Origin: Bacillota bacterium
Lineage (GTDB): Bacteria; Bacillota; Negativicutes; Sporomusales; CTSoil-080
Direction: 5' to 3'
DNA length: 64,000 nucleotides
Assembly (NCBI GenBank): GCA_017889725.1
Contig: JAGGAE010000015.1
Location: forward strand, 1-64,000
Part shown: positions 1 through 64,000 of the stretch, piece by piece
Position numbering within the stretch: the stretch's first letter is position 1
Layout: every line of letters starts with the position of its first letter
Translations under genes and position numbers: made by a program
Notes under the pieces: model-generated
Database searches by the model: none
Seen by the model: only the letters and a program-made list of their open reading frames with translations
What the model was told of the DNA's origin: nothing

Positions 1-99
1 TATTTGCCGGTTAAGCCGCTCCTGTTCACATTGTATCTCCACCGCTTCCGCCACAACATCCGGTGCCGTACCCAGCACATCAATCAGTGTAATCTCATT
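1..99 (-). CDS. sigK: RNA polymerase sporulation sigma factor SigK, 3' fragment (partial, runs off window)
   Basis: Manual minus-strand translation NEITLIDVLGTAPDVVAEAVEIQCEQERLNRQI aligns with B. subtilis SigK [33 protein letters not shown] (spoIIIC half). Confidence 0.82.
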
Positions 100-105
100 T
101 ACACT
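86..105. other. candidate attachment site, left end of skin-like element
   Basis: AGTGTAAATGAGATTACACT (minus strand): 7-bp perfect inverted repeat centred on AATGA. Confidence 0.5.
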
Positions 106-351
106 TACTAGTTATCTGTATTGACTCTGGCCAGTTAGCTCTGGGCAACTGAGAAACTGCAATAGCGTTCGTCCAAAAGGGGTGGTTTGAGTACTTACAG
201 GCAATAAAACCTGAAATAACCGCATTAGCCACTTTCTGGATTTTATTAGGTCTGAAAGAAAATTTTGGAAACTTTTGCAGGAATGATCTCTTTAATAAAA
301 AATATTAACCAGTATTGTATTTGATTTAAGGATTATTGGAGGGAATAAATA

Positions 352-1020
352 ATGAAAAAGAAAATTTATGATTACGCTCTGTCCAAAGGTGCTAGTCTAG
401 TTGGATTTGCTGGAGTAGAAGCTATGGATGATGCGCCTGATGGCTTTCGTCCCCTTGACATAATGCCAGCCGCCAAAGGAATTATTGTATTGGCTAAAAT
501 AATACCTAAGGGAATCATGACCTCGGGTAACGCCGTAATATATACTCTTCACGTTGAACACCTAATGACCCAACTTGATACACTAGCCTATAACATCGCT
601 TTATTCATCGAACAGAACGGAAGTCTGGCTATGCCCATTCCAGCGGATGATCCTTACTTTCACTGGGAAATTGACCGTCAACACGGAATGGGGTTATTAT
701 CCCACCGCCACGCCGCGGTAAAAGCGGGCCTTGGCTCACTGGGAAAAAATGCGCTGCTAATTACTCCTCAATATGGCAATAGGGTTCAATTAGTAACCGT
801 CCTCACTGACATTCCGTTTGATTCGCCACAAGAAATCGTGGGCCTTTGCCCAACTGCTTGCCACCGTTGTGTTGATGTTTGCCCATCCAAAGCACAGACC
901 GGAAGTTACTTTATTGAGCAGAAACCTTGCCGTTCTCATATGTTTACTAAATCCGACAGAGGTCACTCGCTTTACCGCTGCTGGCAATGTCGAGCCATAT
1001 GTCCAGCAGGACAAAGCTAG
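352..1020 (+). CDS. 4Fe-4S protein, epoxyqueuosine reductase (QueG)-like
   Basis: LCPTACHRCVDVCPSKA and CWQCRAICP cysteine motifs; RBS GGAGGG upstream. Confidence 0.7.
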   Translation: MKKKIYDYALSKGASLVGFAGVEAMDDAPDGFRPLDIMPAAKGIIVLAKIIPKGIMTSGNAVIYTLHVEHLMTQLDTLAYNIALFIEQNGSLAMPIPADDPYFHWEIDRQHGMGLLSHRHAAVKAGLGSLGKNALLITPQYGNRVQLVTVLTDIPFDSPQEIVGLCPTACHRCVDVCPSKAQTGSYFIEQKPCRSHMFTKSDRGHSLYRCWQCRAICPAGQS

Positions 1021-1035
1021 CTGCATTTAATAAGA

Positions 1036-1068
1036 AACAGATTTGCTGTTATCTCCTATAACAGCAAA
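1036..1068 (+). terminator. rho-independent terminator-like hairpin
   Basis: GATTTGCTGTTAT…ATAACAGCAAATC just after the 352-1020 CDS. Confidence 0.6.
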
Positions 1069-1367
1069 TCCACTTTTCAATCTTACTAAAACAGTAGGAT
1101 TCTCTCCTTTTACTATTTTTCTAAAAAAAGCGAAATGCAAAAAGGGAGTGTAAAATTAGTGAATAATTTTCTTTCGAAACTTACACACTTTAATTCTACA
1201 CTCCCTATATATTTTTTAATTGCCGTAAAATTAGTTCAGACTATCCTTAGTTCCTTACTTACACTAGACAAAAGTAAAGAGTTCAATACTATACTTTTCG
1301 TTCACTGCGAAACTAGTCGAGAGCTTCTTTTTCTAATAGCCATTCAGCGCCATAGCTAAAAGTTTCA

Positions 1368-2042
1368 CTAAAGGTCCAATAGGGTTCCGGCATTTTGGGG
1401 AAGATTTATCGTTGCCGTCTCCGCATCTTTTAGCACGAGTGCTGGAGCTGCTGCAGAAGTGGTTGCGGAAGTTACCCAAGAAGTATTTCCGGCAACATCA
1501 CAAGAGCAGTCGGTGCATATTTGCATGTGCCAAATCTTCCATTCTCCCTCTTCATTAATAAAATCTACGCCGTATTTTTCCCACATCCACTGGGCGCTCG
1601 GATAACCATCGCTACCAATTCCGGTAACTTGTCCGGGCGTATACCACATTGCTTTTGCAGTCTGACCATCACCAGCGATTTCGATAATCGGTGTTGTAAG
1701 GCAATGCATAATTAATGTACCTGCTCCCAAAGCATCTTCGGCAACGGAAGGATAATTTACAAGCAACCGAGCAAGATCGGCTTTTTGGTTGGCTAGATGG
1801 ATTGTACCATACGCATTATAAATGGAATCATAACCTACCCAATAACCTACGTTCATTGCGAAACTGGCATTAGGCGCTTTTTTTGTCCATATGTTTTCTA
1901 GTTCCTCAAAATTTAGTCCAAGTCCATGGTAATACGCATGTTTACTCATTACATTCTGAACTTCTTGGATATCTAACGCTCTCTGAATTTTTTCCTCTAG
2001 AGTCAATTCTCTCACCGTTGTTTTTGCCTTACTCATTTTCAT
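1368..2042 (-). CDS. SnoaL/NTF2-like nuclear transport factor 2 family protein
   Basis: ORF; overall pattern (HAYYHGLG…W…MWYTPG…W…Y.VDF…WKIWHMQ) of SnoaL-like proteins. Confidence 0.5.
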   Translation of the reverse strand: MKMSKAKTTVRELTLEEKIQRALDIQEVQNVMSKHAYYHGLGLNFEELENIWTKKAPNASFAMNVGYWVGYDSIYNAYGTIHLANQKADLARLLVNYPSVAEDALGAGTLIMHCLTTPIIEIAGDGQTAKAMWYTPGQVTGIGSDGYPSAQWMWEKYGVDFINEEGEWKIWHMQICTDCSCDVAGNTSWVTSATTSAAAPALVLKDAETATINLPQNAGTLLDL

Positions 2043-2332
2043 TTCTCCCCTTTTTTCTTTTTTTAATACAGTACTTTAAATGGTTCTTCACCAAAGTTAA
2101 ATACACACTTCATAAACCGCCTCCCCCCGCGAAGCCTTCCATCATCGGACAGCCTTCGCATGTATTATTCACTCCATATAAAAAGGCCTGGCAATATATA
2201 GCCAAGCCATAGAGTGTCATGCAATAGCATCCCAGCAAGTAAAACTGATTTTTACTATACCCAATTTACCATGTAAGATTCCATTAAAAGTGACATATTT
2301 GTGACCCGTAAATCGCAGTTATGTGTAACAGA

Positions 2333-2393
2333 AAAGATCTTTATACTAAAAGACACTCTTTTAAATAGAGTGTCTTTTAGTATAAAGATCTTT
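2333..2393. repeat. 27-bp perfect inverted repeat, 7-nt loop
   Basis: AAAGATCTTTATACTAAAAGACACTCT-TTTAAAT-AGAGTGTCTTTTAGTATAAAGATCTTT. Confidence 0.9.
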
Positions 2394-2461
2394 AGCAAAT
2401 CGCCTTTACATTTTTACGAATACAAAATATAGTATATATAAAAATTACGAATAATAGGTGG

Positions 2462-2926
2462 TTGTTTATGAATATCAATGATTTGAAACTAATCAAGCAG
2501 CTTATGGTGCAAGCTCGTTCAACCTGGGCGGAATTAGGCACATTATTAGGTTTATCTGCACCTGCCGCAGCAGATAGAGTTCATAAATTAGAGGAAGCAG
2601 GAGTAATAAAAGGCTACTCAGCATTAATTGATCCAGATGCAATTGGATGCGGACTAGCCGCATTAATATCCATAATAATTGAGAACCCTGAACAACAAAT
2701 ACATCTGCTAAAGCAAATCAATGAATTACCTGAAGTTCTAGAGTGTCACCATGTAGCAGGAGATGTTGATTACATTCTTAAAGTCCGTTGCGCTAGTACA
2801 AAAGACTTAGAAAGACTGATCAGTAAAGAGATTAAATCTTTTCCAGGTATACAAACAAAGACCATGGTGATTCTTTCAACACTAAAAGAAACTCCCATAC
2901 TCCCATTAAACTTAGAAAAGGAATGA
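2462..2926 (+). CDS. Lrp/AsnC family transcriptional regulator
   Basis: N-terminal HTH (AELGTLLGLSAPAAADRVHKLEEAGVIKGY) and RAM-like domain. Confidence 0.88.
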   Translation: MFMNINDLKLIKQLMVQARSTWAELGTLLGLSAPAAADRVHKLEEAGVIKGYSALIDPDAIGCGLAALISIIIENPEQQIHLLKQINELPEVLECHHVAGDVDYILKVRCASTKDLERLISKEIKSFPGIQTKTMVILSTLKETPILPLNLEKE

Positions 2927-2930
2927 AAAA

Positions 2931-3536
2931 ATGTTGTTGTGGATTAAAGGGATAGTTTTAGGCTTTTCTATTGCCGCGCCGGTAGGGCCTATAGGCGTAC
3001 TTTGCATCCGGCGTACGTTAGCCAACGGGATGAAAACTGGCTTTATTTCAGGCTTAGGTGCAGCAACGGCTGACGCAATATATGGTTTTATCGCCGCACT
3101 TGGTCTTTCGGTTATATCTACTTTTTTATTAGATTATCAATTCTACCTACGCCTTATTGGAGGAGGTTTTCTACTCTATTTAGGTTATACGACATGTAAA
3201 TCTATGCCGGCCGAAGAAGCTGCAAGTGTAAATGGGAAAGGACTTCTCGGGGCTTATACATCTACCTTATTTCTGACTATTACTAATCCGATGACCATAA
3301 TGTCGTTTGCCGCTGTATTTGCAGGATTAGGAATGGGCCCTATAAGTGAGAAAGATATATCGTCATTCTTTTTAGTTTTCGGTGTTTTTATTGGTTCCAT
3401 GCTTTGGTGGTTAATCTTAAGTGGAACGGTTAATGTACTGCGTAATACGTTGGAACAAAAACAGTTAAAATGGGTTAACAGGCTCTCAGGGCTTATAATT
3501 GCTTGCTTTGGTATATTTAGTCTAGTTTCGGTTTAA
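2931..3536 (+). CDS. LysE family amino-acid exporter
   Basis: GFSIAAPVGPIGVLCIRRTL motif; multiple TM segments; next to Lrp-type regulator. Confidence 0.88.
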   Translation: MLLWIKGIVLGFSIAAPVGPIGVLCIRRTLANGMKTGFISGLGAATADAIYGFIAALGLSVISTFLLDYQFYLRLIGGGFLLYLGYTTCKSMPAEEAASVNGKGLLGAYTSTLFLTITNPMTIMSFAAVFAGLGMGPISEKDISSFFLVFGVFIGSMLWWLILSGTVNVLRNTLEQKQLKWVNRLSGLIIACFGIFSLVSV

Positions 3537-3636
3537 AGCCTAACATTTTATTAGCTCTTTTTCTATTGCACAAATCCATGTAAAAAAAACTTAGGCAAAC
3601 TGCAACCCATAACCCCCCCCCTGTTTGTGCTACCCC

Positions 3637-3966
3637 TTAATGTGACGTACCGAACAAATTCAATCCCACGGTTCCGATTATAATAAGTAGAATACAAACT
3701 ACCTTTGAAATGGATAAGGTTTCTTTAAAAAAGAATACTCCAATAGTTGTAATTAGCACAATTCCTATTCCCGACCAAATAGCATAAGCTATTCCTATTT
3801 CAATCTTTTTTAAAGCTAGTGACAGTACCGATAAACTTAAAATATAAAAAAGCAACATTACTATTGAATACTTAATGCTCGTCATTCCCTCAGACAATTT
3901 CATCGAAATAGTACCACAAACTTCAAAAATAATTGCCAATCCAAGATAAACCCAATTCATAAGCAC
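3637..3966 (-). CDS. SMR (EmrE/SugE-type) small multidrug resistance transporter
   Basis: 109 aa, 4 TM; GLAIIFEVCGTISMKLSEG and AYAIWSGIG motifs. Confidence 0.88.
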   Translation of the reverse strand: MLMNWVYLGLAIIFEVCGTISMKLSEGMTSIKYSIVMLLFYILSLSVLSLALKKIEIGIAYAIWSGIGIVLITTIGVFFFKETLSISKVVCILLIIIGTVGLNLFGTSH

Positions 3967-4137
3967 ACCTCATAATTTTTCTCTTTAATACGATCTTAAA
4001 CGCTCTGATAGATACATTTCTGATAACTTCTCTAATCCAAAATCCAAAAATAAATACTAATGATTTTCTTTTCCCTGCAAAATTACAAACCCAGGAATAA
4101 CGGGCCTTTCCCGCTTCCTGGGTTTTATTTTAATCCG

Positions 4138-4986
4138 TTAAGAAATTGCGTTTGGTGTAAGTCCTGTCAATATCTTCTTACATATCAACTGCAGCTGCGT
4201 CATTCCCAATGCGTCGCATGGCAAAAATTCTACCAAACTTGCACCTACAAAACGAAATTTATCGTTCATATTGTCCAGAACTTCAGTTAATGTTTTCATA
4301 GTAATTCCTTCTTTACTGGGCCAAGCACTGAATTTAAAAGCAGTCTCCGTTAATACATCCGTATCAATATGAACATAGACATGTGTATAGCCCTTAGATG
4401 AAATACTATGAAACACTGTCTCCGGTGATAATTCCAATACTTCCGGCGTTATGATTTTTATTCCGGCCATTTTGATATATTCGGCTTCCGGAAGATCCAA
4501 ATCCCTGGTTCCCGCCAAAATAATCTGGTCAGGCTTTAATTTAGATGGCAGCATATGGTCGATTTCAGAATCACCTTCTCCTAATAACTGCCGGATTGGC
4601 ATACCTGTGAATAATTTGCTTGGTGAACTTTCCGGAGAATTTATATCTCCATGCGCATCGAGCCACACCACCACCAAATCGCCATTGAAACGCTGATTAA
4701 GATAACCTATGGGTGCTATACTCACACTGCAATTTCCACCTATGGTGAAAATCGTTTCGGGATTATAATCGGTAAGCGTTTCGACAGCTGCCCTCAACTG
4801 ATTTACTATCGATTTGTAGCCTATAATATTTTTCTCTAATTCTAGTTCTTCATTCAAATCTACTGGCACCCTCTGCATCAAGAGCTTGTTTTCCAGTGCT
4901 TCAGCTAGTTGCATTGCCCCATCATAAACCTGACGCTTAGGCCCGCCTTGCCACTGGGGAAAAACCAAATTGAGATGTTTGCACAT
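4138..4986 (-). CDS. arginase/agmatinase family protein
   Basis: GGNCSVSIAP, WLDAHGD, VHIDTDVL metal-binding motifs. Confidence 0.82.
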   Translation of the reverse strand: MCKHLNLVFPQWQGGPKRQVYDGAMQLAEALENKLLMQRVPVDLNEELELEKNIIGYKSIVNQLRAAVETLTDYNPETIFTIGGNCSVSIAPIGYLNQRFNGDLVVVWLDAHGDINSPESSPSKLFTGMPIRQLLGEGDSEIDHMLPSKLKPDQIILAGTRDLDLPEAEYIKMAGIKIITPEVLELSPETVFHSISSKGYTHVYVHIDTDVLTETAFKFSAWPSKEGITMKTLTEVLDNMNDKFRFVGASLVEFLPCDALGMTQLQLICKKILTGLTPNAIS

Positions 4987-5214
4987 CTACTTCCACTCCC
5001 TTAACCCATTTCTATTCGAAAATAATTCCACAAAAGAGTATACTATCCTTCCTTCGTCAATAAAGTAACGTTCGCTCAAGCACACGAGATACGGGCAATG
5101 TATTCTCGAGAAACTTAAAAGGGCCGTACAGCGCCATCTGTTCCATATTTTGCGTGTAACTTCTACAAATACTTTTCCAAATCTTTCACCTACAAAAAGA
5201 AACTGGATGAAATT

Positions 5215-5278
5215 TATCTATACCCGAAAGTAAAAGAAGCTAGATTTTTCTAGCTTCTTTTACTTTCGGGTATAGATA
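5215..5278. repeat. 30-bp perfect inverted repeat, TTTT loop
   Basis: TATCTATACCCGAAAGTAAAAGAAGCTAGA-TTTT-TCTAGCTTCTTTTACTTTCGGGTATAGATA. Confidence 0.9.
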
Positions 5279-5359
5279 CACAATGTATTAAATCTATATG
5301 CGTCTAATTGTTATATTTCTGAATATGGAAATGTATCTAAATACCAAAACAAGTCTTCT

Positions 5360-5578
5360 CTAATACATATCCTTTCTCAATCTATTATCAAAATGATAGT
5401 CTTTAAAACAAGTATCTACGCAATTATAAAACTCAACCATTTTTTCGAAAGAATAAGACTGAATTACCTCATTCATCAGGGGAATAAAATGATTCGGAAG
5501 TTTATTGCATTTTTTTAATTCGTGTAAGAGTATATTTCCAGTGTACCCGTACCGACACCCCTGACAAGAAAATTTCGG
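5360..5578 (-). pseudogene. possible C-terminal gene remnant (no start codon)
   Basis: Open minus frame PKFSCQGCRYGYTGNILLHELKKCNKLPNHFIPLMNEVIQSYSFEKMVEFYNCVDTCFKDYHFDNRLRKDMY* with CxxC, no ATG/RBS, preceded by in-frame stop. Confidence 0.35.
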
Positions 5579-5760
5579 CTAAACCACGTCTAGGCGAACA
5601 TAAAACACACATATAAAACTTACTAGAAACCAGCGAGCCCTTTGAAATCAGGCTATCAACGTCACTGACTCAACATGCCATATCATAGGCAGACGATACC
5701 GATATGCAGAATTAGTCGTTTTACGTAAAAGTTCGCCCCCTAAAAGTAAGGGGGCGCTAA

Positions 5761-6801
5761 TTAAATGCTCAACTTCGCGCAAGCCCACTTAGCGATCTCT
5801 CTTACTTTTTCGTGTTCATCATCACAAGCGATTTTCAGATATTTTTCGTATTTAGATTCGAAATTATTCGCCATGGCAATAATAGAATTAGCTTTCCATT
5901 TCCAAAGATTTCTTTCCCTGATATACCAAAATTTTGGCTGGATGATTTCTCTAAAAATTTTATCGTCCATATTAAATACATTTTCTAAAGACATATACTC
6001 AGCTATTTTGTTTACATCCGGAAAATCTTCTTCCTCACTTAAACAATTTTTATTCATGGGGCAAGCATCTTGGCAGGCGTCGCAACCATAAATACAGCCG
6101 CCTATTTTTTCTCTTAACTCCTCCGGCGGCAAATCATCGGCAATAGAGGTTAAGTAAGTTATACACTTTAGTGCATTCACAGTATAAGGCTTGACTAAAG
6201 CTTTGGTTCTACAGGCATCTTGGCATTTAGTGCAAGCGTTAGGGCAGGGCTTTAGAGAAGGAGTATCTATTAATTCCATCTCTTTATCCACCAGCCAGCT
6301 ATCCATAACTACCCAAGAACCACTGTTTGTATAGAACAAGCTATTTTTCCTAATGACCCCAAGTCCCGCTTTCTGCGCCGCCCACTTGTAGGCAGTTGTT
6401 CCAAAACCTAAATCATCTCTAAAAGCCTTTAGCCCTAAGGTATTTAAATAATTATCAAACAAAATCCTATTATTATACTCTTCAGTATTCTTTGCCTTCC
6501 TGACATCAAACCAATAATGCTTGCCAATCTGGCTGCTAATATTATCAGGAAGTTTGTATTGGCCATACCGACTAACGCAAATAATGATTGATTTGGCCCA
6601 TTCATGGGATTCCTGAGGTACGGCATATGGGTAGAGCAGTTTTTTATAGATAGATTTCAATTCCGGAAAAGGTTCGACATTTTCATTAAGCCTTTCAGCA
6701 TAACTTTTCATTTCCTCTACTTTTATTATGCCACAGGCTTCATAACCTAATTCCAAAGCTTTCTTTTTAATTAATTCTTCAATATTATTAACATTTATCA
6801 T
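5761..6801 (-). CDS. QueG-like 4Fe-4S double-cluster protein (epoxyqueuosine reductase family)
   Basis: CPNACTKCQDACRTKAL and GCDACQDACPMNK motifs; start set at MINVNN behind GGAGGCAG. Confidence 0.8.
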   Translation of the reverse strand: MINVNNIEELIKKKALELGYEACGIIKVEEMKSYAERLNENVEPFPELKSIYKKLLYPYAVPQESHEWAKSIIICVSRYGQYKLPDNISSQIGKHYWFDVRKAKNTEEYNNRILFDNYLNTLGLKAFRDDLGFGTTAYKWAAQKAGLGVIRKNSLFYTNSGSWVVMDSWLVDKEMELIDTPSLKPCPNACTKCQDACRTKALVKPYTVNALKCITYLTSIADDLPPEELREKIGGCIYGCDACQDACPMNKNCLSEEEDFPDVNKIAEYMSLENVFNMDDKIFREIIQPKFWYIRERNLWKWKANSIIAMANNFESKYEKYLKIACDDEHEKVREIAKWACAKLSI

Positions 6802-7051
6802 AAATAATTTTTCTGCCTCCACATTAATAGCATATTTGCCCAAAATTTATTAAACAATATCATATCAGTGTTTTATATTCGCTATAGTATTTCGGTGAGG
6901 GATACTATAAAGCTAACGATGGTGAGTACTAATTATAAAATCTTCAACCGCAAAAGAAAACTCCTCTACGAGATATAGATCTGTCTCATATTAGGAGGAT
7001 TTTTGACGGAAGGTTATAGCCTGGATTCCAGACCAGACAGCATATTTTGAG

Positions 7052-7964
7052 TCAGCGGTCAGCTTGGAATACTAATGTAGTACCAACATTGTTTGGTATA
7101 AATGCTTTAGGCATTGCTTGAGCAATTTGGTGGATAGCAGACCAACCAGTGCAGTGACCAGGCATCTCCACCTGTCAAATGAAAACCACCTAAGACCGCA
7201 TAAACTTGTTCGCAATCAGTTAGTGTTTGGGCATGACGAATGGTATTGATAATTCCAGAATGGCAGCATCCCGTAATTATAACTAAACCCTGTCCTCGAA
7301 GATTTATAATAATACATTGATCATCTAATATTACTGGGTCATTTTCCCACTTGCCATTGCGTTTCGTATAATGGACAGGAAAACCTGTTTCAAAGTTAGT
7401 AGTTCTTGCAATCTCCCCAGAAACTAAGATCATATTATCTGCTAAGAGAGTTGCATCCGTTTTTATAATAGGTGTAATATTTTTTTGTTGGGAAGCAGAT
7501 AATTTTGGCGCTGAAACACTTACTTCGTATCCACCGGGCATCATTACCTTTCTTTCTAAAAAAGTATCTGGGTGGGCTATCAGCTGTATCGGCGGGTGCT
7601 TTATTTCTTCAAGAAGAGTAGGTAGTCCCATGGTATGATCCACATGACCATGACTAAGTATAATGGCTTGCAAGTCATTAATATCAATTTCCATTGTATG
7701 CATATTATGTAATATTCCACTAGGGCTAATGCCTGTGTCTAGTAATACTGTTTCAAGTCTATTTTCGTATTTTACCTGAATTAGGGCTGAAAAACCGTGT
7801 TCTGCTACAAGGGGAGAAAATCCATCTTTGGCAATAAGCGGACAACGTGAACTATTAAAGCGATGTACTATTTTATTCCCAGTCATAAATGCGTCTATTG
7901 TATTGTCCATGATTATTGTTACTTTTACTTCATCAACTTCTAATAATGGAATATTTTTTATCAT
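7052..7964 (-). pseudogene. MBL-fold metallo-hydrolase with internal frame-shifting deletion
   Basis: Intact MBL motifs (LSHGHVDHTMGL, TGCCHSGI, GGFHLTGG); C-terminal MPGHCTGWSAIHQIAQAMPKAFIPNNVGTTLVFQADR* resumes immediately in the +1 frame; annotated frame stops at 7107. Confidence 0.75.
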
Positions 7965-8110
7965 ATAAATTTTCCACCTCTCCTTGAGTTTGGTAAATGA
8001 TTTAAGAATAAAGAACCCTGCAAAAAATCCTTACAAACACATACCTATTGTTACGAATTTTAAGTGCAGTAATTATGCATTAGCTCGTACCTCCTCCATT
8101 ATAAGATTAT

Positions 8111-8138
8111 AAGACTATAAGTAAATACTTATAGTCTT
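8111..8138. promoter_or_regulatory. perfect palindrome, candidate ArsR-family operator
   Basis: AAGACTATAAGTA-AA-TACTTATAGTCTT; CTTATAGTC motif recurs at the arsR promoter (~8537-8546). Confidence 0.4.
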
Positions 8139-8150
8139 GCCGCGCTTTTA

Positions 8151-8501
8151 CTATTGACACTTGTTATTATAAGAACATTGGTCACAAGAGAAATTATGCT
8201 GGCATTTCTCAAAAGCTTTCCTAAACAATTCGTTTATGTCTTTTCTGTATTCTGTCAAAACTTCAGAATTAATTGTATAGAAGACTCTAAAGCCTCTTCG
8301 GTTCTCTTCAAGAATACCAATGTTCTTTAAAACCTTTATGTGTTGAGATGCGGCAGGTTGAGAGATACCCAGTTGTAGGGCTACATCAGAAACGCAAAAA
8401 GTTTCATTAATATTTGATGCAAGCATCTTTATTATTTTTAGTCGTTTCTCATCACCGAGAGATTTAAGGATGACAGCCATGTTTTTGAGATGATCTTTCA
8501 T
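8151..8501 (-). CDS. ArsR family winged-helix regulator
   Basis: ILKSLGDEKRLKIIKMLA…FCVSDVALQLGISQPAASQHIKVLKNIGIL; Cys-rich C-terminus; TTGACA-N17-TATAAG promoter upstream. Confidence 0.88.
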   Translation of the reverse strand: MKDHLKNMAVILKSLGDEKRLKIIKMLASNINETFCVSDVALQLGISQPAASQHIKVLKNIGILEENRRGFRVFYTINSEVLTEYRKDINELFRKAFEKCQHNFSCDQCSYNNKCQ

Positions 8502-8580
8502 TAATATACCTCTCATATATAAGTATATAATTATTATCTTATAGTCATGCCCCTTTTGTCAAGTTACGTATTTCTTGCCA

Positions 8581-8857
8581 GGAACAGCGTTTGAAAAGTT
8601 CCGGTGTACCAACCGGTTTGTATATAATTCAACCGTAGCATCATCCACAGCTTTCCACAGCAATCTTTCGTCTGTTTAGGCAACTCTCTGCCACCTTCAG
8701 CGAGCTTCAGACAATTACTGTATTACATCAGTTCTCACCTGTTGCAGTTTAAGGAGAGCGTTTCAAGACGTTACCCTATCATTCCACTCTTCACCATATC
8801 AATTCTTCAAGGTTTTTACCTTGAGCCTAGGCCTTTTCAGCTAGGAACGTTTCGCAC
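8581..8857 (-). ncRNA. probable group II intron 5' (domain I) fragment, no IEP
   Basis: Minus strand begins GTGCGAAACG and continues with intron domain I-like sequence (…GGTAAAAACCTTGAAGAATTGATA…GATAGGGTAACGTCTTGAAACGCTCTCC…GTGGCAGAGAGTTGCCTAAACAGACGAAAG…GTGGAAAGCTGTGGATGATGC…); no reverse transcriptase ORF. Confidence 0.5.
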
Positions 8858-8899
8858 AGTTATTTAAATCCACATGCAGAATTGTTCGCATCATTTCCC

Positions 8900-8946
8900 C
8901 TGCCGTATAATTAGAACATTTGTTCGATGTCATGATTATACGGCAG
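8900..8946. repeat. 12-bp inverted repeat enclosing a LexA/DinR-like box
   Basis: CTGCCGTATAAT…ATTATACGGCAG with GAACATTTGTTC in the spacer. Confidence 0.5.
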
Positions 8947-9132
8947 ATCCAGATGAAATTCAAGCAAAAACAACACGTATGTCTTTATGGAAAACATTGT
9001 AAATTACAATCTACTCAGCACAAAAAATAAAGCCAACACCCCTTTGTCATTAACCCTTGAACCTATTCCCTTGTTTTAGCTTTTATATGCCCCTTCTCTC
9101 GAAAATCAAGTTCAACTAAAAACCAGACGAAA

Positions 9133-9573
9133 TTAAAACTTGGCAATAACTTGATTCAATTCTTCTAATGCATAAGGACTGATTTTTAAGGTGTAATCTT
9201 TAATACCAGTACCGCCATAAACAAATGAGTGCTCAAAAAGGTTTTTATCTAAAATATGGGGAAGTGGAATTCCAACTAAAGGAACATTGCCTATGGTATA
9301 GCCCATATTCTCAACCTCTTTTGGATTTGCCAGTTTAGCTTCTTGGCAGTTTAGTATTTCAGCTACTTGTTTAAAATCAACCCTGCCACGACTTCCGGAA
9401 ACAATGATTACAAAAAAACCAATATCCGTTTTGACAATCAATGTAGGTGCAGTTTGCCCAATGTCTATATTAAAGTACTCAGCTCCTTCTTGAGCTGAGC
9501 GGAGAAGGTTTTTATGATGAATTAATTTATGGGGATATTTGCTTTTATCCAAAATTGATTTTACATATTCCAT
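9133..9573 (-). CDS. YbaK/EbsC family aminoacyl-tRNA deacylase-like protein
   Basis: APTLIVKTDIGFFVIIVSGSRGRVDFKQVAEIL and GTGIKDYTLKI patterns. Confidence 0.75.
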   Translation of the reverse strand: MEYVKSILDKSKYPHKLIHHKNLLRSAQEGAEYFNIDIGQTAPTLIVKTDIGFFVIIVSGSRGRVDFKQVAEILNCQEAKLANPKEVENMGYTIGNVPLVGIPLPHILDKNLFEHSFVYGGTGIKDYTLKISPYALEELNQVIAKF

Positions 9574-9638
9574 TATAAATCATCCTTTTTCTCTGCAGCA
9601 TACTTTTTCGGGAGTTATATCTAATGAAGCTTTCGACC

Positions 9639-10796
9639 TTATACACTCAGTTTCCTATCAAAAAAATTTTTGCGATTTACTATAATTGCTATAAGTGATG
9701 CTACACCTCCAAGTAAAACCAATCCAGTCCAGCCATATAGCCCACCTAGTAGACTTCCCAGTTTTGTACCGACTGAGCCGCCAAGAAAATAGCTAGTCAT
9801 GAAAGCTGTATTTAACCTGCTCCTGGCATTTTCATTTAAGGAAAATACTCTAAGTTGATTTCCGATAATGCTATGTCGAGCAGAGATATCAAGTAACACC
9901 ATTGATATCGGCAAAATAAGTAAGCTATTTACTGAATAATACATGATGATGAAACCTACAAGTGAGATTATACCGCCTACCGCAACAACAAATCCCGGAG
10001 TATACGTATCGGCAAAACGCCCAACATACGGAGAGACAATAATTCCGGCTATACCGCTTAACCCTAATAAGCCAACCTCATGACTAGTAAGATAAAATGG
10101 AGGAAGACTGGTCAAATAGGCTACTATTCCCCATAAAGCGCTATATGCTCCAAAAATAACAAAACCGCTTAAGCAAGAACGCCTCAATTCTTTTTCGACA
10201 AAAAATAATTCAAACGTAGATTTGATTAAAGTCTTATAACTTAGCTGATTATTACCCTTATTGGATGGAAACTTAAAATAAACAACCGAAATAATAAATA
10301 AATCTATGAACGCGGCTAAAACAAAAACAAATCTCCAGCCAAATATTCCACCAATATAACCTGAAAATAGACGGGCAAATAAAATTCCCGTTACTAAACC
10401 TGAAAGTAATATACCAACTGCGTTCCCTCTTTTTTCTTTACTAACATAAGAGGAAGCAGCGGGAACTATTATTTGGGCCCCAATGGATGTTAGACCAATA
10501 ACGAAACTTGATATTTCTAAAAAAATAAAAGAATTACATAGGGAAGCCACTAGCGATGATAAAAGATTGACGAAAAGTAAACTCTGCAATAATTTTTTCC
10601 TATTGAGTTTATCTCCTAGAGGAACTAAAAATAATAATCCGGTGGCATACGATAGTTGAACTATTGTAGGTATATTTCCTATCTCATTATGCGTAACACC
10701 AATAGAATCAGCCAAAAGCATTAATATTGGCTGGCTGTAATAGATATTGGCAACACAAAATGCACATATAACAGACATTAAATACACAAGACTCAT
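9639..10796 (-). CDS. MFS transporter
   Basis: 12 TM pattern, VPLGDKLNRKKLLQ motif. Confidence 0.85.
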   Translation of the reverse strand: MSLVYLMSVICAFCVANIYYSQPILMLLADSIGVTHNEIGNIPTIVQLSYATGLLFLVPLGDKLNRKKLLQSLLFVNLLSSLVASLCNSFIFLEISSFVIGLTSIGAQIIVPAASSYVSKEKRGNAVGILLSGLVTGILFARLFSGYIGGIFGWRFVFVLAAFIDLFIISVVYFKFPSNKGNNQLSYKTLIKSTFELFFVEKELRRSCLSGFVIFGAYSALWGIVAYLTSLPPFYLTSHEVGLLGLSGIAGIIVSPYVGRFADTYTPGFVVAVGGIISLVGFIIMYYSVNSLLILPISMVLLDISARHSIIGNQLRVFSLNENARSRLNTAFMTSYFLGGSVGTKLGSLLGGLYGWTGLVLLGGVASLIAIIVNRKNFFDRKLSV

Positions 10797-11016
10797 ATTC
10801 CTAACACTACCTTTCGAGTACGATTCAAAAATTGCGGATTTTTTCCTCTCACAACTATTTGAGCAACTGCAAATATTCTTTAGTAATAATATACCAACGC
10901 TACTTACCGCCTAAAAACAACTGTGGTAGTGATAGTGTATAATAGTACTACAGGTGTAACAAGATAAGCATATATCCTAGGAATTTTACTCCTAGTTTGG
11001 TAATGAGGAGCGTATA

Positions 11017-11850
11017 ATGATAAATTATGACGATATGCGAAGAAAACAGCTGGGTAATTTTCTTAAAATAAGACGAGCCAAACTTTCCCCGGAACAGGCA
11101 GGTTTTTGCCAAGGAAACCGTCGACGGACCCCTGGTTTGAGACGAGATGAAGTTTCCCAATTAATCGGTGTTAGCGTAGACTGGTATACATGGCTGGAAC
11201 AAGGCCGCAACATTCATGTATCATCCAATGTTTTAGAAAACTTGGCAGCACTCTTTCAATTAAACGCAAGTGAACGTAAGCATTTATTCTTATTAGCACA
11301 TCAACAATTTCCTTTAGATATTCCGGAAAACCAAAAATTTATAAACCGCACACTGCAGCACTTCCTTGATCTTCAAGGAAGTAGTCCAGCCTATGTAACT
11401 AATTTAAAGTGGGATATTATCGCTTGGAATCAAGCTGCCTGTGAAGTTTTTGGCAATTATGGAACTATGTCGATGCGGGATAGAAATACAGTATGGAGAG
11501 CTTTTACTTCTCCTTATATGAAACAATTACTGGATGATTGGGTAGGTCATGCGCAAAAACGATTAGCTCAATTTCGCGCTAGTTACAGTCACTTGTACAA
11601 TGATCCATGGTGGAATGCCATGGTAGAGGATCTTACACAAATAAGTGATGATTTCAAAAATTGGTGGCCACGTTATGATATCCTGGACTCACCTGAGGGA
11701 ACAAAATTACTTCATCATCCAACGGCCGGGGAGCTGCGATTAAGACATCTTTCTTTTCGTTTATGTGACGCGCCCAATTTAATAGCTACAGTCCATATAC
11801 CGATGGATGAAAATACCGCTAATAAAATAGCAAACTTATTAAATAGTTAG
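11017..11850 (+). CDS. XRE-type HTH regulator with MmyB-like ligand-binding domain
   Basis: GNFLKIRRAKLSPEQAG…RTPGLRRDEVSQLIGVSVDWYTWLEQGR; divergent from MFS gene. Confidence 0.88.
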   Translation: MINYDDMRRKQLGNFLKIRRAKLSPEQAGFCQGNRRRTPGLRRDEVSQLIGVSVDWYTWLEQGRNIHVSSNVLENLAALFQLNASERKHLFLLAHQQFPLDIPENQKFINRTLQHFLDLQGSSPAYVTNLKWDIIAWNQAACEVFGNYGTMSMRDRNTVWRAFTSPYMKQLLDDWVGHAQKRLAQFRASYSHLYNDPWWNAMVEDLTQISDDFKNWWPRYDILDSPEGTKLLHHPTAGELRLRHLSFRLCDAPNLIATVHIPMDENTANKIANLLNS

Positions 11851-11978
11851 TATATAGCGATTAAAAGTTCCTCATTAATGAATTAACTAAAAGCCGTCCA
11901 TAACGAATGGACGGCTTTGATAGTTAATTACAGCACCTCCTCAAATGGAAAAACGCCGGCACATTGAGTGACAACAGT

Positions 11979-12191
11979 CTATTTCTCCGGCGCCTCTGTC
12001 TGGCAACCTATTAACGCATTGAGCTGCCGCTGCTCGTCCGGTGTGAAAGAATTCCAAATTGCCCAAAATGCCTGGTGCCACTCGTCAATCACCTTTTGTT
12101 TCTCTTCTCTGGTCATAGGCGGCGGCGCTACCACCTGTACAAGACTCTTGCCGTCATTACAGTAATAGGTCGCCGCAGGCTCTTGTTCCAT
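11979..12191 (-). CDS. hypothetical small acidic protein
   Basis: 70-aa ORF beside the recombinase, opposite strand. Confidence 0.5.
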   Translation of the reverse strand: MEQEPAATYYCNDGKSLVQVVAPPPMTREEKQKVIDEWHQAFWAIWNSFTPDEQRQLNALIGCQTEAPEK

Positions 12192-12397
12192 ATACCCACC
12201 CCTAAAACTATTTCTATGCCGAACTCCGTCCTATCCAGCCCTAACCCATCAACATTTTTCCGAACCTATTAGCCGTCGTAAAATTTCTATACTAATCTTC
12301 CTGCAAACTTATAAAATGAATACTACAAAGTGTGCTAAAGAAGGGGAAAAATCATCTGCCCCAAAATGCCCCCGGGGCTTAAAAGTAAGGTGATACC

Positions 12398-13969
12398 ATG
12401 GCAAAACCTCTGCCGCCGGAACTGGAACCGGCCTGTTTTTACCTTCGCAAATCCAGAGAAGACCAGGAAGCGGAAGCCCGCGGCGAAGGGGAAACCCTTG
12501 CCAAACATCGCAAAGCCCTTTATAAACTGGCAAACGAATACGGCATCGCCATTACTACTGTTTTTGAAGAAATTGTCTCCGGTGAAAGCATCCTCAACCG
12601 TCCGGCTATGCTGTCCCTCCTAAAGGAAATCGAAAACGGTAAATGGCGTTCGGTATGGTGTATGGACGTCGACCGGTTGGGTCGCGGCGGAATGCAAGAC
12701 CAGGGACTGCTGCTTGAGACCTTAAAAAGCGCCAGGACCAAGATTGTCACACCCCGCAAAATTTATGACTTAAGCGACGAATTTGACGAAGAATATACCG
12801 AATTTGAAGCCTTCATGGCCCGTAAAGAATTAAAACTCATTACCCGTAGACTCCAGAGCGGCAGAAGACGCTCGGTGGAAGAAGGCAATTATCTTGGCAC
12901 CCGCCCCCCCTACGGCTACCTCATACATAAAGACGCAGGCGAACGGACACTCATTCTCCACCCCGAGCAGGCGGACACCGTCAAACTTATCTTTTCCCTC
13001 TATACCCATAGCGACCCCAAGCTGCGCATGGGCAGTGGAAAAATAGCGGCTGAACTCAACCGGCTGGGCTGCACCACCTATACCGGTAAGCCATGGGACG
13101 CCTCTACCGTACTATTTATACTAAAAAACGAAATATACCTTGGCCGGGTGCAATGGCGAAAGAAAGAAGAAAAGAAAAGCCGCCTCTCCGGCCATAAAAA
13201 AATCGTCCGCACCCGTCCCCGCACCGAGTGGATCGATGTCCCGGGTAAACACCCGCCTTTAGTTACCCCCGCCCAATTCACCCAAGCCCAAGAAATACTT
13301 CAAACCAGGTACCATAACCCCTGCCGGGCGGACGGTCGCCTCACCAATCCCCTGTCAGGCCTAATTCGCTGCGAAAATTGCGGTTCCGCCATGATTTTCC
13401 GCCCCTACCGTCACCAAAAATACCCCCACCTCATCTGCTGTACTCCCCACTGTCCTACTAAAAGCAGCCGCTTTGCCTACATTGAATCTGCCCTTCTTAG
13501 CGGCCTCGACGCCTGGCTGAGTCAATACCATGCCCAATTTTCCAATTACCCCGCGCCAAACAGCAACTTTAGCAGCGTAACCCTTGACGAACATATCCTC
13601 CGCAGCCTGAACAAAACCATAAAAGAGGCGGCCTTACAAAAAAATTGCCTGCACGATTTCCTCGAAAAAGGCATTTACGACACGGCCACCTATCTCGACC
13701 GCACAGCGAAGCTTACCCAGCGTATCGCCGTAGCCGAAAAAGAAATTCTCGCCGCCGAAAACCGGCTCCAATACGAAAAAGCCCATGCAAACACACTAAA
13801 CCTCCTCCCTAAGTTGACAAAACTGCTTGGCATCTACCCAAAAACCACCGATGCCTCTTTGAAAAACCAAATGCTAAAGACCGTGCTCCGGTGCGCCCTG
13901 TACCGTAAAGACCCCACCCAGCACGGACCGGAGTTTTCTCTAAAGCTATTCCCAAAGTTGCCGCACTAA
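12398..13969 (+). CDS. large serine recombinase (SpoIVCA-like)
   Basis: Resolvase N-terminus (FYLRKSREDQEAEARGEGETLAKHR…DVDRLGRGG), recombinase domain (GYLIHKDAGERTLILHPEQADTVKLIFSLY), zinc ribbon (CENCGSAM…CCTPHC), coiled coil; convergent with sigK 5' half. Confidence 0.93.
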   Translation: MAKPLPPELEPACFYLRKSREDQEAEARGEGETLAKHRKALYKLANEYGIAITTVFEEIVSGESILNRPAMLSLLKEIENGKWRSVWCMDVDRLGRGGMQDQGLLLETLKSARTKIVTPRKIYDLSDEFDEEYTEFEAFMARKELKLITRRLQSGRRRSVEEGNYLGTRPPYGYLIHKDAGERTLILHPEQADTVKLIFSLYTHSDPKLRMGSGKIAAELNRLGCTTYTGKPWDASTVLFILKNEIYLGRVQWRKKEEKKSRLSGHKKIVRTRPRTEWIDVPGKHPPLVTPAQFTQAQEILQTRYHNPCRADGRLTNPLSGLIRCENCGSAMIFRPYRHQKYPHLICCTPHCPTKSSRFAYIESALLSGLDAWLSQYHAQFSNYPAPNSNFSSVTLDEHILRSLNKTIKEAALQKNCLHDFLEKGIYDTATYLDRTAKLTQRIAVAEKEILAAENRLQYEKAHANTLNLLPKLTKLLGIYPKTTDASLKNQMLKTVLRCALYRKDPTQHGPEFSLKLFPKLPH

Positions 13970-14022
13970 GAAATAGTAAAAAAGGGAGGGAAGAAAACGC
14001 CCGCATTTCTTTCCCCCCTTTT

Positions 14023-14412
14023 CTATTTGCACCTATGCGTACTGCGAAAGTGCATGAGGATTTCATTTTCGATGCAGCGGGCTGCATAGGTCGCCAGTCT
14101 GGTTTTTTTGCCGGAATCAAATGTGTTGATAGCTTTGATCAGGCCAATGGTTCCAATCGAAATAAGGTCATCCACTTCTTCACCGCTATTATCAAACTTT
14201 TTGACAATGTGGGCAACCAAGCGGAGATTGCGTTCAATCAGCACGTTTTTAGCCGTTTCGTCGCCCTCTTTCAGGCGTGCCAGATAAAGCTGCTCCTCTT
14301 TTTCCGACAGTGGCAAAGGAAATGTGTTATTCGTCAAATATGCCACAAATAAAGAAAGTCCCGTGACAACCGAAGTAGCCAGGGCCAATAAAGCGGACAC
14401 CAAACCTTTCAC
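14023..14412 (-). CDS. sigK: sporulation sigma factor SigK, 5' fragment interrupted by element
   Basis: FVAYLTNNTFPLPLSEKEEQLYLARLKEGDETAKNVLIERNLRLVAHIVKKFDNSGEEVDDLISIGTIGLIKAINTFDSGKKTRLATYAARCIENEILMHFRS then stop; start likely GTG at 14412 or 14400. Confidence 0.92.
   Translation of the reverse strand: MKGLVSALLALATSVVTGLSLFVAYLTNNTFPLPLSEKEEQLYLARLKEGDETAKNVLIERNLRLVAHIVKKFDNSGEEVDDLISIGTIGLIKAINTFDSGKKTRLATYAARCIENEILMHFRSTHRCK
14051..14076. other. candidate attachment site, right end of skin-like element
   Basis: TGCATCGAAAATGAAATCCTCATGCA (minus strand), dyad centred on AATG|A. Confidence 0.45.
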
Positions 14413-14433
14413 CCCCCGTTCAAACTGTGCTTT

Positions 14434-14441
14434 ATTGTATG
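14434..14441 (-). promoter_or_regulatory. sigmaE-type -10 element of sigK
   Basis: CATACAAT on the minus strand, 22 nt upstream of the GTG at 14412. Confidence 0.6.
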
Positions 14442-14559
14442 GGGGTGACACAAGTAACGTGCCTGTAAATATATTCTAAATTTTCTTTGCCCCAAAGCGG
14501 GCATCTGCTATGGGCAAACACGCAAAAATATTGTATAATCGCACCAGGAGAGTGATAAA

Positions 14560-14649
14560 ATGGCGTCATATGTTGGCGATTTTGGTATTTTTTTCACCAT
14601 AGTGCTTGTGGTTGTCTATGTTATGTGGGACGAACTTTTCCCCAATTAG
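14560..14649 (+). CDS. 29-aa single-TM small protein
   Basis: MASYVGDFGIFFTIVLVVVYVMWDELFPN*, RBS AGGAG, TATAAT box upstream. Confidence 0.55.
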   Translation: MASYVGDFGIFFTIVLVVVYVMWDELFPN

Positions 14650-15292
14650 CGGTACCGCGGCAGGCTGCTGCCTCGCCTAGGCAAAATAGATCATAAACGG
14701 CTAAAAAGGCTGCGCCGATGACTTTGCTAAGTTTGACAACAATAGCAAGGGGTGTACTGTGTAAATCGAGATACCCCAACTGCCCTCCGGCGTTTACTAC
14801 GCCGATTACGGCTATGTTTCCCACAGACGGTAGCCGATTTCCCACCGCGATACCTGCTTCAATACCGCCTGCCCAAGCTTCGATATTACCTATTTCGCCG
14901 GTTTTCCCTAGGCAGGCATCTACAGCAACAATCAACGGGTTGCTATACCTCGCAAAAATCGTTTGGGTGACTTCCACCAGGTTTCCGGCATGCACGGGAT
15001 GGTCTAAGTTGCCATAAATATTCTGCACCCCGTTTTCCGCTAAGTAAGTCCCAATAAGCGGCCCAAGCGCATCTCCTGTGTACCTGTCGGAACCAATACA
15101 CAGAAATACCAAGGGCCGAGAGGTAACTTCCTTTTCGCGGGCCAGCAGACCTAAAAGATGTTCGGTTAATTTTTCACAAACATTGGCATCCGTTACTTTT
15201 ACAATACCTTTATTAATAAATTTTTTCCCCATTCTATCGCTCCTTCGGCCAGTCTCCATAAAAACTATGCGGCCATCTGCCGAATGTTTCAT
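14621..15292 (-). CDS. yyaC: YyaC-like spore protease / DUF1256 family
   Basis: FLCIGSDRYTGDALGPLIGTYL…YGNLDHPVHAGNL pattern. Confidence 0.85.
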   Translation of the reverse strand: MKHSADGRIVFMETGRRSDRMGKKFINKGIVKVTDANVCEKLTEHLLGLLAREKEVTSRPLVFLCIGSDRYTGDALGPLIGTYLAENGVQNIYGNLDHPVHAGNLVEVTQTIFARYSNPLIVAVDACLGKTGEIGNIEAWAGGIEAGIAVGNRLPSVGNIAVIGVVNAGGQLGYLDLHSTPLAIVVKLSKVIGAAFLAVYDLFCLGEAAACRGTANWGKVRPT

Positions 15293-15361
15293 AAAATGTA
15301 AGAGGTTTAATATATAAAAACGCCAATCATTCCTGACCGGTCTGACTGGCGTTTATATTTT

Positions 15362-15928
15362 CTATAAAAGAGGCGGATTCTGATACTCTGGCCGTTTTGC
15401 AGCTGTCGCCAATGCCTCGATGACAAAGCTAATGTGTTCTTTTAAATCTACCCCAAGAGACATGGCTCCTTCGATTATAGTAGCACGGTTAACCGCACGG
15501 GCAAACGCTTTGTCTTTCATCTTTTTGACCACCGATTTGGCTTCGAGCGTGTCCAAACTCTTATCCGGGCGCACCAGCGCGCATGCAATAATAAAACCAG
15601 TTAGCTCGTCCAACGCGAGCAGTGTTTTTTGCAACAGTGTCCTCTCTTGTGACCAGTCGCGAGCATGTGACTCAACGTCGGTAATAAAATCATCGCTATA
15701 ATTGTATTTCGTGAGAATTTCTCGGGCATGGTTGGGATGGTCATTAGGGTACAGATCAAAATCTACGTCATGCAATAAGCCCACGGCTCCCCAATATGCT
15801 TCATCTTCACCAAACTTTTTCGCATAGGCCTCCATGGCCGCTTCAACCGCCATACAATGTTTTAACAATACGTCACAGGACACATATTGCGTTAATATTT
15901 GCCGAGTCTCTGCTTTAGATGTTTGCAT
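15362..15928 (-). CDS. HD domain phosphohydrolase
   Basis: GLLHDVDFDLYPNDHPNHA…ALDELTGFI motifs. Confidence 0.8.
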   Translation of the reverse strand: MQTSKAETRQILTQYVSCDVLLKHCMAVEAAMEAYAKKFGEDEAYWGAVGLLHDVDFDLYPNDHPNHAREILTKYNYSDDFITDVESHARDWSQERTLLQKTLLALDELTGFIIACALVRPDKSLDTLEAKSVVKKMKDKAFARAVNRATIIEGAMSLGVDLKEHISFVIEALATAAKRPEYQNPPLL

Positions 15929-16061
15929 AACAAGTCCTCCTTTTTCAGCTATATTATCATTATACCAAAATCAGTCAATTTCTTAAACTATTCACCTATA
16001 TTTATAACCTTGCGCATAAAATGTGTCGAATGACTTTCTAGCGGAATACGATGGAGGCAAT

Positions 16062-16979
16062 ATGAAGGTTATAGCGATTTTTATGGCAGGTATGGGGCTT
16101 CTGGCAGGCGGCTTATTTACTATGCGTTGGACATTAACCAAGGTATTTATCCATTCGTTTCATCAATACCTCAGCCAATTAACGCTGACTCCGCTGCGCA
16201 GCTTGCTGGTTGGGATGATAGCAGCGGCCTTTATGCAAAGCAGTTCTGCTCTTACACTGGTTACTATCGGACTCATCAGTGCGGATTTGTTACCTTTTGA
16301 GTCCGGCTTAGGCATTATCCTGGGAGCTAATATCGGCACCTGCTCAACAGTACAGCTTATGACGGTGTCGATTCCCTTACGTTATCTTGCGACACTTCTT
16401 ATTTTCTGCTGTTTTTTTGCCTTAGTGTTACCTAAATACAGGTCAATAACGTTATCCCTTACCGGATTATGCGGCATGCTGACTGGCCTTTCTTTCTTAA
16501 ACGCTTCGCTGGCAAACGCCGTCGAGCTTTCTACTGTATTAACCTATCTAGAAAACGCCTCCCACCAGCCGCTGTTAGGTATTAGCGGTGGTGTGCTCCT
16601 GACTTTGCTGTTTCAGTCAAGCAGCGCATCCACTGCCCTGTTGATGTCACTGACCGGGCAGGGACTGATAGATCTGACCGCCGCTGCCTATAGCGTATAC
16701 GGTAATAATATCGGCTCTTGCATACCGTCTTTATTGGTCGGACTTACAGCCCCCCTGACCGCGAAGCGCGTGGCTGTATCCCACCTCATTCTAAACGTGC
16801 TGGGCGTTGTGTGTTTTTTCCCCTTTACCCAACATATAATAAAAATGGCTACCCTGCTTTCCGTAAATTTGCCGGAGCAGGTAGCCATGATTCACACGTT
16901 GTTCAATATAATATCGTCCGTGGTTGTGCTGGTGTTTATCAAATCCTTCAGTCGTCTCATTATCTTTCTTGTCCGCTGA
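16062..16979 (+). CDS. Na/Pi cotransporter family protein
   Basis: Duplicated QSSSA motifs (AFMQSSSALTLVTIGL, LFQSSSASTALLMS), GANIGTC; start ATG behind GGAGG. Confidence 0.85.
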   Translation: MKVIAIFMAGMGLLAGGLFTMRWTLTKVFIHSFHQYLSQLTLTPLRSLLVGMIAAAFMQSSSALTLVTIGLISADLLPFESGLGIILGANIGTCSTVQLMTVSIPLRYLATLLIFCCFFALVLPKYRSITLSLTGLCGMLTGLSFLNASLANAVELSTVLTYLENASHQPLLGISGGVLLTLLFQSSSASTALLMSLTGQGLIDLTAAAYSVYGNNIGSCIPSLLVGLTAPLTAKRVAVSHLILNVLGVVCFFPFTQHIIKMATLLSVNLPEQVAMIHTLFNIISSVVVLVFIKSFSRLIIFLVR

Positions 16980-17811
16980 CAGGGTTAACTCTTCTTGGCT
17001 TCAGCCATTTAAATAGTAGACCGTCCGCACCGACAAGCAAAAGCAAATAGATAGCAACGGCCATCATTACGATGGTTCCGCCCGGTGCAATGTCTAAATA
17101 AAAAGACAGTACCAATCCCCCCCATACCGAAATCACTGAGAATACTACCGCCCAACCCAAGGTGGCCTTAAAACCAACCCGTAGTAGCTGGGACGCCGCC
17201 ACTGGAATAATCATCAACGAACTGACCAGCAATATACCTACGATACGCATACCAACCACAACGACAAGAGCAGTCATCATGCTGAAAACCACCCCTACGA
17301 CGGCGGTATTAATGCCAGCCACTTTGGCTACTTCTTCATCAAAAGACATTAGCATTAGTTTATAAAAACAGCGTGCCATTACTGCGAGAACCAGCAATGC
17401 ACAGGCTCCAATTAGCCATAGATCCGTTGCGGTAACGGTGAGTATGCTGCCAAAGAGTACGCCGATAATTCCGTTACCGGGCACTTTGGCCATACTGCTG
17501 AAAATCACGGCCAGTGCGATCCCACTGTAGAAAAAAATGGCCAACGAGGTATCGGCATACCGGATATGTTTGCGGCGAACAAATTCAATGCCGCCCGCCC
17601 CCAACATGGTAACCAGCGCGGCAACAAAAGTTGGATAAATATTGAGTACATAGCCGCCCATGATTCCGGCAAACGCAATATGCCCCAGGCCGTCACCAAT
17701 CATAGCCTGACGGCGTACTACCACGAATATTCCGATAAGAGGGCAAACTAGCGCGGTAATCAGCCCCGCCACGAGCGCCCTTTGCATAAAATCAAATTGC
17801 AGTAATTCCAT
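16960..17811 (-). CDS. zinc/manganese-type ABC transporter permease (ZnuB family)
   Basis: ABC-3 permease pattern LVCPLIGIFVVVRRQAMIGDGLGHIAFAGI. Confidence 0.88.
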   Translation of the reverse strand: MELLQFDFMQRALVAGLITALVCPLIGIFVVVRRQAMIGDGLGHIAFAGIMGGYVLNIYPTFVAALVTMLGAGGIEFVRRKHIRYADTSLAIFFYSGIALAVIFSSMAKVPGNGIIGVLFGSILTVTATDLWLIGACALLVLAVMARCFYKLMLMSFDEEVAKVAGINTAVVGVVFSMMTALVVVVGMRIVGILLVSSLMIIPVAASQLLRVGFKATLGWAVVFSVISVWGGLVLSFYLDIAPGGTIVMMAVAIYLLLLVGADGLLFKWLKPRRVNPVSGQER

Positions 17812-17868
17812 TTACCTATCACCTGCTTCTTATATCTTTGGATTATAGCAAAAACCCCTGACCAGACA

Positions 17869-18594
17869 TTACTGCGGCTGGTAGGGGAATAAATGCGGCG
17901 CACCAATATGGTTATGACGAAACTCCGTACTTTCTCCGTAAAAGCATACCCCATTATTGATACAGGCCACTTTATTGGCTACACGGATAACTTTATCAAT
18001 ATCGTGCGATACAGCGATTATAGTAATTCCCAGATTGCGATTGAGTTCACCCAGCAGACCATATAATTTCGTACCAGTATCATAATCTACGCCACTCGTT
18101 GGTTCGTCTAAGAGAAGAATACCCGGATTGATTGCCAGCGCCCTAGCCACCATGACTCTCTGCTGCTGCCCGCCGCTGAGTTCTCCCACCAGACGAGTTC
18201 GCAGATCTTGCATACCAACCAGTTCAAGCATGTGGCTTACCACATGACGCTCGCCTTCCCGTTTCATTTTCCTGCCGTGCCGGGAGTAAAGACCAAGGGC
18301 GACGATCTCTTCCACCGTCGCCGGAAAGCCTACGGTATTCTGCGCATAATGCTGTGGCACATACCCCATGTTTCCCGCCGCGCAGGCTGTGGGGACATCT
18401 TTGCCAGCGATTTGCACCAAACCGCTGTCCGGCTTAATCAAACCGGCGACCATTTTAAGCAGCGTACTCTTGCCCGCACCGTTCGGCCCGACCATAGCCA
18501 CAAAGTCACCGGCAGCAATGGAAAGTGAGAGATTTTTCAACACAGCATTGTCGCCGTAAGAAAAGTTAACCTCTTTTATTGAAATATCATACAT
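17869..18594 (-). CDS. metal ABC transporter ATP-binding protein (ZnuC family)
   Basis: Walker A GPNGAGKST, LSGGQQQR, LLLDEPTSGVD. Confidence 0.9.
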   Translation of the reverse strand: MYDISIKEVNFSYGDNAVLKNLSLSIAAGDFVAMVGPNGAGKSTLLKMVAGLIKPDSGLVQIAGKDVPTACAAGNMGYVPQHYAQNTVGFPATVEEIVALGLYSRHGRKMKREGERHVVSHMLELVGMQDLRTRLVGELSGGQQQRVMVARALAINPGILLLDEPTSGVDYDTGTKLYGLLGELNRNLGITIIAVSHDIDKVIRVANKVACINNGVCFYGESTEFRHNHIGAPHLFPYQPQ

Positions 18595-18634
18595 ATGTTA
18601 TCCTCTAACCCTTTATTGTTATTTCCCAGACGCA

Positions 18635-20350
18635 TCAGGCTTTTATTTCACCCTGCTCTACCGCCTGAGCATACTGTCCGCCAAACGCTACTAGCTCGGC
18701 GTGGTTGCCTACTTCGGCAATTTTTCCACCAGTCAGATAAAACACCTTATCAGAATCACGAAGCGTAGAAAGACGATGAGTAATGATAAAGGTGGTACGG
18801 CCAACGCTGGCATTGCGAATAGCTTGCATGACTTGTGTTTCGGCATAAGCATCTAGAGCCGCCGTAGGTTCATCCAGCAGTAGAATGGCTGGTTCAATAA
18901 CAATGGCCCTGGCAATAGCAATACGCTGGCGCTGGCCGCCGGAAAGTCTTCCACCCAGTTCACCCACCGGCGAATGGTAGCCTTGCGGCAATTCCATAAT
19001 AAAATCATGAATGTTAGCCAGTTTGGCAGCCCGCTCAATTTCACTATAGGTAGCGGCGGGACGGCCATACCGGATGTTTTCCAGTATGCTCGCGTTAAAC
19101 AACACAGGTTCCTGCTGAATAAAACCAATGTGTCCCCTCATGTCGCTGATTTTTAAAGTTTTGATGTCAATTCCGTCAATACAGATTGTCCCCTCATCCG
19201 GGTCATAAAATCTAAGCAGCAAGTTGGCAAACGACGATTTGCCCGCACCGCTTGGCCCAACGATAGCAACAACTTCCCCTGGGCTGGCGGAAACATTAAT
19301 ATTTTTTAAAACTTCGGTACCAAGCCGATAGGAAAATGCCACATTTTTAAACTCCACCCGACCATTACAGGAAGGAAGCGGCCGATCGCCATCCACCACC
19401 GTGGTCGGCTCAAACTCTAACTCTCTTATTCGTCCCCAGGCAATCATGCCAAGCTTCAAACGCGAAATAGCCTGGGTAATTTTCCCCACTGGCGCTGGTA
19501 CATTAATAATGTACACAAGGAACGCAAACATACCTCCAATCGTCAGATTTCCGTTCACCACTTCCCGGCTGCCGTACCAAATAATCAGGGTGACGGCAAT
19601 GGCCGTAAGAAATTCCACCAGAGGAATAAGTAAAGCATTCCATCGCTGCACTTTAAACAAATCCCCGGCCGCTTCGTACAGCTTTTGGCGAAACTTGCCG
19701 TATTCATAGTCTTCCCGTACATACCCCTGAACGAGTGATACACTCATAAGCGACTGGTGCAAAAGACCGGTGACTTTGCTTAACGCCTCTTGATATATCG
19801 AACCAAAAGCGGCAATCCGTTTATTAAAATACCCCACCACACTAATGGTAAACGGCAGGGTGGCAAAAGTGACTAATGCCAGTTGCCAGTCAAAATAAAA
19901 CATAACCATCATAATCGCCGCCACATTCAGCGATTCTACCAGCAAATCCGGTATCCCTATGGACACTGCCTGCTGAATGAGCCACAAATCATTGGTAAAA
20001 TAGCCGATTATGTTACCTGTGGGCGCGTTAATAAAGTACCCATAATCCATAGCATGCAACCGTTTAAACATGTCCTGCCTAAGTTTGCTTACCATCAAGT
20101 TTCCGGCTTTTGCCATATTATATCCATAATAATAAGAAAACAACACCCGGATGCCATACAACCCGGCTACACTTAAAACGATCATGTTTAGCTTCGCTAA
20201 GTCTCCACCATCGAGAGCATCATCAATTAACGACTTTAGTATCAAAGGCACCGACAATCCAGCTGCCGATGCAACAGCAAAGCTGGCCACCGCCGTTAGT
20301 GTCAGTGCCCAGTAAGGTACAGCAAACTTCGTCCAATAAAGTTTGAACAT
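18635..20350 (-). CDS. ABC transporter ATP-binding/permease (MsbA/MDR-like)
   Basis: N-terminal TM domain plus GPSGAGKSS, LSGGQRQRIAIARA, LLLDEPTAALD. Confidence 0.9.
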   Translation of the reverse strand: MFKLYWTKFAVPYWALTLTAVASFAVASAAGLSVPLILKSLIDDALDGGDLAKLNMIVLSVAGLYGIRVLFSYYYGYNMAKAGNLMVSKLRQDMFKRLHAMDYGYFINAPTGNIIGYFTNDLWLIQQAVSIGIPDLLVESLNVAAIMMVMFYFDWQLALVTFATLPFTISVVGYFNKRIAAFGSIYQEALSKVTGLLHQSLMSVSLVQGYVREDYEYGKFRQKLYEAAGDLFKVQRWNALLIPLVEFLTAIAVTLIIWYGSREVVNGNLTIGGMFAFLVYIINVPAPVGKITQAISRLKLGMIAWGRIRELEFEPTTVVDGDRPLPSCNGRVEFKNVAFSYRLGTEVLKNINVSASPGEVVAIVGPSGAGKSSFANLLLRFYDPDEGTICIDGIDIKTLKISDMRGHIGFIQQEPVLFNASILENIRYGRPAATYSEIERAAKLANIHDFIMELPQGYHSPVGELGGRLSGGQRQRIAIARAIVIEPAILLLDEPTAALDAYAETQVMQAIRNASVGRTTFIITHRLSTLRDSDKVFYLTGGKIAEVGNHAELVAFGGQYAQAVEQGEIKA

Positions 20351-20516
20351 GCAATTAAGCCTCCAAAGCTGACCAGGAGTTGGCCTATAAGTAATTTCTA
20401 CTACAAAAAACTCTACTATCTTTCACAATATCGCGCTACCTTTTATATCATGTTCGCCAACCGTCTAACCTTATACCAAGGAAGGTAAAAAGCGGGAGGC
20501 AAAGCCTCCCGTACTT

Positions 20517-21182
20517 TTACATCATTCGGCGTGCTCCAATATAACGTGCTCCCCAATAACCGCTGTCTAAACTGGCGATCGCTACCCCCTGACTGGAAGT
20601 AGCACTGACAAAATAACCGTCCCCTATATATATACCTACATGGGATACGCCAGAAGCATACGTACTAAAGTATACGGTGTCGCCAGGCTGCAACCGGCTC
20701 CGGCTTACCGGACGTCCATAATCATACTGCTCATCTGCCGCTCTCGGCAAATAAATACCATTATTCGCAAAGACAAACCGGACAAAACCGGAACAATCAA
20801 AACCGGAAGGACTAACGCCGCCAAAAACATAAGGTACACCTTGATAGCGAAGTGCGGTTTGAACGATACGTCTGACACTCGCTGTTGACCCGGCACGACT
20901 CGCCGGAATTTCACGCCCCATTAATGCGCGATAAGTAGCTTCCCCTACAATTCCGTCATCTTCTAAGCCCCGGTCGCGCTGAAACGCTTTTACAGCGGCG
21001 ACGGTCAAAGACCCAAAATCTCCATCAGCATTTCCTGCATTATATCCACATGCGTTTAACTGCGCCTGAATTTCAGCTACATCCGATCCGCTGTCCCCTT
21101 TTTCCAGAGCAGCAGCATAGGCAAAAGTACCTACCAAGCAAAAAACAACAGTAAACACCAAAGTTCTCAGTATCCGACTCAA
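20517..21182 (-). CDS. NlpC/P60 (C40) cell-wall hydrolase with peptidoglycan-binding domain
   Basis: PG_binding_1 + FGGVSPSGFDCSGFV…GVSHVGIYIGDG; re-called TTG start at 21182 behind GGGAG, giving a signal peptide. Confidence 0.88.
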   Translation of the reverse strand: MSRILRTLVFTVVFCLVGTFAYAAALEKGDSGSDVAEIQAQLNACGYNAGNADGDFGSLTVAAVKAFQRDRGLEDDGIVGEATYRALMGREIPASRAGSTASVRRIVQTALRYQGVPYVFGGVSPSGFDCSGFVRFVFANNGIYLPRAADEQYDYGRPVSRSRLQPGDTVYFSTYASGVSHVGIYIGDGYFVSATSSQGVAIASLDSGYWGARYIGARRMM

Positions 21183-21191
21183 TATGAATCT

Positions 21192-21306
21192 CCCTTCATT
21201 AGCCTCCGGAGTTAGCTGACGGGCTGGGACAGAAGAGTTGCCCCACTTGCTAAAGTTTCGCCCCAAAAAGTGGTTCCCCCGTACCTGAGCGGGATTCGGC
21301 TTTTTA
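21192..21306 (-). ncRNA. c-di-AMP riboswitch (ydaO/yuaA type)
   Basis: Minus strand: CCGAATCCCGCTCAGGTACGGGGGAACC…GGGGCGAAACT…CCCGTCAGCTAACTCCGGAGGC before the hydrolase. Confidence 0.8.
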
Positions 21307-21373
21307 CGCTCATTATATTCTATTCTCGGTATTTTGGAAATTTCCTTCCTTAATTTCCATTTTTATTCTTAAT

Positions 21374-22309
21374 TTATTCTTTGGGTCGATTAAACTCTTC
21401 TCGTACAAGATATAACGGCCGCTGTTTAACCTCTTCAAAAATTCGTCCCACATATTCCCCGATGATCCCGATAAAGAGTAGCTGCAGTCCGCCTAAAAAT
21501 AATATACTGGCGGTAATTGTCGCCCAGCCGGGCACGGCTTCGTCGGTAAAAATCTTTATATACATAACATGCATGGTTAAGGCAAAGCTAGCCGCGGCGA
21601 AAAGCAAGCCAACATAAAACGATATGCGAAGCGGCATTTTTGAGTAAGCGGTAATGCCATCAAGCGCAAAATGCAGCATTTTTTTCACCGAGAATTTGGA
21701 GCTTCCCGCAAAACGCTTGGGGGCTACAAATTCCATTTTTACCTGCCGGTAGCCAATGGCGCCAATCATGCCGCGAATAAACCTAGCCCGTTCCCGAAAG
21801 CGCCGGAAACTAAGGACGACTTTCCTATCCAACAGTCGAAAATCCGAACCGCCCTCTTGCACCTGCACATTGGACATGGCATTCATGATCCGATAAAACA
21901 GGCTGGAAGTAAAATTTTTCAACCAGGAAACTCCTTCGGTGGTTTTCCGTATGGTTTGTACTACTTCAATGCCTTCCTCCCATTTGGCAATCAGTTGTGG
22001 CAACATTTCCGGCGGGTGCTGCATATCGCCATCCATAGTAACGACACAATCGCCTTCTGCATGATCCATTCCGCAACTCAAAGCAGTCTGATGTCCAAAA
22101 TTTCTGGCCAAGATCAGCCCTCGCACCCTGGAATCCTTGGCCGCCAGCCGTTCGATAATCAAAGGCGTCGCGTCTTTAGATCCGTCATCCACAAAAACTA
22201 GTTCGAAGTGATACGTCAGCGGCTCCATATATTTCAGCACTTCTTGATAAAACACTTCCATATTTTCTTGTTCATTATACACAGGAACCACTATGGAAAC
22301 CAATTTCAA
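21374..22309 (-). CDS. glycosyltransferase family 2 with C-terminal TM helices
   Basis: VSIVVPVYNEQENMEVF…FVDDGSKDAT…MDGDMQHPPE; TTG start behind AAAGGAGG. Confidence 0.88.
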   Translation of the reverse strand: MKLVSIVVPVYNEQENMEVFYQEVLKYMEPLTYHFELVFVDDGSKDATPLIIERLAAKDSRVRGLILARNFGHQTALSCGMDHAEGDCVVTMDGDMQHPPEMLPQLIAKWEEGIEVVQTIRKTTEGVSWLKNFTSSLFYRIMNAMSNVQVQEGGSDFRLLDRKVVLSFRRFRERARFIRGMIGAIGYRQVKMEFVAPKRFAGSSKFSVKKMLHFALDGITAYSKMPLRISFYVGLLFAAASFALTMHVMYIKIFTDEAVPGWATITASILFLGGLQLLFIGIIGEYVGRIFEEVKQRPLYLVREEFNRPKE

Positions 22310-22476
22310 GTAAAATCCTCCTTTTTCCCCATTCCCGGTAATTGGGCTGTTTTGCACCAATCTCTGGGCATAAAAAAGTAAGGGATGAACCTAGCTTTCC
22401 CGAAATACTATCCCTCTACAACCCACATTATTAATATGGTCTAAAAAATCTACTCATGTACTCCAAAATGCCGGTT

Positions 22477-22848
22477 TTACTCGGTAATAGAAGGAATATC
22501 TGTCCGCAAGGTACGTGCGCCGCGTAAATATATATGACGTATTTCTTTTGCCATCCGCTCCGTATTCCACAACAAAAGAACCCTGACGCATAACGGCAGC
22601 CCCTGCTGATGATCGATTTCCTGCGTCCCAAATAACGGCACTTCCGCCCACCCGATGGCTCTCGCCGCCGCAGCCGGGAAACCCGCATTCAAATCCGGAG
22701 TTGAGCTAAATATAACGGCCGCAATATCTTCTAAATCAAACTGATTTGCTTCTTGCAATGCGGTTAAAAGTTCAATGACTCTTTCTGTAATTTCTTTCGG
22801 TTCATTATCATCAACTGTTATTGCCCCCCGGACACCGCGCACCAACAT
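22477..22848 (-). CDS. aroH: chorismate mutase AroH
   Basis: VRGVRGAITVDDNEPKEI…FSSTPDLNAGFPAAAAR…PLFGTQEI…LPLCVRVLL. Confidence 0.92.
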   Translation of the reverse strand: MLVRGVRGAITVDDNEPKEITERVIELLTALQEANQFDLEDIAAVIFSSTPDLNAGFPAAAARAIGWAEVPLFGTQEIDHQQGLPLCVRVLLLWNTERMAKEIRHIYLRGARTLRTDIPSITE

Positions 22849-22951
22849 CTACCACCTCTTTTTGCCATAATATAATATAATTCGCTAACCAATCGTATTT
22901 TCCTCTTTAAAAGCAAAAAACCCGGAATAATCCGAGCTTTTTGCTATCTAA

Positions 22952-23110
22952 CTATTTTGCTTCAAAGGTATGGCAATTGGTCTGCTGGCTGGCCCGTGCA
23001 CTCTCACCGCCGCCGTCGACATTGACTTCAATAGCGGAAGCCGAACATAAGCGTTTTTCGTTATTATACTTACAGTTAGCTACTGTGCATTTTACACCGG
23101 ATAAAGACAT
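22952..23110 (-). CDS. DUF1540 domain small protein
   Basis: Manual translation MSLSGVKCTVANCKYNNEKRLCSASAIEVNVDGGGESARASQQTNCHTFEAK; below the ORF-track cutoff. Confidence 0.75.
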   Translation of the reverse strand: MSLSGVKCTVANCKYNNEKRLCSASAIEVNVDGGGESARASQQTNCHTFEAK

Positions 23111-23182
23111 ACTATCACCTCCTCATTCGCGGTTCTAGTATACCGACTCCGGCGCACTTTTATACAAGACAGTACTCTTTTT

Positions 23183-23767
23183 TCAATCAGGCAAACCCAG
23201 GCGCTTACGCGAAAATCCGCTGTAGACAGCCCCCAGGGGATTATGAGCCAACACACGGTCTTTTACCGCCAACGCGGAAACGGGCGCCTCGGAATGTAGT
23301 CCAAATATCATATCATGTCCTACACAGAGGCCAACGGTAAAGTTTATTTCGGTAGCCACCTCATTAAGCATTTTTGCCTGAATGGCGGGGTTGCACATAA
23401 TCTCAGCCTTTCTATTTTTATAATGTTCCGGATTAAACTGCTGTTTGCCAACACCGCATATTTTACAGCATACCGAATGTACGGTGAAATACTTTTGAAA
23501 GTATGCAGTAATATCTTGGGCTTCGTCGCCCAACCCCATACAGAAGGCAATACCTATGTTTGTACACCCCATAGCCTGAACAAACCTGGCACTTTCTTCT
23601 AACCGCGTCAGTGGTTCCCCGTCCGCTTGGGCGGCAGCAAGGATAATTTTTTTGTCTTGCTCCGTATAGGAAGCTTGCACTTGTTCAAAAGTATGTTTGC
23701 CGCAATTCTGACCTGTACGGCAGTTCTTTTCCTGACAGCCTGCGCATTGCATGTAAATCCCCTCCAA
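23183..23767 (-). CDS. DUF1847-type cysteine-rich metal-binding protein
   Basis: CAGCQEKNCRTGQNC…NVGLCVGHD-like pattern. Confidence 0.7.
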   Translation of the reverse strand: MEGIYMQCAGCQEKNCRTGQNCGKHTFEQVQASYTEQDKKIILAAAQADGEPLTRLEESARFVQAMGCTNIGIAFCMGLGDEAQDITAYFQKYFTVHSVCCKICGVGKQQFNPEHYKNRKAEIMCNPAIQAKMLNEVATEINFTVGLCVGHDMIFGLHSEAPVSALAVKDRVLAHNPLGAVYSGFSRKRLGLPD

Positions 23768-23978
23768 ACTAAAAATTGCCTTTCATGTAAATGCCCAATA
23801 TGAGAAACTACTCAGTGTCGTCCGATTCGGCATTCTTTATATGTCCACCCATAAACATCTTAATAGGAATATATTTCATTTTGAACTATAGTATTTCCTC
23901 TTTCTTTTGCACATAGTGTGTAAATATACCATTATAGCAACACTCAAAACAGGAACCCGGAGCTCTGGGTTCCTGTCC

Positions 23979-24365
23979 TTATAGTTGTACAAGTAAATTT
24001 TTCAGTTTTTCTTGACCGGCTTCCATATCTTCCGGCTGAGCGGCCGCCAACATAGGATAATAAGCAATTTCAATGGTCTCTAGGAGCGGTTTGGTCAAGG
24101 TCTGGTCGTAAAAGACACCGTACCATACACCGCTGATTTCACTTTCGAGCCATTCGACCGGCTCCTCGCTGTTCTCAATTTTGATACGTACACCGCCTTG
24201 CCCCAAAAGATCACGTATGGTTTGTCGCTCATATTCCGTCAGAGCCATTTTATCAATGAAAATAGTCCAGGTATCCCCCGTTGCTATAAGGTTATCCAAT
24301 GCCGTACGAATTTCTTCCAGCACAGCTTTGGCTTTTTGAGGTATAGCTTCTTCTTGTTCAGGCAT
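23979..24365 (-). CDS. hydrogenase expression protein, HupH/HyaF C-terminal-like
   Basis: Position after the hydrogenase protease; GGVRIKIENSEEPVEWLESEISGVWYGVFYD. Confidence 0.65.
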   Translation of the reverse strand: MPEQEEAIPQKAKAVLEEIRTALDNLIATGDTWTIFIDKMALTEYERQTIRDLLGQGGVRIKIENSEEPVEWLESEISGVWYGVFYDQTLTKPLLETIEIAYYPMLAAAQPEDMEAGQEKLKNLLVQL

Positions 24366-24840
24366 ATTCCGCTACCTCCACCTGCCACTCATTAAGTTCT
24401 TTTAGCACAGCCTGAACAACGAACTCTATCATATCCGCCGCCACCGGTGTCATGGTAAGACCTAGTTCCAGCGACTCCGGTTCAATACCCATTACCACTA
24501 CTTTGTCCGGGACCTCGCCCTGCATCTCCAGCACCGCCAGTACATCTTTTATACCCAGCTCATGCAATGAGACTTTCTCCTTGAAATACACCTGAACTTC
24601 TTTCCCTCTAAAACGGTAAAAGGTTCCCGGCTGCCCACCGCCGCTAATGGCGTCAACAATAAGAAGCCGCCGCACTCCGGTGATAAACCCGAGAAGCTCA
24701 AACCCCAGCGTCCCCCCGTCCAGTACATCTACGTCATCCGGAAAAGAATAGCGGCTAAGCAGTTCTTCAATAACCCTTACGCCAAAGCCTTCATCCTGTA
24801 ATAGAATGTTTCCGATCCCTAACACTACTGTCTTTGCCAT
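24358..24840 (-). CDS. hyaD: hydrogenase maturation endopeptidase (HyaD family)
   Basis: VLGIGNILLQDEGFGVRVIEEL…LDGGTLGFELL. Confidence 0.9.
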   Translation of the reverse strand: MAKTVVLGIGNILLQDEGFGVRVIEELLSRYSFPDDVDVLDGGTLGFELLGFITGVRRLLIVDAISGGGQPGTFYRFRGKEVQVYFKEKVSLHELGIKDVLAVLEMQGEVPDKVVVMGIEPESLELGLTMTPVAADMIEFVVQAVLKELNEWQVEVAEYA

Positions 24841-25543
24841 CCGTTATATCTCCTATATCCACAGGTTCATGAGGCAAAAATTTCACCCCGGAAAACATGC
24901 TGGAAATTTCGCCTTCCCTGTCCATAAAATCAGCCCTTGCCGCCATATATACATGGACAATGGCGAACAGTATAATCAGCCAAGCCACATAATGGTGGAT
25001 GATGTGCACGGTATATTCATCCCCCAGCAGTTGATTGACAGGCCCGTATATTTTTGCCCCCCAACTATTGGGCTTAATCATGGTATACATAGCAAAACCA
25101 GTAATGATTTCAATGAATACCATGAAATACAAGGCGACGTACGAGGCGCGTGCTAAGGGATTGCGCAGACAAGGTTTATGAGACGATTTGATAAAGGTAT
25201 AGTGCAAAAAAACATCAAGCAAATCTTCATAATACTGTTTTTTCCAGAAATGTGGAAACAGACGGTCTCCTTTATTACGCCAAAATCCATACGCACGTAA
25301 AATAAAGGAAACGGTAAAAATATAAGCGGCAGCAAAATGGATGAAGCGCATGATTTCCATAGACAGCCTGCCAGTAACCGCATAGGTGGGTTCCAAGCCC
25401 TGCGAACCGATAAAAAACGGGTCTCCAATATACAATCCGGTAGTAAACAATGTGACAATGCTCAGTACCATCAGCCAATGGAATATCCGCAGAAACGGAC
25501 TGAATACGTAATACTGTTTTGAATGGCCGCGTTCCATTGCCAT
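24791..25543 (-). CDS. Ni/Fe-hydrogenase b-type cytochrome subunit
   Basis: FHWLMVLSIVTLFTTGLYIG…HHYVAWLIILFAIVHVYMA. Confidence 0.9.
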   Translation of the reverse strand: MAMERGHSKQYYVFSPFLRIFHWLMVLSIVTLFTTGLYIGDPFFIGSQGLEPTYAVTGRLSMEIMRFIHFAAAYIFTVSFILRAYGFWRNKGDRLFPHFWKKQYYEDLLDVFLHYTFIKSSHKPCLRNPLARASYVALYFMVFIEIITGFAMYTMIKPNSWGAKIYGPVNQLLGDEYTVHIIHHYVAWLIILFAIVHVYMAARADFMDREGEISSMFSGVKFLPHEPVDIGDITDGKDSSVRDRKHSITG

Positions 25544-25548
25544 CCCTC

Positions 25549-27444
25549 CTATTTCTTCCCGTAAGGATCGGAATGTACTACCCCAATCGGCTTACCCGCA
25601 GTATCATACAGGTGGGTCGAGCAAGCTAGACAAGGATCGAACGAGCGCACGGCTTTCAAGATTTCCAGCGGTTTATCGGCTACTTTTACTTTGGTATCGA
25701 TCATACAAGCTTCATACGCGCCATGCACCCCTTGACTATCCCTTGGACAAGCGTTCCACGTCGTCGGTACTACAGCCTGATAGTTAGCAGCCTTTCCGTC
25801 CTTGATAACAATCCAGTGACTGAGCGCACCGCGTGGTGCTTCCGTCAAACCCACTCCGCGCGCTTGCTCCGGCCAGGTTTTCGGGTCCCATTTTTCCGTG
25901 TTGGCTGTCGAAGTATCACCGGAACGAATATTTTTAATAAGTTTGTCAAAGAAATATTTACTTATGTAAGCATTAAGCTGCGTTTCCAGTGCCCGGGCCG
26001 CCGTGCGCCCTACGGTAGTAGGCAACCATACCTCCGGCGGTACACTTAGCACTTTGGATACGGCCTCAATCTGGTCAACCACCATTTTTTCCACCCATGT
26101 AGGTTGAATAACTCCTTTTTTCACCTTGGTATATACAATAATATATCTGGCTAAAGGGCCGACCTCGGCTGTTTTACCTTTCCATTTCGGAGTTTTAAGC
26201 CAGGAATACTTAGCGTTTTCGTCAAGATATTTCCACTGCGTTTTAGTTCCTTCTTTTGGTCCGGTAAACTGCGGCTCTGTATCCCCTTCCCAAGGATGAA
26301 GGTCCTTGCCTTTCTCAGGATAACTATACCAGGAGTGATCCACCCCTTCAGCCAAAACTGCCGGATCAGTTATATCCTGGGCAGAAAGCTCATGATACAC
26401 AGCTTTGTCCAGACCTTGGCCGAAGTTTTCCACTACTCCATCACAGCGGAGCAACAGTTTTTTATGATACTCTCCGTTAGCGATTCCCGAGTATGGTTCA
26501 TCCGGAAAATCCCCAAAGCCCAGCACCCGTTCCTTAGCCAAACCGCCGCCATCGACATAGCCTTTTTTTACATAAAGCTCACCTATAGCTAATACATCAG
26601 GCACATAAAAGGAGTTCACCATATCAATGGTCGCATTGATCGAGGCATCCACTGCAGCAAGCCGTTCCGTATTAATCGGTGCATTCATATCATTCATAGA
26701 TATGGCACAGGGCATTCCACCAACTATAAAGTGCGGATGCGGATTTTTGCCACCGAAGATTACGTGCGGCACAACAATGTCTCTCTGGCGGTCCAACATG
26801 TTAAGATAGTGGGCTACCGCTAAGAGATGCACTTCCGGCGGCAACACCTCGTAATCGGGATGATCCCACCACTGGGCGGAAAAAATCCCTAGTTGACCAT
26901 TTTCCACGATTTTTTTTATTTTATCCTGCACTGTTTTATAATACGCCGTGGTCGCTTTAGGGAATTCTTTGGGATACGCGTTAAAATTAAAGTCCATCGG
27001 CCCGGCAAGCGGCAGACTGTATTTATCTAAAACGGCATTTTGGAGGTCACCGGTAGCTTTCGGATCAGCCTTAAGTGCCGCTACCGGACTTACCCAGTCC
27101 AGCGCATGCAAATGATAAAAGTGAACCAGATGGTCATGCACATTTTGGCAAGACAACATGATATTGCGAATAGAGTTGGCGTTCTTAGGTATTTCAATTC
27201 CCAGTGCATCTTCCACCGCCCTAAGTGAGGATATGGCATGCATGCCTGTGCAAACGCCGCAAATGCGCTGGACAAACGCCCATATATCACGGGGGTCGCG
27301 GTCTTTAACCACAACTTCAAGCCCGCGCCAGGCCGTACCGCTGGATAGGGCATCTTCCACCTTGCCGGTCGCTTCATCAAGTTTTATTTCTACCCGCAAA
27401 TGCCCTTCTATGCGGGTGACAGGATCAACAACTACTCGTTTCAT
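25549..27444 (-). CDS. hyaB: [NiFe] uptake hydrogenase large subunit
   Basis: VDPVTRIEGHLRVE, RICGVCTGMHA, SFDPCLACSTH C-terminal Ni ligand motif. Confidence 0.95.
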   Translation of the reverse strand: MKRVVVDPVTRIEGHLRVEIKLDEATGKVEDALSSGTAWRGLEVVVKDRDPRDIWAFVQRICGVCTGMHAISSLRAVEDALGIEIPKNANSIRNIMLSCQNVHDHLVHFYHLHALDWVSPVAALKADPKATGDLQNAVLDKYSLPLAGPMDFNFNAYPKEFPKATTAYYKTVQDKIKKIVENGQLGIFSAQWWDHPDYEVLPPEVHLLAVAHYLNMLDRQRDIVVPHVIFGGKNPHPHFIVGGMPCAISMNDMNAPINTERLAAVDASINATIDMVNSFYVPDVLAIGELYVKKGYVDGGGLAKERVLGFGDFPDEPYSGIANGEYHKKLLLRCDGVVENFGQGLDKAVYHELSAQDITDPAVLAEGVDHSWYSYPEKGKDLHPWEGDTEPQFTGPKEGTKTQWKYLDENAKYSWLKTPKWKGKTAEVGPLARYIIVYTKVKKGVIQPTWVEKMVVDQIEAVSKVLSVPPEVWLPTTVGRTAARALETQLNAYISKYFFDKLIKNIRSGDTSTANTEKWDPKTWPEQARGVGLTEAPRGALSHWIVIKDGKAANYQAVVPTTWNACPRDSQGVHGAYEACMIDTKVKVADKPLEILKAVRSFDPCLACSTHLYDTAGKPIGVVHSDPYGKK

Positions 27445-28541
27445 GCCTTCGGCCCCCCTACCTCTTCATGCTCCCCAGATCTGCGCTTGGATTTCTGAAG
27501 AACCGATAATGCGCCATGAGCCGCCACCCCCGCTACCGCGGCACCGCCAACGACCAGACCAATTGTGTCCGCGTTAGTAATGGTTTTTGCCACAGGAATA
27601 CCAGGCATACGGTCATAAAAGTGATCATTATCCCAAAAACCATTGCTACTGCAACCGATACACCCATGTCCTGATTGAATGGGATACGACAAACCATTCC
27701 ACCAGCGGAGATTGCCGCACGAATTGTAAGTTTCCGGGCCTCGGCAGCCTAATTTATACAAGCACCAGCCTGCCTTAGAACCCGCATCATCAAACTGTTC
27801 GGCGAACATTCCCGAGTTAAAGAACGGACGGCGATAGCAAGTATCATGTATCCGATTCCCATAAAATTGTTTGGGCCGGCCTTGGCTGTCAACAGGAGGC
27901 AATTGCCCAAACATAGCGTAATGCATGACAACCCCTGTCAGTACTTCAGGTATCGGAGGACAACCGGGAATTTTTATAATAGGTTTACCACTAACCACCG
28001 TATGGACCGCTACCGTATTTGTCGGGTTTGGTTTTGCCGCCTGTACTCCGCCCCATGCGGCACAAGATCCGATTTCCAAAACAGCAGCCGCACCCCGGGC
28101 TGCTTCCTTTAACGCGGCCACAAACGGCTTACCGCCAACCATGCAGAAGGTTCCTTCATTTCCGGTTGAAACCCCGCCTTCAACCGCCAAAAGATATTTT
28201 CCCTCATACCTTTTCATTACTTCTTCCAGGTGGTGTTCAAAAGGTTCTCCCGCCGCCGCGGATAAAGTATCGCTGTATTCCAGCGATATCATGTTCAAAA
28301 GTACGTCCGAAGCCAGCGGAGACTGGGAACGAATAAAGGATTCGTCACAACCTGTGCACTCATGGCCATGAAGCCAAACCACAACCGGCAGTGGGTTTTG
28401 CTCCGCAGCAGAAACCACCTTCGGCAGCATAGCCGGAGATAGTCCTAATATACCGGTAATCGTCATACATACTTTTAAAAAAGACCGGCGGCTAAGGCCC
28501 CTCTGCTGAAAGAGCCCCCATAATGAGTCTTTACCATCCAT
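27441..28541 (-). CDS. hyaA: [NiFe] uptake hydrogenase small subunit, Tat-exported
   Basis: SRRSFLKVC Tat motif; VVWLHGHECTGCDESF; [FeS] cysteines; C-terminal TM; start ATG at 28541 behind GGGAGGG. Confidence 0.94.
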   Translation of the reverse strand: MDGKDSLWGLFQQRGLSRRSFLKVCMTITGILGLSPAMLPKVVSAAEQNPLPVVVWLHGHECTGCDESFIRSQSPLASDVLLNMISLEYSDTLSAAAGEPFEHHLEEVMKRYEGKYLLAVEGGVSTGNEGTFCMVGGKPFVAALKEAARGAAAVLEIGSCAAWGGVQAAKPNPTNTVAVHTVVSGKPIIKIPGCPPIPEVLTGVVMHYAMFGQLPPVDSQGRPKQFYGNRIHDTCYRRPFFNSGMFAEQFDDAGSKAGWCLYKLGCRGPETYNSCGNLRWWNGLSYPIQSGHGCIGCSSNGFWDNDHFYDRMPGIPVAKTITNADTIGLVVGGAAVAGVAAHGALSVLQKSKRRSGEHEEVGGPKA

Positions 28542-28711
28542 TTCTAACTCTCCCTCCCAACTCAAAGTAAACATACGCCTGATTTACCCGGTCAGTGACT
28601 AGCTGTATTCACCTGCCTTAATCCAATTATCAGAATATATAATCATTTATTACCACTTCTCTTCGCTTCTCCGTTTTAAAAAACCTTTTTTGGAATCCTA
28701 AAGATAGTTAA

Positions 28712-29692
28712 TTATTTACAACTACACCAAGGTTCTTCCGCTAGGAAATCCCCATCGGCGTAATAGTACGCTCTGGCCCGGCAACCACCACATATGTCAT
28801 CATAACCACATCTCCCGCAGGCTCCGCTGAGTGGCTGGTAACGAAGCTTGTGAAACAAGGGGCTATCCTTCCATACCTCGTCAAACCCGGTAAGCCGAAC
28901 ATTTCCGGCTGTAACAGGTAGATACGGGCAGGGCTGCACATCCCCGTTAGGCAATATGACGCAATAAGAAGTTCCCGCCAAACATCCTTTGGTAAACCGC
29001 ATAGACATATTTCGTTGTTTTGCCAAACGCATAAACTGGGGTGCACAAGTCGGCTTGAGTTCTATAGGCACTTGCCTCTGTTTATCCAGAATGCGCTCTA
29101 ATAACGCTTCGTACTCGGCTGTTTTCAATGTCGTCTCTTCTATATTTTTGCCACGTCCGGTAGGCACCAAAAAGAAAATGTGATGAGCAACAGCTCCCAA
29201 CTCTACCGCGAAATCGGTAATGTCGGTGACTTCCTGCCTATTCCAGGTAAGTACGGTGGTATGAATTTGAAAGGCCAAACCTTCCTCCCTGCAAGCTTTA
29301 ATACCTGCAAGGGTCTTCTCCCAAGCGCCTTGCTGCCCCCGAAACCAGTCATGACGGCTCTTATCGCCGCTGTCAAGGCTAATACCCGCACAAGCCAATC
29401 CAGCTTGTTTAAGTTTTTGGGCCACCTCCGGGGTTATAAGCATGCCATTGGTTCCGATAACCGGACGCAAGCCTACACTTTTTGCATGGCTGATAAGCTC
29501 ATATATATCTGGGCGAAGAAGAGGCTCACCGCCGCTTAAAATCATAATCTTAAAACCGGCTTTAGCAATCTGACTTAACAACGTCTTGCCTTCTGCCGTA
29601 GTTAGTTCATCCGAACGTTTTGTGCCTGCGTCACGGTAACAATGAATACAATTAATGTTACAAGCCTGCGTAGTATTCCAGGATATAATCAT
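28712..29692 (-). CDS. radical SAM/SPASM protein, AhbD-like heme biosynthesis
   Basis: CNINCIHCYRDAG radical SAM motif, C-terminal CGRCGYDDICGGC; start MIISWN behind AAGGAG. Confidence 0.75.
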   Translation of the reverse strand: MIISWNTTQACNINCIHCYRDAGTKRSDELTTAEGKTLLSQIAKAGFKIMILSGGEPLLRPDIYELISHAKSVGLRPVIGTNGMLITPEVAQKLKQAGLACAGISLDSGDKSRHDWFRGQQGAWEKTLAGIKACREEGLAFQIHTTVLTWNRQEVTDITDFAVELGAVAHHIFFLVPTGRGKNIEETTLKTAEYEALLERILDKQRQVPIELKPTCAPQFMRLAKQRNMSMRFTKGCLAGTSYCVILPNGDVQPCPYLPVTAGNVRLTGFDEVWKDSPLFHKLRYQPLSGACGRCGYDDICGGCRARAYYYADGDFLAEEPWCSCK

Positions 29693-30725
29693 TGGATTTA
29701 CTCCTTCCAATAAATTCATCCTGCGTCTTTTGCCAGATATCACTGAATAATTGTTCCCTGACATTTCCCAGTGTTTTATGTCCCCAAAACTGACAAGCAT
29801 GCACATTGCCCAATGGATCGACATTCGCCATTTTCTCGCCGGCCGAACAGCCGCCATGCATTGTCAGCAAAGCTTCAATTTCAGGTACCCGCTCAGGCTG
29901 TTTGCGTTCAAAGTACTGCAAAATATATATTCCGTCAGCATGATTATCCGTGGTTAGTATTTCTACTTCCACACCCCGTTTGTTAAAATCCAGCGTTTTA
30001 TCAATTAGCAACTCAATAATTTGACGTTTCTCTTCTGGGCTGGTATCCAGTTCAGCCATATTCTTTCCCCGCCCGGCGTAAACCAGGTGGTACATACAAA
30101 ACCTTGGTATTTTTTCCTGTTCTACAATATCTAGTATGGCCGGTAAGTCGTGCTGATTTTGTTTATTGACAGTAAACCGTATTCCCGTCTTATTCCCCGC
30201 CACCATCGAATTGCGAATGCCTTCCATTGCTGCCTGAAAGCTGCCTTTTTGCCCTCGGAATCGATCATGAACCTTTTCGGTTCCATCTAAACTCACGCCT
30301 ACATATTGGAACCCGGTCGCTTTTATCTGTTGAGCCATGCCCGGTGTTATGAGCGTGCCATTCGTGGAAAGTACCGGCCGTATCCCCTTTGCACACGCAT
30401 AAGCGCCGAGTTCGAATACATCGGGCCGCATTAAAGGCTCCCCACCGGAAAACAGCAGTACCGGCACATGCATCCGTGCTAGATTATCAATAAAAGCTTT
30501 TGCTTCCTGGGTTGTCAATTCACCGTTATACACGCGGTCTTCCGCTTCAATATAGCAGTGCTGACAGGTAAGATTGCAGCGATTGGTAATATTCCAAACA
30601 ACAATCGGCGTGGCATCAGACGAAAACTGCAGCATATTCGGCGGTAGCGTCCGCGAATTCCTCCCATACTTAACAAGATCAGAAACTGTGGCCGTTCCGC
30701 AAAGTAATTTAGTGCATCCTATCAC
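29658..30725 (-). CDS. radical SAM protein, AhbC-like (12,18-didecarboxysiroheme deacetylase), C-terminally truncated
   Basis: MIGCTKLLCGTATVSDLVKYGR N-terminus, CNLTCQHCYIEA; ends 18 aa after SDIW without SPASM CxxC motif. Confidence 0.7.
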   Translation of the reverse strand: MIGCTKLLCGTATVSDLVKYGRNSRTLPPNMLQFSSDATPIVVWNITNRCNLTCQHCYIEAEDRVYNGELTTQEAKAFIDNLARMHVPVLLFSGGEPLMRPDVFELGAYACAKGIRPVLSTNGTLITPGMAQQIKATGFQYVGVSLDGTEKVHDRFRGQKGSFQAAMEGIRNSMVAGNKTGIRFTVNKQNQHDLPAILDIVEQEKIPRFCMYHLVYAGRGKNMAELDTSPEEKRQIIELLIDKTLDFNKRGVEVEILTTDNHADGIYILQYFERKQPERVPEIEALLTMHGGCSAGEKMANVDPLGNVHACQFWGHKTLGNVREQLFSDIWQKTQDEFIGRSKSNDYILEYYAGL

Positions 30726-30818
30726 GCGATAACCCCCAAATAATTCTCTTTATGTGCAAACTGAAATATTTGCAACATTTACCGACTCTTAAGAAAACAT
30801 TCCATACAAACCGGCTGG

Positions 30819-31664
30819 TTAGCTTGCGGCTGAAGGGCAATGACGGATACATACTTCACAACCGGTGCAAAGCGCCGGATTATGGAAAAATTCCATCGCC
30901 TGTCCATGATCGAAGACGGTTATGGCTTTGTTCGGACATAGCTTATAGCACAACCCGCAAGTACGGCAACCAGAAGAAATAGTAAGACTATAAAAAAGGG
31001 CACCGGAAATATGTCCATTGTCGAATTCTTCACTATAGCGCAAAAACCATTGACGCCTAGGCAGTTGCTCGCCAGCCTCTGCAGGTTCCCGTACTATCTC
31101 CCTTACAGTAGAAACGGCATCCCCCAACAGCAGGGAGAAAAAATCACGCCGGGATACCACGCGTACCGGACGTTCCATGCTTGCAACCTGTTCACCAATA
31201 ATTAGCGGCCTTTTTCCAAGTAACGCTAAACACGTATTTACCTCTGCTGTAAGCTTCAGTAATTCTTTCGCCACCAAAAAGCGGCAGCTTTCACAGCCGT
31301 CGGTATTCACTACCACCTGCCGGTCGGAACTGGAAGCACAAAATACCAAACTCATGAGTATCCGCGCATCAAGAAATCCTAGACAAGGCCACCGGCTTTC
31401 TTTATTCTGACGGTTACATTCTAAAATAACATGTTGCTCTTCGGAAAAAAGCATCTCAATACCAGCAGGCGTAACCATGTCACTAGCTACCGCTTCCGCC
31501 GGACAAGCCGCCAAACAAAGACCACAGTCATTGCACCGTCCGGTATCAATCGTCAAATCCTCACTAATACTGTTTTCCCGACAAATTTCACCACAGCGAA
31601 AGCAGGTCATTTTTGCAAAGCGGAAGTTCAAACAAGACTCCCGCCTGATAACTACCGACCCCAC
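30819..31664 (-). CDS. 4Fe-4S ferredoxin-type protein with N- and C-terminal clusters
   Basis: CNDCGLCLAACPAEA, CRTCGLCYKLCPNKA, CTGCEVCIRHCPS; GTG start behind GGGAGGGGAGG. Confidence 0.75.
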   Translation of the reverse strand: MGSVVIRRESCLNFRFAKMTCFRCGEICRENSISEDLTIDTGRCNDCGLCLAACPAEAVASDMVTPAGIEMLFSEEQHVILECNRQNKESRWPCLGFLDARILMSLVFCASSSDRQVVVNTDGCESCRFLVAKELLKLTAEVNTCLALLGKRPLIIGEQVASMERPVRVVSRRDFFSLLLGDAVSTVREIVREPAEAGEQLPRRQWFLRYSEEFDNGHISGALFYSLTISSGCRTCGLCYKLCPNKAITVFDHGQAMEFFHNPALCTGCEVCIRHCPSAAS

Positions 31665-31776
31665 ACCGTTTTGCCCTCCCCTCCCGTTCACTGGCAAGAA
31701 AGGCTACTTTTTTTAGCAAAGCAGTTCTTTCCTTATTTCCCATATACCCGAAGCGGCGGTTCCAAGCACCTACTGC

Positions 31777-31956
31777 CTATTTTTTTGTAGACTCAATCAT
31801 TGTGGGTTTATCTTCCTTCTCACCTTCCGTAGCCGATTTAAACTCTCGAATGCTTTTGCCGATAGCTTTACCTATATCCGGCAGCTTCGATGGGCCAAAC
31901 ACAACCAGCGCGATAATCAGAATAAGCACTAACTCAGTCATGCCTACATTCCACAT
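31777..31956 (-). CDS. tatA: Sec-independent translocase TatA/E
   Basis: MTELVLILIIALVVFGPSKLPDIGKAIGKSIREFK. Confidence 0.93.
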   Translation of the reverse strand: MWNVGMTELVLILIIALVVFGPSKLPDIGKAIGKSIREFKSATEGEKEDKPTMIESTKK

Positions 31957-32007
31957 AATAAGCCTCCTCTCTACTTTTATATTAATCAAATGGTAAATTT
32001 ATACAAC

Positions 32008-33510
32008 CTAGTATTCCACGTTAACGAGTACCTCCGGAGTTCCCTTTACCGCTGGAAAAACAATACGAAACACCGTCCCCTCACCGACAGTACTCTCCAC
32101 TGAAACCACCGCATTGTGGCGATCAATAATTTCCTTGGCAATGGCTAACCCCAGACCGCTTCCCGCTTCCAAACGGCTATGCGACTTATCCGCTTTATAA
32201 AACCGTTCCCAAATAAAGGGTAAATCTTCCTCGGATATTCCTTTTCCCGTATCGGCTACCTCCAAGACTACCTTATCCCTTTCACGCCAAACCCTCATAG
32301 ATACCCTGCCGCCATCCGGCGTAAACTTAACGGCATTGTCAATTAAAATTAAAAGTAACTGCGTTAGTCTGTCGCCGTTTGCACGGATGCTGTTTTCGCC
32401 CGCAGCCGCTTCCCACCGGATACTCACACCCTTCTTGTTGGCCATGTTGCCCATCATCTGCACCACGCCATCGACTACTTCAGTCAGAGGTATAGCTTCC
32501 TCATCCATCGGATGACTTTGCGCCTGTATTTTACTTAAGTCCAGCAACTCGCGAATTAACTTTTCTAGCCGGACGGTCTCATCGCGCATCAAACGATAAT
32601 ACTTTTCGGCTTGTTGCGTTTCGAGCGTTCCGTCCAGCAACGCTTCCGTATACCCACGAATTATAGTTAAAGGAGTTCTCAGTTCATGAGAAACGTTAGC
32701 AATGAAATCCCGTCTGAGCTTCTCCATCCGTATCGTATTACTAACAAACCTCTCCAATTCGCAAGCCAATGTATTAAGCGAGTTTCCTAGTGCTCCCAAC
32801 TCATCGTCAGTAGTAATAGCAATCCTTGCATTATAGTCTCCGTGAGCCATAGCCGCCGCCGAAATTTGCATAGCCTTGAGCGGACGTACAATCCCGCTGG
32901 TAAGCCACCGCACAACAAGTACCGCCAACGCCAGCGCCAATAAACCAATTCCGCCAATCGAATAGTACAGCTGCTTCAAAAACTCATCAATGCCCCGTAC
33001 CGGAGCATGTAGAATAACCGCCGACTCAACAAAGCCCTCATCATTAACTAGCGGAACACCCACAATAAGCATGTCCTCTTCATACACAGGATGGTGGTAA
33101 TCACGGATTATTACCTCGCCGGCAAACACCTGATCCAATTCTTTACTAATCCGGTCTCGAAGACCGGCTTGTCCTTTACCGCTCTTTAGACGGCCACTCC
33201 GCTCGGTATTTGCCCTCGGGGTTGAAATGGCCACTATATTTCGGGAACCATCAACGACCCATACCCTTGCCCCCAAAATACTGTCAATGCTATTAATAAA
33301 GCTTTCAAATTGCACCTGGTCAATCCGGCCATGCCGATAATTATCCACAATAAAACCAATTTCGTATCCCTTATTAATAAGTTCTTTGCTTTTACTGGAA
33401 ATAAAGTATTCACGCAAAAGAACCGATATGGCTAACGACACAGAGACCAGAACTACGACCGTCAACAAAATATAACTATAGAGCAATCTCCGGTGCAATG
33501 AGGCTTTCAC
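32008..33510 (-). CDS. sensor histidine kinase (HAMP, HisKA, HATPase)
   Basis: DFIANVSHELRTPLTIIRGYTEAL, DTGKGISEEDLPFIWERFYKADKS. Confidence 0.94.
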   Translation of the reverse strand: MKASLHRRLLYSYILLTVVVLVSVSLAISVLLREYFISSKSKELINKGYEIGFIVDNYRHGRIDQVQFESFINSIDSILGARVWVVDGSRNIVAISTPRANTERSGRLKSGKGQAGLRDRISKELDQVFAGEVIIRDYHHPVYEEDMLIVGVPLVNDEGFVESAVILHAPVRGIDEFLKQLYYSIGGIGLLALALAVLVVRWLTSGIVRPLKAMQISAAAMAHGDYNARIAITTDDELGALGNSLNTLACELERFVSNTIRMEKLRRDFIANVSHELRTPLTIIRGYTEALLDGTLETQQAEKYYRLMRDETVRLEKLIRELLDLSKIQAQSHPMDEEAIPLTEVVDGVVQMMGNMANKKGVSIRWEAAAGENSIRANGDRLTQLLLILIDNAVKFTPDGGRVSMRVWRERDKVVLEVADTGKGISEEDLPFIWERFYKADKSHSRLEAGSGLGLAIAKEIIDRHNAVVSVESTVGEGTVFRIVFPAVKGTPEVLVNVEY

Positions 33511-34205
33511 GATTTCACCTCAAACTTATAGCCCACGCCCCAAACCGTTTTAATATCCCACTGGTTATTTTCTTCCGCCGAAAGTTTTTGTCTAATCCTT
33601 TTAATATGAGTATCTACCGTGCGGGTGTCTCCACAATACGAATATCCCCACACCGATTCCAGCAATTGTTCACGCGAAAACACTCTCCCGGCGTGGGAAG
33701 CCATATGCCATAATAATTCCATTTCTTTCGCCGTAAGCGAAACCTCTTTTCCCCCGACTGTGGCCCGGTATTCCCCCAAGTTAATTTCTAATTCCGAAAA
33801 CCTCAAAACTTCCCGATTCTCCGGCTGTTGCTTTGCCGCCGTCTGCCGTCTGAGCACCGCCTTTCCTCTAGCCACCACTTCTCGCGGATTAAAAGGTTTA
33901 CCAACATAATCATCCGCTCCACTATCCAATCCGGTAATACGCTCTTCATCGTCACTAAGAGCGGTAAGCATAATAATCGGCACCGCGGAGAACTTACGAA
34001 TCTGGCGGCAAGCCTCCAACCCGTCAAGCACCGGCATCATTAAATCCAATATTAAAAGGTTGGGATTGAGCTGTTGCACTTTAATAATGGTTTCAGCCCC
34101 ATCCGCAGCCGTCGCTACGGTAAACCCTTCTTTCCGAAAATATAAAGTCAAAAGTTCCCTGATCTGCGCATCATCATCCGCTATCAGAACGGTTGGTTCC
34201 GGCAT
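33507..34205 (-). CDS. OmpR-family response regulator
   Basis: VLIADDDAQIRELL…LDLMMPVLDG…winged-helix C-terminus. Confidence 0.95.
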   Translation of the reverse strand: MPEPTVLIADDDAQIRELLTLYFRKEGFTVATAADGAETIIKVQQLNPNLLILDLMMPVLDGLEACRQIRKFSAVPIIMLTALSDDEERITGLDSGADDYVGKPFNPREVVARGKAVLRRQTAAKQQPENREVLRFSELEINLGEYRATVGGKEVSLTAKEMELLWHMASHAGRVFSREQLLESVWGYSYCGDTRTVDTHIKRIRQKLSAEENNQWDIKTVWGVGYKFEVKS

Positions 34206-34304
34206 ACGAACGCCTCCTGCCCCATCTTGCTACTACCTTTAGTATATATGATACCTAACAACTTCACTATATAATTTGAAGTAAAAGGCGGGTAACCCCG
34301 CCTT

Positions 34305-34628
34305 TTATAATACGTTATTCAGAGCCGAACTAAATTCGCTTCGTGGCCGGAAACCGACAATGCGGGTTACTTCCTCTCCATCCTGGAATACCAAAATGGT
34401 TGGTATGCTCATTACTTTATAGCTTTTAGCCAGATCCTGCTGTTCATCAATATTTACCTTGACCACTGCGGCTTTACCTGCATACTCTGCGGCTACCGCC
34501 TCTAACTCCGGGGCAACCATTTTGCAAGGTCCGCACCACGATGCCCAAAAATCGACTAAGACCGGCTGCGTTGCATCAAGTACCTTTTCTTTAAAATCAG
34601 CTGAACTACTGATATTATATACCGCCAT
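34305..34628 (-). CDS. trxA: thioredoxin
   Basis: VLVDFWASWCGPCKMVAPELE; start re-called at MAVYNI. Confidence 0.93.
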   Translation of the reverse strand: MAVYNISSSADFKEKVLDATQPVLVDFWASWCGPCKMVAPELEAVAAEYAGKAAVVKVNIDEQQDLAKSYKVMSIPTILVFQDGEEVTRIVGFRPRSEFSSALNNVL

Positions 34629-34848
34629 TATCAGACCGCCTCCTTTTATTCTTCCACTACCTATAGTATGAAGCAAGTTATTACTTTTAAACCACCGCCA
34701 AAGGAATCGGATTACTTTTATTGTAAAATAACGTTTCTTAATTGTCAAGAAACTTCCTTTTATTTTTCCATTTTCTCGTATTTCAGTAACAAAAACTTGC
34801 CCCTTTACGTACTATATACAACTAAAGATTATCGAAGGAGGCATATCT

Positions 34849-34965
34849 ATGAATCTCCGGAATTTCGGTTCTTGCGGGTTTGGCGGCAACGGTTTTTTTA
34901 TTGTCATCATCATCATCATTGCACTTTTCTTCTTCTTTGCTGAAGAAGAATCCAGTTCACTATAA
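34849..34965 (+). CDS. 38-aa Gly-rich/hydrophobic small protein (YjcZ-like architecture)
   Basis: RBS GAAGGAGG; MNLRNFGSCGFGGNGFFIVIIIIIALFFFFAEEESSSL*. Confidence 0.65.
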   Translation: MNLRNFGSCGFGGNGFFIVIIIIIALFFFFAEEESSSL

Positions 34966-35096
34966 TCATCAACTTTTTAGCTTACAACACCTCCTTGTTG
35001 TCAAGGCCGGAGAATCGATCCCCGGCCTTTAGCCTTACAAAGTCAAAAGGAATCGGCACCCTGTATGGGTATCGATTCCTCATGAAAATCAAAATC

Positions 35097-35315
35097 TTAC
35101 ATATCTGACATCATGTGGTGTTCCGGCATCATGTGGTGTTCATGGGGCATGCCACAACGTGGACAGCACGTATGGCGGCGATGTTCATACTCATGCCCAC
35201 AGTGCGGGCATACCTTCACCATCACGTAACAACACTGTTCATACACCTTGAATTTCATTTCTCCCACGCATTTTTTAACGCAGCATTTAGGTCTTTTACA
35301 TCCATCATAGTACAT
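35097..35315 (-). CDS. Cys/His-rich small protein with zinc-ribbon-like CxxC pairs
   Basis: VCPHCGHEYEHRRHTCCPRCGMPHEHHMMPEHHMMSDM. Confidence 0.7.
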   Translation of the reverse strand: MYYDGCKRPKCCVKKCVGEMKFKVYEQCCYVMVKVCPHCGHEYEHRRHTCCPRCGMPHEHHMMPEHHMMSDM

Positions 35316-35482
35316 TATCTAGCATTCCTCCTTTCTATTATACAATATGCAAAAGACCATCAACATGTTATGGTTAATTTTTGCGTTTCTGGTTGCCCTT
35401 ATCACCTTATCGGTAACACAATCTCCCCCATGCACATACTGTATAGTAAGTTAAAAACAATCTGACAGGAGGTAAGTATTGC

Positions 35483-36064
35483 ATGAGTATTTTTCGCGAA
35501 CTATTAAATCCCGCTCTAGTCCGAGAATTAGAGCGCGAACTCAATACTGACGTACTGCTCTTTGGATTTGATGGTTTTACTTACTTTGGTAATCTGCAAG
35601 CCATTGACGATTGTCGAATTGCCATCTTATCCCCCGCTATAGAAGCGGAAAGCAGCAACGTAGAAATTTTAACCCCCGGCGGCGAGCTTGTTGAAGTAAA
35701 ATTTGCCCGGGTCGATTTGTGGCAGCTTGTCGGCAAGGGAACCAGCATCGTTTCCGATCCCATTCATTGTTCGCCCCCCAGCGGTCCTGTTGTTTTACAA
35801 CAACTCGGCCAGGACGCAGAACGTCAGGAAAGCAGCGATCTTATCCGCTGGCTCTTACGCCAGCTTGGCGATGACGTTGCTTTAACGACCTTGGGAGGCT
35901 TCCTCTTTGAAGGTACCCTAAGCGAAATAGATGATTGCTTGGCTATTTTGTCGGTGGAAGATGTATTTCTTCCCGGCACCAGTTCCAGTATATCCAGTGA
36001 CGCTTTACGCTCTGTAGTCGTGAACTTAAAAGCCCTGACATCCGTTTCCGGTTCAACCAGTTAA
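35483..36064 (+). CDS. conserved hypothetical with internally duplicated domain
   Basis: Two copies of GxFLFEGTLSEIDDCLAILS-like unit (GFTYFGNLQAIDDCRIAILS). Confidence 0.65.
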   Translation: MSIFRELLNPALVRELERELNTDVLLFGFDGFTYFGNLQAIDDCRIAILSPAIEAESSNVEILTPGGELVEVKFARVDLWQLVGKGTSIVSDPIHCSPPSGPVVLQQLGQDAERQESSDLIRWLLRQLGDDVALTTLGGFLFEGTLSEIDDCLAILSVEDVFLPGTSSSISSDALRSVVVNLKALTSVSGSTS

Positions 36065-36073
36065 ATGCTTTTT

Positions 36074-36112
36074 TCATGAAAAGACCCGGTTTAACCGCCG
36101 GGTCTTTTTTCA
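36074..36112 (+). terminator. rho-independent terminator
   Basis: AAAAGACCCGGTTTAACCGCCGGGTCTTTTTT. Confidence 0.8.
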
Positions 36113-36139
36113 TGATTACCAGGGAAAGGAGACATTGCT

Positions 36140-36964
36140 ATGCTTTTGGCTGTCGAATATCTCGGAGAAGTAGGCGTTGGCGTAACCGCGCCGCATTTTT
36201 TCCGTGCGGACAACGGACATATTTATGTCGTTAAATTAAAAAACAATCGTCTCGGCCCAACCGTCTTAGTCAGCGAGTATGTCGCTGCCCGCCTCGGACA
36301 TATCCTAGGACTTTGCTTTCCTCCCAGCGACCTCATCCACCTGTCATCTGAATTCATCCTGCAAACACCACTCTTTTCTTCCGGCGTTGATCCAGGACTG
36401 CATTTTGCCTCCCGTTATCTTACTCCAACACAGCACCTCACAAAAGAAACCCTCTCACTGGCCTCTAATGTTAATGAAATGGCCGGTGTTCTTCTCTTCG
36501 ACCATATGTTTCATAACCTTGACCATATCTCAAACAAGCGCAATCTATTATTGCACCGTGAAGAAACCGGCTTCAAAATATACTCCATTGACAACTCGCA
36601 TCTCTTCAAAGGAGGGCGCTGGACAGTCGCCAAGCTTGATAAATTAGCGAGAAAGACAAAAATATATACCCAGGGTTTATTTAGGGTTTTACTCAACGAT
36701 TTCCTTGCCGTGCAAGATTTTCTCCCTTACTTGGATAATGCAAATAATTTGACTGACCCCCTCATCACAGAACTTGTGCAAGATATTCCGGCGGAGTGGC
36801 TGACCGAAGAGGACGAACGCGCTGCTTTAATACGGCATATCCAAGCCCGCCGGGACATTGCCGGACAGCTCTTTCACAAGCTTTTAAAACACATTCCGAC
36901 CAGTCGCGGCGGAACAAAAACTTTTACCCCTCGCGTCATACGACACACCCTAAAAACTAAATAA
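36140..36964 (+). CDS. HipA-like kinase domain protein
   Basis: YVVKLKNNRLGPTVLVSEYVAARLG…LLFDHMFHNLDHISNKRNLLL…IYSIDNSHLF. Confidence 0.75.
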   Translation: MLLAVEYLGEVGVGVTAPHFFRADNGHIYVVKLKNNRLGPTVLVSEYVAARLGHILGLCFPPSDLIHLSSEFILQTPLFSSGVDPGLHFASRYLTPTQHLTKETLSLASNVNEMAGVLLFDHMFHNLDHISNKRNLLLHREETGFKIYSIDNSHLFKGGRWTVAKLDKLARKTKIYTQGLFRVLLNDFLAVQDFLPYLDNANNLTDPLITELVQDIPAEWLTEEDERAALIRHIQARRDIAGQLFHKLLKHIPTSRGGTKTFTPRVIRHTLKTK

Positions 36965-37040
36965 TACCAGCTTTTTCCCAAGCATCACAAAGCCCCTTCG
37001 GCAGGCTAAACCGAAGGGGCCAAACAATAAAACCCGTTTA

Positions 37041-38018
37041 TTACTCTTTTAGATTGTTTTCCCGGTACCATTGTATAGTCTTAACCAATCCCGCCTCTAA
37101 TGGCGTGGCGGCGACAAACCCGAACTGCCGGTGGGCTTCGCCGGTATCGAGACACCGTCTGGGCTGACCGTTAGGTTTCGCGGCATCCCAAGATATCGTT
37201 CCGGAAAACCCGGTCAAGCGGATTATCATCGCTACCAAATCCTTAATGGATACCTCCTGCCCAGTCCCCAGATTTACCGGCTGCACCCCTTCATAACGCT
37301 CCGTGGCCGATACAATACCTTCTGCAGCATCTTTGACATACAAAAATTCACGACTCGCTGATCCGTCCCCCCACACATTCACAGTAGCTAATCCCTGCTC
37401 TTTTGCCTCCAGGCACTTGCGAATAAGCGCCGGAATGACGTGTGACGTTTCCGGGGAAAAGTTATCACCCGGCCCGTATAAATTGGCCGGCATTAAATAA
37501 ATCACCTTAAACCCATACTGTTTTCTGTACGCCTGCCCTTGGACCAGCATCATCTTTTTTGCTAACCCATAGGGAGCATTGGTTTCTTCCGGGTAACCGT
37601 CCCAGAGGCTTTTCTCGGAAAAAGGTACTTCACAATACTTCGGGTAGGAACAGACCGTTCCAATCGCGACAAACTTTCTTACCCCATATATACGCCCATA
37701 TTCGATGAGCTGCGTCCCCATCATAAGGTTATCATAAAAATACTTGCCTGGATTTTGCATATTGGCCCCAATACCGCCAACAACTGCCGCCAGATGAATA
37801 ACAATATCCGGTTTAAGCTTCTCATACAACCGAATAACATTTTCGGCCTTGGTTAAGTCATATTCCGCACTACGGGGAACAAATATTTCCGAGCACCCTC
37901 TACTTTTGAGTTTTTCCACAACCTGAGACCCAAGAAAACCCGCTCCGCCGGTGACTACCACCCTGAGGTGCTCTAAATTCTCCTCACCAACCCCGTCACA
38001 CCTTTTATTCAACAGCAT
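37041..38018 (-). CDS. fcl: GDP-L-fucose synthase
   Basis: [39 protein letters not shown]. Confidence 0.93.
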
Positions 38019-39090
38019 GATGCACACCGTACCCTTGACTCAAACAAAAAGCTTCTTTCTCCACTTGCTTTATGTCCGCCTCCACCATTTTATTGACAAG
38101 TTCCTCAAAAGATACTTCCGGCTTCCAGCCTAGCTTTTCTCTGATCTTCGACGAATCAGCCACCAGCAAGTCAACCTCCGTAGGGCGAAAATAGCGATGA
38201 TCAATTTTCACAATAACCTTGCCTGTTTGGATATCTATCCCTTGCTCATCCAAACCCTCTCCCCTCCAGGCAAGATCAATTCCAGCACTTTTGCAAGCCA
38301 GTTCTACGAACTCACGCACGGAATACGTTTGACCAGTCCCCACCACATAATCATCCGGTTCCGATTGTTGCAGCATTAGCCACATCGCCCGGACATAATC
38401 TGAGGCATGCCCCCAGTCCCGTTTCGCATTCAGATTTCCTAAGTACAGCACATCCTGAAAACCTAACTTAATCCTGGCTATCCCGCTCGTAATCTTACGG
38501 GTAACAAAGGCTTCTCCTCTAAGTGGTGATTCATGGTTAAACAATATACCGTTACAAGCGAACATACCATACGCTTCCCGATAATTAACCGTAATCCAAT
38601 AAGCATATAATTTGGCGACCCCATACGGACTTCGTGGATAAAACGGAGTAGTTTCCCTCTGGGGTATCTCTCTGACTTTCCCGAAAAGTTCACTAGTTGA
38701 TGCCTGGTAAAACCTCGTTTTTTCGGCTAACCCCGAGATTCTCACCCCTTCCAGCAAACGAAGCGTACCCAACGCGTCGGTATTAGCGGTATACTCCGGC
38801 GACTCAAACGAAACCTTGACATGAGACTGTGCTGCCAAGTTGTAAATTTCATCGGGTTGAATCGCTTGCAATAGACGATATACATTAGCCCCATCCGTTA
38901 TATCCCCATAGTGAAGAAAAAAACGGCCTTCCAACTGGTTAGCCTTCTGGTACAGCTCGTCAATACGTTCTGTATTAGCAACAGAAGTTTTGCGCCGCAA
39001 ACCATGCACCTGATACCCTTGCGCAAGTAAAAATTCCGCTAGATAAGCGCCATCCTGTCCGGTTATTCCGGTTATTAACGCTGTTTTCAC
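38005..39090 (-). CDS. gmd: GDP-mannose 4,6-dehydratase
   Basis: [31 protein letters not shown]. Confidence 0.96.
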
Positions 39091-39211
39091 GATATCCGCT
39101 CCCTTCGCCGCTCATCACCTTATGGTATTCACGAAGCAGGAACGTTGTGCAAACTCCCACGCAAAAAACCCCGCCTTACTAAGGCGGGGTAAAAAGTACT
39201 AGCCAAATTAT

Positions 39212-39862
39212 CTATTCGGGGAGATAGAACTCTCCATTGAAGCGTTGAAGCGCCTTTTCCAGTCCCCGCCTAACGGCGTAGGACTGCTTTACAAAGCCAA
39301 CCAGTGCCTGGTGTTCCCCGTTTTCCGTAATCACACTATCATACAACGCATAGCCATTATTAATATCCATTACCGTTACATGTAACGGTACCGTAGCCGT
39401 CCATCGTTTCAATAAAATAAGCGCATTAGGAAAATCCAATTGCTGATCGGTAGTCACAAATTGAACCTCAGCTCTTACACAATAATCTACACGCATGTTA
39501 CGCAACGCCGAAACAAGCGTTCCCCAATCCGTGTTGGCATAATCACCAATTCCTTGCATTTGCAGCCTGTCCATTAAATTCTGGCCAGATACAACAATAT
39601 ACCTGTCAGCGGAAAACTTGCCCGCCATAGACTCATCAACCATCTCAGCCGTATACCCACCGCCCCTGAGCGACGAGTTATTAATCGCCGGTAAGATAGC
39701 AACTACGGCTTTGGATCCGTACATTCGTGCCTCGACAAGATGTGGTACGAGAGTAAACGAAACTACGGTTAATAAAAAACAGCAAGCGGCAATCAGAGTT
39801 CTATGCATAGTTTCACTCACTCCTTGGAATCTGCAATTTTTATAAAAATAAGTTCCAAACAC
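39212..39862 (-). CDS. secreted hypothetical protein
   Basis: Signal peptide-like N-terminus; VVAILPAINNSSLRGGGYTAEMVDE. Confidence 0.6.
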   Translation of the reverse strand: MFGTYFYKNCRFQGVSETMHRTLIAACCFLLTVVSFTLVPHLVEARMYGSKAVVAILPAINNSSLRGGGYTAEMVDESMAGKFSADRYIVVSGQNLMDRLQMQGIGDYANTDWGTLVSALRNMRVDYCVRAEVQFVTTDQQLDFPNALILLKRWTATVPLHVTVMDINNGYALYDSVITENGEHQALVGFVKQSYAVRRGLEKALQRFNGEFYLPE

Positions 39863-40110
39863 CCATTATGTATATATATTTATTTTGCCATTCACCGAAA
39901 AAAACCTTTTATTTTTTATCTTTTTTAACGGTTAATACAAAAACTTTTCCTGGAAATAATTCTTTCCGCCTGCAAAAAAATCGGCCATTCGGCAGTTTTG
40001 CCCTTCCGGTAAAGGAATAACCCCCCAAAAAAGAGAACAATATAACATACAGTTGACCACTTACCTTTAGTAAACCTTATGTAACAGTACCAACAAAGAG
40101 GTGACATTTT

Positions 40111-42012
40111 ATGATTCGAATCGCGTTAGGCCAAATAGAAATCGTCCCCGGCCGTCCTGATGTAAATTCCGCTTTTATGCTGAAAATGATAGAACAAGCC
40201 CGGCAGCAAGGGGCAGACATTATTATTTTTCCGGAATTAGCCATTCCCGGCTACCTGTTAGGGGATACCTGGGAACAACAGGGCTTCTTACGGGAATGCG
40301 AAGAATGCGGCCGCCAGGTCATTTCCGCATCCATCGACATCTGCGTAGTGTTCGGCAATGTCGGCGTAGATTGGCAACGACATGGTGACGACGGACGTGT
40401 TCGCAAGTACAACGCCCTATTTACCGCTTATCAGGGTAAGCTTTGGGGTAATGACAATTTCCCCTATCCCTTCCGTATTAAAACTCTCCACCCTAATTAT
40501 CGCGAGTTTGACGATACCCGCCATTTTTACAGTCTGCGCAAACTGGCTCTTGAAACCGGACGGACAGTGGAAAATCTGCTACAGCCAGTTCAAGTTGATT
40601 ATAAAGATACGAAGCTTACACTGGGAGGCATTCTCTGTGAAGATGGCTGGAATGAATATTACCCTGTTAATCCGGTAGCTACACTGAGCACGAAAAACAA
40701 ACTAGATGTTATTATCAATATTTCCTGTTCCCCATTTACCTTAGGTAAAAACGACAAACGTAACCGCGTCTTTTCCAAGCAGGCGGCTGCTGCAGGCATA
40801 CCGCTTGTCTATGTAAACGCCGTAGGCCTTCAGAATAACGGTAAAACCGTTTACACCTTTGACGGATTCAGTTCAGTATATGATGGCCAGGGCCAGGTTA
40901 TTGCTACATGTTCCACCTTTCAACAAGAACTAAAGGTTGTTGAAATTCCCCCTCAGAGTCATCCCCTTGCCACTTCGGCAGAATCCGACAAAGATGATAC
41001 TATCGAAAACGTATACCAGGCTTTAACGTACGGTATCCGGAAATTCATGGTCCAAACAGGTCTTAAAAAAGTAGTTATCGGCGTATCCGGCGGTATTGAT
41101 TCCGCAGTTAACACCGCACTTTTCGCAAATGCCATTGGTTCAGAAAATCTTCTATTGGTCAACATGCCCAGTATATACAATTCTTCAACAACCAAAGGAC
41201 TATCCGAACAATTGGCTGCCAACTTGGGCTGCTCTTATACAATCTTCCCCATTCAAGAAGCCGTTGACCTTACTATTAAGCAGATTACCTCGACTCCGGT
41301 TACCCAATTGCAAACCGGAACCCAATCTACACTGAAAGTGTCCTCTTTTGTCGCCGAAAACATTCAGGCGCGTGACCGTTCGGCCCGTGTCCTTGCCGGC
41401 TTGGCCGCCGCCTTCGGCGGAGCCTTTACCTGTAACGCCAACAAAAGTGAACTCACCGTGGGCTATTCCACGCTCTACGGAGATCAGGCCGGTTTTATTG
41501 CGGCCTTGGGCGACCTTTGGAAACATCAGGTGTATGCGCTCGGGCAGTATCTAAACACAAAAGTATTTAGTACTCCGGTTATTCCTCAAGGCATTTTCGA
41601 TATCATCCCCAGTGCGGAACTGTCCTTCGACCAGGCGGTGGAAGAAGGTAAAGGCGATCCCCTTTACTATCCCTACCATGATTATCTCTTTCAAGCGTTT
41701 ATTGAATGGTGGAACAGGGCTACCCCCGAGGATATTCTTACCTGGTATGCCGCTGGCGAACTGGAAGAACGACTGGGGTGCGAACAAGGTTTAACCATCA
41801 AACTTTTTGCCACCCCTGCCGAATTTATCACAGACCTGGAGAAATGGTGGAAACTCTATACCGGCCTGGGAGTTGCCAAGCGCATCCAAGCCCCCCCCAT
41901 CCTGGCCGTCAGCCGAAGGGCCTATGGTTTTGACCACCGGGAAGCCCAAAACCAACCCTACTTCACCCGCGCCTATAATATATTAAAAACCCGCTTATTA
42001 GAAAAAATCTGA
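40111..42012 (+). CDS. nadE: NAD+ synthase (glutamine-hydrolysing)
   Basis: Nitrilase N-domain + VVIGVSGGIDSAVNTAL. Confidence 0.95.
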   Translation: MIRIALGQIEIVPGRPDVNSAFMLKMIEQARQQGADIIIFPELAIPGYLLGDTWEQQGFLRECEECGRQVISASIDICVVFGNVGVDWQRHGDDGRVRKYNALFTAYQGKLWGNDNFPYPFRIKTLHPNYREFDDTRHFYSLRKLALETGRTVENLLQPVQVDYKDTKLTLGGILCEDGWNEYYPVNPVATLSTKNKLDVIINISCSPFTLGKNDKRNRVFSKQAAAAGIPLVYVNAVGLQNNGKTVYTFDGFSSVYDGQGQVIATCSTFQQELKVVEIPPQSHPLATSAESDKDDTIENVYQALTYGIRKFMVQTGLKKVVIGVSGGIDSAVNTALFANAIGSENLLLVNMPSIYNSSTTKGLSEQLAANLGCSYTIFPIQEAVDLTIKQITSTPVTQLQTGTQSTLKVSSFVAENIQARDRSARVLAGLAAAFGGAFTCNANKSELTVGYSTLYGDQAGFIAALGDLWKHQVYALGQYLNTKVFSTPVIPQGIFDIIPSAELSFDQAVEEGKGDPLYYPYHDYLFQAFIEWWNRATPEDILTWYAAGELEERLGCEQGLTIKLFATPAEFITDLEKWWKLYTGLGVAKRIQAPPILAVSRRAYGFDHREAQNQPYFTRAYNILKTRLLEKI

Positions 42013-42031
42013 AATAACGGAGGCTACTACT

Positions 42032-42922
42032 ATGTATTTTGATAACGCCGAGGGCATGGTTTTTCGTCCGCCCAGCGAAGCTAATAGTTTAATTTTGCGT
42101 GTAACCATAGGCTGTTCGCATAATGTCTGTACCTTTTGCGGCATGTATCATGACGTCGCTTTCCGGATACGCCCGGAAGAAGAAATTACAGCCTTGATAG
42201 AACGCGCCGCCAACCTCTATCCTTACCAACGAAGAATCTTTCTGGCTGACGGTAACGCACTAATACTACCTACCGAGCGTTTACTAAAAATAATGCACCA
42301 ACTGCATCAAGCCTTTCCGAAATTGTCCCGCATTACATGCTACGGTGGACCGCTAGATATACTGCGCAAAACACCTGAAGAACTCATCGCCCTTCGTGAT
42401 GCCGGCTTGCAAATTATTTATCTTGGCATTGAAAGCGGCTGTGATGCAGTTCTCACCGCCGTGAACAAAGGCGTCACAGCCGCTCAGATGAGCCAAGCCG
42501 GACAAAAAGTAATCAACGCAGGCATCAAGCTATCCGCTATGATTATTCTCGGTCTAGGCGGCAAAGACTGTACCACCGAGCACGCACGCCATACTGCTAA
42601 CATCATCAACGAAATCAACCCCACTATGTTGGGGGCGCTAACCCTTATGCTCCACGAAGGTTCCCCCATGCGGACCGCCGCCGAAAACGGCCAGTTTCAT
42701 CCTTTATCCCCGTTCGAGATTATGCAGGAACTTCATATGCTGGTTTCAGGTATCGAAGTTACGCAGCCCTGCATTTTTCGCAGCACCCATATTTCCAACT
42801 TCCTGCCGCTATCGGGAACGCTCCCAAAAGATAAAGATCGCCTTTTAGCAGACATCAACCAATGTCTCACTCATTTCCGTAATCAAACCCGCCCTACCTA
42901 TAACGCCAGAGAACAATATTAA
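42032..42922 (+). CDS. radical SAM protein
   Basis: GCSHNVCTFCGMYHD motif. Confidence 0.85.
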   Translation: MYFDNAEGMVFRPPSEANSLILRVTIGCSHNVCTFCGMYHDVAFRIRPEEEITALIERAANLYPYQRRIFLADGNALILPTERLLKIMHQLHQAFPKLSRITCYGGPLDILRKTPEELIALRDAGLQIIYLGIESGCDAVLTAVNKGVTAAQMSQAGQKVINAGIKLSAMIILGLGGKDCTTEHARHTANIINEINPTMLGALTLMLHEGSPMRTAAENGQFHPLSPFEIMQELHMLVSGIEVTQPCIFRSTHISNFLPLSGTLPKDKDRLLADINQCLTHFRNQTRPTYNAREQY

Positions 42923-42959
42923 ATGCAAAAGCCGCCCAAGGGCGGCTCTTTTCTTTATA

Positions 42960-43313
42960 TTAACGTCGCAAAAACCTAGTAAGCATCCAAAGCAAACTGG
43001 CTATTACCATAAAAAAGACAGCCAGCGGTAAAAAAACGACCACAAACACTACGATAACGGCAACAATAAGAAGCTTTGTAGTCCATTTCATCCGTCCCAG
43101 TCCCCAGGTCATATGACTGATATGAATGCCTTGATTAGCCCCTTGTTGCTGATATCGATATTGATAATTTGAGCGGGCATCCGACTCAGTCTCCACAGTG
43201 ATCCCCTGAAAGTTTTCCCGTTCTTCCGGGGCTAACCGGGTTGCCTCCGTTTCTCGGCACTGACACCTTTCCTCTTGTTCCAGTACTCTCCCACAATTTA
43301 CACACCGCATCAT
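42960..43313 (-). CDS. zinc-ribbon membrane protein
   Basis: MRCVNCGRVLEQEERCQC plus C-terminal TM. Confidence 0.6.
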   Translation of the reverse strand: MMRCVNCGRVLEQEERCQCRETEATRLAPEERENFQGITVETESDARSNYQYRYQQQGANQGIHISHMTWGLGRMKWTTKLLIVAVIVVFVVVFLPLAVFFMVIASLLWMLTRFLRR

Positions 43314-43325
43314 TTTCTCCCCCCA

Positions 43326-44843
43326 TCACGGCGTAAACAGCGAATAAATTAACCCTTCAGCACTTAAATAACGCGGATCATATTTAACAAGTTCCAGTAC
43401 TTTAAATAACTTATCACGATTCGTATATACGCTACTTGTTGAAACGCCCAGATCAGAAGCTAATTTCTCAGCGGAAATCCCTTGCGGAGAATTCAAGAGA
43501 GCATAGCTGAAAATCACCGCAGCCGCCCAAGCACCGGCTTTCCTTACCATAACCGGGCTCATCTGACAGTAATCGTTCCATAGACGGTCCGCCAAAACCT
43601 GATCGTGTTTCGAAAATCCGTATTCCGGCATAATATCACGGAACAACTTACGTACTTCCTCATTAGCCTCACGCTGCTGTACAATAACAGGAAATGTCCG
43701 TTCCATCTGATCAAAGGGGGTAACATTCAGTTTTGCCATATTCAGCAGCACATCTACCGTATGCCGGAAGGCCAAGGCATGACGTCCAAAAAATTCCGCC
43801 CACGTCGCCCCTGGCTGCTGAACATCAAAAATAGCTTTTTGCCGTAATGTCTCCTCTTTAATACGGCGGCAAAGATTTGCACTTAGTTTAATACTGGTTA
43901 TACAATTTACCAATAAAGTCTCCCGCGAAAACACATGCCCAAAAAACAGCATTTTTTTCATACCCTTATAATCAAAATCGGGATGAGGCAGATTAAACAC
44001 TTCATCGGTAAACACATTCACGCACTCTACCCACTCGGGATTAAGAACCCGATTAACAGTAAATACCGTAAATTCGGTATGCAGCAAGTCTTCCATAACT
44101 TGCCGCTCTTCTACAGAAAACTCATTCCAACTGGATTGAGCAAATTCCTTTATTGGTTTTTCATCATTCGAAAGCAACCGGTAGTCAAATAAAAAGTAAT
44201 CCCAAAATTCCTGCCAAAACATGTTAAATTCCCCGGGTTCCGGCTCGGGAATAGGATTGAGCGGCCCAGCAAACAAAAACAAAGCTCGCTGAAAATCCTC
44301 GTTAAATTCTTTTTGCTGGAAAAAATTTCCCAGCTTCATCATCAACCCCTCAACGACTTCCCCCACTACGTTGACGAACTCTTCCGCCAGCAAAGAGGAA
44401 CTTCGAGAAAACAGCAGATTTCCAGTATCGATAAGTTTGACCTTGTCGCCACCGGCGATTTCCTTAGCGGCCTGTTCCAGTTCCGTAGTATCGGCTAACA
44501 CTTTTTTTAGCGCCAAATGCCTATAAAAATCTAATAATACATTAAAAAAGCGACGAACTGGCTTTAACGTTGCTTTAAAACCTTTTACATGACCAGCGAG
44601 CCACTCGATTACACGGCTATACTCCTGATAAGGTATTTCTTCTAAATAATCTGCATTGGTATGCTCTAAATATTTCAAGAACATCTTAATATTATGCCAA
44701 ATTTCACGAAGTTCCTCATCAGTTGCTCCCTGCCAAGCATTCTGACGTAAATACCCTTCCACCCATTCACGGCTTATAGGCAAGTCTTCCTCTGTTTCTT
44801 TTTCATAGAAATAGCCAACTTCTTCATACACATTTTTCATCAA
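43326..44843 (-). CDS. uncharacterised 505-aa protein with C-terminal HTH
   Basis: C-terminal ISAEKLASDLGVSTSSVYTNRDKLFKVLEL HTH-like. Confidence 0.6.
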   Translation of the reverse strand: MMKNVYEEVGYFYEKETEEDLPISREWVEGYLRQNAWQGATDEELREIWHNIKMFLKYLEHTNADYLEEIPYQEYSRVIEWLAGHVKGFKATLKPVRRFFNVLLDFYRHLALKKVLADTTELEQAAKEIAGGDKVKLIDTGNLLFSRSSSLLAEEFVNVVGEVVEGLMMKLGNFFQQKEFNEDFQRALFLFAGPLNPIPEPEPGEFNMFWQEFWDYFLFDYRLLSNDEKPIKEFAQSSWNEFSVEERQVMEDLLHTEFTVFTVNRVLNPEWVECVNVFTDEVFNLPHPDFDYKGMKKMLFFGHVFSRETLLVNCITSIKLSANLCRRIKEETLRQKAIFDVQQPGATWAEFFGRHALAFRHTVDVLLNMAKLNVTPFDQMERTFPVIVQQREANEEVRKLFRDIMPEYGFSKHDQVLADRLWNDYCQMSPVMVRKAGAWAAAVIFSYALLNSPQGISAEKLASDLGVSTSSVYTNRDKLFKVLELVKYDPRYLSAEGLIYSLFTP

Positions 44844-45042
44844 GACTAAGAATCTCCTTCAATACATGACAACACTACGGATATCATTATACCATTTTTC
44901 GGCGTTTGCTACTACCTGTCCAACCTGAAACCAACTCTTTTACATAGTTTTTCCAGTTTGGTGCTAGCGCCTTCTCATCCCTATTATTTTCAAAAAACCG
45001 CAAGCCAAGCGGCTTACGGTTTTTTTAGTCAAATACTTCTTA

Positions 45043-45414
45043 CTACCGGTGCCTTGGGCGTCGGGCCTTGGGCGGGCCGATAATTTCAGAGAAAATAATA
45101 CCATTGACTACATCCGAGTGGGTAAACTGTCGTGACCCGCGGATAACAAAGTCCTCCTGCACTTTGTTATCCGCCCCTCCCACTGCAGCAGCAGCGCGAT
45201 CCGCCACAGAAGCATAGTCCGGTTCCGAAAGATCGATAGGCAAAACGGCTTCTTTCGGAGACCGTATTTGGGCATTTGGAGGTTCCGGAACACGGGGGGG
45301 AATCTCCGGATACTCATATTCCTTTTTCTTATAGCTTTTAAACAGCAAAGGTATCCCATAAATAATCAGCATACCGAAAATAATACTAATTACGTGGCCA
45401 AAAGATTTCTCCAT
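45043..45414 (-). CDS. hypothetical membrane-anchored protein
   Basis: N-terminal TM, proline-rich linker; upstream floA. Confidence 0.5.
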   Translation of the reverse strand: MEKSFGHVISIIFGMLIIYGIPLLFKSYKKKEYEYPEIPPRVPEPPNAQIRSPKEAVLPIDLSEPDYASVADRAAAAVGGADNKVQEDFVIRGSRQFTHSDVVNGIIFSEIIGPPKARRPRHR

Positions 45415-45428
45415 GATTCATCCCCTAC

Positions 45429-46421
45429 CTATTTCGCAGGTGTTTCATTTTTCCCCGTCGGAGCCGCCGGCCCTGTCTTGGCAATAGTTTCTCGCATTTC
45501 GGTATCCGCCAGAATATTGTTCATATTATAGTAATCCATGACTCCCATTTTTCCTTCTTTTAGCGCCGTCGCCAGCGCATGAGGCACCTCGGCCTGTGCT
45601 TCGACCACCTTAGCCTGCATCTCCTGGGTATAAGCGCGCATTTCCTGTTCTTTAGCCACAGCCATTGCCCGTCGTTCTTCCGCTTTAGCCTGCGCTACCC
45701 GCTTTTCCGCCTCAGCCTGGTCAGTCATAAGCTCCGCCCCGATATTTCTTCCCACATCCACATCAGCGATATCAATCGACAAAATTTCGAAGGCAGTACC
45801 AGCATCAAGCCCCTTTGCCAGAACCGTCCGAGAGATATAATCAGGGTTTTCCAGCACATCTTTATGATCCTTTGAAGACCCGACATTCGTAACAATTCCT
45901 TCACCCACGCGAGCAATTATAGTTGCCTCCCCGGCACCGCCGACAAGCCGGTCAATATTAGCCCGCACCGTTACCCGGGCTTTTACCTTCAGCTCAATGC
46001 CGTTTTTCGCCACCGCAGAAACAAATGGTGTTTCTATTACTTTGGGATTAACACTCATTTGGACGGCTTCGAGAACATTGCGTCCTGCCAAATCTATAGC
46101 TGCTGACCGTTCAAATGGCAGACTAATCTGTGCCCGGTGTGCCGCAATCAAAGAGTCAATCACCCGGTCAACATTGCCCCCTGCTAGAAAATGCGCTTCT
46201 AATTGGTTTACACTAATTTCAAGCCCTGCTTTATTCGCCTTAATCAGCGGCAGAACAATCTTCGCCGGAGGCACCCGCCTTAACCGCATACCAATCAAAT
46301 TAAAAATCCCTACATGAACACCAGCGGCCAATGCCGAAATCCATAAACCCAGTGGCACAAAATGCAAAAACAGCACTACCGCCACTATAAAAATTACCAC
46401 TATAAAAATACTACCAATCAT
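45429..46421 (-). CDS. floA: flotillin-like protein FloA
   Basis: [27 protein letters not shown]…[23 protein letters not shown]-like. Confidence 0.93.
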
Positions 46422-46444
46422 AAGAGCCTCCTTTTTTTCTCTCG

Positions 46445-47791
46445 CTATTTATTTACTGTTCTTACCACAATCCGATTCCCGTTAACAGCAACAACGCGCA
46501 CCGGAATCCCTGGAACAACATATTCCCCTTCCGAAACAACATTAAGATGTACTCCGTCAAACTCGGCAACGCCTGAAGGGCGAAGTAAAGTCAGTGTCAT
46601 TCCGGTACGACCCATATACGAAACATAATCTTCACTGGAAACATACCCCGTCCCCGCCGTAGCCGCGTTTGTCAGTACAAATTTGGACCATACACGACTT
46701 GACGGCAATTTCTTCAGCAACAGTAAAAATACAAGTATTGCCACTACAAGACTGGCGGCTAGAAGATTCAGCGCCATCGCATCAGCTCCCAGCGTCAGAA
46801 AAAAGCTGCCTAAAATCATTAGCGTTCCTATTGCGCCAAACAGACCTACACCCGGACTATACAGTTCGGCGATAAGAGCTATGACACCACCGGAAAATAA
46901 CAGAATCTCCATCCATCCGGCCAACCCGGTTATCCACTGACTGACGAAAAACAGCAGCGCGGCTAAAATCGCTATTCCTCCGGCAATTCCCGTACCGGCA
47001 GTCTTTATTTCCGCCATAATACCTAAAAAAATAATAGTGATAAGCGCCGATTTCACTAAAGAACTTGATAACCAGGCTGCCAGCTTTTCCTGCCACCCCA
47101 ACGAGTATTCGAGCACTGCGGCATCAGCCAAATCGTAACTTGTCAGCACCTCTGACCGGGAAGCGGCAATTAAATCGGCATACCCCACTTTCAAAGCCTG
47201 ATAATCCGTAAGCGCCAGAATCTGTCCAGGATCCGCATAGCCTGGAAGCCCCTGGGTTTTGTCAACCATTGCCTGAGCAACCGCCGGGTTTCGACCGGTT
47301 TTATTAGCGGTCGCCGCAAACTCGGCTTTAAGAGCCGCTATTGTTTTCTCTGTTGCCGGAATAGGTTCCGCCGCCCCTATACTCCCCCCGGGAGCAATTA
47401 CAATTTTTTGGTGCGCGAGAGCAATGAGCGCACCGGCCGACCATGCACGATTTTTTATATAACAAATAGTCAGCATCGGCGATTCGCTTATCATATCCCT
47501 GATTTTCGTACCCGCGTCCACTAACCCACCAAAGGTATCCAATTCAATAAGCACCGCCTGTGCCTCTTTCTCTTTTGCCTCTGTCAGTGCCTTATGAACA
47601 AGCGCCACCTGTCCGTCATCGATTTCGCCTTTAATGTCAATAACAACGACCGGTGCCTTGCTTGCATACGCTAAGGAAAAAACGTTCAAGAGAAGTAAAA
47701 CACTTATGCATATTAGCCACCTTTGCTTTGCGCCTCTCATTTTCTCCTCCTGTTTCCTCTTATAACCAGAAAACTTCTTCATTTTTTCCAA
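46445..47791 (-). CDS. NfeD-family membrane serine protease
   Basis: [17 protein letters not shown]…[26 protein letters not shown]…C-terminal NfeD OB domain. Confidence 0.9.
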
Positions 47792-48072
47792 AAATCCTTT
47801 TAATATCTATCAAATGGCAAATTATCTGTATTTTTCCAATTATTTCATCATTGAAACTTTTCTTTTTCCCCTTGACTTAGCTTATTTTATATGCTATTTT
47901 TTTACTATACCAGTGAGGCATCGACAAATTTCGTGTTAAATTTCTAATATACTACATTGCAGATTACACAGTTAATATATCCCGCAAAAATTATAATATG
48001 ATTTCAGCAACTTATTTCCAGTATTTCTATTCTTATTCTAATACTATAGCCAGTAATGACTGCTGTTTCACA

Positions 48073-48106
48073 CATAATAGGACAAGCTTCGGCTTGTCCT
48101 ATTATG
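48073..48106. terminator. hairpin with UUCG loop
   Basis: CATAATAGGACAAGC-TTCG-GCTTGTCCTATTATG. Confidence 0.7.
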
Positions 48107-48166
48107 CTTTGGTTATCTAAAAAGTATAAAAAGTAAACCCGGTATCCGAAGGACACCGGGTTGTGT

Positions 48167-48619
48167 TTATTGATTTAGCAATTCTTTAACAATGGTATTC
48201 ACCAGTTTACCATCCGCACGACCTTTGACCTTAGGCATAAGCAAGGCCATAACCTTGCCCATTTCCTTGGGGCTAGAGGCTCCGGATTCGCGAACCGCTT
48301 CAACGACCAGTACTCTTACCGCCTCCCCATCTAACTGTTCCGGGAGGTATTTGAGCAATACGGCAATTTCCTGTTCAAGGGCTTCAACCAAATCAGGCCT
48401 ATTCCCTTTTTGAAATTCTTCCATAGCGTCCCGGCGCATTTTAACTTCTTTTGCCAAGACGTCTAGAACTTCCTCTTCACTAAGATCCTTCTTGCGATCA
48501 ATCTCAGTATTTTTAATACTAGCACGAACCATGCGTATTACTGAAAGCCTGATTTTCCCCGCTTCCTTATCCCTCATGGCCTGCTTCATATCTTCAGTCA
48601 ATCTCTCTTTAATAGACAT
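48167..48619 (-). CDS. yqeY: GatB/YqeY domain protein
   Basis: MSIKERLTEDMKQAMRDKEAGKIRLSVIRMVRASIKN. Confidence 0.93.
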   Translation of the reverse strand: MSIKERLTEDMKQAMRDKEAGKIRLSVIRMVRASIKNTEIDRKKDLSEEEVLDVLAKEVKMRRDAMEEFQKGNRPDLVEALEQEIAVLLKYLPEQLDGEAVRVLVVEAVRESGASSPKEMGKVMALLMPKVKGRADGKLVNTIVKELLNQ

Positions 48620-48637
48620 ATTAAAAAACCTCCGAAA

Positions 48638-48814
48638 CTATTTGAACTTGCGCTTGCGCGCCGCTTCGGATTTCTTTTTGCGCTTTACACTTGGTTTCTC
48701 ATAATGCTCGCGTTTTCTTACTTCCGAAAGAACTCCAGCCTTTTGGCAATTACGTTTAAACCTGCGAATGGCACTATCCAATGTTTCGTTTTTACCAACT
48801 TTGATTTCTGACAC
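48638..48814 (-). CDS. rpsU: 30S ribosomal protein S21
   Basis: Manual translation from [60 protein letters not shown]. Confidence 0.95.
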
Positions 48815-48909
48815 CTAATCTCCCTCCCTCCACACAGACCTCGGGAAGCTACTGTTTGGCTTATGGGTTTACCTAAAAATTATACACAAATACTCCGACT
48901 TTGTCAATA

Positions 48910-49257
48910 TTAGCCTGGAGGCCATTCCATAAACCTTCCGCCCAACAAATGGAAGTGCAAGTGATGCACAGTTTGCCCCCCATTGTCTTTGGTGTTGACT
49001 ACAGTGCGAAACCCTTCATCGGCAATACCAACCTCCGCAGCAATTCGAGGTATAACTGTCATAATATGACCCAATAAAGGGGCATCTTTCCCGTCTACTT
49101 CCGTTATATTGTCAATATGACGTTTAGGAATGACCAGGACATGAACAGGCGCTGCAGGATTGATGTCGGGAAAAGCGATTACATATTCATCTTCATAAAT
49201 TATTTTTGTCGGAATCTCCCGGTTTACAATTCTACAAAAAATACAATCTTGCTGCAT
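48910..49257 (-). CDS. HIT family (histidine triad) protein
   Basis: DCIFCRIVNREIPTKIIYEDE…GGQTVHHLHFHLLGGR. Confidence 0.95.
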   Translation of the reverse strand: MQQDCIFCRIVNREIPTKIIYEDEYVIAFPDINPAAPVHVLVIPKRHIDNITEVDGKDAPLLGHIMTVIPRIAAEVGIADEGFRTVVNTKDNGGQTVHHLHFHLLGGRFMEWPPG

Positions 49258-49368
49258 AATTCACCTCCTCTCATTCCTTGCTGCAAAAGTTTATACTTAC
49301 TGGTCTATGTATAGATAGTTCGCCTTGCATTAGCGGATATCCTGCCATAGTTTGCCCTTTTGGAATAT

Positions 49369-50664
49369 TTAGTAAGATATTATCCCCCATACCCCATCCT
49401 GGTATATTTCCCCCAATATAACAGGTAGAAGATGGCCGTGAGGTGCTTGTTCACCCGTATAGACCCGGATATAGTTTCCGGTTAAACCTTCTACCGGGTT
49501 CGTCTCCTGTCCCTCAGGCAATATGAGCATCTTGCGCCCAAAAAACTGCTCGCGAAAGGCAACGCTTTTTTTCGCCGCCAGCTGCTGCAATAGGCCCGCC
49601 CGGCTTTTCTTTTCGTTTTCCGGTATTTGATCGGAAAAACTGGCGGCAGACGTTCCTTTACGCTTTGAATAGGGAAATACGTGGATTCCCGCAAAATTCA
49701 TTTTTTCGACAAAAGCCAGTGTATTGGCAAACATTGTCTCAGTCTCGCCCGGAAATCCTACAATTATATCCGTTGATATAGCAATATCCGGCACCTTGTC
49801 CCGAATGCCAGCCACTAAATCCCAGTACTCTGTCGTAGTATAGTGACGATTCATGGCCTTCAGTACAGTATCATCCCCTGACTGCAACGGCAAATGCAGA
49901 TGAGGACACAACCGGTCATCGGCTATCATAATGTCGATTAAGGCATCGTCCACTTCCACCGACTCAAGTGAACTCAAGCGCAAGCGTACAAGCCCAGGTA
50001 CATCAAGAATTCTCTTAACCGCTTCGGTCAGTGACAAATTCGGACCTAAATCACGGCCATACGCACCCAAATGAATGCCGGTAAGTACGATTTCCTCAAA
50101 CCCGGCTTTTACTAATTTATTTACCTCACGCACAATACTGTCGAGCGGACGCGAACGAAGCGGTCCTCTGGCATAGGGTATAATGCAGTACGTACAAAAA
50201 TTAGTACAGCCCTCCTGAATTTTAAGAAAGGCTCTCGTCCGGCCCGGGGCCGAAAAAAGGGGAATATCTTCAAACTCACCAGTGGCCATAATGTTGCCCA
50301 CCAGCGTAACTTTTTCCTGTTTTATCTTAGCATTTTCCACCAATTCCACGATACGGTGGCGCTCTTTGGTCCCAACCACAACAGTTACCCCTGGTATTTG
50401 GGCTATCGCCTGCGGTGATAATTGGGCATAACAGCCGGTCACCACAATGACGGCCTGGGGGTTCAACCTGGTTGCTCTCCGGATGAGCTGGCGAGATTTC
50501 TTCTCACCAAGATGTGTTACAGAGCAAGTGTTAATGACATAAAAATCGGCAATCTCATCAAAAGCAACGATTTCATAGCCCCGCTCACGAAATAATCCGG
50601 CAATAGTATCCGTCTCAAACTGATTTACCTTGCACCCTAACGTTGTCAGCGCCACACATGGCAC
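49369..50664 (-). CDS. mtaB: tRNA (N6-threonylcarbamoyladenosine37) methylthiotransferase MtaB
   Basis: TLGCKVNQFETD…GCTNFCTYCIIPYARG. Confidence 0.95.
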   Translation of the reverse strand: MPCVALTTLGCKVNQFETDTIAGLFRERGYEIVAFDEIADFYVINTCSVTHLGEKKSRQLIRRATRLNPQAVIVVTGCYAQLSPQAIAQIPGVTVVVGTKERHRIVELVENAKIKQEKVTLVGNIMATGEFEDIPLFSAPGRTRAFLKIQEGCTNFCTYCIIPYARGPLRSRPLDSIVREVNKLVKAGFEEIVLTGIHLGAYGRDLGPNLSLTEAVKRILDVPGLVRLRLSSLESVEVDDALIDIMIADDRLCPHLHLPLQSGDDTVLKAMNRHYTTTEYWDLVAGIRDKVPDIAISTDIIVGFPGETETMFANTLAFVEKMNFAGIHVFPYSKRKGTSAASFSDQIPENEKKSRAGLLQQLAAKKSVAFREQFFGRKMLILPEGQETNPVEGLTGNYIRVYTGEQAPHGHLLPVILGEIYQDGVWGIISY

Positions 50665-50689
50665 GCCGGTCCCTCCCTACATCCATAGC

Positions 50690-51421
50690 CTAACCTAAAT
50701 CTCCATTTTGATACATGAGTATCGCCACTGCTGCCAGCGCTGCCGTTTCGGTTCTTAAAATCCGTGGACCTAACGTAGCGATATGCGCACTGTGAGATTG
50801 GCATAGCTCAACTTCCGCCGGGCTGAAACCACCCTCTGGTCCTATGAGTAATAAATAAGAACGGGCCGTCAAATTACTTAAGATTTCTTTAAGCCCCTGC
50901 CTGGCATCGCCCTCGTAAAGCATAATAACGGCAGTCTCAGGATCAACCGCACTCAATATTTCGTCTAACGTCTGAACCGGAGCAATTACAGACACCCTGT
51001 CTCTGCCGCACTGCTTGGCCGCCTCCTGGGCAATCTTTTGCCAGCGTTCCACCCGCGTTCTTCTTTTCGTCTCATCATACTGAACTGTGCTAAAACGGGC
51101 CACCATGGGAATTATGCCGCAAGCGCCAAGCTCAACAGCTTTCTGTACAATATACTCCATCTTATCGGCTTTAGGTAGTCCCTGGGCCAGCCAGACTTCA
51201 ATAAGCGGCTCATGGCGCTCATTGATTTTCTCCAGCAATGAGGCTTCGACCAGCGTGGTTTTTACCTGTCGCAATAAAGCCCGGCCCACTTCACCGTCCT
51301 TGCCTACCACAAGAATTTCATCTCCCGGTTCCAGACGAAGAACTTGTCCAATATGCTTCGCGTCTGGTCCAGAAATGGTTATATCTTGCTGCAATACATC
51401 ATCAAGGAAAAAGCGCCGCAC
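50690..51421 (-). CDS. rsmE: 16S rRNA m3U1498 methyltransferase
   Basis: RRFFLDDV…GPDAKHIGQVLRLEPGDEI…LLIGPEGGFSPAEV; GTG start behind GGGAGG. Confidence 0.93.
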   Translation of the reverse strand: MRRFFLDDVLQQDITISGPDAKHIGQVLRLEPGDEILVVGKDGEVGRALLRQVKTTLVEASLLEKINERHEPLIEVWLAQGLPKADKMEYIVQKAVELGACGIIPMVARFSTVQYDETKRRTRVERWQKIAQEAAKQCGRDRVSVIAPVQTLDEILSAVDPETAVIMLYEGDARQGLKEILSNLTARSYLLLIGPEGGFSPAEVELCQSHSAHIATLGPRILRTETAALAAVAILMYQNGDLG

Positions 51422-51425
51422 TTTA

Positions 51426-52358
51426 CTAGCCTCCCTTGCGGGCCATAATTGTACCCCAACCGCCTTCCTCGATAGCCTTTTCCAATACAAGGCCGTTTGC
51501 CGACAGTTCCAAAAGTACTTCTCCAACCCGTTCAACTATGATTCCACCGGCAATAAAATAACCGCCGTCGGCCAGCCGCTCCGGCACATCCGGCAACATA
51601 CGAAGAATAATATCGGCTATAATATTGGCCACAATAATATCAGCCTTTCCGCTAATGCCTGTCAGGATATCTCCCTGATTGACCATCACCTGCGAATCGA
51701 CCTTATTAAGTACAACATTCTCACGAGCTACCCGAACCGCAACCGAATCATTGTCCACCGCAACTACTTGACGGGCTCCAAGTTTAGCAGCAGTAACCGC
51801 CAAAATCCCTGAGCCGGTTCCGACATCATATACCAGGTCGTCAGGTTTAACAATATCTTCCAACATCCGAATGCACATAGAGGTAGTATGATGGCTCCCT
51901 GTACCAAAAGCCATCCCAGGGTCAATTTCAATGACCAGCTCCTCGTCCTGCTTAACATATTCTTTCCAGGTAGGCTTAATTACCACCCGTTCGCCTACTT
52001 TGACAGGAAAAAAATATTCCTTCCAGGCTTCCGCCCAATCCTCTTCCTGTACCTCTCTCCGTTCTACCCTACCTATCTGTTTTTCTATGTTTTTCTCGAG
52101 ATCTTTCAGAGCTCCACTAAGCTGCCGAATTTTATCATCAAGACAATCGTCGACTGGCAAGTAGGCTTTTATTGTCACAATATCATTTTCAATCTGCTCC
52201 GGGATATCGCAATAATCCCAAGCACCTGAACGTCTATATGTATTAATCAGGGCAGGATCCTCAATCACTACACCAGAAGCTCCCAACTCGTGAAAAATAT
52301 TGGCCACCGCTTCGGTGGCCTCATTCAGGGTCTGAATACTCAGTTCAGCCCATTTCAT
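51426..52358 (-). CDS. prmA: ribosomal protein L11 methyltransferase
   Basis: IDPGMAFGTGSHHTTSMCIRMLE…VYDVGTGSGILAV. Confidence 0.95.
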   Translation of the reverse strand: MKWAELSIQTLNEATEAVANIFHELGASGVVIEDPALINTYRRSGAWDYCDIPEQIENDIVTIKAYLPVDDCLDDKIRQLSGALKDLEKNIEKQIGRVERREVQEEDWAEAWKEYFFPVKVGERVVIKPTWKEYVKQDEELVIEIDPGMAFGTGSHHTTSMCIRMLEDIVKPDDLVYDVGTGSGILAVTAAKLGARQVVAVDNDSVAVRVARENVVLNKVDSQVMVNQGDILTGISGKADIIVANIIADIILRMLPDVPERLADGGYFIAGGIIVERVGEVLLELSANGLVLEKAIEEGGWGTIMARKGG

Positions 52359-52379
52359 CCACAATCGCCTCCTGTTATG

Positions 52380-53528
52380 CTATTGCATTCCCAGGGCGTC
52401 TTTCATTTTTTTGAAAAACCCCTTTTCCTCGGGATTAATATCTACCCCGCCGGCTTTTGCGAATTCTAGCAAAAGTTCTCGCTGACGTTCCGAAAGCTTT
52501 TTGGGAGTTACCACTTTCACCCTGACGTGCTGATCTCCCCGACCTTGCCCTCGAAGATGCTGAATTCCTTTATCTTTTAGTCTGAAGGCGGTACCCGACT
52601 GTGTTCCCTCGGGAATGCGGAGGCTGACTTTCCCCTCCAGTGTAGGCACTTCAATTTCATCGCCGATGGTCGCCTGTACAATACTTATAGGAACTTCACA
52701 AATGACGTCGTCCCCTTCACGTGTAAACAGTTTATGCGCTTTTACAAAAATATAAACATACAAGTCCCCCGGCATTCCGCCGCGAGTTCCGGCTTCCCCT
52801 TCATTGGCCACTCTTAAACGAGCACCGGTATCCACCCCGGCCGGAATTTTAACCTTGATTCTCCGGCGGTTACGCACTTTGCCTTTTCCGTGGCACTCTT
52901 TGCAAGGGGTATGAACAATTTTTCCTTCCCCCCGGCAGCGGTCACAAGTAGTAACCGTAGCCATACGCCCCAACGGAGTGTTACGAACCACCTGTGTCTG
53001 TCCGGTACCACGGCACTGCGGGCATACTTCAGGCTGAGTACCAGGTGCGGCCCCCGAACCATTACAGGCAGAACACTCTTCCGTGCGCGGTACGGTGATT
53101 TCAGTTTCCAGACCAAAGGCGGCCTGATCAAAAGTCATTTCCAAATCATAACGAAGGTCATCGCCGCGTTCCGGGCCTGCTGGACGTCCACCGCCAAAGC
53201 CGGATTGACCGAAAAACATGTCGAAGATATCATGGATGCCACCGCCGCCGCCGCCAAAGCCGCCGAAACCACCAAAGCCGCCCTGTCCGCCGCCCTGTCC
53301 GCCATCAAACGCAGCATGACCAAACTGGTCATATTGCTGTCTGCGCTCCTGATTAGACAGCACCTCATAGGCCTCATTTACTTCCTTGAATTTTTCCTCG
53401 GCTTCTGCGTTGTCGCGATTTACGTCCGGATGGTATTTACGCGCCATTTTACGGAACGCTTTTTTCAACTCATCCTCAGATGCTGTTTTCGGAACGCCAA
53501 GTACTTCATAATAGTCTTTTTTACTCAC
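52380..53528 (-). CDS. dnaJ: chaperone DnaJ
   Basis: J domain with HPD, Gly-rich region, four CxxCxGxG repeats; GTG start at 53528. Confidence 0.97.
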
Positions 53529-53569
53529 GTTACACCACCAAACTATCCAATTGGCAAACAAGAGCCAGT

Positions 53570-53621
53570 GCCGATCGATATAAGGTGCCTGCCAACAGGC
53601 AGGCACCTTATATCGATCGGC
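53570..53621. repeat. 24-bp perfect inverted repeat between dnaK and dnaJ
   Basis: GCCGATCGATATAAGGTGCCTGCC-AACA-GGCAGGCACCTTATATCGATCGGC. Confidence 0.92.
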
Positions 53622-53663
53622 GCCCAGCACTATTTATGTTTTGCCAACCGGTATTCTATGTTG

Positions 53664-55496
53664 TTATTTCTTTTCGTCGTCAACAACTTTGTAGTCCGCG
53701 TCTACTACCGTATCATCCTTGGCAGCTCCTGCATCAGCACCTGGTGCTGCTTCCCCTTGCGCTCCAGCCTGGTTGTACATAGCCGAAGTTAATTCATATA
53801 ACGGCTTAGTCAATTCTTCCGTTGCGGCCTTAATCTTTTCCAAATCCGTTCCGGTTATAGTTTCTTTTAATGCAGCGATGGCCTTCTCGACTTTTTCCAC
53901 CAAGCCCTTGTCAGCCTTGTCGCCCATATCTTTAACGGTTTTTTCTGCCTGATAGATGAGAGAATCCGCATTGTTACGAATTTCGACCTCATCCCGCCGC
54001 TTTTTATCTTCGGCGGCATGAGCCTCCGCTTCTTTCACCATGCGTTCCACTTCTTCTTTCGGCAAACCGCCGGAAGAAGTAATGGCGATTTTCTGTTCTT
54101 TACCGGTTCCCAAATCCTTCGCGCCTACATGGAAAATACCATTGGCGTCAATATCGAAAGTAACCTCGATTCTAGGTACTCCGCGCGGTGCTGGAGGAAT
54201 ACCGGAAAGTTCAAATCGGCCAAGAGTTTTATTGTATGTCGCCATTTCACGTTCACCCTGAAGCACGTGAATATCAACCGAAGGCTGATTGTCAGCTGCA
54301 GTAGAAAATACTTGGCTCTTTGAAGTAGGAATCGTGGTATTACGCTCAATAATCTTGGTAAATACCCCGCCAAGAGTTTCAATCCCCAGAGATAACGGCG
54401 TAACATCAAGAAGCAGTACATCCTTCACTTCGCCGACAAGAACACCGGCTTGGATAGCCGCGCCGACAGCAACGCATTCATCAGGATTAACCCCTTTGTG
54501 AGGATCTTTCCCAAGAAACTTCTTAATTGCTTCCTGTACTGCCGGAATGCGGGTAGACCCGCCCACAAGAATAACCTTATCAATATCTTTCACATTCAGA
54601 CCGGAATCATTCAGTGCTTGACGGGTCGGTCCCATGGTTGCTTCCACAAGGTCAGCCGTCAACTCTTCAAATTTCGCCCTGGTTAAGTTGATGTCCAGAT
54701 GCTTAGGACCTGTTTGGTCAGCCGTAATAAACGGCAAATTGATATTAGTAGTCAGCACGCCTGAAAGTTCGATTTTTGCTTTTTCCGCCGCTTCCATCAG
54801 ACGCTGCATAGCCATACGATCGGAAGAAAGGTCGACACCCGAGGTTTTCTTGAACTCGGCAACCAGCCATTTCATAACTTTTTCGTCAAAGTCGTCTCCG
54901 CCCAAACGGTTATTACCGCTGGTTGCTTTTACTTCGAAGACACCGTCGCCCAGTTCAAGGATGGATACGTCAAAAGTACCGCCACCCAAGTCAAATACCA
55001 AAATGGTATGATCCTCGCCTTTATCCATACCATAAGCCAGTGCTGCCGCCGTAGGTTCGTTGATAATACGGAGCACTTCCAGTCCGGCAATGGCACCGGC
55101 GTCTTTGGTTGCCTGCCGCTGACTGTCTGAAAAATAAGCCGGAACAGTAATAACAGCTTGCGTTACCTTTTCGCCAAGATACGCTTCTGCGTCAGTTTTC
55201 ATTTTTTGCAGAATCATAGCCGAAATTTCTTGCGGCGAATAGTCTTTATCACCAACACGAACTTTATAGTCGGTTCCCATATGGCGTTTAATAGAACTAA
55301 TAGTCCCGTCCGGATTGGACACTGCCTGACGTTTCGCAAGTTGCCCTACCAAACGTTCACCATTCTTTGAAAATCCAACAACGGAAGGTGTTAACCGGCT
55401 GCCTTCGGCGGTCGGAATAACCACCGGTTCGCCGCCTTCCATAAACGCTACAACTGAGTTAGTTGTACCTAAGTCTATCCCAATTACTTTTGCCAT
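53664..55496 (-). CDS. dnaK: chaperone DnaK
   Basis: [15 protein letters not shown] and full-length Hsp70. Confidence 0.98.
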
Positions 55497-55535
55497 ACTA
55501 CTTTCCTCCTAAGCAAAATATCTTTTCTAATACTT

Positions 55536-56099
55536 TTAACTGTTGCAAACAACCTTAACCATGCTGGCTCTAAGTACTTTGTTATGAGCCATATAGCCTT
55601 TTTGCAATTCCTCCACGATGATTCCCTCCGGCTGGCTAGGGTCTTCTACCCGCATAACCGCTTCGTGCTGCGCAGGATCCAGCATAACGCCTACTGCCTC
55701 AATCGGTTTAAGGCCGAAGCCTTCCAAAATCTGCACGAGTTGACGATACACCATATCCACGCCAGTCAAAAGCTGCCCTGCATTTTGAGTTGCCCCGGTG
55801 GAAAACGCCCGTTCGAAATTATCTAAAACCGGGAGAAGCTGATTGATAACTCCATTAGCCACAATTTGAGACAATTCTTCTTTCTCCTGGCGGGTGCGTC
55901 TGCGGAAATTATCAAAATCAGCCTGCAGCCGCAGGATACGGACATTCAGTTCTTCTAACTCCCGATTCTTTGCTTCCAGATTCTCAAGCACTTCATTCAT
56001 TTCGTCCCGACTGAAGCAAATTTCCGCCTCAGCCTGAGCCGTGTTTTCCTGGCTTTGTACTTCTTCCTCAATAATATCTTCAGTATTCTTTTCAGCCAT
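55536..56099 (-). CDS. grpE: nucleotide exchange factor GrpE
   Basis: LRLQADFDNFRRRTRQEKEE…VLDNFERAF. Confidence 0.95.
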   Translation of the reverse strand: MAEKNTEDIIEEEVQSQENTAQAEAEICFSRDEMNEVLENLEAKNRELEELNVRILRLQADFDNFRRRTRQEKEELSQIVANGVINQLLPVLDNFERAFSTGATQNAGQLLTGVDMVYRQLVQILEGFGLKPIEAVGVMLDPAQHEAVMRVEDPSQPEGIIVEELQKGYMAHNKVLRASMVKVVCNS

Positions 56100-56115
56100 T
56101 TATATACTTCACCTC

Positions 56116-57705
56116 CTAAAAGTCCGGCATTGCCGCCGTATTAGCGGCTCCGGCAGGCTGATTTGCGCCCGCCCCTTCTTCTTTTTTCTTAATGATGGTA
56201 TCAATACGAAGTATGGCTACCGCCACTTCTCCGGCGGCTTTTACCGCATGCATTTTAACCGTAACAGGGTCGACAACACCCAAATCCAGCATGTCGGCTA
56301 CCTCACCGTTATCACAGTCGACCCCTAGTGAATCCATGTCTTTGTCTCCTTGCTCGGCCATAACTTCCTCCACCTTTTCCAGCGGATTAAAGCCGGCATT
56401 TTCAACAATCTGAGCCAAAGGATGTTTAAGCGCACTAGCCACACAGTCCACACCGTAAGCCGCCATACCCTTAACATGTTCTCTGGCCTTAGCTAGAGCA
56501 CGTGCCACGGCGATTTCAACAGATCCACCTCCCGGAACATAGCCGCCTTTTGCTGCAGCTTGAACACTGGAAGCCGCGTCTTTGGCAATACGCTCCCTTT
56601 CTCCTACCACTTCCTGAGTAGCAGCACCCACTAAAATAGTAGCCATAGGTTTGCCCTTGCCGCCAACAATGCGTACTTGCTCCAGTTTCTCGTCCTCGTA
56701 TACCTTTTCTGCATAGCCCAGGTATTTTTCCAGATCCGTCATTTCTTTTTTCAGGCCGGTCCTTTTAATAACTCTGGCACCTGTATGTTCTGCCGCCCGG
56801 CGCATATCCTTCATAGCAACACGCTGAACGACCATGATTCCAGCGTCAGTAAGTGCTTCTTCTGCTGATTCATGCACGCCGCGGTCAACCAAAACCACAT
56901 TGATCCCCAAGTCAATGATTTTCTTAACATTGCTTTTAAACTCACTTTGCAAATCAATATACCGGTTAAAACCCGCATCTGTACGGAGCGCCTCATCCTC
57001 AACTTCTTCCGGTTCAAGCGCATCATCCACTAACAGCAGTTTAACATCCTTCGCCTCTTGGGGCATATCTTTCGTCATCCGCTCTTTGTCAACAATAACG
57101 CCAAGAAAGACCTCGTTTTCCGCCCCTTCTTCCGCAGTAATTATATCGGAAAGCTTGAAGTTCGCCTCATTTAACTTTTCCATCCCTACCAGCCGGGCAG
57201 CAGCGACAACCAACTGCGCAATATCGCTATGTTCGCGTCCGGCAATCGTCGCTATCTTTTCAAGTACAGGGTCTTCCATATCTCGAACCTGACGACCACG
57301 TTTTTTGACTTCTTCCAGCGCGCAATTAATGCCGTATTTTATCCCTTCAATCACTCTGGCTACCGGCACACCCCTCGTTACCTGGGTAACACCTTCTCCC
57401 ACCAGGCCGCCTGCCATAATGGTAGCTGTCGTAGTGCCATCACCGACCTCCGACTGCTGCGCTTTTGCAATATTAATCAACATTTTAGCGGCCGGATGAT
57501 TTACATCCATCTTGTCTAAAATGGTCACTCCATCATTCGTAATAATCACTTCGCCAAATCTATCTACCAGCATGGTATCAAGGCCTTTAGGTCCTATCGT
57601 GCCCTCAACCGCCGCCGTAATTGCCCTAACGGCATTGGCATTGGTCAATAGCGCGGCAAGGCGCTCATCCACTTCGGCGCCGCTTCCCGCCTGTTTTAAA
57701 TTCAT
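56116..57705 (-). CDS. group III (archaeal thermosome-like) chaperonin
   Basis: TIGPKGLDTMLVDRFGEVIITNDGVTILDKMDVNHPAAKMLINIAKAQQSEVGDGTTTATIMAG is CCT/thermosome-type, not GroEL. Confidence 0.94.
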   Translation of the reverse strand: MNLKQAGSGAEVDERLAALLTNANAVRAITAAVEGTIGPKGLDTMLVDRFGEVIITNDGVTILDKMDVNHPAAKMLINIAKAQQSEVGDGTTTATIMAGGLVGEGVTQVTRGVPVARVIEGIKYGINCALEEVKKRGRQVRDMEDPVLEKIATIAGREHSDIAQLVVAAARLVGMEKLNEANFKLSDIITAEEGAENEVFLGVIVDKERMTKDMPQEAKDVKLLLVDDALEPEEVEDEALRTDAGFNRYIDLQSEFKSNVKKIIDLGINVVLVDRGVHESAEEALTDAGIMVVQRVAMKDMRRAAEHTGARVIKRTGLKKEMTDLEKYLGYAEKVYEDEKLEQVRIVGGKGKPMATILVGAATQEVVGERERIAKDAASSVQAAAKGGYVPGGGSVEIAVARALAKAREHVKGMAAYGVDCVASALKHPLAQIVENAGFNPLEKVEEVMAEQGDKDMDSLGVDCDNGEVADMLDLGVVDPVTVKMHAVKAAGEVAVAILRIDTIIKKKEEGAGANQPAGAANTAAMPDF

Positions 57706-57800
57706 GCGGTTTCCTCCAATATAATATTATTACCGGATATATCCTATGTATAATATAGCGGGCGCAAGGCAGACCCCTTGAAGGTCTGCCAGCCCCTCTG

Positions 57801-58829
57801 CTAAAGCTTATATTTCTTAAGCATCTCACCAAGATGCCGGTTCATAAATTCCATTACCGTGATAATTTTGCCATATTCCATACGCGTGGGTCCCAATACC
57901 GCCATAGTACCGATTACTTGCCCCTCAATCCGGTAAGTCGCCTGCACCATACTGCAGTCTTTTATGCCGCTGTACTTGTTTTCCTGACCAATGGTAACTA
58001 CTACACCATCACTATCCTGCATGTGAAGAATATCGCATAACAATTGCTCCTCTTCCAGCATAGACAACAGTCCCTTAATCTTTTCCACCTCTCGAAATTC
58101 CGGCTGGTTTAAAAGCTGCGTCGTTCCGCCTAAATATACCTTTTCCCCGCCTTCTGCCGCTAAGGCCTGTCGCAAAACCGCCAAAGCGGATTCGAAAAGA
58201 ACCGGATTAGCCATAATATCTTTTTTGGCTTCTTTTAAAAGGGAATTTTTTATTTGGTCGAACAATAACCCGGCTAATCGGTTATTCAAACCATTTGCAA
58301 TTTCCTGCAAATCTTCCAGCGAAGTATCGGTCGGAATATCGATGACTTTATTATCGATAACTCCATTATCCGTGACTACCACGAGAATGGCCCGCCGTTC
58401 ATCGAGCGGAAGAAACTGAGCATACTTAAAGCGTGAATTTGTTGGCGACGGCGCCACCATCAAAGACACATTGCGCGTCATTCTGGCTACAACTTTCACC
58501 GTTTCCTGGAACACTTGCTCTATGTTTCGGACTTTGGTTTCATACCAATTGGTGATAAGTGCAATATCATGATCGGAAATTTTCTGCGGCTGCATCAAAC
58601 AATCAACATAAAAACGATAGCCTCTGGGCGACGGCACTCTCCCCGCCGACGTATGCGGTTGTTCCAAATACCCCAGCGCCTCCAAATCTGACATTTCATT
58701 ACGGATGGTTGCCGGGCTCAGTCCCATATCATATTTTCTGGATATGGAGCGTGATCCTATCGGTTCTGCTGTAGTAATATAATCATCAACGATAGCCTGG
58801 AGAATTTTTTGTTTGCGTTCATCCAGCAT
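57801..58829 (-). CDS. hrcA: heat-inducible transcription repressor HrcA
   Basis: ILQAIVDDYITTAEPIGSRSISRKYDMGLSPATIRNEMSDLE. Confidence 0.96.
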   Translation of the reverse strand: MLDERKQKILQAIVDDYITTAEPIGSRSISRKYDMGLSPATIRNEMSDLEALGYLEQPHTSAGRVPSPRGYRFYVDCLMQPQKISDHDIALITNWYETKVRNIEQVFQETVKVVARMTRNVSLMVAPSPTNSRFKYAQFLPLDERRAILVVVTDNGVIDNKVIDIPTDTSLEDLQEIANGLNNRLAGLLFDQIKNSLLKEAKKDIMANPVLFESALAVLRQALAAEGGEKVYLGGTTQLLNQPEFREVEKIKGLLSMLEEEQLLCDILHMQDSDGVVVTIGQENKYSGIKDCSMVQATYRIEGQVIGTMAVLGPTRMEYGKIITVMEFMNRHLGEMLKKYKL

Positions 58830-58847
58830 CGGCCTTCCTCCTTGTTG

Positions 58848-58874
58848 TTAGCACTCTATCTGATAGAGTGCTAA
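58848..58874. promoter_or_regulatory. CIRCE element
   Basis: TTAGCACTC-N9-GAGTGCTAA. Confidence 0.98.
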
Positions 58875-58995
58875 CATCTAATAAAAAAATACCACCCGCA
58901 CGAGCGAATGTCAAGATGTTTAGTGCTATTTCTCATTATTTGCACCTATAAAAAAAGGGCTTATATAGCCCCAATAACCGACTCCAAACCCGCCT

Positions 58996-60135
58996 TTACT
59001 CCGGTAAAAATGCAGCAAAAACAACATTCCCGTATTTCATACCTCTATCCGTGAGCCGTATCCCTTTCGTATCAGCAATCACTGCACCTTTCGCCGTCAT
59101 AGTTTCCACCACCGGTCCGTAGTGCGACAAAAAATCGGTTCCAAAGCAATGATTAAAGTCCTGATACCTAAGACCAGCTTTAGTTCTTAGCGCCAAAAAC
59201 GCAAATTCTGCCATAGCCTGCCCCTCACTTACCCGCTCCTCCTCAACAACCGGCAAAACTTCCTGTTCCGTTAGTTTAAGGTACTGTGCCAGACTTCTGG
59301 TGTTAGCAGCCCGCCGGTTGTGCATAAAAGAATGCGCCGCCACACCCAACCCCAGATAGGGCTGATAGCGCCAATATTTTAAATTATGGCGACTCTCATA
59401 GCCAGGAAGAGCATAATTAGATATTTCATACCTCTCGAACCCGCGTTGAGGCAAAATCCTCACCGCATCCTGGTACATCGCGTCCTCCTCCTCTTCCTCT
59501 GGCAACACCAGCCGGCCCTCTGCAGCCATTTTCCCGAAAGGGGTATTATCCTCCACCTTCAGTCCATATACGGACAAATGACGAACCGGAAGTTTGAGAG
59601 CCTCGTTCAGACCCGACCTGAAACTTGCCGCCGATTGTTTAGGCAGACCATACATAAGATCCAGACTAACATTATCAAACCCGCTTGCGTTCGCCTGCCA
59701 AACCGCACTTTTTGCCCCCTCAGCCGAATGAATACGCCCTGCCGCTTTCAGAACCTCATCTGTAAAACTTTGCACCCCAAAACTAATTCGATTGACGCCA
59801 CTCATCCGCAAGGCCGAAAGCTTTTCTCCATCCACAGTATCGGGGTTGGCTTCCACCGTGATTTCGACATCGGCTTCTATTGAAGTATAGTCGCTAAGTC
59901 TTGCAAGTATTTTCCCCAAAGCCTCTGCCTGTAAAACAGTCGGCGTCCCGCCACCAAAGTATACCGAATCCACCGTGTACCCTGACAAAACACCGCCCCT
60001 TCCGGTAATTTCCCGGCTGAGGGCGGTGATATAGCTTTCCTGGTAACGTTCAATTTCATCGGCACTGGACGAAAAGTCACAGTATAAACATTTCCGGCGG
60101 CAAAAAGGGATGTGGATATACACACCCAGCTTCAT
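58996..60135 (-). CDS. hemW: radical SAM heme chaperone HemW
   Basis: MKLGVYIHIPFCRRKCLYCDF; start behind GGAGG. Confidence 0.95.
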   Translation of the reverse strand: MKLGVYIHIPFCRRKCLYCDFSSSADEIERYQESYITALSREITGRGGVLSGYTVDSVYFGGGTPTVLQAEALGKILARLSDYTSIEADVEITVEANPDTVDGEKLSALRMSGVNRISFGVQSFTDEVLKAAGRIHSAEGAKSAVWQANASGFDNVSLDLMYGLPKQSAASFRSGLNEALKLPVRHLSVYGLKVEDNTPFGKMAAEGRLVLPEEEEEDAMYQDAVRILPQRGFERYEISNYALPGYESRHNLKYWRYQPYLGLGVAAHSFMHNRRAANTRSLAQYLKLTEQEVLPVVEEERVSEGQAMAEFAFLALRTKAGLRYQDFNHCFGTDFLSHYGPVVETMTAKGAVIADTKGIRLTDRGMKYGNVVFAAFLPE

Positions 60136-60146
60136 ACTAACCTCCA

Positions 60147-61943
60147 TTAATCCATTTTCAAAATGGCCATGAACGCTTCCTGCGGCACTTCAACATTCCC
60201 TACTTGCTTCATGCGTTTTTTGCCTTCTTTCTGCTTTTCCAGCAGTTTACGCTTTCGGGTAATATCTCCGCCGTAGCATTTTGCTAGTACGTCCTTCCGC
60301 ATAGCTCGAACCGTTTCCCTGGCAATTACCTTGTTGCCAATGGCAGCCTGAATGGGGATTTCAAACATTTGCCGTGGGATTATTCCCCGCAGTTTCTCTG
60401 CTAACAACCGGCCACGGTATTGCGCCCTGTCCTGGTGGACAATAACACTCAATGCATCTACCGGCGCACCGTTAAGCAGTATGTCCAACTTCACCAGCTG
60501 AGATGTTTTATAGCCAATTAACTCATAGTCCAAAGACGCATAGCCTCGCGTCGACGACTTCAACCGGTCAAAATAATCATATATAATTTCACTGAGCGGC
60601 AGATGATAAGTCAGCATAACCCTTGTAGTATCGAGATACTTCATATCCTGATACTCACCACGTTTTTCTTGAGAAAGCTCCATCACACTGCCTACAAACT
60701 CATTAGGGACAATGATAGTTGCCTTAACGTACGGTTCCTCAATGTGCTCTATTTCCTGCGGTGTCGGCAGGTGGGAAGGATTATCAATCCTAAGTACTTC
60801 CCCATCCGTTTTATGCACCATATAAATAACGTTAGGTGCGGTGGTTATAAGCGCTAAATTATATTCCCGTTCCAAGCGCTCCTGAATCACGTCCATGTGC
60901 AGAAGGCCAAGGAACCCGCATCGAAATCCAAAGCCTAACGCCACTGAGGTTTCCGGTTCGAAAACCAGCGATGCGTCATTAAGCTGGAGCTTTTCCAAAG
61001 CATCTCTCAGCGTATCGTATTCACTGCTTTCAACCGGATACAGACCGCAGTATACCATCGGGGTAACCTTCCGGTACCCGGGCAAAGGTTCGGTTACCGA
61101 CGATTCGCCATCCGTAACCGTATCACCGACGCGAGTGTCTTTGACATTTTTAATGCTGGCTGCAAAAAAACCAACCTGGCCAGGTCTAAGCTCATCCACA
61201 GTGGCGAGATAGGGACGAAAAACGCCTGCCTCATTAACTTCAAACCGTTTATCGGTAGCCATCATTTTAATTTTCATTCCTGGCTTTATGACACCATCCA
61301 TAACCCTGACATACACAATAACGCCTTTATAAGGGTCAAAATGCGAATCAAAAATCAGCGCCCTTAAAGGAGCATTTGCATCACCCTTTGGAGCCGGAAC
61401 TTTCCGTACAATGGCTTCTAGTATCTCTTCCACGCCAATACCCGTTTTCGCACTTGCCAGTACGGCATCGGAAGTGTCCAAACCGATAACATCCTCAATT
61501 TCCTGCTTAACCCGCTCAGGATCGGCACTGGGAAGATCGATTTTGTTTATTACCGGAATAATTTCCAAATCATGTTCCAAGGCCAGATAGACATTCGCCA
61601 ATGTTTGCGCTTCTATCCCCTGCGCGGCGTCAACAACCAGTAAAGCGCCTTCACAGGCTGCGAGACTACGGGATACTTCATAAGTGAAATCCACATGTCC
61701 GGGAGTATCAATGAGATTAAGCATATACATTTGGCCATCCTTGGCCTTATAATCCAAACGCACCGATTGGGCCTTAATCGTAATGCCCCGTTCCCGTTCC
61801 AGTTCCATTTGATCTAAAACCTGATCTTCCATTTCCCTGGAACTGAGAGTACCGGTGTACTCGAGCAGCCGGTCCGCTAGTGTCGATTTTCCATGGTCAA
61901 TATGGGCAATAATTGAGAAATTACGTATATTTGCGGTATTCAT
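60147..61943 (-). CDS. lepA: elongation factor 4
   Basis: [29 protein letters not shown]. Confidence 0.97.
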
Positions 61944-62026
61944 TAGGCGACTTCCTCTCACTTGGGCAAAATCACTTGTTCAATTATTATAGCATTTGCG
62001 ATCAGTTCCCCGCAACCATTTCCCTT

Positions 62027-62476
62027 CTAGCGCCTAAATCCCTCTGCTATTTTCCCCAAGTATAACCAGAACTGCCTACCATACTCCGTAAATTGCATTT
62101 TTGTCGTAATAGCAGCGTCCACAAACTGCTTTCCCCACATTTGGAAGAGGAAAACGGCCGGGCTGATTTCTACAGTAGCCGAGGTAGGTACTGTCAATTG
62201 CCTGCCGTTCGCTTCTATTCTGAGTGCGTTATCCAGCCTGGTTATAGAAGCTACGGGAACAATGGCACACACACTGCCTCGGTTCCCTAAGATTTCCACG
62301 GTATAACTTCCGTTCTCCCAGCTGCGCGCAATAGATACTGCCTGTCCATAGCTTTGATCCAGAGTTAAAGCTGTTAACTGCCTTCCGGTAACCCCTATCC
62401 CGATGAACACGAAAAGAACCAGCGCCGCTAAAGCTCGAATAATTATATCAACTTCCCGCGCCTGCATTCGTTCCAA
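62027..62476 (-). CDS. hypothetical membrane protein
   Basis: N-terminal TM, in spoIIP-lepA interval. Confidence 0.5.
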   Translation of the reverse strand: MERMQAREVDIIIRALAALVLFVFIGIGVTGRQLTALTLDQSYGQAVSIARSWENGSYTVEILGNRGSVCAIVPVASITRLDNALRIEANGRQLTVPTSATVEISPAVFLFQMWGKQFVDAAITTKMQFTEYGRQFWLYLGKIAEGFRR

Positions 62477-62497
62477 TACACTCCTCCCGAGCCAAGC

Positions 62498-63538
62498 CTA
62501 AGACTCCGCCAGAATTTCCGCCAGCACATCCGCCAAAAAAGACATACTTCGCAGTACTTCTTCCTTCTCATTTTCTTGACAGCCTACCTCTATCAGTAGA
62601 GCCCGAGGAAAAAGATGCTGATTATAGCGCCAGTCATCCAACCGTATGCCCCGCGACAATCCCGGATAATGCTGATTGAGCTTCGCATCGATCAATTTGG
62701 CAAACGCATGATTTTGCTGCCAGTGAGGCTGCGGCAGTCCTTCTTGCCCGGTCGCTACAACAATCATAATGCGAGCCGTCGGTAATCCGTTTACAACTGC
62801 AGTACAATCGTCTTTCGTTCCGGCATCCCGATGAAAATCAAATATCATTTGCAGCGAAGGATTTTCCGACAACATATTTTTCGCTGTTTCTTCCGATGGC
62901 CCATAAGCCTTCATAAAACTGGGATAATCGTGCACTTTCTTACTCTGTAAGGCCGGTATTCCATGCTCAGCCAATTTATTAACCAGCGCTTCTCCCGCCG
63001 CCACAATATCGCCTTGCTTGCCCCCCGGTGCATGCGCGGCCCCCGACCAGGGAATAAACGATTCCGACGTATGCGTATGGTAAATCCCCACAAGCGGCTT
63101 ACCCGCCGGTACAATGTCCTTCCACTTAAAGTTCGGAAAGTAGGGTATACTCGCCGCATTTACAGTGGACGGGCCGGAAACAAACGCAGTCAAGACCGGA
63201 ATTTCCGCTCGGAAGATCGATCGCAAGTCCCCGGCATCCACCCCCGTCATATGTAAAACCGCGCCCAGCATAGCGGTTCGCATGGAATATTCCTGTTCAA
63301 CTTTCACTGTATCCGTCGTTCTGGCGGCTTGACCAAGTCCTGGAATACCCAAAGACAATATGTAGCTGGGTAAATCACTATGATTTTCTTGCCGCGGTAT
63401 CGCGGCGACAGGAACTATCTTACTGCTAAATGCAATATAGCACATATACATGGCCGCCACTAGCACAATAACACCAATAATACCGGCCATCCGCAATATG
63501 CCTGTATGCCTCTGCCGCCGCTGTCTTCTGCTTCCCAT
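62498..63538 (-). CDS. spoIIP: stage II sporulation protein P
   Basis: VGIYHTHTSESFIP…MIFDFHRDAG; adjacent gpr. Confidence 0.93.
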   Translation of the reverse strand: MGSRRQRRQRHTGILRMAGIIGVIVLVAAMYMCYIAFSSKIVPVAAIPRQENHSDLPSYILSLGIPGLGQAARTTDTVKVEQEYSMRTAMLGAVLHMTGVDAGDLRSIFRAEIPVLTAFVSGPSTVNAASIPYFPNFKWKDIVPAGKPLVGIYHTHTSESFIPWSGAAHAPGGKQGDIVAAGEALVNKLAEHGIPALQSKKVHDYPSFMKAYGPSEETAKNMLSENPSLQMIFDFHRDAGTKDDCTAVVNGLPTARIMIVVATGQEGLPQPHWQQNHAFAKLIDAKLNQHYPGLSRGIRLDDWRYNQHLFPRALLIEVGCQENEKEEVLRSMSFLADVLAEILAES

Positions 63539-63616
63539 CGCCGCCTCCTGCACTCACATGGTTTACATACAATCTATATGCTTGGCAGCAAGCGAAATAT
63601 TACTCTATAGGACAGC

Positions 63617-64000
63617 TTAGTGCAGATACATATGGATATTCTCATAATCAATATTAGGATGAAGAGCCCGGTTAATGCCCCCGGCGATAATCGTTGCCAC
63701 ATCCTCTATCAAACGGTCGACTTCCTTAGGAGTAACCATAAGATCTCCTAACGACTCAGGCAACACCTGTCCCACAATAGTTTTACGGTCATTTTCCGTA
63801 AGGGTTTCAAGACTTTTAAAATATCGGGAAAACGCCGAGTATTCCTGCATAGCGTTCAACGTATCTAACGCAATCGTCGAGGCATGCACCACAGTGGGTA
63901 CCCCTATTGCAATAACCGGAACCCCGAGCGACTCCATTGTAAGTCCAAAACGCTTATTGCCAACTCCGGACCCCGGACTGATTCCCGCGTTGGCCAGTTG
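63617..64000 (-). CDS. gpr: GPR germination protease, C-terminal part (partial, runs off window)
   Basis: Open to window edge: QLANAGISPGSGVGNKRFGLTMESLGVPVIAIGVPTVVHA. Confidence 0.93.
   Translation of the reverse strand, partial: QLANAGISPGSGVGNKRFGLTMESLGVPVIAIGVPTVVHASTIALDTLNAMQEYSAFSRYFKSLETLTENDRKTIVGQVLPESLGDLMVTPKEVDRLIEDVATIIAGGINRALHPNIDYENIHMYLH

Follow-up and report, generated by a model that had tools for sequence, protein, structure and literature searches.

A clean 62-nt loss in an MBL-fold hydrolase gene of a Sporomusales draft genome, very probably a local assembly error

In the MBL fold the HCTG segment holds a late metal-ligand histidine. The closest described proteins to the gene discussed here are the metal-dependent hydrolases of beta-lactamase superfamily II (MBL fold) represented by PDB 2p4z, 7dck and 3h3e, with which it has the motifs SHGHVDHT, GCCHSG, GGFHL and GHCTG in common. 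The nearest solved structure is 2p4z, which the intact relative from Sporomusa acidovorans matches at E = 2e-24. Metagenome assemblies are known to suffer from local errors, through which wrong protein-coding sequences reach the databases (PMC7111523).

The window, by which we mean the whole stretch of 64,000 nt that was analysed, lies on contig C12 of a draft assembly (G000) of 1.79 Mb in 108 contigs that is 65% complete, and its fragmentation and completeness indicate that it is probably metagenome-derived. Among the genomes used for comparison, G002 is from the same genus and G318 is from another family of the class. The features discussed are collected in Table 1.

Table 1. Position, strand and basis of assignment of the window features discussed in the text
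Feature	Position	Strand	Basis
MBL-fold hydrolase ORF, 285 aa	7107..7964	(-)	ORF list, Pfam Lactamase_B 42 bits, alignment
C-terminal part of the same MBL gene in another frame, MPGHCTGW...VFQADR then stop, HCTG motif included	7052..7165	(-)	tblastn piece and translation
MBL junction, 62 nt of the relatives' sequence absent	7164..7168	(-)	alignments; exact base ambiguous by one position
ArsR/SmtB-type regulator, upstream of the MBL gene	8151..8516	(-)	profile match and neighbourhood comparison
QueG-like 4Fe-4S protein, downstream of the MBL gene	5761..6843	(-)	profile match and neighbourhood comparison
sigK C-terminal half, reaching the contig end	102..1	(-)	sequence comparison
Large serine recombinase of the sigK element	12398-13969	(+)	sequence comparison
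sigK N-terminal half	14023-14451	(-)	sequence comparison
Second lesion of the same class, a NirJ1/AhbC-like radical SAM gene short of 145 nt at its 3' end and with them of its stop codon	29705..29718	(-)	alignment; truncated profile match

The whole broken MBL gene spans 7964 to 7052 on the minus strand. Its longer ORF has the HxHxDH motif of the fold as SHGHVDHT, followed by GCCHSG and GGFHLTGG, and its Lactamase_B score is above the cut-off of 22.7 bits. The 5' part is in frame up to GGFHLTGG, after which about 18 out-of-frame residues (DAWSLHWLVCYPPNCSSNA) are read before the stop at 7107, the end of the ORF as read being VLGGFHLTGGDAWSLHWLVCYPPNCSSNA. GHCTG is not in the same frame as the rest of the ORF and as assembled is found only in the other frame, which is open right after the junction and from 7165 to 7052 reads MPGHCTGWSAIHQIAQAMPKAFIPNNVGTTLVFQADR and then a stop. 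The initial annotation had proposed an internal loss that shifts the frame, and translation and alignments confirm this, with the tail resuming at once in another frame. If the protein were truly made as written, the HCTG segment would be lost and the enzyme would be inactive.

The same annotation had put the loss at 60-70 nt, and the normal spacing in the family at about 20 residues between GGFHL.GG and P.HCTG. The estimate of the loss was right: the gap is 62 nt in the alignment to G002, S. acidovorans and G011, and again 62 nt in the alignment to G002 alone, while 21 residues separate HLTGG from MPGHCTG in all four close relatives (G002, S. acidovorans, G011 and G318). Residues are present at this point also in 2p4z and 7dck, the closest relatives of solved structure. 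Alignment to intact homologs had been suggested as a check, and it shows that the segment is not naturally absent in the relatives found. None of the genomes examined yielded a shortened homolog that stays in frame, and a natural short variant of the family is ruled out, since all close in-frame relatives found have the segment.

The displaced tail is 91% identical to residues 291-325 of the G002 ortholog (tblastn, E = 2e-15), a match that by sequence comparison is well beyond chance. Of the 35 codons after the junction, 18 are the same as in G002, 14 differ silently and 3 differ non-silently; for the head of the gene the figures are 92, 98 and 76. With 14 silent changes against 3 non-silent ones, the tail shows a pattern of purifying selection that acted up to very recent times or is acting still. 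No further decay was seen when stops and short indels were looked for within the gene.

To put this lesion in context we used 601 kb of G000, which is about a third of it, and 1.44 Mb of G002. ORFs were called in both and each set was searched against the other genome by tblastn, places being counted at 60% identity or more. This two-way search gave 140 distinct gene places in G000, of which 123 are clean, 8 extend past the end of a stretch, 1 is only partial and 8 (about 6%) are split by a frame-breaking hole. The 8 split places all have one form, a clean frame-shifting loss with both flanks conserved, with lengths of 47, 62, 74, 74, 101, 118, 121 and 160 nt. The lesion in the hydrogenase gene is accompanied by a second gap of 14 nt. 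A lone short indel (a frameshift of 1-10 nt) breaks none of the 140 places, and stops within matches are seen at gene ends and in one doubtful ORF of 109 aa but nowhere else. Losses that keep the frame also occur in G000: genes with 77-81% identity are short of 38 and 40 residues, and a protein with 59% identity is short of 25. Their number is roughly that expected were lengths random with respect to frame, and those in well-conserved genes fit a process blind to reading frame. The reverse test gave 2 split cases among 144 places in G002. The protein concerned has additional internal segments in the first case, and in the second the split is close to an N-terminus; neither is a clean equivalent of the G000 lesions, so that by the same test this class of lesion is absent from the comparison genome.

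Five of the 8 lesions are on contig C8, and the contig of the window has the MBL lesion and one or two more. Positions 1-17000 of C8 (about 17 kb) have six internal losses, those in rpsI, argH, argC and cdaA among them, and this contig is especially error-rich. No repeats or long overlaps are evident where the flanks of the lesions join, and each junction word occurs just once in the 601 kb. Deletion by slippage between direct repeats was considered and set aside on these grounds. Once contigs that are N throughout are put aside there are no runs of N in the 601 kb, so any short unassembled stretches would be unmarked.

It is the identity of the genes hit that is the strongest evidence for assembly error. 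The holes recur irrespective of gene function, and the split genes are those for 30S protein S9 (rpsI), ArgH, ArgC, CdaA, a nickel-dependent hydrogenase large subunit, a TolC-family protein, an AmmeMemoRadiSam-B-like protein and the MBL protein. S9 and ArgH each have a single match in all of G000, and in both cases that match is split. The only near match to CdaA is also split, there being elsewhere just a weak partial match of 31%. A living cell with its sole S9 gene broken in such a manner is very unlikely.

The window itself holds a second lesion and perhaps a third. The 145-nt loss in the NirJ1/AhbC-like gene is located at 29711/29712, and as the stop codon is gone the ORF runs on into the following NirJ2-like gene, the start of which is intact. 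The N-terminal half of sigK ends about 22 codons sooner than in G002 (window 14000-14030), and the word AAATGAGAT, which is common to both sigK halves in G002, is absent from the N-terminal half in the window, where it is present only on the side of the C-terminal half (86-102). Possibly a third lesion of the same class has affected the 3' end of this half, at about 14025.

A skin-like element of about 13.9 kb splits sigK (window 1-14451), and the ArsR, MBL and QueG-like genes are all within it; in G002 the same arrangement takes up about 5 kb. In S. acidovorans, G011, G318 and Clostridium drakei the MBL gene likewise comes after an ArsR-type regulator, and in G318 a QueG-like protein with 88% identity is placed between the two. 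S. acidovorans, G011 and C. drakei have a gene for a CGGC-domain protein after the MBL gene; G000 has none. These genes could plausibly be guessed to form a regulator-controlled accessory cassette for detoxification or redox functions, and we found nothing useful in the literature on an ArsR/MBL/CGGC cassette. The MBL homolog of C. drakei SL1 is out of frame by 1 nt at an A7 run (L018 3835-3862), which may be a sequencing error, a real frameshift or slippage at the A-run. Programmed frameshifting was considered for this homolog only, as in the window gene it could not bring back the 20 lost residues.

We conclude that the 62 nt are very probably missing through a local error in assembly of the draft genome rather than by mutation in the bacterium, because the same small holes recur in about one in fifteen of the genes compared in G000, its only rpsI and argH among them. 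The main alternative, which we consider unlikely, is a true and very recent deletion of 62 nt that has made the accessory MBL gene a fresh pseudogene. The gene is indeed of a kind that can be lost in nature, with close relatives in 5 of 381 genomes of the class, it is inside the element that interrupts sigK, and its C. drakei homolog loses the frame, by 1 nt, in the corresponding region. However rpsI, argH and cdaA, each present as a sole copy, have the same class of lesion, the MBL gene has no other decay, and the pattern in its tail is that of purifying selection. Of the mixed decay expected of true pseudogenes, lone short frameshifts and internal stops were not found in clear genes among the 140 places, and relaxed selection after the lesion was not found in the MBL tail, although a very fresh pseudogene would look alike. 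It is thus only in part that the description of a broken gene stands: the 62-nt loss and the frame shift are present in the sequence, but a break in the organism is unsupported, given the recurrence in the assembly of such lesions in sole rpsI, argH and cdaA copies and at 29711/29712.

Metagenome-derived genomes can mix strains, and the deletion could be present in only some cells, with that variant chosen or merged by the assembler, but this would need to hold alike at 8 or more genes, some of them core, and is highly improbable. It is even harder to credit that the shorter MBL form works, whether the family naturally includes such a variant or a programmed frame change takes place. The C-terminal frame is open directly past the junction, but the 21 residues are kept in all close in-frame relatives and the 20 missing residues could not be restored by a change of frame. 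We would give just as little weight to the lesions being real in the DNA, in a lineage with dozens of clean deletions of 50-160 nt that are tolerated or compensated even in sole copies of rpsI, argH and cdaA.

With assembly error as the preferred explanation, the assembler or a later step would have joined two flanks over a short unassembled stretch without placing Ns, and the gene is most likely intact in the organism, where it would encode an MBL-fold metal-dependent hydrolase of about 325 residues. With a frame-breaking hole in so many of the genes compared, any call of gene loss or of a pseudogene made from G000 is unreliable. Where reads are lacking, assembly holes can be told from decay at little cost by a two-way count of clean losses against a genome of the same genus, with a check of core genes present in a single copy.

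With regard to the known systems, the window copy differs from the MBL-fold hydrolases in being without 20-21 residues before GHCTG and in the change of frame, whereas intact relatives have neither defect. The lesions resemble the local assembly errors of metagenome-assembled genomes in that errors in draft contigs lead to incorrect or incomplete protein-coding genes, but the relevant sections of PMC7111523 define such errors by missing read support and describe no size class like 47-160 nt, while the G000 lesions are known from sequence comparison. As in bacterial pseudogenes, a reading frame is interrupted and remains recognisable. Unlike them, however, the G000 lesions among the 140 genes are clean losses of 47-160 nt only, and sole-copy core genes are among those hit.
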